DNA of 36,003 bases from Phascolarctobacterium sp. (lineage in GTDB: Bacteria > Bacillota > Negativicutes > Acidaminococcales > Acidaminococcaceae), in the NCBI GenBank assembly GCA_017452325.1, contig JAFTMR010000018.1, positions 1 through 36,003 of the forward strand, in the 5' to 3' direction. The translations under genes were made by a program, and so were the position numbers. The notes beneath the pieces were generated by a model. That model did not search any database. It worked only from the letters and a program-made list of their open reading frames with translations, and was not told where the DNA came from. The number at the start of each line of letters is the position of its first letter. Position 1 is the stretch's first letter. This document shows, piece by piece, positions 1-36,003 of this stretch.

Positions 1-62
1 ATACGCGCCTTAGCTTGGTTGGGGTTGCAACCGTATTTCAATGCTAATTCTTTCACTATCAT
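1..62 (-). CDS. AICAR formyltransferase (short PurH-like), 5' end only
   Basis: Only the first 20 codons lie in the window; the gene continues past position 1. The N-terminus reads MIVKELALKYGCNPNQ and then AKAR. The KYGCNPNQ block is typical of the short phosphoribosylaminoimidazolecarboxamide formyltransferase of Clostridia and Bacteroidetes, which makes FAICAR from AICAR in purine synthesis. GGAGG at 66-70 lies 3 nt before ATG (60-62) but 9 nt before an in-frame GTG at 54-56, so translation may start at the GTG (protein MKELALKYG). The ZTP riboswitch just upstream independently supports a purine/folate role. The family is inferred from a short stretch. Confidence 0.75.
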   Translation of the reverse strand, partial: MIVKELALKYGCNPNQAKAR

Positions 63-78
63 AAACCTCCCTTAAATT

Positions 79-120
79 AAAAAAACCGACACTAATCTGG
101 CTACTTGCCCAGACGGTCGG
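79..120 (-). terminator. Riboswitch-controlled intrinsic terminator
   Basis: On the minus strand CCGAC (116-120) pairs with GTCGG (86-90). An inner helix of TCTGG with CCAGA adds to the stem, and a run of seven U (79-85) follows. The 5' arm overlaps the 3' conserved block of the ZTP aptamer (CCGTCTGGGC), so aptamer and terminator exclude each other. ZMP/ZTP binding should therefore prevent termination and switch the purine gene on. Confidence 0.85.
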
Positions 121-168
121 CGTCACCGGTCATACTCCCATGTGGTAATCCACTTTCCGTCAGTTATA
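104..168 (-). ncRNA. ZTP (pfl) riboswitch aptamer
   Basis: The minus strand reads ACTGACGGAAAGTGG, then ACCACATGGGAG, then ACCGG, then GCCGACCGTCTGGGCA. This matches the pfl/ZTP motif: CUGGCG-type 5' arm, GUGG/CCAC hairpin, GGGAG, and 3' CCGCCUGGGC. The pseudoknot arms covary from the usual GGCGG/CCGCC to GACGG/CCGTC and stay paired. ZTP riboswitches sense the purine alarmone ZTP/ZMP that accumulates when 10-formyl-THF is short, and they control one-carbon and purine genes. The gene directly downstream is the AICAR transformylase that consumes ZMP. The assignment is by eye; a covariance-model search would settle it. Confidence 0.9.
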
Positions 169-185
169 TGACCTACTATAGTAAA

Positions 186-214
186 ATTATAAAATCTGCT
201 GATATTTTTGTCAA
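186..214 (-). promoter_or_regulatory. Consensus sigma-A promoter of the ZTP-riboswitch transcript
   Basis: On the minus strand TTGACA (209-214), a 17-nt spacer and TATAAT (186-191): both hexamers are perfect. Transcription would start about 10 nt before the ZTP aptamer. The -35 overlaps the -35 of the opposite promoter. Confidence 0.85.
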
Positions 215-236
215 CAGCTTTACCTTGTGCTACAAT
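208..236 (+). promoter_or_regulatory. Promoter of the radical SAM gene, sharing the -35 region
   Basis: TTGTCA (208-213), a 17-nt spacer and TACAAT (231-236); five of six positions match consensus in each hexamer. The -35 shares five bases with the minus-strand promoter, so RNA polymerase could not occupy both at once. The leader to the TTG start at 270 is short, about 27 nt. Confidence 0.65.
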
Positions 237-269
237 GAATTAAGGCTTATTTTCAAGGAGATGATTAGT

Positions 270-1172
270 TTGACATACTGCTATGTTTGTCCCCATCGTT
301 GTGGCGTAGATAGACCGGAGTTTATGAATGACGATAATCCGGAAAAATACTTTGGTAGCTGTGGTTGCGGTATGCTCCCCATTGTGGCGAGAGCAGGCCT
401 GCACATGTGGGAAGAGCCTTGCATCAGCGGTACCAAAGGAAGCGGCACTGTTTTCTTTAGCGGCTGCAACCTGCATTGTGTTTTCTGCCAGAACTATGAT
501 ATCAGCTGCAAAGGCTTTGGCAAAGAGATTTCCATTGAACGCTTACAGGAAATTTACCAGGAGCTTATCGCCCAAGGCGCTCACAATATCAATTTAGTTA
601 CTGCCACCCATTTTACAGAAGCAGTTATTAAAAGCTTGCCGGAACCCTTGAGCGTTCCCGTAGTTTATAACACCAGTGGTTTTGAATCGCAAGATACCCT
701 ACGCCGTTTAAAAGGCAAGGTGCAAATCTACCTTCCCGATTTGAAATACTCTGACGACAAGCTGGCAATTAAGTACAGCAACGCCCCCTACTACTTCCGC
801 ATTGCGACGGATGCTATTAAGGAAATGTACCGCCAAGTTGGTGACTACAAGCTTAACGACGACGGTATCATGGAAAGCGGCGTGATTATTCGCCATTTGA
901 TTATGCCTGGTTATTTAGATAACAGTAAGCGCGTCATTGATTGGGTTGCCCAAAACTTCAAACCCGGTCAAGTTATGTTCAGCCTGATGCACCAATATGT
1001 TCCCTGTGGGCGTGCAGCAGAATTCCCCGAAATCAACCGCAAGGTAACACCGGAAGAATACGCAGAGATTGAGCAGTACTTGATGGATAGCGGCATCGAA
1101 GACGGCTTCGTCCAAGAGGAAGAGGCTGCGTGTGCGAAGTTTATACCTGCCTTCGACGGTACGGGGGTATAA
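270..1172 (+). CDS. COG1313 (PflX-type) radical SAM protein
   Basis: A 300-residue radical SAM protein related to the pyruvate formate-lyase activating enzyme. The cluster motif C-x3-C-x2-C is at residues 66, 70 and 73 (CNLHCVFC). An N-terminal Cys-rich segment, CYVCPHRCGVDR and CGCG (residues 4-34), is typical of COG1313 and may hold another metal. Reaction and substrate are not established for this family. I chose TTG at 270 because AAGGAG (255-260) is 9 nt upstream; the in-frame ATG at 261 directly abuts that site, and longer frames would run through the divergent riboswitch. The gene is monocistronic, between its own promoter and a strong terminator. Confidence 0.85.
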   Translation: MTYCYVCPHRCGVDRPEFMNDDNPEKYFGSCGCGMLPIVARAGLHMWEEPCISGTKGSGTVFFSGCNLHCVFCQNYDISCKGFGKEISIERLQEIYQELIAQGAHNINLVTATHFTEAVIKSLPEPLSVPVVYNTSGFESQDTLRRLKGKVQIYLPDLKYSDDKLAIKYSNAPYYFRIATDAIKEMYRQVGDYKLNDDGIMESGVIIRHLIMPGYLDNSKRVIDWVAQNFKPGQVMFSLMHQYVPCGRAAEFPEINRKVTPEEYAEIEQYLMDSGIEDGFVQEEEAACAKFIPAFDGTGV

Positions 1173-1180
1173 AAAATTAA

Positions 1181-1220
1181 GGAAGCATTGTTTAAAACAG
1201 TGCTTCCTTTTTTATTTTTT
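1181..1220 (+). terminator. Intrinsic terminator, probably bidirectional
   Basis: GGAAGCATTG and CAGTGCTTCC form a stem followed by a T-rich tract on the plus strand. The minus strand also has TTAATTTTTT after the stem, so it could stop the convergent amidohydrolase operon as well. Confidence 0.85.
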
Positions 1221-1227
1221 GCTAAAT

Positions 1228-1346
1228 AATTTGTTAGAAGTGCTGGAAGGCGCGAAGCAACGAAATTCGTGAAGCGATGGCGTACTAGACGTACGTCGAG
1301 CAAGCGAATGAGTTGCGACAAAGCATAACAGTGCTTATAACAAATT
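1228..1346. repeat. 119-bp nested palindrome, REP-like
   Basis: Outer 9-bp arms AATTTGTTA (1228-1236) and TAACAAATT (1338-1346) are perfect. Inside is a long imperfect hairpin with a CGTAC/GTACG tip (1281-1295), and CGAAT and GTTGC blocks recur in both arms. It fills the gap between two convergent genes and ends next to the stop codon of the amidohydrolase. The base composition differs from the AT-rich flanks. It is probably a dispersed repeat; only one clear copy is in the window. Confidence 0.6.
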
Positions 1347-1347
1347 A

Positions 1348-2580
1348 CTATTCGTTTGCTTCTTGTTCCAAAAGTTTCGCCAACACTTCAACAGCGCGAC
1401 AAATATCTTCCAACTTAGCATACTCTGCCGGATTATGGCTAATGCCTTCCTTACAGGGGATGAAGAGCATGGTCGTTGGTGCAAGCTTCGCCATGTGCAT
1501 AGCGTCGTGCCCCGCACCACTATTCATATGTAAATAGTCAATGCCTTCCGCCTCACAGATAGCTTCCGTCTTTTGCGCCAGCTCCTCGCTCAAGGCAACA
1601 GGCTTATCGGCAGTAAGCATTTCAAATTCGATTGCAACGCCATCATTTTGAGCAACAGCCTTTGCTTCTGCCTTGATTGCTTCCAGAGTACGGGCAATGC
1701 TTTCATTATCAACGCCACGCACGTCAACCCACAGAGTTACGCCACCGGGAACAACGTTGATGGAGCTAGGCTCCACATCCACAACGCCAACAGTCCCTAC
1801 TGTGCCGTTGTCCTTTTCTGCGGTCGCAGCAGCTTCCACTGCCAAAATCAGCTTTGCACCACTAACAAGTGCGTCCTTACGGAAGCCCATGGGAGTTGCG
1901 CCGGAATGGTCTGCCATACCTTTAATATGAATCTTAAAACGAGTAGGCGCAGCAATATTATGGACAATACCAACCTGCTTGCCCGTTTCTTCCAAAACTT
2001 TGCCTTGCTCGATGTGAATTTCACTAAAGCTTTTGTAAGTGTTGGGCTTAACAATGGCTTCTGCATAACGGGCAGGGTCACAGCCCCAATTTTGCAAGGC
2101 TTCTAAATAACTAAGCTCGCCCTTTTTCGCAGCCTTGGAGAAGCTTTCCGGACTTCCGTTGCCGGTCATCAGCTTACTGCCAATGGTCGCAAAACCAAAA
2201 CGACTGCTTTCTTCCGCGCGGAAGATAATCACTTCCACACTGCGTTTCAGCTTAACGTCTTGCAACATATATAATGCTTCCAACGCACCAACAACACCGC
2301 ACATACCATCATACATTCCGCCATGAATTACGGTATCAAGATGGGAACCGGTCGCCACCGCCGGCAAAGTATCATCCTCGCCCACACGACGCAGGAATAC
2401 ATTGCCTACAGCATCCTCGCGCACTTGCAAATTTAAATCTCCAATCTGCGCCAGCAGCCAATTTTGTGCAGCCCTGTCCTCGTCACTATAAGCCAAACGG
2501 GTAATGCCTTGCTCCGTCTTACCAAACAGCGCCAAGCCTTCCAATAAATTATGTACTCTATCCCTATTAACAGCTAACAT
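1348..2580 (-). CDS. M20 amidase: allantoate amidohydrolase / N-carbamoyl-L-amino acid hydrolase
   Basis: A 410-residue cytosolic binuclear metalloamidase of the hydantoinase/carbamoylase (AllC/HyuC) group, the normal family length. Metal ligands are visible in GSHLDT (H80), MYDG (D91) and AEESSRFG (E123/E124), then in HIEQG near the middle. The dimerisation-domain motif HSGATPMG and the late GAGHDA and ISHNPAE motifs also follow. The family hydrolyses ureido groups (allantoate, N-carbamoyl amino acids, ureidopropionate); which substrate applies cannot be read from the sequence. AAGGAG stands 5 nt before the ATG. It starts 9 bp after hydG, so the two are very probably co-transcribed, an unusual pairing. 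Confidence 0.88.
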   Translation of the reverse strand: MLAVNRDRVHNLLEGLALFGKTEQGITRLAYSDEDRAAQNWLLAQIGDLNLQVREDAVGNVFLRRVGEDDTLPAVATGSHLDTVIHGGMYDGMCGVVGALEALYMLQDVKLKRSVEVIIFRAEESSRFGFATIGSKLMTGNGSPESFSKAAKKGELSYLEALQNWGCDPARYAEAIVKPNTYKSFSEIHIEQGKVLEETGKQVGIVHNIAAPTRFKIHIKGMADHSGATPMGFRKDALVSGAKLILAVEAAATAEKDNGTVGTVGVVDVEPSSINVVPGGVTLWVDVRGVDNESIARTLEAIKAEAKAVAQNDGVAIEFEMLTADKPVALSEELAQKTEAICEAEGIDYLHMNSGAGHDAMHMAKLAPTTMLFIPCKEGISHNPAEYAKLEDICRAVEVLAKLLEQEANE

Positions 2581-2589
2581 ACTTACTCC

Positions 2590-4005
2590 TTAGAATCTAA
2601 AATCGCGAATACCCTCTTCTATTTTTTGCAGATGGTCTGCGCAAATTTCGCGGACATTCTCCTTGGGAATATTATTAAGCTCCGCTTGAATAAGTGCTTC
2701 ACCAATGGCTCTGGTTTCCGCAGAAGCGTAATCCATCAGATACTCCTTCAAGGTCATCAACGCATTGGGGTGGCAGCAGTTTTGAATTTGCTTGGATTTG
2801 CACAGTTCCATAAACCTGTCGCCAGTACGACCAGCACGATAGCAAGCAGTACAGAAGGAGGGAATATAACCTAAATCCATCAGCCAATGCACCACTTCGT
2901 CCAAGGTGCGTTGGTCAGAAACATCAAACTGCTCCGTATCGGTGGGGCGTTCTTCTTCGGTGTAACCACCAACGGAAGTTCTGGAACCACCGCTGATTTG
3001 AGAGATACCCAGCTTCAAAACTTTTTCGCGCACCTCTTGGCTTTCGCGGGTAGAAACAATCATACCGGTATAAGGCACTGCAATACGAATCAGGGCAACC
3101 AGTTTAGCAAAGATTTCATCATCAATGCCGTTGGCAAAAGCAGAAGGGTCAATATCGTCCGCATGTTTAATGCGCGGCACGCTGATGGTATGAGGGCCAA
3201 CGCCATGCACTGCTTCCAAATGTTCTGCGTGCATTAACAGCCCTGCAAATTCGTACTTGTAACGTTCCAAACCAAAGAGTACGCCCAAGCCCACATCATC
3301 AATGCCACCTTCCATAGCTCTGTCCATTGCTTCAGTGTGATAAGCGTAGTTGTGCTTCGGACCAGTGGGATGCAGCTCTTCGTAGCTTTCTTTATGATAG
3401 GTTTCTTGGAATAAAATATAAGTACCGATACCAGCGTCCTTCAGCTTACGATAGTTTTCTACCGTAGTTGCAGCGATATTCACGTTCACACGACGGATGG
3501 CACCGTTCTTATGTTTAATGGAATAAATTGTATTGATACATTCCAAAATATATTCAATAGGATTGTTCACAGGGTCTTCGCCAGCTTCCAAAGCCAGTCG
3601 CTTGTGACCCATGTCCTGCAAAGCAATTACTTCTGCAGCAACCTCTTCTTGGGTAAGCTTCTTGCGGGCAATATGCTTATTCTTCATATGATAAGGGCAG
3701 TAGGTGCAACCGTTAATGCAGTAGTTAGACAAGTACAAGGGAGCAAACATTACGATACGGTTGCCGTAAAAGTCCAGCTTAATTTGCTCTGCCAAAGCGT
3801 AAACTCTTTGCAGGATACCTTCATCCTCGCAGGCAAGCAGAACAGAGGCTTCACGATAGCCCAAGCCTTCACGTTTTTCTGCCTTCGCTAAAATTTCTTC
3901 AATAAGTTCTAAATTGTTTTTGTTAGCTTCTGCGTAGCCCAAGGTACGCAAAATCTCCTCGTGGCTAATAAATTCCTCAGCCTTCATAGATTTCGGATTA
4001 TACAT
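2590..4005 (-). CDS. hydG: [FeFe]-hydrogenase maturase HydG, radical SAM tyrosine lyase
   Basis: HydG cleaves tyrosine with SAM chemistry to give p-cresol and dehydroglycine, which yields the CO and cyanide ligands of the hydrogenase H-cluster. The radical SAM motif C-x3-C-x2-C is at residues 96, 100 and 103 (CINGCTYC). The second, C-terminal cluster motif C-x2-C-x22-C is at 385, 388 and 411, diagnostic for HydG against the related ThiH. Length is 471 residues, as expected. I chose ATG at 4003-4005 because AAAGGA lies 9 nt upstream; the upstream in-frame ATG and TTG are poorly placed. A TM1266-type regulator precedes it. HydE, HydF and the hydrogenase are not in the window. Confidence 0.95.
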   Translation of the reverse strand: MYNPKSMKAEEFISHEEILRTLGYAEANKNNLELIEEILAKAEKREGLGYREASVLLACEDEGILQRVYALAEQIKLDFYGNRIVMFAPLYLSNYCINGCTYCPYHMKNKHIARKKLTQEEVAAEVIALQDMGHKRLALEAGEDPVNNPIEYILECINTIYSIKHKNGAIRRVNVNIAATTVENYRKLKDAGIGTYILFQETYHKESYEELHPTGPKHNYAYHTEAMDRAMEGGIDDVGLGVLFGLERYKYEFAGLLMHAEHLEAVHGVGPHTISVPRIKHADDIDPSAFANGIDDEIFAKLVALIRIAVPYTGMIVSTRESQEVREKVLKLGISQISGGSRTSVGGYTEEERPTDTEQFDVSDQRTLDEVVHWLMDLGYIPSFCTACYRAGRTGDRFMELCKSKQIQNCCHPNALMTLKEYLMDYASAETRAIGEALIQAELNNIPKENVREICADHLQKIEEGIRDFRF

Positions 4006-4074
4006 TTTCTTCATTCCTTTCAAGTCAGCTTTGCTTCCTCGTTAGTATATTACAGCCCAGAAGGCAAGTAACCA

Positions 4075-4335
4075 CTAGCTTTTTACAGTAGTAACACTGG
4101 AATAAGCGGTCTTGGTATTAACTCCAGCTAATCTTCCCAGTTTACCACTCATAGCACTGATAATATCCTGCGGCGCATCCACAGCCACACATATAATACT
4201 CACGCCTTTGGCACGATAAGGTAAACCCATACGTCCAATAACATATTGTCCATACTCGTGAAGAATCCTATTCAACTGCTCCACCGCATTATCATCAGAC
4301 ACAATAATAGAAATTACAGCAACTCGCGTTTCCAT
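4075..4335 (-). CDS. TM1266-family hydrogenase-associated putative regulator
   Basis: A small 86-residue protein beginning METRVAVISIIVSDD with an ACT-like alternation: hydrophobic strand, helix with VEQLNRILHEYG, then GLPYRAKGVSIICVAVDA. It matches the TM1266 family (iron-only hydrogenase system putative regulator), usually encoded beside hydE/hydG/hydF. Its mechanism is unproven. GGAGG stands 6 nt before ATG 4333-4335, which fixes the start. The gap to hydG is about 70 bp without a terminator, so they likely form one operon. Confidence 0.85.
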   Translation of the reverse strand: METRVAVISIIVSDDNAVEQLNRILHEYGQYVIGRMGLPYRAKGVSIICVAVDAPQDIISAMSGKLGRLAGVNTKTAYSSVTTVKS

Positions 4336-4479
4336 AATTACCTCCAGTATTTTAGACAAGTATATCATAAAACTATAAATTGAACATAGAAATTATTTAA
4401 AGTAGAAAACTCAGCACCAATTCCGTTGAATATGTTACAATATTAATACCACCCCAATAAAATTTTTTGGAGGTATTCA

Positions 4480-5100
4480 ATGGAATTTGTAACCATAGAT
4501 TTTGAAACTGCCAACAAAGCCTACGACAGTGCCTGCTCAATCGGCTTAGTAACAGTTAAGGACGGTGAAATCATTGACGAATATTATAAGCTCATCCGTC
4601 CTAAAAAATTATACTTTCATCCGGATAATATTAAAGTTCACGGTATCACTGAGGAAATGGTTGCCGACGAACCTTCCCTACATAAATTATGGGACGAAAT
4701 TTTCCCTCGCTTACAAGGCAAGCAAGTGGTAGCTCATTTCGCCAAGTTCGACATGAACGTTTTGCGTAACTCCCTCACCGCATGGGGAATACGCGCTCCG
4801 GAGTTTGATTTTCTGTGCAGCTGGCTTCTTTCTAAAAAAGCCTTCCCTAATTTAAGCAGTCATGGTTTAAGTTACGTTGCTGAATCCATAGGCTTTAAGT
4901 TTCAGCACCACCACGCTTTAGAAGATGCTAGAGCCTGCGCAACCATCATCAACAATCTATCCCAAAAAACTAATGCCCGAGACTTTGAGCAGCTTGCCAA
5001 CACCTATGGTCTTGAATTAGGGAGAATGTGGCATGGCGGCTTACGCCTCTGCACTGAAAAGCCCAAAGAAGAACCATTGATGGACAGCTTGTTTGGGTAA
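4480..5100 (+). CDS. DnaQ-like 3'-5' exonuclease (DEDDh)
   Basis: A 206-residue exonuclease of the DNA polymerase III epsilon superfamily. Catalytic motifs: Exo I DFET (D7, E9), Exo II AHFAKFD (D91), Exo III HHALEDA (H144/H145 and D149). The domain ends near residue 165, followed by a short tail; no BRCT or polymerase domain is fused. It is probably a stand-alone DNA or RNA trimming enzyme rather than the replicative proofreader, because Firmicutes often use PolC for that. TTTTTGGAGG lies 6 nt before the ATG. It is monocistronic and diverges from the hydG operon. Confidence 0.85.
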   Translation: MEFVTIDFETANKAYDSACSIGLVTVKDGEIIDEYYKLIRPKKLYFHPDNIKVHGITEEMVADEPSLHKLWDEIFPRLQGKQVVAHFAKFDMNVLRNSLTAWGIRAPEFDFLCSWLLSKKAFPNLSSHGLSYVAESIGFKFQHHHALEDARACATIINNLSQKTNARDFEQLANTYGLELGRMWHGGLRLCTEKPKEEPLMDSLFG

Positions 5101-5141
5101 GTACCTTTTTTACAACTTCATAACCACCTAAAAACAAGAAG

Positions 5142-5184
5142 CTCCGTCTAAACTAAAGTGTCAATTTAGTTTGGACGGAGTTTT
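5142..5184 (+). terminator. Palindromic terminator, left copy of a 39-bp repeat
   Basis: CTCCGTC-T-AAACTAAA and TTTAGTTT-G-GACGGAG form a 16-position hairpin (5142-5180) followed by four T. It terminates the exonuclease gene and may also end the convergent ATPase gene. It matches the copy at 6538-6576 at 37 of 39 positions, in the same orientation. Confidence 0.8.
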
Positions 5185-5189
5185 GTGGT

Positions 5190-6443
5190 TTAAATCATCC
5201 ATACAGGAACGTAAGTATTCTTTTCATCAAGAGGAATGATATCATTTGCCATGCAAACAACACTCCCCTCACCAACCTTAACCTTCAATTCTTTAACGCC
5301 ACCAAATTTTTCAGGCTCTTCTATTGGATTTAAGATACTAAAATTTTTAATGGCAACTGCTCCTGGTGAAGCAGCCTTTTTAATTTCAATGGGAGAAACC
5401 TCTCCATTTTGATAAAGCAGTAAATCAATTTCTTTTTTATCTTTATCGCGGTAATAAAAAATCGGCGGTTCCTTACCGGCATTAAGATAACTCTTATAAA
5501 TTTCAGAGAACACATAGCTTTCAAAAAAGGCACCTGCCATAGCACCTTTTTCCAAAGCCTCAGGATTACTCCATCTTAAAAGATAAGCAGCAAGCCCCGT
5601 ATCTAAAAAATGCATCAAAGGCATCTTCACCACACGCTTCAAAACATTATTATAGTAAGGCTGAACTAACGCTACAATATGAGAAGTAACTAAAATTGAC
5701 AACCACTTCTTTGCCGTAGGTGCAGATATCCCTGCAATATTTGCCAGTTCCTCGTAAACTACTGGTTTAGAAGTTTGAGCAGCAACCACAGTCATAAAAT
5801 TATAAAAGTTCATCGCATCAGCAACCTGCGCCAAATCACGAATATCCCTTTGTAAATATGTTTCAATATATGAACGGTAATAAGTTTCCCAATCCATCCC
5901 CTCAGTAGCATACATTTCTGGCATGCTACCTCTAAAAATGCGTTCATAAATCATATTTAAGTTGCGCTTCTTCACAATCGGATAACGCTTATACAATTTT
6001 TCACGCTCTGTTACATAAGGAACGCTCTCGTAATTATAAATCTCTGCATCAGATAAACCAAGCAAACTAACTATGCCAACTCTACCCGCAAGACTTTCGC
6101 TAACATCCTTCATCAACTTAAATACTTGTGAACCAGTTATCCAAAAATCACCCTTAACCTTATGAGTATCAACATACATCTTTATATAAGGCAAAAGCTC
6201 CGTAGCGTACTGAATCTCATCTATTAAAACAGGAGGAGCATAACGTTGCAGAAAAAGTGCAGGATCACGCTTCGCCAAAAAACGTACATCAGGATCATCT
6301 AAAGTAACATACTTGCGATTTTCATCAGCAAGTTTTTTCAGCAAAGTAGTCTTACCAACTTGGCGAGGACCAGTAACCAACAAAACAGGAAACATTTTAG
6401 AAATTTTGATAACGCTTTCTTCAATAGCACGTTTAATATACAT
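5190..6443 (-). CDS. AAA ATPase with DUF4143 / PD-(D/E)xK domain
   Basis: A 417-residue member of the widespread AAA_14 plus DUF4143 family, whose cellular role is unknown. Walker A is GPRQVGKTT (25-33) and Walker B is VLIDEIQ (72-78); a sensor-like ITGSQ follows. The middle holds a winged-helix-like segment (YEELANIAGISAPTAKKWL). The C-terminus has a restriction-endonuclease-like core, EIDLLL (338-343) and PIEIKKA (352-358). AAAGGAGA lies 5 nt before ATG 6441-6443. The gene is alone between two direct copies of a 39-bp palindrome and looks more AT-rich than its neighbours, consistent with an acquired cassette. Confidence 0.88.
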   Translation of the reverse strand: MYIKRAIEESVIKISKMFPVLLVTGPRQVGKTTLLKKLADENRKYVTLDDPDVRFLAKRDPALFLQRYAPPVLIDEIQYATELLPYIKMYVDTHKVKGDFWITGSQVFKLMKDVSESLAGRVGIVSLLGLSDAEIYNYESVPYVTEREKLYKRYPIVKKRNLNMIYERIFRGSMPEMYATEGMDWETYYRSYIETYLQRDIRDLAQVADAMNFYNFMTVVAAQTSKPVVYEELANIAGISAPTAKKWLSILVTSHIVALVQPYYNNVLKRVVKMPLMHFLDTGLAAYLLRWSNPEALEKGAMAGAFFESYVFSEIYKSYLNAGKEPPIFYYRDKDKKEIDLLLYQNGEVSPIEIKKAASPGAVAIKNFSILNPIEEPEKFGGVKELKVKVGEGSVVCMANDIIPLDEKNTYVPVWMI

Positions 6444-6537
6444 GGTCTTCTCCTTTCCGAAACTAATCACAAAAAGCCCGGCTAAACCAAAATCTAATTT
6501 TATTATAGCCAAGAAAAACCGCCTTGTAAATAGAAAA

Positions 6538-6576
6538 CTCCGTCTAAACCAAAGTGTTAATTTAGTTTGGACGGAG
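6538..6576 (+). repeat. Right copy of the 39-bp palindromic repeat
   Basis: Differs from the copy at 5142-5180 at two positions (T to C and C to T) and keeps the same orientation. The two copies bracket the ATPase gene. Since no plus-strand gene ends just before it, this copy is not simply the terminator of a resident gene. Confidence 0.8.
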
Positions 6577-6596
6577 TTTTTCTTATCCGAGCAAAA

Positions 6597-6612
6597 TGTT
6601 TCACGTTAAACA
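6597..6612. promoter_or_regulatory. parS-like 16-mer
   Basis: TGTTTCACGTTAAACA differs at one position from the bacterial chromosomal parS site TGTTTCACGTGAAACA, bound by ParB/Spo0J. By simple base counting such a near match is rare in 36 kb, but it is a single degenerate copy and no parAB genes are in the window. Confidence 0.45.
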
Positions 6613-6645
6613 TTTTTCAGAAGGGGACATGGTTATAGTAAAAAT

Positions 6646-6783
6646 TTAATATTCAACCCTAACGCTCTTAATTGGAGCCAATATATTTTCTACATCAAGA
6701 CATATGGTTACACGTTCATAACCACGCTCACATAAATTTTCAATAAGTTGTTGTTCTAATTGCGCTTCACTTTGGTAACTCAT
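6646..6783 (-). pseudogene. Remnant of a type I restriction hsdR gene (N-terminus only)
   Basis: A 45-codon frame beginning MSYQSEAQLEQQLIENL, then CERGYERVTI. This resembles the extreme N-terminus of type I restriction endonuclease R subunits, which usually begin with a SEA-x-LE-x-x-LI-x-x-L pattern followed by GYE. The frame ends at TAA (6646-6648), whereas intact HsdR is roughly 1000 residues with nuclease and helicase domains, all missing here. The partners hsdM and hsdS are absent. AGGTG is a modest ribosome site 6 nt before the ATG. The call rests on about 30 residues; it could be a small protein that only resembles HsdR. Confidence 0.5.
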
Positions 6784-6880
6784 AATACACCTCAAAAATC
6801 ATACCGTATCACGCCAAAAATTCGTTCTTATTATAATTATACTATTGTGTGGAACAGTTAGCAAATAATCATCCCACCAT

Positions 6881-6910
6881 TTGACATTCTACTACAACTC
6901 CCCATATAAT
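6881..6910 (+). promoter_or_regulatory. Strong sigma-A promoter
   Basis: Perfect TTGACA (6881-6886) and TATAAT (6905-6910), 18 nt apart, serving the small membrane protein that starts at 6945. The rest of the 6613-6880 stretch holds the hsdR remnant and AT-rich sequence without other recognisable sites. Confidence 0.8.
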
Positions 6911-6944
6911 TATCCTATACTACTCTCATAAAGGAACTACTACC

Positions 6945-7127
6945 ATGCTTAACATTTTATTTGCATTTTTTCTTTTCGGTATGCTGTGCGTGCTTTGCGC
7001 CAAAGGCATTTACCGCGTTTACAAATATCAACGAGGCTTTACTCCCAAGGAATACGCACTGCTCGTTGCCCTTTCCATCGGAACGCTAGCAGCAATTTAT
7101 ATGGGTATGAACAAGCTTACGCCCTAA
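6945..7127 (+). CDS. Small two-helix membrane protein, unknown function
   Basis: A 60-residue protein with a hydrophobic N-terminal helix (about residues 3-20), a basic linker containing YRVYKYQRG, and a second helix (about 38-55) with GTLAAIYMG. The positive linker suggests a hairpin with both ends outside. AAGGA lies 9 nt before the ATG and a consensus promoter precedes it, which supports a real gene despite its size. I do not recognise a family. A terminator follows about 55 nt after the stop. Confidence 0.6.
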   Translation: MLNILFAFFLFGMLCVLCAKGIYRVYKYQRGFTPKEYALLVALSIGTLAAIYMGMNKLTP

Positions 7128-7179
7128 AATAATTTTAAAGCGTTGCCTGCTCTGGAAAAGTTTGTATCTTCACAACATA

Positions 7180-7227
7180 CGATCCCAATGATTAACAAAT
7201 AGTTAATTATTGGGGTCTTTTCTTTTT
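7180..7227 (+). terminator. Intrinsic terminator
   Basis: GATCCCAAT-g-ATTAAC and GTTAAT-t-ATTGGGGTC form a long stem followed by TTTTCTTTTT. It closes the unit of the small membrane protein. Confidence 0.85.
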
Positions 7228-7317
7228 CACAGCTTCACCCTTTTTACATAGTAACTTCACTGCTAGCTTAGGAGCTGTAGTATTACTGTGACACTGGTTA
7301 AATAAAAGCAAACTCTA

Positions 7318-7346
7318 TTGAATTCGCCAACGCTGTCGCCTATAAT
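7318..7346 (+). promoter_or_regulatory. Promoter of the amidohydrolase-transporter operon
   Basis: TTGAAT (7318-7323), a 17-nt spacer and a perfect TATAAT (7341-7346). The leader to the start at 7436 would be about 85 nt. Apart from this and the preceding terminator, I see nothing else in 7230-7435. Confidence 0.6.
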
Positions 7347-7435
7347 GAAGGCGCAATAAGGTAACACTTACCCTTGCAGTAGTTATATATAATTGAACAA
7401 TTTGTAAACTCTCGAAAGAAATGGAGATGAAGAAC

Positions 7436-8689
7436 ATGAGTAAATTTATCGACCAGCTGGCTGATTCCGTTGAAAAGATTTTGCCCTACGCCGAAGAAGT
7501 CTATAAAAATTTACACCAACATCCGGAGCTTTCTCTACAAGAGAACCGCACTTCTAAAATTGTGGCTTCCCATTTAAAGGATGCAGGCTTTCAAGTTACG
7601 GAGCATGTTGGTGTTACCGGTGTTGTAGGCCTAATGAAAAACGGTGAAGGCCCCACCATTATGCTGCGCTCTGATATGGACGCACTGCCCATGAAAGAAG
7701 AAAGTGGTGTCCCTTATGCCAGCAAATGTGAAGCTGTCAATGCACAGGGTGAGACTGTTCCCGTAGCTCACACCTGCGGGCATGACCTACACATTACCTG
7801 GCTTTTAAGTGCAGCAACCATACTGTCCAAGCACCGCGAGCTTTGGCAAGGTACTTTGTTGGTTGTGTTTCAACCCGCCGAAGAAACCGCCCAAGGCTCT
7901 GCCAAAATGATTGAAGATGGCATTACCAAAAAATTTCCAAAACCTGACGTAATCTTTGGACAACACCTGCTCCAATACCGCGCAGGTAAAGTTGGCTATC
8001 GTCCCGGTCAAATTCTCACTGCCGGTGACAGTATGCTGGTTCGCTTCTTTGGTCGAGGTGCTCACGGCGGTATGCCCCAAAATGGTATTGACCCCATCGT
8101 AATGGCTTCTGCCGCAGTTTTGCGTTTACAAACTATTGTCTCTCGTGAAGTCGCACCCCAAGCTCAGGTTGCAGTAACCGTTGGTGAGTTCCATGCCGGT
8201 ACTGCTGAAAACATTATTGCAGAAACAGCTGAAATCAAGCTCAACGTACGCAACACCGATGCTAAAGTCCGCGAACATGTACTGGAAGCGATTAAACGCA
8301 TCTGCGTTGCTGAAGCCCACGCTTCTAATGCGCCCAAGGACCCGGAATTCGAACCCATCAACAACTATCCACTTACCGTTAATGACGCTGATGCTACCGC
8401 CAAAGTTGCAGAAGCATTCAAGGCTCACTTCGGTACTGACGCCTTTGAATGTCCTCCCGTTGGCGCCAGCGAAGACTTTGGACGCTTTGGTTTAGCATTT
8501 GGTAGTCCCTATGTTTATTGGTTTGTAGGTGGCACTGATCAGGAAAAATTTGACGCCGCAGTTAAAGCTAATACTGTAAGCGCACTTCCCGGTCCCCACT
8601 CTCCCTTCTGGGCTCCTGCAATTCATCCCACTCTGCGTACCGGTATTGAAACAATGCTTGTAGCAGCAGGGGCTTGGCTGGCTAAATAA
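7436..8689 (+). CDS. M20D-family amidohydrolase / peptidase
   Basis: A 417-residue cytosolic metalloamidase related to hippurate hydrolase, N-acetyl-diaminopimelate deacetylase and indole-3-acetyl-amino acid hydrolases. Motifs: HQHPELS (27-33), RSDMDALP (78-85), the Cys-containing metal site HTCGHD (C114, H116), QPAEE (E149/E150), the dimerisation motif GRGAHGG, and ASEDFGRF and PGPHSPFW near the end. The exact acyl-amino acid substrate cannot be told. GGAG lies 9 nt before ATG 7436; an upstream in-frame ATG at 7421 lacks a ribosome site. The next gene, an MFS transporter, starts about 25 bp later and probably handles the substrate or product. Confidence 0.88.
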   Translation: MSKFIDQLADSVEKILPYAEEVYKNLHQHPELSLQENRTSKIVASHLKDAGFQVTEHVGVTGVVGLMKNGEGPTIMLRSDMDALPMKEESGVPYASKCEAVNAQGETVPVAHTCGHDLHITWLLSAATILSKHRELWQGTLLVVFQPAEETAQGSAKMIEDGITKKFPKPDVIFGQHLLQYRAGKVGYRPGQILTAGDSMLVRFFGRGAHGGMPQNGIDPIVMASAAVLRLQTIVSREVAPQAQVAVTVGEFHAGTAENIIAETAEIKLNVRNTDAKVREHVLEAIKRICVAEAHASNAPKDPEFEPINNYPLTVNDADATAKVAEAFKAHFGTDAFECPPVGASEDFGRFGLAFGSPYVYWFVGGTDQEKFDAAVKANTVSALPGPHSPFWAPAIHPTLRTGIETMLVAAGAWLAK

Positions 8690-8716
8690 TTTTAGAAAGG
8701 TAGATGAGTATTGATT

Positions 8717-10162
8717 ATGAAACAAAATACTCAAGTCGTTCCCTATCAAGGCAACGATAAATTACTTTTAGGTATAGTCTTGGGTGTAATAACCTTTTGG
8801 CTGTTCGCCCAAACAACCTTAAACATCGCTCCCACCATGCAAGAGGAGCTTGGTATCACTGAAAACTGGAGCAATATTGCTGTAAGTATTACTGCTCTAT
8901 TTTCCGGTATCTTCATTGTTGTTATGGGTGGATTAGGCGATAGGATTGGTCGCGTCAAAATTACAATCTTAGGTACATTCCTGAGCATCATCGGCTCCCT
9001 CTTGATTGCTATTACCCCAGCCGGTACCGTAAATTACCTGCTGGCAGGCAGAATCATTCAAGGTCTTTCCGCAGCCTGCATTATGCCCTGTACCCTGGCG
9101 CTTATCAAAGCCTACTATGATGGTCCTGCCCGTCAACGTGCCGTAAGCTTCTGGTCCATCGGCTCTTGGGGTGGTAGCGGTTTATGCTCCCTCTTCGGTG
9201 GCTTTGTAGCTTCTACTATTGGCTGGCGTTGGATTTTCTGGTTCTCCATCATTGTTTCCATCATCAGCTATTTCCTTATTCGTGGTACTCCGGAAAGCAG
9301 AATAGTGGACGAAAAACAAGAGGCCTTTGACTGGAGCGGTTTAACTGCGTTTATGGTATCAATGGTTTCTATTAACCTGGTAATTGGTCAAGGCTCTAAG
9401 CTTGGTTGGGCCAGCCCCCTCATCTTGGCACTTTCTGCAATTTTTGTTGTCAGCTTCCTGATTTTCTTCAAGATTGAAGAATCCAAAGCAAATGCTTTTG
9501 TTGACTTTAAGCTGTTCCGCAACAAAACCTACACTGGTGCCACTATCTCCAATTTCTTGCTGAACGGTGCTGCCGGTACCATTATGGTTACTCTGGCACT
9601 GGTACAACAAGCAGCTGGTATGACCTCCTTGCAAGCCGGTATGCTAACACTTGGTTATTTAGTCGCTATTTTAGCAACTATCCGTGTTGGTGAAAAGCTT
9701 CTGCAAAGATGGGGTCCTCGTAAACCGATGATTTTAGGCTGCAGCATTACAGCTATCGGTATTGCACTTAACTCTTTAAGCTTTCTGTACACATGGCAAT
9801 ATGTAATTGCTTCTCTTATCGGCTTTACCCTCTTTGGTATTGGTTTAGGCTGCTATGCAACTCCTTCTACGGACGCAGCACTTTCCAATGTTCCCCAAGA
9901 ACAAGCCGGTTCTGCAGCAGGCATTTACAAGATGGCGTCCTCTCTCGGAGCTGCATTTGGTGTAGCAATTTCCGCGGCAATATTTACTGCCCTTAGTAAT
10001 AGCGATACTATTATGTTCGCACATCTTTTCTTAGGACGCACCGATAACATTGATATTCGTTATGCAGCAGCTGTTGCGTTGCTCTTTAACGTATTCATGA
10101 CCATCGTAGCAATCATCTCCATCGTAATGACTGTACCGAAAGGCAAAAAAGAAACAGCTTAA
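8717..10162 (+). CDS. MFS transporter, DHA2 (EmrB/QacA-like) family
   Basis: About 481 residues with many hydrophobic segments; the length fits the 14-helix DHA2 group of proton-coupled exporters. The motif A-like GGLGDRIGRVKI (around residues 75-86) lies in the loop after helix 2, as in this superfamily. The C-terminal half has a helix rich in Gly and Ala (AASSLGAAFGVAISAA). The substrate is unknown; members export drugs or metabolites. The start is uncertain between ATG 8717 and an in-frame TTG at 8711, which has AAAGG 10 nt upstream. It shares a transcript with the preceding M20D amidohydrolase. Confidence 0.88.
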   Translation: MKQNTQVVPYQGNDKLLLGIVLGVITFWLFAQTTLNIAPTMQEELGITENWSNIAVSITALFSGIFIVVMGGLGDRIGRVKITILGTFLSIIGSLLIAITPAGTVNYLLAGRIIQGLSAACIMPCTLALIKAYYDGPARQRAVSFWSIGSWGGSGLCSLFGGFVASTIGWRWIFWFSIIVSIISYFLIRGTPESRIVDEKQEAFDWSGLTAFMVSMVSINLVIGQGSKLGWASPLILALSAIFVVSFLIFFKIEESKANAFVDFKLFRNKTYTGATISNFLLNGAAGTIMVTLALVQQAAGMTSLQAGMLTLGYLVAILATIRVGEKLLQRWGPRKPMILGCSITAIGIALNSLSFLYTWQYVIASLIGFTLFGIGLGCYATPSTDAALSNVPQEQAGSAAGIYKMASSLGAAFGVAISAAIFTALSNSDTIMFAHLFLGRTDNIDIRYAAAVALLFNVFMTIVAIISIVMTVPKGKKETA

Positions 10163-10173
10163 CTCTAAAACAA

Positions 10174-10208
10174 AACAGCCCTACTCGTAAGAGTGGGGCT
10201 GTTTGTAT
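10174..10208 (+). terminator. Intrinsic terminator
   Basis: AACAGCCCTACTC and GAGTGGGGCTGTT pair with a GTAA loop, then GTATTT. It lies between the convergent transporter and methyltransferase genes and could serve both. Confidence 0.8.
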
Positions 10209-10243
10209 TTCAAGCAGTAACCTTCTCAAGAGAAAGTATCCCT

Positions 10244-11467
10244 TTATACTACTTGGAAGATATAAAATTTAAGATAGTAGGTTTCCGGCACATTCCACAA
10301 AACAGGATGGTCAGGAGATTGCTGACGCGCTTCTATCTGACGCAAGCTTACATTAGCATCCTTAGCCGCATCGTGCAGCATTTGTACAAAGAACTCTTCC
10401 TTCATAAAGTGAGAACAGGAACAGGTAGCCAGATAACCTCCACGCGGAAGAAGCTTCATTGCTTTAAGGTTAATCTCTTTGTAACCGCGGATAGCGTTCT
10501 TCACAGTGCTACCAGATTTAGTAAAGGCAGGCGGGTCAAGGATGATGAAATCATACTCGTGAGATTTTTTATCTGCCAGCTCGCTAAGTAAATCAAATAC
10601 ATTAGCCTGCAATCCTTTGACAATATTTTCGTAGCCATTAATTTTAGCATTGTGGTCAGTCATCCTCACTGCTTCTGCACTGATATCAACAGCAGTAACC
10701 TTTGTCGCACCGCCCTGAGCCGCATTCAAAGCGAAGGAACCAGTATGAGTAAAACAGTCCAAAATCTTCTTACCCTTGGCGATTTTGGCAACGGCTTGTC
10801 GATTATACTTCTGGTCAAGGAAGAAACCAGTCTTTTGTCCATTTTCCACATCCACAGTGTAACGAATACCATTCTCGTTAATTTCCGTAGTAGTTGGGCA
10901 GGTAGGGTCAAGCAGGTCAGATTTAAAGAAGCCCTTATTTTCTTCCATCCCTTCCAGACGACGAATCTTTACATCGTTACGCTCGTATAACCCGCGAATT
11001 TCCTGACCCATCTCACGCATAATCTTTATGAGCAAATTAAAAAGCATTTCCTTACGCACTTCAATACCCAAAGAAAGGGTTTGGGTTACAAGAATGTCAT
11101 TAAAGCGGTCAACGGTAAGACCGGGGAAGGTATCTGCTTCACCAAAAATCAAACGGCAGCAGTTAAAATCCTTCTCTCCCATTACGGTCAGGCGGTAATC
11201 CAGCGCATAACGCAGGCGACGCTCCCAAAAGGCTTCGTCAAATTTATCATTAGTATTAGTAGAAATAATACGCACCCTGATTTTGGAAACATCGTTAACA
11301 AAACCAGTGCCTATATATTTACCCTTGTGGGTTACAACATCAACCAAGTCACCATTTTGGTATTCACCTTCCACTTTGGTTACTTCTTCACCAAAAACCC
11401 AAGGATGCCCGGTGCGTGCTGCCTTCTCTCCCTTGGGGGTCACATAAAATTTTGCGTACTTGCGCAT
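10244..11467 (-). CDS. rlmI: Class I rRNA methyltransferase, RlmI-like
   Basis: A 407-residue SAM-dependent methyltransferase of COG1092. In E. coli RlmI makes m5C1962 in 23S rRNA. An N-terminal PUA RNA-binding domain (about 1-75; HPWVFGEEV) is followed by the linker motif KTGFFLDQKYNR. The Rossmann fold then follows with motif I LDCFTHTGSFAL and motif IV ILDPPAF. AGAGG lies 7 nt before ATG 11465-11467; the longer frame upstream lacks a ribosome site. The gene is monocistronic. Site specificity within COG1092 is inferred. Confidence 0.85.
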   Translation of the reverse strand: MRKYAKFYVTPKGEKAARTGHPWVFGEEVTKVEGEYQNGDLVDVVTHKGKYIGTGFVNDVSKIRVRIISTNTNDKFDEAFWERRLRYALDYRLTVMGEKDFNCCRLIFGEADTFPGLTVDRFNDILVTQTLSLGIEVRKEMLFNLLIKIMREMGQEIRGLYERNDVKIRRLEGMEENKGFFKSDLLDPTCPTTTEINENGIRYTVDVENGQKTGFFLDQKYNRQAVAKIAKGKKILDCFTHTGSFALNAAQGGATKVTAVDISAEAVRMTDHNAKINGYENIVKGLQANVFDLLSELADKKSHEYDFIILDPPAFTKSGSTVKNAIRGYKEINLKAMKLLPRGGYLATCSCSHFMKEEFFVQMLHDAAKDANVSLRQIEARQQSPDHPVLWNVPETYYLKFYIFQVV

Positions 11468-11499
11468 AATACAACCTCTTTCATTTTCTTGATGGATAA

Positions 11500-11532
11500 A
11501 GTATAACACAGGCTTAACTGCCTGTACAGGCA
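11500..11532 (-). promoter_or_regulatory. Promoter with overlapping 14-bp palindrome
   Basis: On the minus strand TGTACA (11523-11528), a 17-nt spacer and TATACT (11500-11505) precede the methyltransferase gene. The -35 is the centre of a perfect palindrome, TGCCTGTACAGGCA (11519-11532), which could be an operator. Confidence 0.45.
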
Positions 11533-11550
11533 TTGCCTACTGGCCTACAT

Positions 11551-11601
11551 AAATTATCACAATACCTTTACCCTTTATAAAACAATATCGGGTGATAATT
11601 T
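11551..11601. repeat. Inverted repeat in the divergent intergenic region
   Basis: Perfect 10-bp arms AAATTATCAC (11551-11560) and GTGATAATTT (11592-11601), separated by 31 bp. No T tract follows, so it is more likely protein-binding or incidental in AT-rich DNA than a terminator. Confidence 0.4.
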
Positions 11602-11709
11602 AGAAGTTTGTAAGTTTTCTCACATTATACTTTTTCTACTTATATTTATTTCAATCTTAACACTTCTAGTATAAATAACCTCTTTCAAGAAAACATTTAC
11701 ATAAAACTG

Positions 11710-11738
11710 TAGACAAAACCTGTTTTTGATATCATAAT
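11710..11738 (+). promoter_or_regulatory. Promoter of the periplasmic binding-fold gene
   Basis: TAGACA (11710-11715), a 17-nt spacer and CATAAT (11733-11738), each one mismatch from consensus, about 40 nt before the start codon. Confidence 0.55.
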
Positions 11739-11776
11739 ATTTGTGTATCTGTTTTTACGAAAGGAAGGACTGTAGT

Positions 11777-12568
11777 ATGTTGAACTTCAAAAAACTTATG
11801 GCTGGCGGCTTGCTGGCAGCAACTATTTTAGGCTTTGGTAGCCTCGCACAAAGTGTAGAAGCTGGCAAAGTTGATGACATTAAAGAACGTGGTTACATCG
11901 CCATCGGTACCACCGGTGACTACAAACCCATGTCCTATCTTGACAAAGCAACCGGAAAATACGAAGGCTTTGATACCGAACTGAGCCAGCTGTTGGCAAA
12001 CTCCCTCGGTGTTGAAGTAAAATTTGTTCCTACAACTTGGAAAACCCTCACTGCTGATACTGTAGCAGGCAAATTTGACGTAGCAATCTGCGGCATCACC
12101 CGTACCTTCGCTCGCCAACAAGTTATGGATATGTCCACCGGCTATCTTGAATTTGGCAAAACCATCCTGTGCCGTAAAGCTGACGCTAAGAAATTTAAAT
12201 CCGAAGCAGATTTGAACAACCCGAAAGTACGCGTAATGGTTAATCCCGGCGGTACTAATGAGAAATTTGCTCTCTCCAACTTGCCTAACTGCACTTTGCT
12301 GGTACATCAATTCAACGCAGAAATCCCCTCCCTCATTGCAGAAGGCAAGGCTGACGTAATGATTACCGAAACTATGGAAGCTCGCCGCTATGTTCGTGAT
12401 GATGCTCGCCTGGCAGCTCCCTTGATTGATGACCCGTTTACCAAGAGCCAATTCGGTATCTTGATGCAAAAAGGCGATCAAGATTTCCTGAACTATGTTA
12501 ACTTCTTCATGGAAGAAATGGATTCCACCGATACCATTGATAAACTGGAAGATAAATATATCAAATAA
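11777..12568 (+). CDS. Periplasmic family 3 binding-fold protein, cyclohexadienyl dehydratase-like
   Basis: A 263-residue protein with a signal peptide (about 1-29, LAQSVEA then GK) and no lipobox Cys, so it should be soluble in the periplasm. The fold is solute-binding protein family 3. The motifs GTTGDYKPMSY (44-54), PTTW (85-88), NPGGTNEKFA (156-165), LLVH (174-177) and ETMEARR (199-204) closely recall periplasmic cyclohexadienyl dehydratase (PheC), which turns prephenate or arogenate into phenylpyruvate or phenylalanine. It stands alone between its own promoter and terminator, with no permease or ATPase gene, which favours an enzyme. It could still be an amino acid receptor for a distant ABC transporter. 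AAGGAAGGA precedes ATG 11777. Confidence 0.7.
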   Translation: MLNFKKLMAGGLLAATILGFGSLAQSVEAGKVDDIKERGYIAIGTTGDYKPMSYLDKATGKYEGFDTELSQLLANSLGVEVKFVPTTWKTLTADTVAGKFDVAICGITRTFARQQVMDMSTGYLEFGKTILCRKADAKKFKSEADLNNPKVRVMVNPGGTNEKFALSNLPNCTLLVHQFNAEIPSLIAEGKADVMITETMEARRYVRDDARLAAPLIDDPFTKSQFGILMQKGDQDFLNYVNFFMEEMDSTDTIDKLEDKYIK

Positions 12569-12586
12569 AATTTTCTACACATACAA

Positions 12587-12625
12587 AAGACCGACTGGTT
12601 TTCACCAGCCGGTCTTATTATTTTT
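12587..12625 (+). terminator. Intrinsic terminator
   Basis: AAGACCGACTGG and CCAGCCGGTCTT form the stem, followed by ATTATTTTT. It lies between convergent genes and ends the periplasmic protein's transcript. Confidence 0.85.
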
Positions 12626-12637
12626 CAGAATGTCCAA

Positions 12638-13444
12638 TCAGAAAGCGGGAACTACAGCACCTTGATATTTGTCTTCAATGAATTTTTTAACTTCAGGAGA
12701 TTGCAATGCTTGCATAAGTTTTTGAATTTCCGGACGTTTTTCATCGCCTTTACGGATAGCAACGATGTTAGCATACGGAGATTCTTTGGGTTCTTGGAAG
12801 ATAGCGTCTTTAGTCGGGTTCAACTTAGCTTCCATTGCGAAGTTGGAGTTGATTACGGAAAGATCGGTATCATCCATGGAACGCGGCAAGAGAGCAGCTT
12901 CGATTTCAATAACTTGCAATTTTTTCGGGTTATCAACGATATCAGCAACAGTTGCGTTAACGCCTACGCCTTCTTTAAGGGTGAAGAGTTTAGCGCTTTC
13001 GAGAATTGCCAATGCACGACCGCCGTTGGACGGGTCATTGGGGATAGCTACTTTTGCGCCATCGGGAATATCAGCGATGTTTTTAATAGTTTTGGAGTAA
13101 ACGCCCATGGGTTCAATATGAACTTTACCAGCAGAAGCAAGCGGTAATTTACGGTCGTTTACAAAGATTGCCAGGTACGGGTCATGTTGGAAGAAGTTAG
13201 CATCGATTTCTTTATCGTTCAAGGACAGATTAGGTTTAACATAGTCGCTGAACTCAATAACTTCCATTTTAACGCCTTGTTTTTCCAGGTTGGGTTTAAT
13301 GAAGTTCAAAATTTCTGCGTGGGGAACGGGAGTAGCACCTACCTTCAGTGCTGCTGCCTTTTCAGCCTTTTTGTCGCCACCGCAACCAACTGCTACCATA
13401 GCGATGCTCAACAATGCCAACGCTGCGATAAATAATTTTTTCAT
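12638..13444 (-). CDS. metQ: MetQ-family methionine-binding lipoprotein
   Basis: A 268-residue NlpA/MetQ lipoprotein. The signal peptide ends in a lipobox (VAVGC, Cys21), so the mature protein is lipid-anchored. Family blocks: KVGATPVPHAEIL, DANFFQHDPYL, VAIPNDPSNGGRAL and EIEAALLPRSMDDTDLSVINSNFA. MetQ hands methionine to the MetNI ABC importer. MetN and MetI are not adjacent; the gene forms a unit on its own behind a SAM-I riboswitch, so it must work with a transporter encoded elsewhere. GGAG lies 9 nt before the ATG. The riboswitch strongly supports methionine as ligand. Confidence 0.92.
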   Translation of the reverse strand: MKKLFIAALALLSIAMVAVGCGGDKKAEKAAALKVGATPVPHAEILNFIKPNLEKQGVKMEVIEFSDYVKPNLSLNDKEIDANFFQHDPYLAIFVNDRKLPLASAGKVHIEPMGVYSKTIKNIADIPDGAKVAIPNDPSNGGRALAILESAKLFTLKEGVGVNATVADIVDNPKKLQVIEIEAALLPRSMDDTDLSVINSNFAMEAKLNPTKDAIFQEPKESPYANIVAIRKGDEKRPEIQKLMQALQSPEVKKFIEDKYQGAVVPAF

Positions 13445-13492
13445 ATAAAGTCACTCCTTTTCTTTAACACAACTCTAAGAGTATTCTGCAAC

Positions 13493-13517
13493 AAAAAAAC
13501 TCTTTCCGAGGAAAGAG
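13493..13517 (-). terminator. SAM-I riboswitch terminator
   Basis: CTCTTTC and GAAAGAG pair around a four-base loop, followed by seven U. An alternative pairing, GAGGAAAG from the 3' strand of aptamer helix P1 with CTTTCCTC of the terminator, would make the antiterminator, so SAM binding causes termination. Confidence 0.88.
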
Positions 13518-13529
13518 CGCGCCTGCTTT

Positions 13530-13631
13530 CCTCTCATCTTTCAAGATAATCTTGCAGGATTTAGCACCATAGCAAAAGCCTGGTTGCCGGACGTCATTGG
13601 GCCTGTTCCCTCAGCCACTCTTGATAAGAGC
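13530..13631 (-). ncRNA. SAM-I (S-box) riboswitch
   Basis: The minus strand carries the S-box blocks in order: CTCTTATCAAGAG, TGGCTGAGGGA, CCC(A)ATGA, CGGCAACC, GGTGCTAAATCC and GATGAGAG. SAM binding represses the downstream metQ gene through the terminator. The match is close to the textbook consensus. Confidence 0.97.
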
Positions 13632-13650
13632 GTGTTCTTTAATTGAACAT

Positions 13651-13680
13651 ATCTTAGCCTATGAATACTCTTTCTGTCAA
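13651..13680 (-). promoter_or_regulatory. Promoter of the S-box/metQ transcript
   Basis: Minus strand TTGACA (13675-13680), an 18-nt spacer and TAAGAT (13651-13656), about 20 nt before the aptamer. Confidence 0.6.
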
Positions 13681-13689
13681 CTAAATTTT

Positions 13690-13725
13690 CAAAAAAAGCG
13701 GAACAGACTAAATCCGTTCCGCTTT
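13690..13725 (-). terminator. Terminator of the malic enzyme-fumarase operon
   Basis: AAAGCGGAACGGAT and GTCTGTTCCGCTTT form a stem followed by a U-rich tract on the minus strand, just after the stop of fumarase beta. Confidence 0.85.
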
Positions 13726-13737
13726 ATGTAACATTTT

Positions 13738-14304
13738 TTACTCTTTGCTATATTTGGCAATACCAACCTTGTAGAAGTCATTACCTTCCGCATCGATAAC
13801 GACAATTGCCGGGAAGTCTTCAACTTCGTAACGGCGGATAGCTTCAGGCCCCAAGTCTTCGTAGGCAATCATCTCTTCGCCTTTGATAGATTGGGCAATT
13901 ACAGCAGCAGCACCGCCAACAGCAGCAAAGTAAACTGCGCCATGCTTCTTGCAAGCGTCAATAACTTCCTGACTACGCAAGCCCTTGCCAATCATACCAC
14001 GCATGCCTTGTTCAATCATGGTGGGAGTGTACTTATCCATACGACCGCTGGTGGTAGGGCCAGCACTGCCAACCACTTCGCCCGGCTTGGTGGGAGAAGG
14101 ACCAACATAATAAATTACGTTATCCTGCAAATCCAAGGGCAGCTTTTCGCCACGCGCCAAAGCCTCAATCAAACGCTTGTGGGCAGCGTCGCGAGCGGTA
14201 TAGATGTAGCCACTGATACGCACTACATCACCTGCACGCAAATCCTTAACTGTTTCTGCGCTCAGAGGAGCCTTAATATATTTGATAGCAGCTTGTTCGC
14301 TCAT
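13738..14304 (-). CDS. Fumarate hydratase class I, beta subunit
   Basis: A 188-residue C-terminal-type subunit of the [4Fe-4S] class I fumarase, which interconverts fumarate and malate. Blocks: GDVVRISGYIYTARDAAHKR (about 25-44), YYVGPSPTKPG, SAGPTTSGRMDKYTP, and KHGAVYFAAVGGAAA. GGAGG lies 5 nt before ATG 14302-14304. It follows the alpha subunit gene after a 10-nt gap. The related tartrate dehydratase beta subunit is an alternative, but the malic enzyme gene in the same operon favours fumarase. Confidence 0.9.
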   Translation of the reverse strand: MSEQAAIKYIKAPLSAETVKDLRAGDVVRISGYIYTARDAAHKRLIEALARGEKLPLDLQDNVIYYVGPSPTKPGEVVGSAGPTTSGRMDKYTPTMIEQGMRGMIGKGLRSQEVIDACKKHGAVYFAAVGGAAAVIAQSIKGEEMIAYEDLGPEAIRRYEVEDFPAIVVIDAEGNDFYKVGIAKYSKE

Positions 14305-14314
14305 AATGCCCTCC

Positions 14315-15160
14315 TTATATTTCAGCTTCTGCACGACGTGCAGCATGGCAGTTTAAGTTTACAGCAACGGGCATACCGCCGATGTGGGTAGGTGCATATT
14401 CAATATTAACTGCAACAGCAGTAGTGCTGCCACCTAAACCGGAAGGACCTACACCGGTTTTGTTTACCAATTCTAGAAGCTTCTTCTCCAGTTCTGCGTA
14501 CTGAGGGTTAGGATTATGCTCACCAACCTTACGGCTCAAGGAATATTTTGCGAGAAGAGCTGCCTTTTCCATATTACCGCCAATGCCTACACCTACAGTT
14601 ACAGGGGGGCAGGGATTAGGACCGGCACTACGCACTGTATCCACAACAAATTTGATAACGCCTTCCACACCATCAGCAGGTTTCAGCATTTTCAATGCGC
14701 CCATGTTTTCACTACCACAGCCTTTGGGAGATACGGTAATCTTTACCTTATCACCGGGCACGATGGTGGTGTGAATGATGGCAGGAGTATTGTCGTTGGT
14801 ATTCTTGCGGATGAACAGGGGGTCATCAACAGAAGATTTGCGCAGGTAGCCATTCACATAGCCATCTGCTACACCTGCATGGATTGCAGTGTATAAATCA
14901 CCGCCTACAAAATGTACATCTTGACCAATATCCATAAACACAACAGTCAAACCGGTGTCTTGGCAGATAGGTACGTCCTTACGCTTTGCAAGCTCTGCGT
15001 TTTCTACAATAGTAGTTAAAATTTCTTTACCAAGGGGAGATTCTTCCGTATCGATGGAAGCTTTCAATTTAGCAAGCAACTCTTCCGGCAAATAGTAGCA
15101 GGAATCCTTGCACAATTTACTAACAACCGCAGTTACTTAACTAACATTAATCTCTCTCAT
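14315..15160 (-). pseudogene. Fumarate hydratase class I, alpha subunit, with in-frame TAA at codon 8
   Basis: The frame from ATG 15158-15160 reads MREINVS, then TAA (15137-15139), then VTAVVSKLCKDSCYYLPEEL and on to a complete alpha subunit. Blocks include PICQDTG, KGCGSENMGAL, GVGIGGNMEKAA and GPSGLGGSTTA. The family N-terminus has the same start pattern with Gln or Glu at this place, so CAA to TAA is the simplest change. The original start has a good GGAGG site 5 nt upstream and lies 12 nt after the malic enzyme stop. Everything after the TAA is intact. Restart at TTG (15113-15115) would give 266 residues but has no ribosome site. It could be a real mutation, a population variant, a sequencing error or readthrough. 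Confidence 0.85.
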
Positions 15161-15172
15161 AGCTGCCTCCTA

Positions 15173-16399
15173 TTAACGACCAACGCGTTTTACGGTATTA
15201 GCTTTTACCACTTCAGGGTCCACAATCTTGCGAGCCAAGCCTTTTTCGATAGCAACCTTAGCCACAGCAGCAGCTACAGCCGGAGCTACACGAGGATCGA
15301 AAGCATCAGGAACAACATAGTCTTCACGCAAATCTTTTTCGTCAATCAAATCAACGATTGCCCAAACAGCAGCAACCTTCATATCTTCGGTAATAGCGCG
15401 GGCACGAACGTCGATAGCACCGCGGAACACACCGGGGAATACAGTTACATTGTTTGCTTGGTTAGGTCTATCGCTACGACCGGTACCTGCAACTGCAACG
15501 CCAGCTTCCTTAGCCAAATCATAAGTGGTTTCAGGAACAGGATTTGCCAGCGCAAATACAACAGCGTCTTTTGCCATGCTTTGCATAATTTCTTTAGTGA
15601 ATACGTTAGGAGCAGATACACCAATCAAAACGTCAGCGCCTTTAGCTACATCAGCCAAGGTTCCTTGCACTTTATCTTTATTGGTTACGGTAGCAAGGTA
15701 GGTTTGAATACGGTCAAGTTGAGCGTCAATACCTTCATAGAGAGCACCCCAACGGTCAACCATGATTACGTTTTCTGCGCCCATGTTAACCAACAGGCGA
15801 CCAATAGCACTACCTGCAGCACCGCAGCCGTTAACTACGAACTTAGCAGTTTTAAAATCTTTCTTCACGAAACGCAATGCGCCCATTACTGCAGACAGGC
15901 AAGCGATTGCAGTACCATGTTGGTCATCGTGGAACACAGGGATATCGCAAATTTCTTTCAAGCGGTCTTCAATGTCATAGCATTTGGGAGAGGAAATATC
16001 TTCCAGATTGATACCGGAATAGTTGGGTTCCAAGTACTTAACGGTTTTAATGAATTCTTCCGGGTCCTTGGTGCCCAAGCAAACAGGAACAGCATCAACA
16101 TCTGCAAAGGTTTTAAAGAGAGCAGCCTTGCCTTCCATTACAGGAATACCTGCTTCGGGGCCAATATCGCCCAAGCCAAGCACGCGGGTGCCGTCAGAAA
16201 TTACAGCAATCATATTGCCGCGACAGGTATATTCAAAAGATAAATCTTTATTTTCTTTGATGTCCTTGCAGGGTTCTGCAACACCGGGAGTGTATGCCAA
16301 AGACAAGTCATGGCGGGTTTCAATGGGTACTTTGCTAACAACTTTAATTTTGCCATTGTTATCCAAATGTAATTTGATGGCTTCGTCACGTAAGGTCAT
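15173..16399 (-). CDS. NAD(P)-dependent malic enzyme
   Basis: A 408-residue oxaloacetate-decarboxylating malate dehydrogenase that converts malate to pyruvate and CO2. Blocks: [13 protein letters not shown] (start of the catalytic domain), [40 protein letters not shown] (metal site), the nucleotide-binding [16 protein letters not shown], and FALANPVPE. The length fits the short bacterial type without a phosphotransacetylase domain. GGAGGAG lies 7 nt before the ATG. It leads the operon malic enzyme-fumarase alpha-fumarase beta, a pyruvate-malate-fumarate route. Confidence 0.93.
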
Positions 16400-16438
16400 A
16401 ATAAAACTCCTCCTAAAATTTAATTTAGTGATACTTCC

Positions 16439-16467
16439 ATTTTAATTTAAATCATACGTCATTGCAA
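16439..16467 (-). promoter_or_regulatory. Promoter of the malic enzyme-fumarase operon
   Basis: On the minus strand TTGCAA (16462-16467), a 17-nt spacer and TAAAAT (16439-16444). The -35 is the edge of a 39-bp inverted repeat, which suggests regulated access. Confidence 0.5.
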
Positions 16468-16500
16468 GTTTTTAGTTAATTAAACTTAAAAACCTTGCAA
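16462..16500. repeat. 39-bp inverted repeat over the malic enzyme promoter
   Basis: TTGCAAG-t-TTTTAGTT and AAACTTAAAAAC-c-TTGCAA form nearly complete arms around AATT. No T tract follows on the minus strand, so it is not a clear terminator for the upstream yfcE gene. Its overlap with the -35 suggests an operator. Confidence 0.5.
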
Positions 16501-16540
16501 AATTCCTGCAAAGATTTTAAAAACTTTATCCCATTCCAAA

Positions 16541-17065
16541 CTACAAGCAATCAGCACAAAAAGTAAACAGGGGCTTGGGCTCTTCCACAGGCAGCTCAAT
16601 AAATTCCACCTGCGGACGCTCCCCCTCGTTCAGAGTAAGCACTGCCAAGCTGGGCTTGCTGCCACCGCGGGGACGAGCAGGGCTTCCCGGATTGACCAGC
16701 AGCACATCACCAAACCATTTTGCCATGGGTACATGGGTATGCCCGTAAACAACAATGCTTGTTTCCAGACGATGCGCCCACCACGCCAGCTCTCCTACCT
16801 CGCCATGATGAAAATACCTATGCCCATGGGTAAGCCAAATATTGAAGCCTTCGCGTTCAAAGATTTCATCAGGATTGGCTACTCCATCCTTATCGCAGTT
16901 GCCACTTACCTTAATGACCGGCAACCCCGTCAGAGTCTCCAAAATATTTGCATCAGGAGCGTAATCACCCGTATGCAAAATGAGCTCCACCGGCGGCAAC
17001 AGCTGTACCGCTTTGCGCATTGCCTGTTGATTGCCATGGGTATCGCCAATAATACCTATTCTCAT
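16541..17065 (-). CDS. YfcE-type metallophosphoesterase
   Basis: A 174-residue calcineurin-like phosphodiesterase of the YfcE/MJ0936 group. Metal and catalytic motifs: GDTHGN (7-12), HTGDYAPD, SGNCD, LTHGH and GHTHVP; NPGSPARPRGG is the usual late signature. It hydrolyses phosphodiesters in vitro; the natural substrate is unknown. The start ATG 17063-17065 overlaps the rdgB stop as ATGA, so the genes are translationally coupled. This rdgB-yfcE pairing recurs in Firmicutes. The C-terminus FCADCL carries two Cys. Confidence 0.9.
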   Translation of the reverse strand: MRIGIIGDTHGNQQAMRKAVQLLPPVELILHTGDYAPDANILETLTGLPVIKVSGNCDKDGVANPDEIFEREGFNIWLTHGHRYFHHGEVGELAWWAHRLETSIVVYGHTHVPMAKWFGDVLLVNPGSPARPRGGSKPSLAVLTLNEGERPQVEFIELPVEEPKPLFTFCADCL

Positions 17066-17655
17066 CTTTTCTTTTCCCACAGCGCAACCAGTTTACGAAT
17101 TGCCTTGCCACGATGGCTAATTTTATTCTTTTCCTGTATGGTAGCTTCTGCCATCCCCTTGTGCAGCTCTGTAGACCAGAACAAGGGGTCATAACCAAAG
17201 CCACCATCACCTAAGGGCTCGTGGAGCAGCATACCTTCGCAGATGCCATCCACCTCGTTCAGCACCTTACCACTGGGCAAAGCCACTGCCAAGGCACAGC
17301 GGAAGCGGCAGGTACGTTTTACCTGGAACTTCATAATATGCAAAAGCTTTTCGTTGTTTTCTGCATCAGTAGCCTTTTCGCCTGCATAACGGGCACTGCG
17401 TACACCGGGCGCTCCGTCCAAAGCCTGCACTTCCAAACCGCTGTCATCGGCAATGCAGGGCACACCGGTTTTCTTAGCATAGTATTGTGCCTTCAAGCGA
17501 GCGTTAGCCGCAAAAGTACGTCCTGTTTCCGCAGGCTCTTCAATCTCGTCAAAATCTGCCAAGCATTTAACCTCAATGGGTAAATCTTTCATTAACGCTT
17601 TAAATTCTTCTAACTTACCCAAATTATGGGTAGCAATTACTAGTTCCTTAATCAC
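17062..17655 (-). CDS. rdgB: XTP/dITP pyrophosphatase (RdgB/HAM1)
   Basis: A 197-residue house-cleaning nucleotidase that removes deaminated purine nucleotides (dITP, XTP). Motifs: ATHNLGKLEEF (substrate loop, from residue 8), FAANARLKA, ADDSGLEV and GAPGVRSARYAG, and SHRGKAI near the end. GTG at 17653-17655 is the start, with GAGG 8 nt upstream. It lies 13 nt after the HDAC-like gene and overlaps yfcE by 4 nt. Confidence 0.93.
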   Translation of the reverse strand: MIKELVIATHNLGKLEEFKALMKDLPIEVKCLADFDEIEEPAETGRTFAANARLKAQYYAKKTGVPCIADDSGLEVQALDGAPGVRSARYAGEKATDAENNEKLLHIMKFQVKRTCRFRCALAVALPSGKVLNEVDGICEGMLLHEPLGDGGFGYDPLFWSTELHKGMAEATIQEKNKISHRGKAIRKLVALWEKKR

Positions 17656-17668
17656 CTTTTAAACCTCA

Positions 17669-18985
17669 CTAAATTGTTTCGATGAATCCATCCACAATCT
17701 GCTGAACGAAAACATACTGCCAACGCCCCGTCTTCTTCTCACGCAGAGCTTCATCATAAGCACGTTGCCTGCAATTGGGGCAAATATCCCGAGGCAGACA
17801 GACGATGAACGCACTTTGGTCACCAAAGCGTGTATCCTCAGCCGCAGTTTGAATGGTAAAGTATCCGCCACAGCTCTTACAGTAACGTACAGTTTCTACC
17901 TGCTGTTCACGAATGCCCTCTTCATCATAATAAATATGCTTCTTGCGCTGCCAAACGCCATTGCATTTTTGCAGCAGCTCCTTGCGCGTACGCTCACGAT
18001 TAAAATACAAATCCCCAACCTGCTCAATCAGCTGGTCAACACGTTTGTTGCAACGTGGGTCCTGCTTGCGCAGCTCGCTCATATCAGGCTCCAGCACCTT
18101 GCTGTAGTCCATACCTGCCATCGCCAAAATGATACCCGTATTGACATAGGGCAAAGCACTTTCTACAGAATAACCGCCTTCCAGTACAGCAATATCCGCC
18201 TGTAATTTATCTGCCAAGCGGGCGTAGCCTTGAGCAGTAACCGCCATGGAAGCCAAGGGGTCAGAAAAATGGTTGTCCTGACCGGCAGAGTTGATTATCA
18301 GCTCCGGCTGGAAGTCTTCCAGAATATGGCTAATCAAACCGTCGTACAAGCGGTGCAGACCTTCGTCGCCAGTTCCCGGAAGCAGGGGCAAATTGATATT
18401 GGTACCCCAAGCACCGGGGCTGCCTGCTTCTTCAGGAAAGCCCGTCCCCGGATACAGAGTGCGTCCGTCCTGGTGGAAGGAAATATACAGCGTATTAGGG
18501 TCGTGATAGAACACGTCCTGTGAGCCGTCCCCATGATGCACATCCGTATCAATTACAGCAATGCGCTTCACACCATAACGGCTTCTTAAATATTCTACCA
18601 TTATTGCTTCTATATTAACAGTACAAAATCCGCGAATACCATGAACAACACGCATAGCATGATGTCCGGGCGGACGCACAAGCGCGAAAGCACGCTTTAC
18701 TTCACCGCGCATAACTGCGTCAGCGGCAGTCAGGCAACCGCCTGCAGAAGCAAGGTGAGCAGGAGTAATAAGCCTTGCGATTCCCGGCACGCCAATATGG
18801 GCACGCTGCAAATCGTTAATCTGGGCCAAGCGAGGGCGATACTCCTTAATCTCCTCGCAATCAAATAGGCCCTCTTCTTCCAGCTGGTCGCGAGTGTATA
18901 ATAAACGCTCCTGCCTTTCGGGATGGGTAGGACTAATCATCCAGTCGAAGGCCGGAAAAAATACTAAGCCGAGAGTGTTCTTCAT
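17669..18985 (-). CDS. Histone deacetylase-family protein with C-terminal zinc ribbon
   Basis: A 438-residue arginase-fold deacetylase of the AcuC/HdaH/AphA superfamily. Zinc and catalytic motifs: RPPGHHA, DTDVHHGDG, SAGQDNHFSDPLA and LEGGY. A downstream extension of about 110 residues carries paired CKSCGG and CPNCRQ knuckles (a likely zinc ribbon), which is not part of standard AcuC. Bacterial members deacetylate acetyl-lysine or acetyl-polyamines; the substrate here is unknown. The start overlaps the hydantoinase-like gene by 4 nt (ATGA), so the two are coupled. This minus-strand operon continues into rdgB and yfcE. Confidence 0.88.
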   Translation of the reverse strand: MKNTLGLVFFPAFDWMISPTHPERQERLLYTRDQLEEEGLFDCEEIKEYRPRLAQINDLQRAHIGVPGIARLITPAHLASAGGCLTAADAVMRGEVKRAFALVRPPGHHAMRVVHGIRGFCTVNIEAIMVEYLRSRYGVKRIAVIDTDVHHGDGSQDVFYHDPNTLYISFHQDGRTLYPGTGFPEEAGSPGAWGTNINLPLLPGTGDEGLHRLYDGLISHILEDFQPELIINSAGQDNHFSDPLASMAVTAQGYARLADKLQADIAVLEGGYSVESALPYVNTGIILAMAGMDYSKVLEPDMSELRKQDPRCNKRVDQLIEQVGDLYFNRERTRKELLQKCNGVWQRKKHIYYDEEGIREQQVETVRYCKSCGGYFTIQTAAEDTRFGDQSAFIVCLPRDICPNCRQRAYDEALREKKTGRWQYVFVQQIVDGFIETI

Positions 18986-20631
18986 AATTCTACCTCCCTG
19001 CCTTTAATTTTATGTAGGATACCGGGCTTGAGCTGCATCCTCAAATTAAAGATATCCCCTGTATCATAATAGCTATGGATGGTGCGGAAGTGCTCGCAGC
19101 TAATAAGCTCCACTTCCTGTCCCGGCAGCTGCCAGTCAGCCGCCTGTTGATGTAACCAGTCTGCCAAAATTTTTTCCGCAACCCTTTGTCCAAAGCCGCT
19201 AGGCAACCGCTCACGCTTGCCGCTTTCCGGAATAATGTAGTAGCCATCCGTCGTATCAGCTCTAAGCCCTGCGGACAAAGTAGGTCTTGCCAAGGCTGCA
19301 CCAATGGCATTGGCAACCATGGCGCCTTGGGGTATTTCCACAGGCAAGTTCATAGCTTCACCCACAGCCTTCACCAAGCCAAGGCTACCACCACCCACGC
19401 CAATGAGCTGCGCAGGCTCAAACTCCGTACCGCGGATAACATCATCAACGGTGTAAACAGGCTGCTTCGCCCATTCCACCAGCATATCTTCAATGGTCGC
19501 AGTAATCTGCGCCACTGCACTTTCCACAATCTTGCGTGCCTCACTGGCAGGCTCGCCACCTAGGGCAGCAATGGCTTCCCAAGATTTACGTTCATCACCA
19601 AAGCGAACATACCCTGCCACAATCAAGGCATCACTTAAAGTTGCAGCCCCTCCCCCAATGGCAGCAGCAGGACCCTCACGCTCCGGTCCAACCTGGTACC
19701 CATCAGTAAGCTTGGTAATCTTACTATCGCCGCCAATACCAATGCTACGCATATGGAAGGCGCGCACTGCCGTAGGATAACCGTTAAGGCTGGCACCACG
19801 CTTCGCCATCAAGGGCAAACCATTTTCCCAAAAGGCAATATCCGTAGTAGTGCCGCCAACATCTAAAGAAATACTGTTCACTTCCGGAGCAGCCAAAGCT
19901 TCTATACCAAGGACGGAAGCCGCCGGACCGGTAAACACTGCTTCCACAGGTTGCTCCAAGGCAACGTCCAAGGGCAACGTGCCACCATCAGCCTTTAAAA
20001 TATGTACGGGAGCAGTAATGCACCTATTCGCCATGGCAAGCTTCACCTTTTGGCAGAACTTATCAAAAACTTTATACACAGCGGCTGCAAAATACGCAGA
20101 ATTAGTACGGCGTACAAAATTTAGCTCGCCACTGAGCTCACTGCCCAAGAAAACCTTTTTATAACCGCACTTCTTTAGCTCATGCTCCAGCAAATATTCA
20201 TTCTGCGGTTGGCGTACGGCAAACTTACCACTCACTGCGCATACTCCGCTACCCTTAGTATTCAGCAAATCACGATGCTTGCTCCAATCAATCTGCGCCG
20301 TAATCTTACCGCGATGGTCAACATAACCGCTCACATAATAAGGCTCGACAGGAAACTTCCCCTTGACGTTCATCCCCGGGCCCGTCATAACAGCTAAAAA
20401 CACCGGGTCAATTTTATTTTCCGTCAACGCGTTGGTCACAATAGTACTGGAAATTACCACACGTTCTAAACTACCGGCAAAACCATCCAGTAAAACCTTA
20501 TCCAGCGCCGCCAAAATACTTTGCAAAACATCCTGATGGTTAGTAGGCACCTTAGCCTGCGCTAAAATCTGTTCGTTACCAATGACAACCGCATCAGTAA
20601 AGGTACCACCCACGTCAATCCCTAATAACAT
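18982..20631 (-). CDS. Hydantoinase/oxoprolinase-family ASKHA protein, stand-alone
   Basis: A 549-residue member of the HyuA-type family with actin-like ATPase folds. Phosphate-binding motifs are GIDVGGTFTDAVV at the N-terminus and LDVGGTTTDIAFW in the middle, followed by MRSIGIGGDSKI. Classical HyuA is about 700 residues and works with HyuB; here the protein is shorter and no HyuB gene is nearby, so ATP-dependent hydantoin or oxoproline cleavage is not assured. AAGGAGG lies 6 nt before the ATG. It is the first gene of the operon with the HDAC-like protein, rdgB and yfcE. Confidence 0.85.
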   Translation of the reverse strand: MLLGIDVGGTFTDAVVIGNEQILAQAKVPTNHQDVLQSILAALDKVLLDGFAGSLERVVISSTIVTNALTENKIDPVFLAVMTGPGMNVKGKFPVEPYYVSGYVDHRGKITAQIDWSKHRDLLNTKGSGVCAVSGKFAVRQPQNEYLLEHELKKCGYKKVFLGSELSGELNFVRRTNSAYFAAAVYKVFDKFCQKVKLAMANRCITAPVHILKADGGTLPLDVALEQPVEAVFTGPAASVLGIEALAAPEVNSISLDVGGTTTDIAFWENGLPLMAKRGASLNGYPTAVRAFHMRSIGIGGDSKITKLTDGYQVGPEREGPAAAIGGGAATLSDALIVAGYVRFGDERKSWEAIAALGGEPASEARKIVESAVAQITATIEDMLVEWAKQPVYTVDDVIRGTEFEPAQLIGVGGGSLGLVKAVGEAMNLPVEIPQGAMVANAIGAALARPTLSAGLRADTTDGYYIIPESGKRERLPSGFGQRVAEKILADWLHQQAADWQLPGQEVELISCEHFRTIHSYYDTGDIFNLRMQLKPGILHKIKGREVEL

Positions 20632-20724
20632 GCTTCCACCTCCTTACATATTTTACACACAAATCATCTTTTACTAATTCTATAAAAACGCTAAAAATTC
20701 CTTTACTATCCCTCAAAAAAGGAG

Positions 20725-20753
20725 AAAAGCTCCGGACTTTCGTCCAGAGCTTT
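20725..20753 (-). terminator. Intrinsic terminator
   Basis: AAAGCTCTGGAC and GTCCGGAGCTTTT pair, followed by CTCCTTTTTTG on the minus strand, downstream of the small exported protein. Confidence 0.8.
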
Positions 20754-20775
20754 CTGTTTGGAGGGAGATTGTCTA

Positions 20776-21228
20776 TCAATCAGCGTCGAAAACGTATACT
20801 ACATTTCTCTTAGAATCTTTTTGCACTACATAGTAGTCAACATCGCCTTTACGGATATCTTCGCGGTCAGCATCTGCGGTGATATCTTCACCAATCGCCG
20901 GAAGGAGCCTGCCATCAACCTTTACGCCCCTAAGTTGTACGAAGGGCATACCTTTGGTGTAGGTCAAGCGAACCTTGCCATCAGCGTCAGCCTTAACGCT
21001 TTCAACCACGCCGTCGTGGTCAACATATTCTAAGGTTGCACCAGCAAGCGGTACTTCTTTTTCATCTACCAGAACGTACACAAATTGTACCTTGCCGGGA
21101 ACTGCCTCACGATGAGATTCTACTTTATATGCATTTTTAAAGGGATTGTATTCATGTGCCAATGCCGGAGCTTCGATTGCTACGCTCATAACCATTGCTG
21201 CGAGTAAACCTAACATCATTTTTTTCAT
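20776..21228 (-). CDS. Exported protein with Ig-like fold, unknown function
   Basis: A 150-residue protein with a signal peptide (residues 1 to about 24, ending PALAH) and a mature part rich in beta-strand patterns. The pattern VPLAGATLEYVDHDGVVESV then KADADGKVRLTY resembles carboxypeptidase-regulatory or DUF4198-type domains of periplasmic proteins near metal transport systems. The mature N-terminus begins HEY. No catalytic motif is visible. ATG 21226-21228 is chosen because GGAG is 9 nt upstream. It is monocistronic with its own strong promoter and terminator. Confidence 0.7.
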   Translation of the reverse strand: MKKMMLGLLAAMVMSVAIEAPALAHEYNPFKNAYKVESHREAVPGKVQFVYVLVDEKEVPLAGATLEYVDHDGVVESVKADADGKVRLTYTKGMPFVQLRGVKVDGRLLPAIGEDITADADREDIRKGDVDYYVVQKDSKRNVVYVFDAD

Positions 21229-21287
21229 ATGGGTCAACTCCTTTTAATTTATTCTAACCCGTTAGAGTCAGTGTTTTTGTTACTCTT

Positions 21288-21316
21288 ATTATAACAGAGC
21301 ATTCCCACTCGTTCAA
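21288..21316 (-). promoter_or_regulatory. Promoter of the small exported protein
   Basis: Minus strand TTGAAC (21311-21316), a 17-nt spacer and a perfect TATAAT (21288-21293). Confidence 0.7.
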
Positions 21317-21319
21317 TGG

Positions 21320-21765
21320 GTATTTGTGAAGAATTTGCGAAAAGAGAAAACCACTCGCAGGGGAAGCACTGATTTATAAGCTTACAAATTTAAAATCACT
21401 AAAAACCCAGTCCTGGTGTACGTTTTCATCATTTTAAGTCACAATCTTTGTACGTCACTAAAACACAGAAATAGTACATTTTGCTAACAAATCATATCCT
21501 TTATCCAAACGGTTACTAAACGGTTACTAAATCATCAATAAAGCACCATATGCAAACCTCTTTGGTTATTACAGTATTTAACAATAAAAGAATCCATTAA
21601 ATGAGAAAGCAAATGCAGAATAATGGTTAATGCCTTTTACCAATCATTGACCCACATAAATTAATATCCGTGCTACTACTTAAATTATACTTATTTAAAA
21701 TCACCTCTAGGTACTTATGTCCTGGGATGTTTATTAATTATTTCTATCCAAAAGGAGCTCTATCA
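21320..21765. other. AT-rich non-coding stretch with tandem 11-bp repeat
   Basis: No gene is supported here. The one clear structure is a tandem direct repeat, AAACGGTTACT twice at 21507-21528. Two GTACGT-containing segments occur near 21418-21455. The stretch leads into a small excisionase-like gene, so it may be what is left of an integrated element. Confidence 0.45.
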
Positions 21766-21909
21766 ATGAAAGCAATAATCTTAAAGCCAAGAATCGCAGC
21801 CTATGACCTTTTCCGAAATGGAGAAATAAAATGCTTCCGTCTAAAAAATCGTTGGAAGATACCAAAACAGTCTGTAATAGATTATATTAACGAAAAGGCG
21901 AATATGTAA
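21766..21909 (+). CDS. Truncated excisionase-like HTH protein
   Basis: A 47-residue protein whose AAYDLFRNGEIKCFRLKN then RWKIPKQSVIDYI matches the second half of excisionase-family (HTH_17) DNA-binding domains, usually seen as AYxLVxSGxIKxFKxGxxWxIPKxxVxxYI. The first helix of the domain is missing and no upstream in-frame sequence supplies it. A strong AAAGGAG 8 nt before ATG 21766 and a perfect terminator after the stop suggest it is still expressed. It is likely a relic of an integrative element, or a minimal regulator. Confidence 0.6.
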   Translation: MKAIILKPRIAAYDLFRNGEIKCFRLKNRWKIPKQSVIDYINEKANM

Positions 21910-21910
21910 C

Positions 21911-21950
21911 AGAAAAGCTATCCTTATATAAGGATAGCTTTTCTGCTTTT
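21911..21950 (+). terminator. Perfect palindromic terminator
   Basis: AGAAAAGCTATCCTTAT and ATAAGGATAGCTTTTCT are exact reverse complements, followed by GCTTTTT. Confidence 0.88.
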
Positions 21951-22045
21951 TAGGAGTTGAGATGAATTGTATGCTGGAAAGCTCAGCAGAGCCTTGACCA
22001 CTTGTTAAATCACTTGCTGCCTTTGTTAATCAAAAGCAAGCAATT

Positions 22046-22453
22046 TTATTGTTTACCTTGGTGCTTTTCAAAGAAGGCGTTGTATTCCGCTACAACCTTG
22101 TTAGCATTTTCAATCGCCATGTTTCTTTGCTCAGCGATATGGTTTAAATCGTCTGTCGCACCATCAATATACTTTTGGGCTGCATCCATATAAGCAGTTA
22201 CCGCTGCAACCCACTTGGTAATAGCTTCAGTATCGCTAATGCTTTTGGGCGTTGGTGGGATTGCAGGCAACACATCTGCTTGCAAAGGATAAGCACTAGC
22301 CATATTGGTAGCCTTGGGAGCAGTTTGCTCCACAGCAGTTGCTTTACCTTGGCTTGTCCCTTTATCCGCAGTGCTTTGCGCTTGCGCAGTACACGCAATA
22401 CCGCACACCAAAACCATTGCCAAAATCACCTTACAGATTTTCTTGTTACACAT
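22046..22453 (-). CDS. Small exported protein, unknown function
   Basis: 135 residues with a signal peptide (about 1-25, ending AQAQ), a Thr/Ala/Pro-rich linker, then a helical C-terminal half from about residue 75 (ITKWVAAVTAYMDAAQKY, DLNHIAEQRN). The shape suits a periplasmic helical protein or chaperone-like factor. Its start overlaps the end of the XRE gene by 28 nt, so it is translated from the same message. It is the last gene of the autotransporter array. I do not recognise a family. Confidence 0.7.
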   Translation of the reverse strand: MCNKKICKVILAMVLVCGIACTAQAQSTADKGTSQGKATAVEQTAPKATNMASAYPLQADVLPAIPPTPKSISDTEAITKWVAAVTAYMDAAQKYIDGATDDLNHIAEQRNMAIENANKVVAEYNAFFEKHQGKQ

Positions 22454-22692
22454 ATACTTTTAATCCTTGCATCTGTTGTTCTTAGAAGCTCCACAATATT
22501 TATGTTCATACTTTCCGCAATGCGCAGATACACAGACAATGGCACCTCATCAACGTCTATCCCTCTTTCAATTCTGGACAGCTTGCCCACGCCAATGTTC
22601 ACGTTCCGTGCCAAAACCACCTGCGTTAACCCGCGCAGCTTGCGGTGAAACACAATGTTCGCCCCTATATCCTTGTAAACATTTTCATTCAT
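22426..22692 (-). CDS. XRE-family helix-turn-helix regulator
   Basis: An 88-residue Cro/C1-type protein. The HTH spans about residues 8-60: IGANIVFHRKLRGLTQVVLA, then VGKLSRIERG, then PLSVYLRIAESMNINIVEL. It is small and has no second domain, so it probably binds DNA as a dimer. ATG 22690-22692 is chosen with GAAGGG 8 nt upstream. It sits between ompH/skp and a small exported protein and is likely a regulator of this array, possibly autoregulatory. Confidence 0.85.
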   Translation of the reverse strand: MNENVYKDIGANIVFHRKLRGLTQVVLARNVNIGVGKLSRIERGIDVDEVPLSVYLRIAESMNINIVELLRTTDARIKSICVTRKSVR

Positions 22693-22707
22693 AACTTGAA
22701 CCCTTCC

Positions 22708-22720
22708 ACCACTTCGTGGT
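22708..22720 (-). promoter_or_regulatory. Hairpin beside the XRE ribosome site
   Basis: ACCACGAAGTGGT is an inverted repeat with 5-bp arms, directly before GGAAGGG of the XRE gene. It could be an operator or an RNA hairpin that limits ribosome access. Confidence 0.35.
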
Positions 22721-22746
22721 ACGCCCCTCAAGGAATGGTTAAGAAA

Positions 22747-23163
22747 TTACATTTTCAGCGCCGCAATTACTTCCTGGGTCAAATCCTTGCCGCCTGCAAT
22801 CATGGCGCCTGCGTTCACAACGCTGTCGATATTGTTAGTCTTAGCCACACGCAGGATAGTGCGTCTAATCTTTTTATTGATAGGTTCATACTTACCTTGT
22901 TCAAACTTCGCCATTTGGGCATTCAACTTGTTGGCAAGTCCAATCTTTTCCTTATCAGTGGCGAGCGCTTTAGATTCAGTATTGAACTGCTCCTGCAAAC
23001 GAGCCTTCTCAGCAATAACCTCTTGGGCAACTTGCTTGATGCCGGGATAGTTTGCAACAACAGCGTTCCAATCCACAAAGCCAAGTTCTGCGGCGAAGGC
23101 ACTGGTGCTAAAGCCCAAAGCCATCAATGCGGAACAAAGTAAGGTCATAAGTTTTTTCTTCAT
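22747..23163 (-). CDS. OmpH/Skp-family periplasmic chaperone
   Basis: 138 residues with a signal peptide ending in SAFA (about residue 24). The mature start AELGFVDWNAVVANYPGIKQ is the family pattern, and a long helical segment (about 45-100; KARLQEQFNTESKAL) forms the tentacle arms of Skp-like trimers. Skp holds unfolded outer-membrane proteins in the periplasm on the way to the BAM complex. It lies 17 nt after the YbjN-like gene and downstream of the giant autotransporter, so it may be a dedicated chaperone. Negativicutes often carry several ompH copies. Confidence 0.85.
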   Translation of the reverse strand: MKKKLMTLLCSALMALGFSTSAFAAELGFVDWNAVVANYPGIKQVAQEVIAEKARLQEQFNTESKALATDKEKIGLANKLNAQMAKFEQGKYEPINKKIRRTILRVAKTNNIDSVVNAGAMIAGGKDLTQEVIAALKM

Positions 23164-23180
23164 TTAAAGTAGGTCTCCTG

Positions 23181-23627
23181 TTATTCAATTTCTTTCCAGA
23201 TTTTTGCCATGATGGAAGCGTATTCTGCTTCGAGGAACTTCACGGTTTCTGCAATGATGGCATTTACCAAAGCAGGGTCAAAAGCATCATCTTTAGAAAC
23301 GATGCATGCGTTAAGGAGCAAATCGCCTTCATTGGTTACTACAAATTTATACACTCTGTAGTTGTTGTTCATTTCGTTCAGGTAGGTAGCAACTTTAGCA
23401 AGCACATCACCTTTAATGATTTCAGGAGCAAGGCGAACTTGAAGCAGTCCGTACACGCTTTTATCAAGCAAGATTGCGAAAGGAAGTGTTTGACCTTTAA
23501 CTTGCATCAAGCTGTGGAACACAGCGGTTTCGTTTTCGTCATTGCGTTCTTCAATTTGGAAGCATTCAATTTTATTTTCAGCAAAGAAGTCTTTAAGTTT
23601 AGTAGTTTTTACATTAACATTTTCCAT
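23181..23627 (-). CDS. YbjN-domain protein
   Basis: 148 residues without a signal peptide, so cytosolic. The pattern fits the YbjN fold, which resembles type III secretion chaperones: LKDFFAENKIECFQIEER, then FAILLDKSVYGLLQVRLAP, NEMNNNYRVYKFVVTNEGDL and LVNAIIAETVKFLEAEY. In this setting it may keep the autotransporter precursor export-competent before Sec, but that is inference. GGAG is 11 nt before the ATG. It follows the autotransporter gene after 63 nt that contain a perfect hairpin, and precedes ompH/skp by 17 nt. Confidence 0.7.
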   Translation of the reverse strand: MENVNVKTTKLKDFFAENKIECFQIEERNDENETAVFHSLMQVKGQTLPFAILLDKSVYGLLQVRLAPEIIKGDVLAKVATYLNEMNNNYRVYKFVVTNEGDLLLNACIVSKDDAFDPALVNAIIAETVKFLEAEYASIMAKIWKEIE

Positions 23628-23658
23628 TTTATGGTTGTCTCCTTATATCTAGGGTGGA

Positions 23659-23675
23659 CGGTGGCAAAGCCACCG
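23659..23675 (-). repeat. Hairpin between autotransporter and chaperone genes
   Basis: CGGTGGCAAAGCCACCG has perfect 7-bp arms. On the minus strand no U tract follows, so it is probably not a full terminator. It could stabilise the 3' end of the long upstream message or attenuate the downstream genes. Confidence 0.55.
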
Positions 23676-23690
23676 CCCGATTATTATTTT

Positions 23691-26600
23691 TTAGAAAGTT
23701 ACTCTCAAGCCTGCATCTACACGCCATTTTTCGGTTACATCGCCACCGAAGCTACGTTCATAGGTTGCATACAGCAGGCTGTTATCGCTCAGCTTAGCAG
23801 TGCCGCCAAGTTGCATTTCGTACCAAGTATCGCCAAAGCTGATGCTGGTGCCTTTAGTTTCTTCTGCAGTGTAGTGGGTATCAAAATCGCCACCAAATTC
23901 ATGAGCCAAAGCAAGTTTAGCATAGTAGCTTGCTTTATCAGTTCTTTGACCAATGCCAAAACCAACGCGACCGATGATGCTGTTGAAGTCATCTTGTTCA
24001 ACTTGCATGGTTGCAGTTTTGCCGTAAGCAGCGAGCATATCACTGGTTGCAGTATAGTCTTTGCCTTGAACATGACCAACGGTCAATTCAACGCTGGGGT
24101 CAAAGTAGAAGCCGTTGCCTTTTTCGATGCGTTTGCCGTATTCCGCACTGATGGAAGTACCCCAAGTTTTGAAGTCGCCTTCAAGTTTGTAGCCATCGTT
24201 GTTGAATACTTCGTATTCGTTCTTCAACTGGCTGCCTTTGAGGATTAAGCCAAGGTAACGACCGTCGCCATAATCTTTGTTACCGTAAACAGAGAGGCTG
24301 GTTACAGTCATTTCGCCTTCACCACCACGGTCATAGCGGCTATCGCCTTCATTATGGCTTACTGCTACGCCCACGTTCCAACCATTGCCAACTGCTTTGT
24401 CATAGCCAACTTGGTATGCTTTGTAGTTGGTGGAGAAGTTGGTGTTTTGAGCATCCATTTCGTATTTACCGCCATAGTATTTAGCCCAAACGCCGCTTTC
24501 TTCTGTAGCAAGGCGTACATCGCCCATGCGTTGGAGCAGGTCATTGCTTTCGCTGCGCCACATCATAACGGTGGAAGCCATTGCAGATTTAGCGCCTTTC
24601 ATCATAGCAGTTTCGCTATCGCCATAGATGTAATCACCAGTGTAAGTGTTTTCTACAACAATATCTTTAGAAGTATTCAAGTTACCTTTGCCGTCAGTAC
24701 CAAATACGATTTCACCTTTACGCATTGCACTGGAAGTAGTCATACCTTCGAGGATTTGAACAGTACCAGTCAAATTACCATCAGTATGATTAATATAGGT
24801 AAGTTTTTGAGCGAGAGCGTCAAGAACTTTCTTAACTTCTTCTTGCTTACTGGTACCAATGCTATCAGTGTGCAAAGTAATATTAGAACCTGCAGTTACA
24901 GCTTTAATTGTTACATCACCGCCAAGGATGTTGGTCGGAGTTTTTTCATCGTGGTTGTACATAATGGTAGTATTGCCACTATATTGTTCCACATTCAAAT
25001 GAGTACCAGTTTTATCGCTCATTTGGATGTAACCGCCATTACCACTTAAGCTGTTGATGGTAGTTGCATCGTTTTCTTTAGCAGTGTTAGTCCAAATTGC
25101 ACCGCTATTGATTTCCATAGTCAAGGTGTTACCTTTTTCATCTTCGTGGTAACCAGTCCACGCACCACCATCTTCGAGCAGTACATTAAGGTCTACGCCA
25201 CCAGTACTATTACCAGTCCAAGAAGCTCCGTAAGTGAAAGCTGCATAGAAGTCATTATCACCATTGTTATCATAATGAACATCATCTTCCAGTTTAGAAC
25301 CTTGGGTAGTCATAATAACAGAAGACTTATCATCAGGAACTACCATTCTACGGGCAGACATCTTCATCATTACAGGTTGTGCTTGGTTTTCTTCAACAGG
25401 TTTTGCAGCACCAAGGATAATTTTGCCTTTGATAACTACATCGTGGTCTTCGCCAGCTTCGTTAATCTTAATCTTGCCACCTTCGATAACTTTGATAGCA
25501 ACATTGTCTTTACCTTCTTCTGCTTTGCCACCGATTACGCCACCTGCGATTTCTACTTTAGAACCTTCGCCTACTGCGATTGCTTCTTTACCATTTGTTT
25601 GAGTAATGTCTACAATGCCATCAATTTTTACGTTAGCACCTTTATCAGCGTGGAGCACTGCCGCAGATTTATCATTGTCTTTGGCAACCATAGTAATTTT
25701 TGCATCTTTGTTATCTTCATCACGTTCAATAACAACATCGTTGCCTGTGCCAGAAGCGTAAATAGCATGTGCCTTACCATTTTCGGCAGTTGCTTCGATT
25801 AATACGTCACCTGCTTTTTTAATGGTTACTGTACCGTTAACAGCTTCGATACCTTTAGCTTCTTTGTTTTCACCAGTAGTACCACCCACGAGGGAAAGGT
25901 CTTTACCATCCAGTTCGAGAACGTAATGTTGACGTTCTACCCCTGCGTTGGAAATCAAGGAAGCATTTTCAGAAGTTTTTTCAGGTTCAATCTTAACGTG
26001 ACCAACGTGTTCGTGTTCAGGTTTTTCTTTACCGTCTTTGTCAACGTCAAGTTTACCAAAGTCAATAACGGTTTCACCTTTTTCATTATCTACTTTTACG
26101 ATGGTATTACCTGCTTCGTTTTTGAAAGCCTCATTATTTTCCAAGTTGTCGCCAGTAATGGGCGCACCAATTTCAACAGGCGGTTTATCAGGCTCAACAG
26201 GTTTTTCCGGTTCTACAGGCTTATCTTCCGGTTTTTCAGGAGTTGTGCCACCAGTGCCACCTTCGTTACCGCCACCTTGGGTGTTATCGTCTTCTTCGTC
26301 ATCACTGGGAGGAGTTACATCAAATCCCAAGCTGTCTTTATTCAAACTACCTTGACCAGTAGAGCTATTGTAATCAATGCTACCAACATGTTTGCCTACA
26401 CTTTCAGTGGTCAAGCCTTCTGCGATTTGAACATAGCCTTTCAAATTGCGTTCACCGTTAACATAAGCAGTGTAATACAGTTTTTCCGCAAGGTTATCCA
26501 AGGTTTCAGCAACTTGGTTATTAGTCATACCGTAGCCGTCGGTACTCAAGGTAATCTTAGAACCGAGGGTTGCGTTTTTAATAGTAGTAGTACCACCAAG

Positions 26601-29600
26601 CACATTAGTAATGTTATTAGCATCGCGTCTATAAATTACGGTAGTGTCACCACTGTAGTTAGTGATTACGAGGTTACCAGTTTCTTGCGGTGTAAGATTT
26701 TCAACGATATGAGTATTCTTATTACTTACACCGTTACTGCCTTCCGCATGGTTTGCTTCGTTCTTACCAATAAATGTTTTATTACCGGTCATATCAATGT
26801 AACCACCACTACCAACAAAACTATATACCTTACTATCCATAATGACGTTGTTGATAGTTTGCTCTTTGGTGATTGCGTTTTGCCATAATGCCCCATCTGC
26901 CAAGGTTAAGTATAAACCACCATTAGTATTGCCCACAGCATCAGGTTCGCGCTCCGCAACGTTAAAGCCGTACCAAGTAGTGCCTTTGCCTTCCATGGTA
27001 ACGTTCATTTCGCCATCACTAAAGCCAGTCCAATAAGCACCATCTTTCATATACAGTGTTACATTGCCCTCTTGTCCTTTGGTAACACCATAACCGCGGT
27101 TATCGCCATAGTTACCAATCCAATGACTACCTTTACCATTTAAACCAACAGTGATGTAACCCTTGGTACCCATACCACCATTAGTTACAAAGTCACCTTC
27201 GATAATAGTATCCTTATAATTACCTGCACCAGTAATGTTACCAGCGTTATCTTTAAGTACGTTAACATTTACAATTGCAGCATTCTCGGAAACAAATTCG
27301 CCATAAGCACGAATGGCAGCCCACGCACCATTAATAGCTTTAATTGTGCCACCACCAATTTCAATAGTGGATGCTACAGCACTAAGGCCTTCGTTATTAC
27401 ATTTGTCCAAATCTGCTACGATATCAACTTTACCGGTAATTACAATTTTAGAACGTGCATCACATACACCGTTCATAGTTTTTATTCCTGCACCACTAAC
27501 ACCATAAGAACTACCTTCCGGACCAGCAGTAGTATGTATAGTTACAACGCTACCAGTTTCAGCATTATTGATGTATACCTCACCACCGCCATTAGCAAAA
27601 ATGCCTGCAGTGGGACCACATCCATTTTCATAAATGTTAATATCGCCAGGGTTGTTTATTTCTACAATGCCACCTTCAATGGCACTAATAGAAGCACCAC
27701 TACCAAGTTCAGTACTATCGTTCTTAATGGTTAAATCATTACCATTCAGATTCACAACTGTTTTATATACGGTGTTGGGATCCATAATATCGCCACTCGC
27801 GATAATTACCGCACTTATGTCCTTGTGATAAGGTCCTGCATCAACCCGTTTATTATTAATGTCAAAGCTTACATCAGATTTAAAATCATAAGTGATTTCG
27901 CTATCAATTACTTTATAAATACCAGTCGCTACCCAAGGCAGGTCTTTACCAAATACACCATAAATAGGTTCAGTATAAACGCCAGTTGTTTCATTTTGGA
28001 ATCCATCTGGTACTATATAACCATCCGGTAATTGAGTAATAATATCTTCAGCACCAGAACCATCCTTAGGTATTTCTTTGATACCGCCCTTACCAGTTTC
28101 ACTATCAAACACAATGCCTGCATTAAAGGTTTTATTAGAGTTATTCCATTCTACATTGTCAATTTCAGGATTTAGCTTACCATCAGCACCAAGAATTTCC
28201 GCTTTTTTCAAAATATCTACATCAAGAGCAGAAGCCGTCATACCTTCGCCAATTCGCAAACTTGCACTCAAGTTATTTTCACCTGAGCCACCATTTTCCG
28301 TACTGATAGCACCAGTATAATACAGTTTGTTAGCTAAATTAGCTAATACATATTCAAGGTTACCCCAGTTAATAGCATCTGAATAATGTGTGTGTAAAGT
28401 AATCTTACTGCCAGCAGCAGCACTTTTAATGGTAACATCGCCACCTTCAAATTTATAAGGTTGTTTAGAATTGTAGCCGTAATATACCATTGTATTACCA
28501 CTATAGTTATCAATAACGATATCACCACTATTTGCAGTTTGTACAATCTTACCGGCTACATCACCTTGTTCGTTGGCAATATTAAACCCGTTATTTCTGC
28601 CACTATAAATTATCACATCACCTCGTAAATTAGTAATATGGCTCGTTATACCATAATCACCATTGGTAGATTCATTTGTCCAAGTTGCACCATCTAACAG
28701 GCACAAATTAGCAATGCCGCCATTATTGATTACTGCACCATTGAAATATGCATCTTCTCCTCTAAAACCTGCATCAATATGTGCATTTGCGCCACCAAGA
28801 TACATATCTCCATCTATTTTTCCGTATTCGCGTATGCCATAACCAGTGTATTGTTTGTACTTATTTTCACCTGTGTTATATTGTTGCACGCTATATTCTA
28901 AATACATGCCTTTGTAAGTAGGATTTACGTCAAAATAAATATCACCTTCATAAGCTGCTAAAGAATAATATTTACGGGCTTCACTGCCTTTTGGTACAAG
29001 TATTTTACTTCCGGTTTTATATCCCATGGTAGATAAATCATATCCATTATCTTTATACCACTTAAAGATACCAGTATTCTCAGAATTAAAAGCACTAGAA
29101 GCAGCAATTATTGCTTTTGCACCATTTGCATCAACGGTTACACCATTACCGCAAATGTCCATAAACGCAGAACCATTCATTAAATTAAAGGTAGCGTTCT
29201 CTACATCTACCAAAATGCCGGAGCTGTTGGTGCGTGCATCTGTACTATCAGTATTATAACCAACGCCCCATTCATTATTGGCTTCACCTTTAATATACAA
29301 ATCAGTCCCTACGTTCATTGTTCCGATGTTAATTTGACCACCGGTTGCACTTGTTTCATTAGCATCACTCTTTGTAATAGCAATGGCATTACCGCCATTG
29401 TCTCCAAGCATGGTGATGTTCAGCTTTTGCATATTACCTGTTAAGCTAAGATTTAAACTTTCACTGCCAGTTGTAGGATTAAGCCAAATAGCATTAGTAC
29501 TTTGAGCATCATTTTTAGTCACGATATTTATATCACCACTAGCACTAACACTACCGCTTTTACCATCTGTTACATAAATACCGGTACCCACATTCTGAAT

Positions 29601-32537
29601 TTGTACAGTACCACTACCTGAAATATTACCAGCTGTATTGTTAGCATCGTAAATTAAGCCATTAGGATATGTAGCATCATCAATCCATTGACCATTAGGG
29701 TTCAAGGTATCATCTTTACCAGGATGTACAGGTGCGTTTACATTAATTTGTCCATCATTACCGGTTCCAGCATCACCAGCTCCAATAAGGCTACCTTGTC
29801 CGTTAGTACCATTAAAGTTTATGTTTGCAGTTCTAGTAACAGCAGAAGAAGTCAAGCCTTCGCTTAAACCAACTGCAACAGCAGAAAGATTGCTTGCGTT
29901 GCCATTGTAGTAAAGCTTATTTGCCAAAGCTTCTAGCACTGCATCAACTGCCGTAATATCTCTAGTGGAAATACCTTTTTGATTAGTTGCTATCATAGCA
30001 ATTTGGCTATTTGCTTCCGCTTTATTGATGGTTACACTACCGCCAAGAATTTCGGTAGCATTTGCATCAGCATGGCTAGTGTAATCAACCTTAATAGCAC
30101 CACTCAAATTACTAATAACAATATCTTTACTATCAGCATTTTGCCTGATGATACCAGCTTGATTCAAACTGTTACCACCTATTAATGTGTTAACACGGCT
30201 AAAAGTATTACTACCAATATCTTCATTATCCTGTTCATAACGAGTATTGTTAGCTACGTTTGTCCAAGTTGCACCATTTTTCAAGGTAAGGTTTACGGTA
30301 CCGCCATTGTCAATAGCACCATTAATATAGGAATCACCAGTTGCCAATCCTAAGTTAATGGTTGCACCTTTCAGTGCAAAAAGGTCACCATCTATCTTAA
30401 CATCATTAGCACTACCATCAGCGTTCATACTAATAGTTCCATCATAGGCCGCAAGTGCGTAGTAACCATAATCAGTACCAGTGGGAACGGTAATGCTACC
30501 ACCTTTAGCAATGGTAACCATTGCATCTTCAGCATTAACTGTCACACCATTACCGTACACATCCATATCAACATTACCATTTACAGTTACGGTGCTATTG
30601 TTAACATCAACAAGAATGCCTGCATTGTTAAAACGGCTAAGTACATTTGTAGGGTTACCTTCGATACCCCAAGTTTCATTATCTACACCTTTGATAGACA
30701 AATCGCCATTGATAGTAATAGTACCACCCTTTGTAGATTCCTTACTATTTTCACCCCAACGGTCTGTTTTTTGAATAGCAACACCGTTACCACCGTAACC
30801 ACCTTCCATGGTTAAATTGGTGTTACCTGCGGTGATGGTAATGCTTTCGCCACCAGTCTTGGACGGGTCAAGCCAAATAGCATTAGTTAAGGTATTGCCA
30901 CCATCCATAGTTTTAGTGATGATATTTAAATCGTTATTGCCACTTGTAAAAGTAATGGTACCGCCATTTCCGGCAAAAATACCTACGGGAGAAGCTATAT
31001 TATTTTCTACTTGAATTTGCAAACCTTCACTAGCTTTTACATTTGTAGCATAGCCTTCCGAATAAATGCCAGCGAGTACATTGTTAGCAAGATTACCTTC
31101 AATATTCGTACCAAGATTAATTAAATTATCCTTGTCTTCAATGTTCTTATATTGGTTTTCAATTTTAGTAACATTACCAACTACATCTTTCCAAACATTG
31201 GCTTTAGGATTTGCTTTGTCTTCGTCAACAGCCAGTTGTAATTTTACAAGGTTACCTTCGGGAATAACATCGGTGCTGATAATGTCCCAAGTGTAAAGCT
31301 CTTCGTACATTTTGTTAGCTGCGAAGCTATCAGTACCAAAGCTCAACGGTGTAGTTGCACCGTCAGTGTAGATATTCAGCTTGTTGCCAACCTGCACCCA
31401 CAAGCGTTTGGTGTTATATTCTGCATCCAGTCTGCCAAACCAACCAGGAGCAGCAGCTTCGTGATAAACTTCTTTCCAGTTTTGCGGTTGAGAAGAAAGC
31501 AAATTACTTACAGTAGTTTGGTAAACAGTTACATCTACATTCTTACCTGCCCTGCCAATGTTATAAGTCATAACATAAGCAGTACCATTGGGCATTACCT
31601 TTAAGCTACGGAACTCACTTTTAGGAATCTTCTCGCCATTACGAACGGTGTAGAGATTTTCCGGCAAATTAATTTGACGAGTATCTGTAAACCTTTTACT
31701 TACAGGATCTAAAGTTACTACGTCAATAGAAGTTTCTGCATTGGAGTTTTCAGCACCGTAGTATTGGTAGCCACCGATTGCAGTACTAAGCATATAGTTG
31801 TTGTACACGTTGAGTGCTACGGTGTCAGTATTCTTACCCATAGTGGTATAGCCGTCATAGCTAAGTCTGCCATCTTCTTTGATAACGTATTTAATCAAAT
31901 AAGACGGGTCATACGGTGCATAACCACCCTTAGGATTAACGTTTGCAATTACATACAGATTGTCATCAATAATTACCACGCCTTCACCGTGTAAGGATGC
32001 ATTTTTATCTGCAAATACAACATCATCATATAACTCTAAATCTTTTTTAAGGTCTCTAGTAAATGCAGTTTGGTCACTGATAACGCTATCAGTAATTTTT
32101 GCCACGCCAATAGTACCTTCATCATAAGATGCTACATATACAAAATCTTTATAGCGTGCTACATCGTGGGCATTTGTTGCATCACTTGTGTTGCCTGCTA
32201 CCCTATTACTCCAATCACCTTGAGCATCAAAAGCATAACTATTTTGTAGATTAACAGTACTATATGTATATTGACGGATAAACAAAGAACTTTTACCAGT
32301 AACAGGGTCAACAGTGTTATAAACTGCAGGGTCACGGTTAAGACCGGTGATTACAGATTTTACTGAATAAATATCGTCAGAATTTATAAAGGAGCCTTCC
32401 AGTGCGCCCATGTGAGAAGTTGTATAGTCAGAAGCGGTTACTACGCCAAGCTTAGCAGCTTCTGCACTGCTGCCAAGTACAAAACCACTTAACACGGTTG
32501 CAAGTATAGCGGCTTTTTTAGTAGAGCTTATCTTCAT
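23691..32537 (-). CDS. Giant autotransporter (type Va) adhesin-like protein
   Basis: 2948 residues. A signal peptide (1 to about 27, SSAEAA) is followed by an N-terminal domain (about 30-430) with repeated short blades such as DVARYKDFVYVASYDEGTIG, suggesting a YncE-like beta-propeller. The passenger then has beta-helix-type sequence (GATWTN and GDGG-like turns). It contains four long repeats whose shared block GSxITLxT...LAxKLYYT...EGxTxS falls near residues 840, 1375, 1990 and 2550. A Pro/Glu/Lys/Asp linker lies at about 2070-2125. Residues about 2645-2948 are the autotransporter beta-barrel (WAKYYGGKYEM, then a C-terminal VTF). The gene starts 18 nt after the TonB receptor stop, so the two are co-transcribed. 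The ligand is unknown. Confidence 0.92.
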   Translation of the reverse strand: MKISSTKKAAILATVLSGFVLGSSAEAAKLGVVTASDYTTSHMGALEGSFINSDDIYSVKSVITGLNRDPAVYNTVDPVTGKSSLFIRQYTYSTVNLQNSYAFDAQGDWSNRVAGNTSDATNAHDVARYKDFVYVASYDEGTIGVAKITDSVISDQTAFTRDLKKDLELYDDVVFADKNASLHGEGVVIIDDNLYVIANVNPKGGYAPYDPSYLIKYVIKEDGRLSYDGYTTMGKNTDTVALNVYNNYMLSTAIGGYQYYGAENSNAETSIDVVTLDPVSKRFTDTRQINLPENLYTVRNGEKIPKSEFRSLKVMPNGTAYVMTYNIGRAGKNVDVTVYQTTVSNLLSSQPQNWKEVYHEAAAPGWFGRLDAEYNTKRLWVQVGNKLNIYTDGATTPLSFGTDSFAANKMYEELYTWDIISTDVIPEGNLVKLQLAVDEDKANPKANVWKDVVGNVTKIENQYKNIEDKDNLINLGTNIEGNLANNVLAGIYSEGYATNVKASEGLQIQVENNIASPVGIFAGNGGTITFTSGNNDLNIITKTMDGGNTLTNAIWLDPSKTGGESITITAGNTNLTMEGGYGGNGVAIQKTDRWGENSKESTKGGTITINGDLSIKGVDNETWGIEGNPTNVLSRFNNAGILVDVNNSTVTVNGNVDMDVYGNGVTVNAEDAMVTIAKGGSITVPTGTDYGYYALAAYDGTISMNADGSANDVKIDGDLFALKGATINLGLATGDSYINGAIDNGGTVNLTLKNGATWTNVANNTRYEQDNEDIGSNTFSRVNTLIGGNSLNQAGIIRQNADSKDIVISNLSGAIKVDYTSHADANATEILGGSVTINKAEANSQIAMIATNQKGISTRDITAVDAVLEALANKLYYNGNASNLSAVAVGLSEGLTSSAVTRTANINFNGTNGQGSLIGAGDAGTGNDGQINVNAPVHPGKDDTLNPNGQWIDDATYPNGLIYDANNTAGNISGSGTVQIQNVGTGIYVTDGKSGSVSASGDINIVTKNDAQSTNAIWLNPTTGSESLNLSLTGNMQKLNITMLGDNGGNAIAITKSDANETSATGGQINIGTMNVGTDLYIKGEANNEWGVGYNTDSTDARTNSSGILVDVENATFNLMNGSAFMDICGNGVTVDANGAKAIIAASSAFNSENTGIFKWYKDNGYDLSTMGYKTGSKILVPKGSEARKYYSLAAYEGDIYFDVNPTYKGMYLEYSVQQYNTGENKYKQYTGYGIREYGKIDGDMYLGGANAHIDAGFRGEDAYFNGAVINNGGIANLCLLDGATWTNESTNGDYGITSHITNLRGDVIIYSGRNNGFNIANEQGDVAGKIVQTANSGDIVIDNYSGNTMVYYGYNSKQPYKFEGGDVTIKSAAAGSKITLHTHYSDAINWGNLEYVLANLANKLYYTGAISTENGGSGENNLSASLRIGEGMTASALDVDILKKAEILGADGKLNPEIDNVEWNNSNKTFNAGIVFDSETGKGGIKEIPKDGSGAEDIITQLPDGYIVPDGFQNETTGVYTEPIYGVFGKDLPWVATGIYKVIDSEITYDFKSDVSFDINNKRVDAGPYHKDISAVIIASGDIMDPNTVYKTVVNLNGNDLTIKNDSTELGSGASISAIEGGIVEINNPGDINIYENGCGPTAGIFANGGGEVYINNAETGSVVTIHTTAGPEGSSYGVSGAGIKTMNGVCDARSKIVITGKVDIVADLDKCNNEGLSAVASTIEIGGGTIKAINGAWAAIRAYGEFVSENAAIVNVNVLKDNAGNITGAGNYKDTIIEGDFVTNGGMGTKGYITVGLNGKGSHWIGNYGDNRGYGVTKGQEGNVTLYMKDGAYWTGFSDGEMNVTMEGKGTTWYGFNVAEREPDAVGNTNGGLYLTLADGALWQNAITKEQTINNVIMDSKVYSFVGSGGYIDMTGNKTFIGKNEANHAEGSNGVSNKNTHIVENLTPQETGNLVITNYSGDTTVIYRRDANNITNVLGGTTTIKNATLGSKITLSTDGYGMTNNQVAETLDNLAEKLYYTAYVNGERNLKGYVQIAEGLTTESVGKHVGSIDYNSSTGQGSLNKDSLGFDVTPPSDDEEDDNTQGGGNEGGTGGTTPEKPEDKPVEPEKPVEPDKPPVEIGAPITGDNLENNEAFKNEAGNTIVKVDNEKGETVIDFGKLDVDKDGKEKPEHEHVGHVKIEPEKTSENASLISNAGVERQHYVLELDGKDLSLVGGTTGENKEAKGIEAVNGTVTIKKAGDVLIEATAENGKAHAIYASGTGNDVVIERDEDNKDAKITMVAKDNDKSAAVLHADKGANVKIDGIVDITQTNGKEAIAVGEGSKVEIAGGVIGGKAEEGKDNVAIKVIEGGKIKINEAGEDHDVVIKGKIILGAAKPVEENQAQPVMMKMSARRMVVPDDKSSVIMTTQGSKLEDDVHYDNNGDNDFYAAFTYGASWTGNSTGGVDLNVLLEDGGAWTGYHEDEKGNTLTMEINSGAIWTNTAKENDATTINSLSGNGGYIQMSDKTGTHLNVEQYSGNTTIMYNHDEKTPTNILGGDVTIKAVTAGSNITLHTDSIGTSKQEEVKKVLDALAQKLTYINHTDGNLTGTVQILEGMTTSSAMRKGEIVFGTDGKGNLNTSKDIVVENTYTGDYIYGDSETAMMKGAKSAMASTVMMWRSESNDLLQRMGDVRLATEESGVWAKYYGGKYEMDAQNTNFSTNYKAYQVGYDKAVGNGWNVGVAVSHNEGDSRYDRGGEGEMTVTSLSVYGNKDYGDGRYLGLILKGSQLKNEYEVFNNDGYKLEGDFKTWGTSISAEYGKRIEKGNGFYFDPSVELTVGHVQGKDYTATSDMLAAYGKTATMQVEQDDFNSIIGRVGFGIGQRTDKASYYAKLALAHEFGGDFDTHYTAEETKGTSISFGDTWYEMQLGGTAKLSDNSLLYATYERSFGGDVTEKWRVDAGLRVTF

Positions 32538-32555
32538 AATAGAACTTTCCTTTCG

Positions 32556-35201
32556 TTAGAATTCACATTTCAAAGTTGCATAATAGGTTCTGCCTTGTAC
32601 GGGGAACTCAGGATTGATGTAACTGCCGTTGGCAAGAGCAATTTTTTGTTCAGGTCCTTTGTCGAATACGTCGTTGCAGCCTACTGCCAGTTGCCAACCA
32701 TCTTTCATTTTCCATTTAAGACCGGTGTTCAAAACCAAAAGGTCATCAGTGGGCAAACCATCAGGGAACTCACCTGCACCACCTTTAACACGGTATGTAT
32801 AGTACTTGTCGGTGTAATGAGCTTCTGCAAAGATATCCAAAGTATCTGTAGGACGGTAGGTGAAACGTACGTTGCCTTCCCATTCAGGTTGGAAAGTAGG
32901 CCAAGTATCAAGGTAATCATATACGCCATCTTTTTTGCTCTTAGTTTTAATATCGGTATAAGTTGCTTGGATATCCAAATCAAACTTGCTCCAGTTAAAG
33001 TTGGATTGCAGTTCGATACCATGTGCTTTACCTTTATTATCGTTGCGATAGCTCCAGTAGTCTTTGCCTACGCGTTGCAGTTGAAGCATGTTTTCAGAAT
33101 CACGCCAGAAGTAGGTTAAGCTGGTTTTGTTATAAGCACCCAAAGCTTCACCGTGCCACAGTGCGCTAATATCAAATTGCTTGCCTTCTTCCGGAATGGG
33201 GAAGGTAGAATCACGACCGTTATCGTTAGGAGCGGGCAAGATGCCTGCACCGTCACCGGCGATTTCGTACATATTGAGCAAGCGGTAGTAGGTACCACCA
33301 GTCATACGCATGGTAAAGTTATCATCAAATTGTTTCTTCAAAGCAAGCTGCCAAGTAAACTTGTCATCAGTTTGTTCATCTTCTGGAGAAATCCAGCTAA
33401 AGAGTTTATCTGCACCTTCATTAAATGTTGCTCTATTACTATAACCAGTAATTGTAGAACGGTTATATTTAACGCTAGGTGTCAAGTACCAAGATGCTTT
33501 ATCGTCCAAAGTAATGGTGTCTTGAAGTTGAATGTTGATCATTTCTTGTTCGTATTCATCACGAATTTGACCAAAGATGGTATTGATATTGGTATCATCA
33601 ATTACACGGTCAGGCATTCTGGAACCATCAACATTCAAGTTTTCACGAGAGAAGTTCACTTGGAAGTCAAGCATATTCTTGTCACTAATCTTATAAGTAC
33701 CGTCAATTTGAGCATTGTACTTGTCTGATTTATATTCGCTGTATTCACGCAAAGGAATAAGTTTATCTTGTTTAGTTACTAAATCGTCATTTATGTGTTC
33801 AGCGCGGTAGCTTTTATCGGACTTGGTGTAGTCAAGCATCCAGCCCCATTCAAGCTTGCCAACATTGTTACGGTTTTGGAGCAAAAGCTCTTTAGTATCA
33901 ATCTTTTGACGACGGCTGTCATAACCGTAGTTGTCATAAAGGTCTACCGCCCAACCTACATTAGCATCGGCAAAGGAACCACCGTACAAGCTGTCCGGCA
34001 GGTGACGGTCAATTTTATTCCAAGCTGCTTTAACCATCCATTCATCGTTTTGCCATTTCAAAATGCTGTTGATGTTTTCGTAATCGTTGTATTGACGCCA
34101 ACGTTTTGCATTTTTTGCTTGTGCAAGCTTTTCTTTGTTTTTATCTCTATTTTCAATGTCACCTTTTAAGGTATCGCTGTTTTCAGGTTTTAATTGATTT
34201 GCAGTTGCTTTAGCCCATGCTTCATAGGCATTAGCTTTTGCAGTAGCATCAAGATTATTCCAATCTTTAGCGATTTGTTTATCAATCCCAAGGTTCACTG
34301 CATCTTCAATGCTTAACATCTCATTGTTGCTAGAAAGATATTCCTTGTACTTATCAACAAAGCCACCTTGTTCTTTTGCAACATAGCCTTGCCAATCTGC
34401 TTCGCTTGCCTTAAACCCATCAACTTGTGTACTAGTTAAGCCTAATTTATCTTTGTAGGTATCAATGCTTGTGCTGTTAAAATTATCAATCTTGTCTTGG
34501 TATTGCTTAATTTGTGCTTCCAAGCCTGCGATTGCAGTAGCGGATGTATAGTTTTCGTAGCTAAAGTCGCCGTCACTGCTTTCGTAGTTGGTACCAAACA
34601 TCAAGCTGCCATCTCCGAGGGGGGCAGTAACTTCTACAGCACCTTTTTTCCCACCGTAGCTGGATTTGCCAAGTTCCACGCTAACATCAGCTTTATCCGG
34701 GCGTTTGGTTACGATGTTGATAACACCACCAATAAAGGTGCCTGCAAAACGAGCAGGAATGTAGCCGCGGTAAACTTCAATGCGTTCTACGTTGGCTACG
34801 GGGATGGTGGAAAGGTCTACCGCGCTGTCGCCGCCAAGGTTACTAAGCACGCCGTCGATGAACACGCCAACTTGTGCCGCAGTAGAACCACGCACGGTTA
34901 CGGTGGTGTATTGTCCTTTACCGTTTACTTCGCGTACGTGCACGCCGGGAACCTTGCGCATCAAATCAGGCAAAGTTTTTTGTTCGCCCTTGTAATCATC
35001 AGGACGGATAACGGTTACACTACCGGGGGAAAGCTTGGTTTCCCAGTCAGGGCGAGCCGCTTCTACGGTAATGCCTTCCAAATCAAAAGCAAGCTCTGCC
35101 CTTGTATCTGCTTCTTGTGCAGCTGCAGGCAGGCTTGTTAAACAGCCAAGCACGAATGCCATGGCTAGGGTTAAAGTTTTGTTGTTCTTGTGCCTTTTCA
35201 T
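32556..35201 (-). CDS. TonB-dependent outer-membrane receptor, probably corrinoid-related
   Basis: 881 residues. A signal peptide (1 to about 29, PAAAQ) precedes a TonB-box-like GITVEAA (43-49). The plug domain follows (about 55-170: VTVIRPDDY, TVTVRGSTAAQVGVFIDG, ERIEVYRGYIPARFAGTFIG, INIVTKRP), then a 22-strand-type barrel ending in CEF. Residues about 218-366 are a helical, charged insertion between early barrel strands (EAQIKQYQDKIDN, ANAYEAWAKATANQ), which would sit in an extracellular loop or periplasmic turn. ATG 35199-35201 has GGAG 9 nt upstream. A cobalamin riboswitch upstream suggests corrinoid uptake (BtuB-like); a Fur-box-like site also allows an iron-chelate role. Confidence 0.9.
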   Translation of the reverse strand: MKRHKNNKTLTLAMAFVLGCLTSLPAAAQEADTRAELAFDLEGITVEAARPDWETKLSPGSVTVIRPDDYKGEQKTLPDLMRKVPGVHVREVNGKGQYTTVTVRGSTAAQVGVFIDGVLSNLGGDSAVDLSTIPVANVERIEVYRGYIPARFAGTFIGGVINIVTKRPDKADVSVELGKSSYGGKKGAVEVTAPLGDGSLMFGTNYESSDGDFSYENYTSATAIAGLEAQIKQYQDKIDNFNSTSIDTYKDKLGLTSTQVDGFKASEADWQGYVAKEQGGFVDKYKEYLSSNNEMLSIEDAVNLGIDKQIAKDWNNLDATAKANAYEAWAKATANQLKPENSDTLKGDIENRDKNKEKLAQAKNAKRWRQYNDYENINSILKWQNDEWMVKAAWNKIDRHLPDSLYGGSFADANVGWAVDLYDNYGYDSRRQKIDTKELLLQNRNNVGKLEWGWMLDYTKSDKSYRAEHINDDLVTKQDKLIPLREYSEYKSDKYNAQIDGTYKISDKNMLDFQVNFSRENLNVDGSRMPDRVIDDTNINTIFGQIRDEYEQEMINIQLQDTITLDDKASWYLTPSVKYNRSTITGYSNRATFNEGADKLFSWISPEDEQTDDKFTWQLALKKQFDDNFTMRMTGGTYYRLLNMYEIAGDGAGILPAPNDNGRDSTFPIPEEGKQFDISALWHGEALGAYNKTSLTYFWRDSENMLQLQRVGKDYWSYRNDNKGKAHGIELQSNFNWSKFDLDIQATYTDIKTKSKKDGVYDYLDTWPTFQPEWEGNVRFTYRPTDTLDIFAEAHYTDKYYTYRVKGGAGEFPDGLPTDDLLVLNTGLKWKMKDGWQLAVGCNDVFDKGPEQKIALANGSYINPEFPVQGRTYYATLKCEF

Positions 35202-35270
35202 AAACACATCTCCATTCATATATCTGTGAGAGTTAAAAAAATAACTTGCTTATCTAAAATAAAAAAAAAC

Positions 35271-35459
35271 TTAAATATATCCGGCTGTGCTAGTTTCAAC
35301 TAATTTACGGGTATCCAATTCTTCAAAGAATTGCTCGGAATTAATCAAAACCTCTTTAGCAAGTGCTACCAGAAGGTCTTTTTTAACCGTTATGGTTGGG
35401 CCTTCTTCCTTTTGCCAAAGCTCCAGATAATATTCAAGTTCTTCATCAGTATATTCCAT
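35271..35459 (-). CDS. Small acidic protein between riboswitch and receptor
   Basis: 62 residues beginning MEYTDEELEYYLELWQKEEG, with a second amphipathic half KKDLLVALAKEVLINSEQFF. There is no signal peptide or membrane segment, so it is cytosolic. GGAGG lies 7 nt before ATG 35457-35459. It is the first gene after the cobalamin riboswitch and is followed by the TonB receptor after about 70 nt without a terminator. I recognise no family; it could be a leader-type regulator or an accessory factor. Confidence 0.7.
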   Translation of the reverse strand: MEYTDEELEYYLELWQKEEGPTITVKKDLLVALAKEVLINSEQFFEELDTRKLVETSTAGYI

Positions 35460-35528
35460 AAACACACCTCCCCATCCCAGGATTGCCCTTTGCGCAATAC
35501 TTCCATAAGATAGGAAAAGGTATGTACA

Positions 35529-35668
35529 AAAGGCAGCGCCCTGACTTAGGTCATCGTCGTTCCTTCCCTTGCGATCGGTTATGAAGGAACGGCTCACATC
35601 ACAGTTGGGTTGCAGTGTTGGATTCGCACCAAGCTTCCCTGCCAATATGCCGGGGCCACGCCCGACAT
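35529..35668 (-). ncRNA. Cobalamin riboswitch
   Basis: The minus strand shows the class blocks in order: GGCAGGGAAGCTTGGTGCGA then ATCC, CTGCAACCCAACTGTGATG, a stable hairpin CGTTCCTTC/GAAGGAACG, GACGATGACC, and the B12-box-like AAGTCAGGGCGCTGCC. The B12 box deviates slightly from consensus. No clear terminator lies before the 62-aa gene, so control may be translational. It predicts that the downstream 62-aa protein and TonB receptor respond to cobalamin level. The outer limits are approximate. Confidence 0.9.
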
Positions 35669-35698
35669 AGCATTTGCTGATATTAAATTCTTATTTTT

Positions 35699-35713
35699 CA
35701 GAAATAGTTTCTG
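35699..35713. promoter_or_regulatory. Second palindrome in the leader
   Basis: CAGAAATAGTTTCTG is a palindrome with 6-bp arms. It shares the AACTATT core with the Fur-box-like site 64 bp upstream in transcription order, so it may be a weaker copy of the same operator. Confidence 0.35.
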
Positions 35714-35762
35714 CTTTTTATAACTTTAAAGCACTTTATACCATTACATTGTTTATTATTTT

Positions 35763-35777
35763 TGAGAACTATTCTCA
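35763..35777. promoter_or_regulatory. Fur-box-like palindrome
   Basis: TGAGAACTATTCTCA fits the 7-1-7 Fur motif TGATAATnATTATCA at 11 of 14 fixed positions, with a symmetric G/C change in the arms. It lies about 11-25 nt after the predicted transcription start, where a bound repressor would block elongation or initiation. Confidence 0.6.
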
Positions 35778-35794
35778 TTAAATTCTGTATCACA

Positions 35795-35823
35795 ATTATA
35801 CACGCTGTCCCCCCCCCTGTCAA
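35795..35823 (-). promoter_or_regulatory. Consensus promoter with G9 tract in the spacer
   Basis: Minus strand TTGACA (35818-35823), a 17-nt spacer and TATAAT (35795-35800), both perfect. Nine of the 17 spacer bases are an uninterrupted G run (35809-35817). This is the only strong promoter seen for the riboswitch, receptor and autotransporter array. Slippage in the G run would shift the spacer from its optimum. Confidence 0.85.
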
Positions 35824-35824
35824 G

Positions 35825-35849
35825 TTTCGTTCGCATCGAGCGAACGAAA
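35825..35849. repeat. Palindrome just upstream of the promoter
   Basis: TTTCGTTCGC and GCGAACGAAA are perfect 10-bp arms around ATCGA. A second hairpin, GGTGAC-tgcc-GTCACC, follows at about 35866-35881. The composition resembles the REP-like element at 1228-1346 and may belong to a related dispersed repeat family. Confidence 0.5.
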
Positions 35850-36003
35850 TTTGCGGCTTCGCCTGGGTGACTGCCGTCACCTGACGTAGCGTGTGCACCG
35901 TTTACCTTGGGCGACGAAGGCTTTTTGTTCTTCATCGCTGCGTTTTTTTCATAAGGAGATTCTAAAGGTGTTACCTTAAAGCGCCATTTTGCAAAGGCAA
36001 GCC

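Follow-up and report, generated by a model that had tools for sequence, protein, structure and literature searches.

We find that a cobalamin riboswitch, a BtuB-like TonB-dependent receptor and an autotransporter whose passenger begins with a predicted BtuG-type propeller follow one another on the minus strand of a 36,003-nucleotide stretch of DNA from Phascolarctobacterium sp., a gut member of the Negativicutes (contig JAFTMR010000018.1; hereafter the window). They likely form a cobalamin-repressed cassette for corrinoid capture and uptake that resembles BtuB-BtuG of Bacteroides, the capture protein being delivered by autotransport instead of lipidation. On a wider scale, diderm Firmicutes and some Deltaproteobacteria probably have a B12 capture system of their own, built from a new propeller family, one receptor subfamily and three interchangeable displays, including autotransporter stalks and a position adjoining receptor fusions.

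Transcription of the locus may start at a sigma-70 promoter, TTGACA-17-TATAAT, that agrees with the consensus at 12 of 12 positions (35795..35823; this and all features up to the end of the paragraph lie on the minus strand). The riboswitch aptamer (RF00174, 35515..35688) is followed by a 62-aa leader gene (35271..35459), whose protein is kept behind the riboswitch in loci L010, L011, L016 and partly in L014. A T-run read from the sequence between this gene and the receptor (35255..35269) could be the tail of an attenuator; its counterpart in relatives comes after a real stem, which is strong only in L016. Across the region, terminator-like sites occur no more often than in shuffled sequence; the earlier statement that the run of genes holds no clear internal terminator is to be qualified by the T-run ahead of the receptor, where an attenuator is possible. 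The receptor (887 aa, 32556..35219) is separated by 18 nt from the entire gene of the autotransporter (2948 aa, 23691-32537). The latter comprises the propeller domain (residues 28-430, 31248..32456), a stalk rich in Gly, Asn and Thr with recurrent motifs, from which a beta-helix is presumed (residues 431-2682, 24492..31247), and a beta-barrel (23691..24491; PF03797 at residues 2683-2927, E 8e-36). Signal peptide, long passenger and C-terminal barrel are those of a type Va autotransporter; unlike known members of this type, the passenger starts with a BtuG-like propeller, and a cobalamin riboswitch precedes both its gene and that of a TonB receptor. Downstream lie a YbjN-like gene (23181..23627; PF10722, 18.0 bits, under the Pfam cut-off of 22), a gene for an OmpH/Skp-like periplasmic chaperone (22747..23163; PF03938, 49 bits), an XRE-type regulator conserved in L010, L011 and L014 (22426..22692; PF01381, over the cut-off) and a small exported protein of 135 aa with a signal-peptide-like N-terminus, conserved in L011 (22046..22453). 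Open reading frames and Pfam matches place every gene named in the initial annotation where it had been located.

When Rfam was run at gathering score over the whole window the riboswitch was missed. A short local scan recovered the aptamer (27.3 bits, E 7.5e-5), and in a whole-genome scan it reached 33.1 bits, over the gathering cut-off of 31.5. Other Negativicutes keep this gene order, with a cobalamin-class riboswitch ahead of it almost every time: a same-strand riboswitch of this class stands upstream of the operon in 31 of the 33 propeller loci whose upstream sequence could be inspected, a count that includes the window and L011, both under the family cut-off in local scans. The exceptions are L088 and L013; in L013 the riboswitch runs on the other strand. 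Scores are mostly 85 to 120 bits, and the riboswitch of L016, a sister-genome locus in which the cassette lies directly downstream of cbi/cob biosynthesis genes, matches the AdoCbl-II class. Among the 31 is the deltaproteobacterial locus L089, with its riboswitch ahead of the propeller and receptor genes. Because whole genomes of 1.8-5 Mb contain only 5-31 such riboswitches, the probability of a chance hit at 1 kb or less stays well below 1% for each locus, and the observed linkage is not explained by chance. Within the window's genome, two of 13 autotransporter barrels are riboswitch-linked, and these are precisely the two that bear propellers. The word array, by which the locus had been described, does not suit the window, which has a single riboswitch, but it fits the relatives, many of which carry two or three in a row; tandems of two to four are seen at L070:5467-6016, L098:3483-4794 and L094:2299-4429. 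An extra cobalamin riboswitch at L058:3290-3468(-) separates ompH from a second long exported protein of a different kind, and B12 may thus control other surface proteins too.

What is the domain at the tip of the autotransporter? For residues 28-430 no Pfam family gave a match, and phmmer and profile searches of the PDB yielded no similar sequence and no BtuG chain. Retinol-binding proteins surfaced in the profile search, in matches confined to a short stretch, and were discarded as spurious. The AlphaFold model, built with 13 homologues, is an all-beta propeller (pLDDT 81.5, pTM 0.87). In VIA-align its first match is cobalamin-bound BtuG2 (8bn0, Z 26.3 over 309 residues at 3.3 A), and the cobalamin-bound BtuG1 (8blw_B, Z 25.9) and BtuG3 (8okv, Z 25.8) score nearly the same, in keeping with the propeller that had been proposed and with a predicted BtuG-type fold. 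6-Phosphogluconolactonases tie with the BtuGs (Z 25.9), followed by YncE (22.8), and since these propellers score equally the ligand is not assignable from the fold alone. Residues kept in 24-25 of 25 diverse members include D44, N97, H99, H158, E160, N176, N211, Q233 and R285; several of these, among them the polar residues D44, N97, H99, H158, E160 and R285, stand where blade strands begin, on strands read as the inner ones, and may form a ligand site. BtuG is a surface lipoprotein, whereas the autotransporter form has an ordinary signal peptide with no lipobox cysteine, and stand-alone forms have, as read from the sequence, either a signal peptide likewise devoid of that cysteine or no signal peptide. 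By sequence and by anchoring, the cassette does not belong to the BtuG family.

The receptor has the Plug and barrel domains of a TonB-dependent receptor (PF07715 and PF00593). E. coli BtuB is both its closest named relative and its closest solved structure, mainly through the plug: the best NCBIfam match is TonB-B12 (TIGR01779) at 101 bits, far short of the BtuB equivalog cut-off of 599.7, and the best PDB match is E. coli BtuB, with E 7e-20 in the plug region. It differs from E. coli BtuB in forming a subfamily of its own with the motif RPDWESKLSPGTVTVIRPDDYKGEQK and in a helical insert of about 140 aa (34116..34550), which is much shorter in Selenomonas receptors. In a low-confidence model (pLDDT 52, too poor for a fold search) the helices occupy mature residues 189-333, between strands 3 and 4, and if the barrel runs like that of BtuB the insert probably sits in extracellular loop 2. 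In BtuB2-BtuG2, loop 2 runs alongside the linker that tethers BtuG2 (PMC10404256).

A profile search detects the propeller domain in 39 of 380 Negativicutes genomes and in 21 of 102 genera; carriers include Phascolarctobacterium MAGs and oral Selenomonas, and among Deltaproteobacteria two MAGs, one of them Candidatus Adiutrix. A separate search of the 380 genomes with a receptor profile yielded 41 receptors of the subfamily in 31 genomes. Two are cut by contig ends, and of the 39 testable receptors 37 adjoin a propeller gene (the exceptions are G296:C69 and G083:C74). The gap between receptor and autotransporter is 11 to 33 nt across 16 measured loci. Receptor and propeller distance matrices are correlated (Mantel r 0.80, reached by none of 9,999 permutations), in part through shared species history. 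All 14 receptors linked to autotransporters fall into a single clade (SH-aLRT 100) that spans several families and holds even in genomes that also carry a stand-alone pair. Given that distances covary and that receptors of the autotransporter type are monophyletic, the cassette was most likely inherited as a unit.

Three architectures are found. First, the propeller forms the N-terminal end of an autotransporter, between about 1,800 and 4,700 aa long, as in Phascolarctobacterium relatives, Selenomonas and others. In relatives of the window's locus, too, a YbjN-like gene comes after the propeller-autotransporter. The autotransporter had been credited with its own chaperones; within the compared set, YbjN-like and OmpH genes do accompany this form only, as expected for export helpers, although this does not in itself prove a chaperone role. 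Second, a stand-alone propeller of 415-467 aa follows the receptor, in some cases with a signal peptide and in many without. Those of L056, L057, L059, L061, L063, L073 and L015, which are signal-less, share a conserved C-terminal tail like KSFASHIRLAREARELAEK. A motif near AAGGAGGTGATGCC, a near-perfect extended Shine-Dalgarno sequence, occurs shortly past the receptor stop and well before the propeller start in the receptor-propeller gaps of L015, L056, L057, L059, L061, L063, L068-L073, L097 and L098; in some loci a tiny ORF, one to a few codons long, comes next. Genes for C1 and S8 peptidases lie directly after stand-alone propellers at L059:9804-10697 and L068:9719-10690. Third, in four genomes a passenger, an autotransporter barrel (PF03797), a plug and a TonB barrel are encoded in a single ORF with a stand-alone propeller adjoining (L095:5251-9534(-), L097:2554-6945(+), L094:6702-11096(+) and L031:2117-7219(+)). 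These fusions place two outer-membrane barrels on one polypeptide behind cobalamin riboswitches, and as Rosetta-stone evidence they argue that autotransporter and receptor work together.

On this basis we propose that when corrinoids are scarce the riboswitch would permit expression of receptor and autotransporter. Sec would export the autotransporter, aided by OmpH and perhaps by YbjN, its barrel would insert into the outer membrane, and the propeller would be displayed on the outer end of a stalk some 2,250 residues long. There it would bind corrinoids in its central channel and pass them to the adjoining receptor for TonB-driven import. The initial annotation had suggested such capture by a stalk-borne propeller for the neighbouring receptor. 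Predicted fold, gene order and riboswitch largely bear this proposal out, and the corrinoid capture itself we infer. Transfer to the receptor would be the weakest step: with the propeller on the distal, N-terminal end of a very long stalk, the fit with the tight lid that BtuG forms on BtuB is poor, and a lid of this kind would call for a bent or folded-back stalk, or else a loose hand-off. For the stand-alone relatives, many of which have no signal peptide of any kind, surface exposure would be less certain.

The distance between propeller and receptor lends some weight to a different reading, in which the propeller does capture corrinoids, as a released or shed scavenger that resembles a hemophore and makes no direct contact with the receptor. 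A lid like that of BtuG is hard to achieve from the tip of so long a stalk, and the stand-alone forms are free of a lipid anchor, some having an ordinary signal peptide. The close pairing of propeller and receptor, their covariation and the natural autotransporter-receptor fusions speak against it, and we regard this reading as unlikely. Less probable again is that the propeller belongs to an adhesin that simply shares the B12 control and serves it for docking, adhesion or shielding, corrinoids being imported by the receptor unaided. The propeller does tip a long adhesin-like stalk, whose length varies greatly (1,827 to about 4,700 aa), many propeller folds bind no ligand, and propellers other than BtuG score equally in the structural comparison. 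However, in about half of the loci the propeller is stalkless and still lies beside the same receptor type under the same riboswitch, and it covaries with the receptor. That the ligand is some non-cobamide cargo needed at low B12, such as cobalt, a precursor or a peptide, seems the most improbable reading: riboswitches govern cobalt import as well in other bacteria and the C1 and S8 peptidase genes adjoin several stand-alone loci, but the receptor is closest to BtuB and the nearest solved folds of the propeller include cobalamin-bound BtuG1-3.

We thus favor a capture and uptake cassette that parallels BtuB-BtuG of Bacteroides, where too a TonB receptor gene stands beside a beta-propeller gene under cobalamin riboswitch control (PMC6143338, PMC10404256), with several paralogous loci per genome and, by prediction, the same fold (Z about 26 to BtuG1-3). 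BtuG homologues found by BLAST were confined to Bacteroidetes in 2018, and the authors asked why this phylum, unlike other Gram-negative phyla, had added a high-affinity B12 binder (PMC6143338). BtuG has been reported from Bacteroidetes alone, while the propeller described here, with no detectable sequence similarity to it, occurs in Negativicutes and Deltaproteobacteria. A literature search, which left most subscription journals uncovered, turned up neither a link between cobalamin riboswitches and autotransporters nor a receptor-propeller pairing in Negativicutes, in agreement with the initial remark that no system of such layout had been described. If the cassette binds corrinoids, another phylum has arrived at the same solution with different parts and a different export route. 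Autotransporters would then gain a role in nutrient capture tied to a TonB receptor, with a bearing on how bacteria of gut and mouth, such as Selenomonas and Phascolarctobacterium relatives, compete for B12.

Is scavenging needed by these hosts? CbiD is present in the genus, and cobU/T/S-like genes can be read in the window's genome; the genus therefore probably makes cobamides itself, which renders scavenging less obviously necessary. The window's genome has, in addition, a second riboswitch-linked TonB receptor, accompanied by ABC transporter genes and devoid of a propeller. Together with the cob genes, this receptor indicates that the cassette would be an extra corrinoid route and not the sole source. 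Methylmalonyl-CoA mutase, which could have accounted for a need of B12, was not detected in the window's genome, which is 90% complete. A cobalamin-dependent methionine synthase is read from the sequence of L090. Elsewhere in the window, a SAM riboswitch precedes an NlpA-type lipoprotein gene at 13531-13630(-), and a ZTP riboswitch lies at the window edge at 100-177(-).
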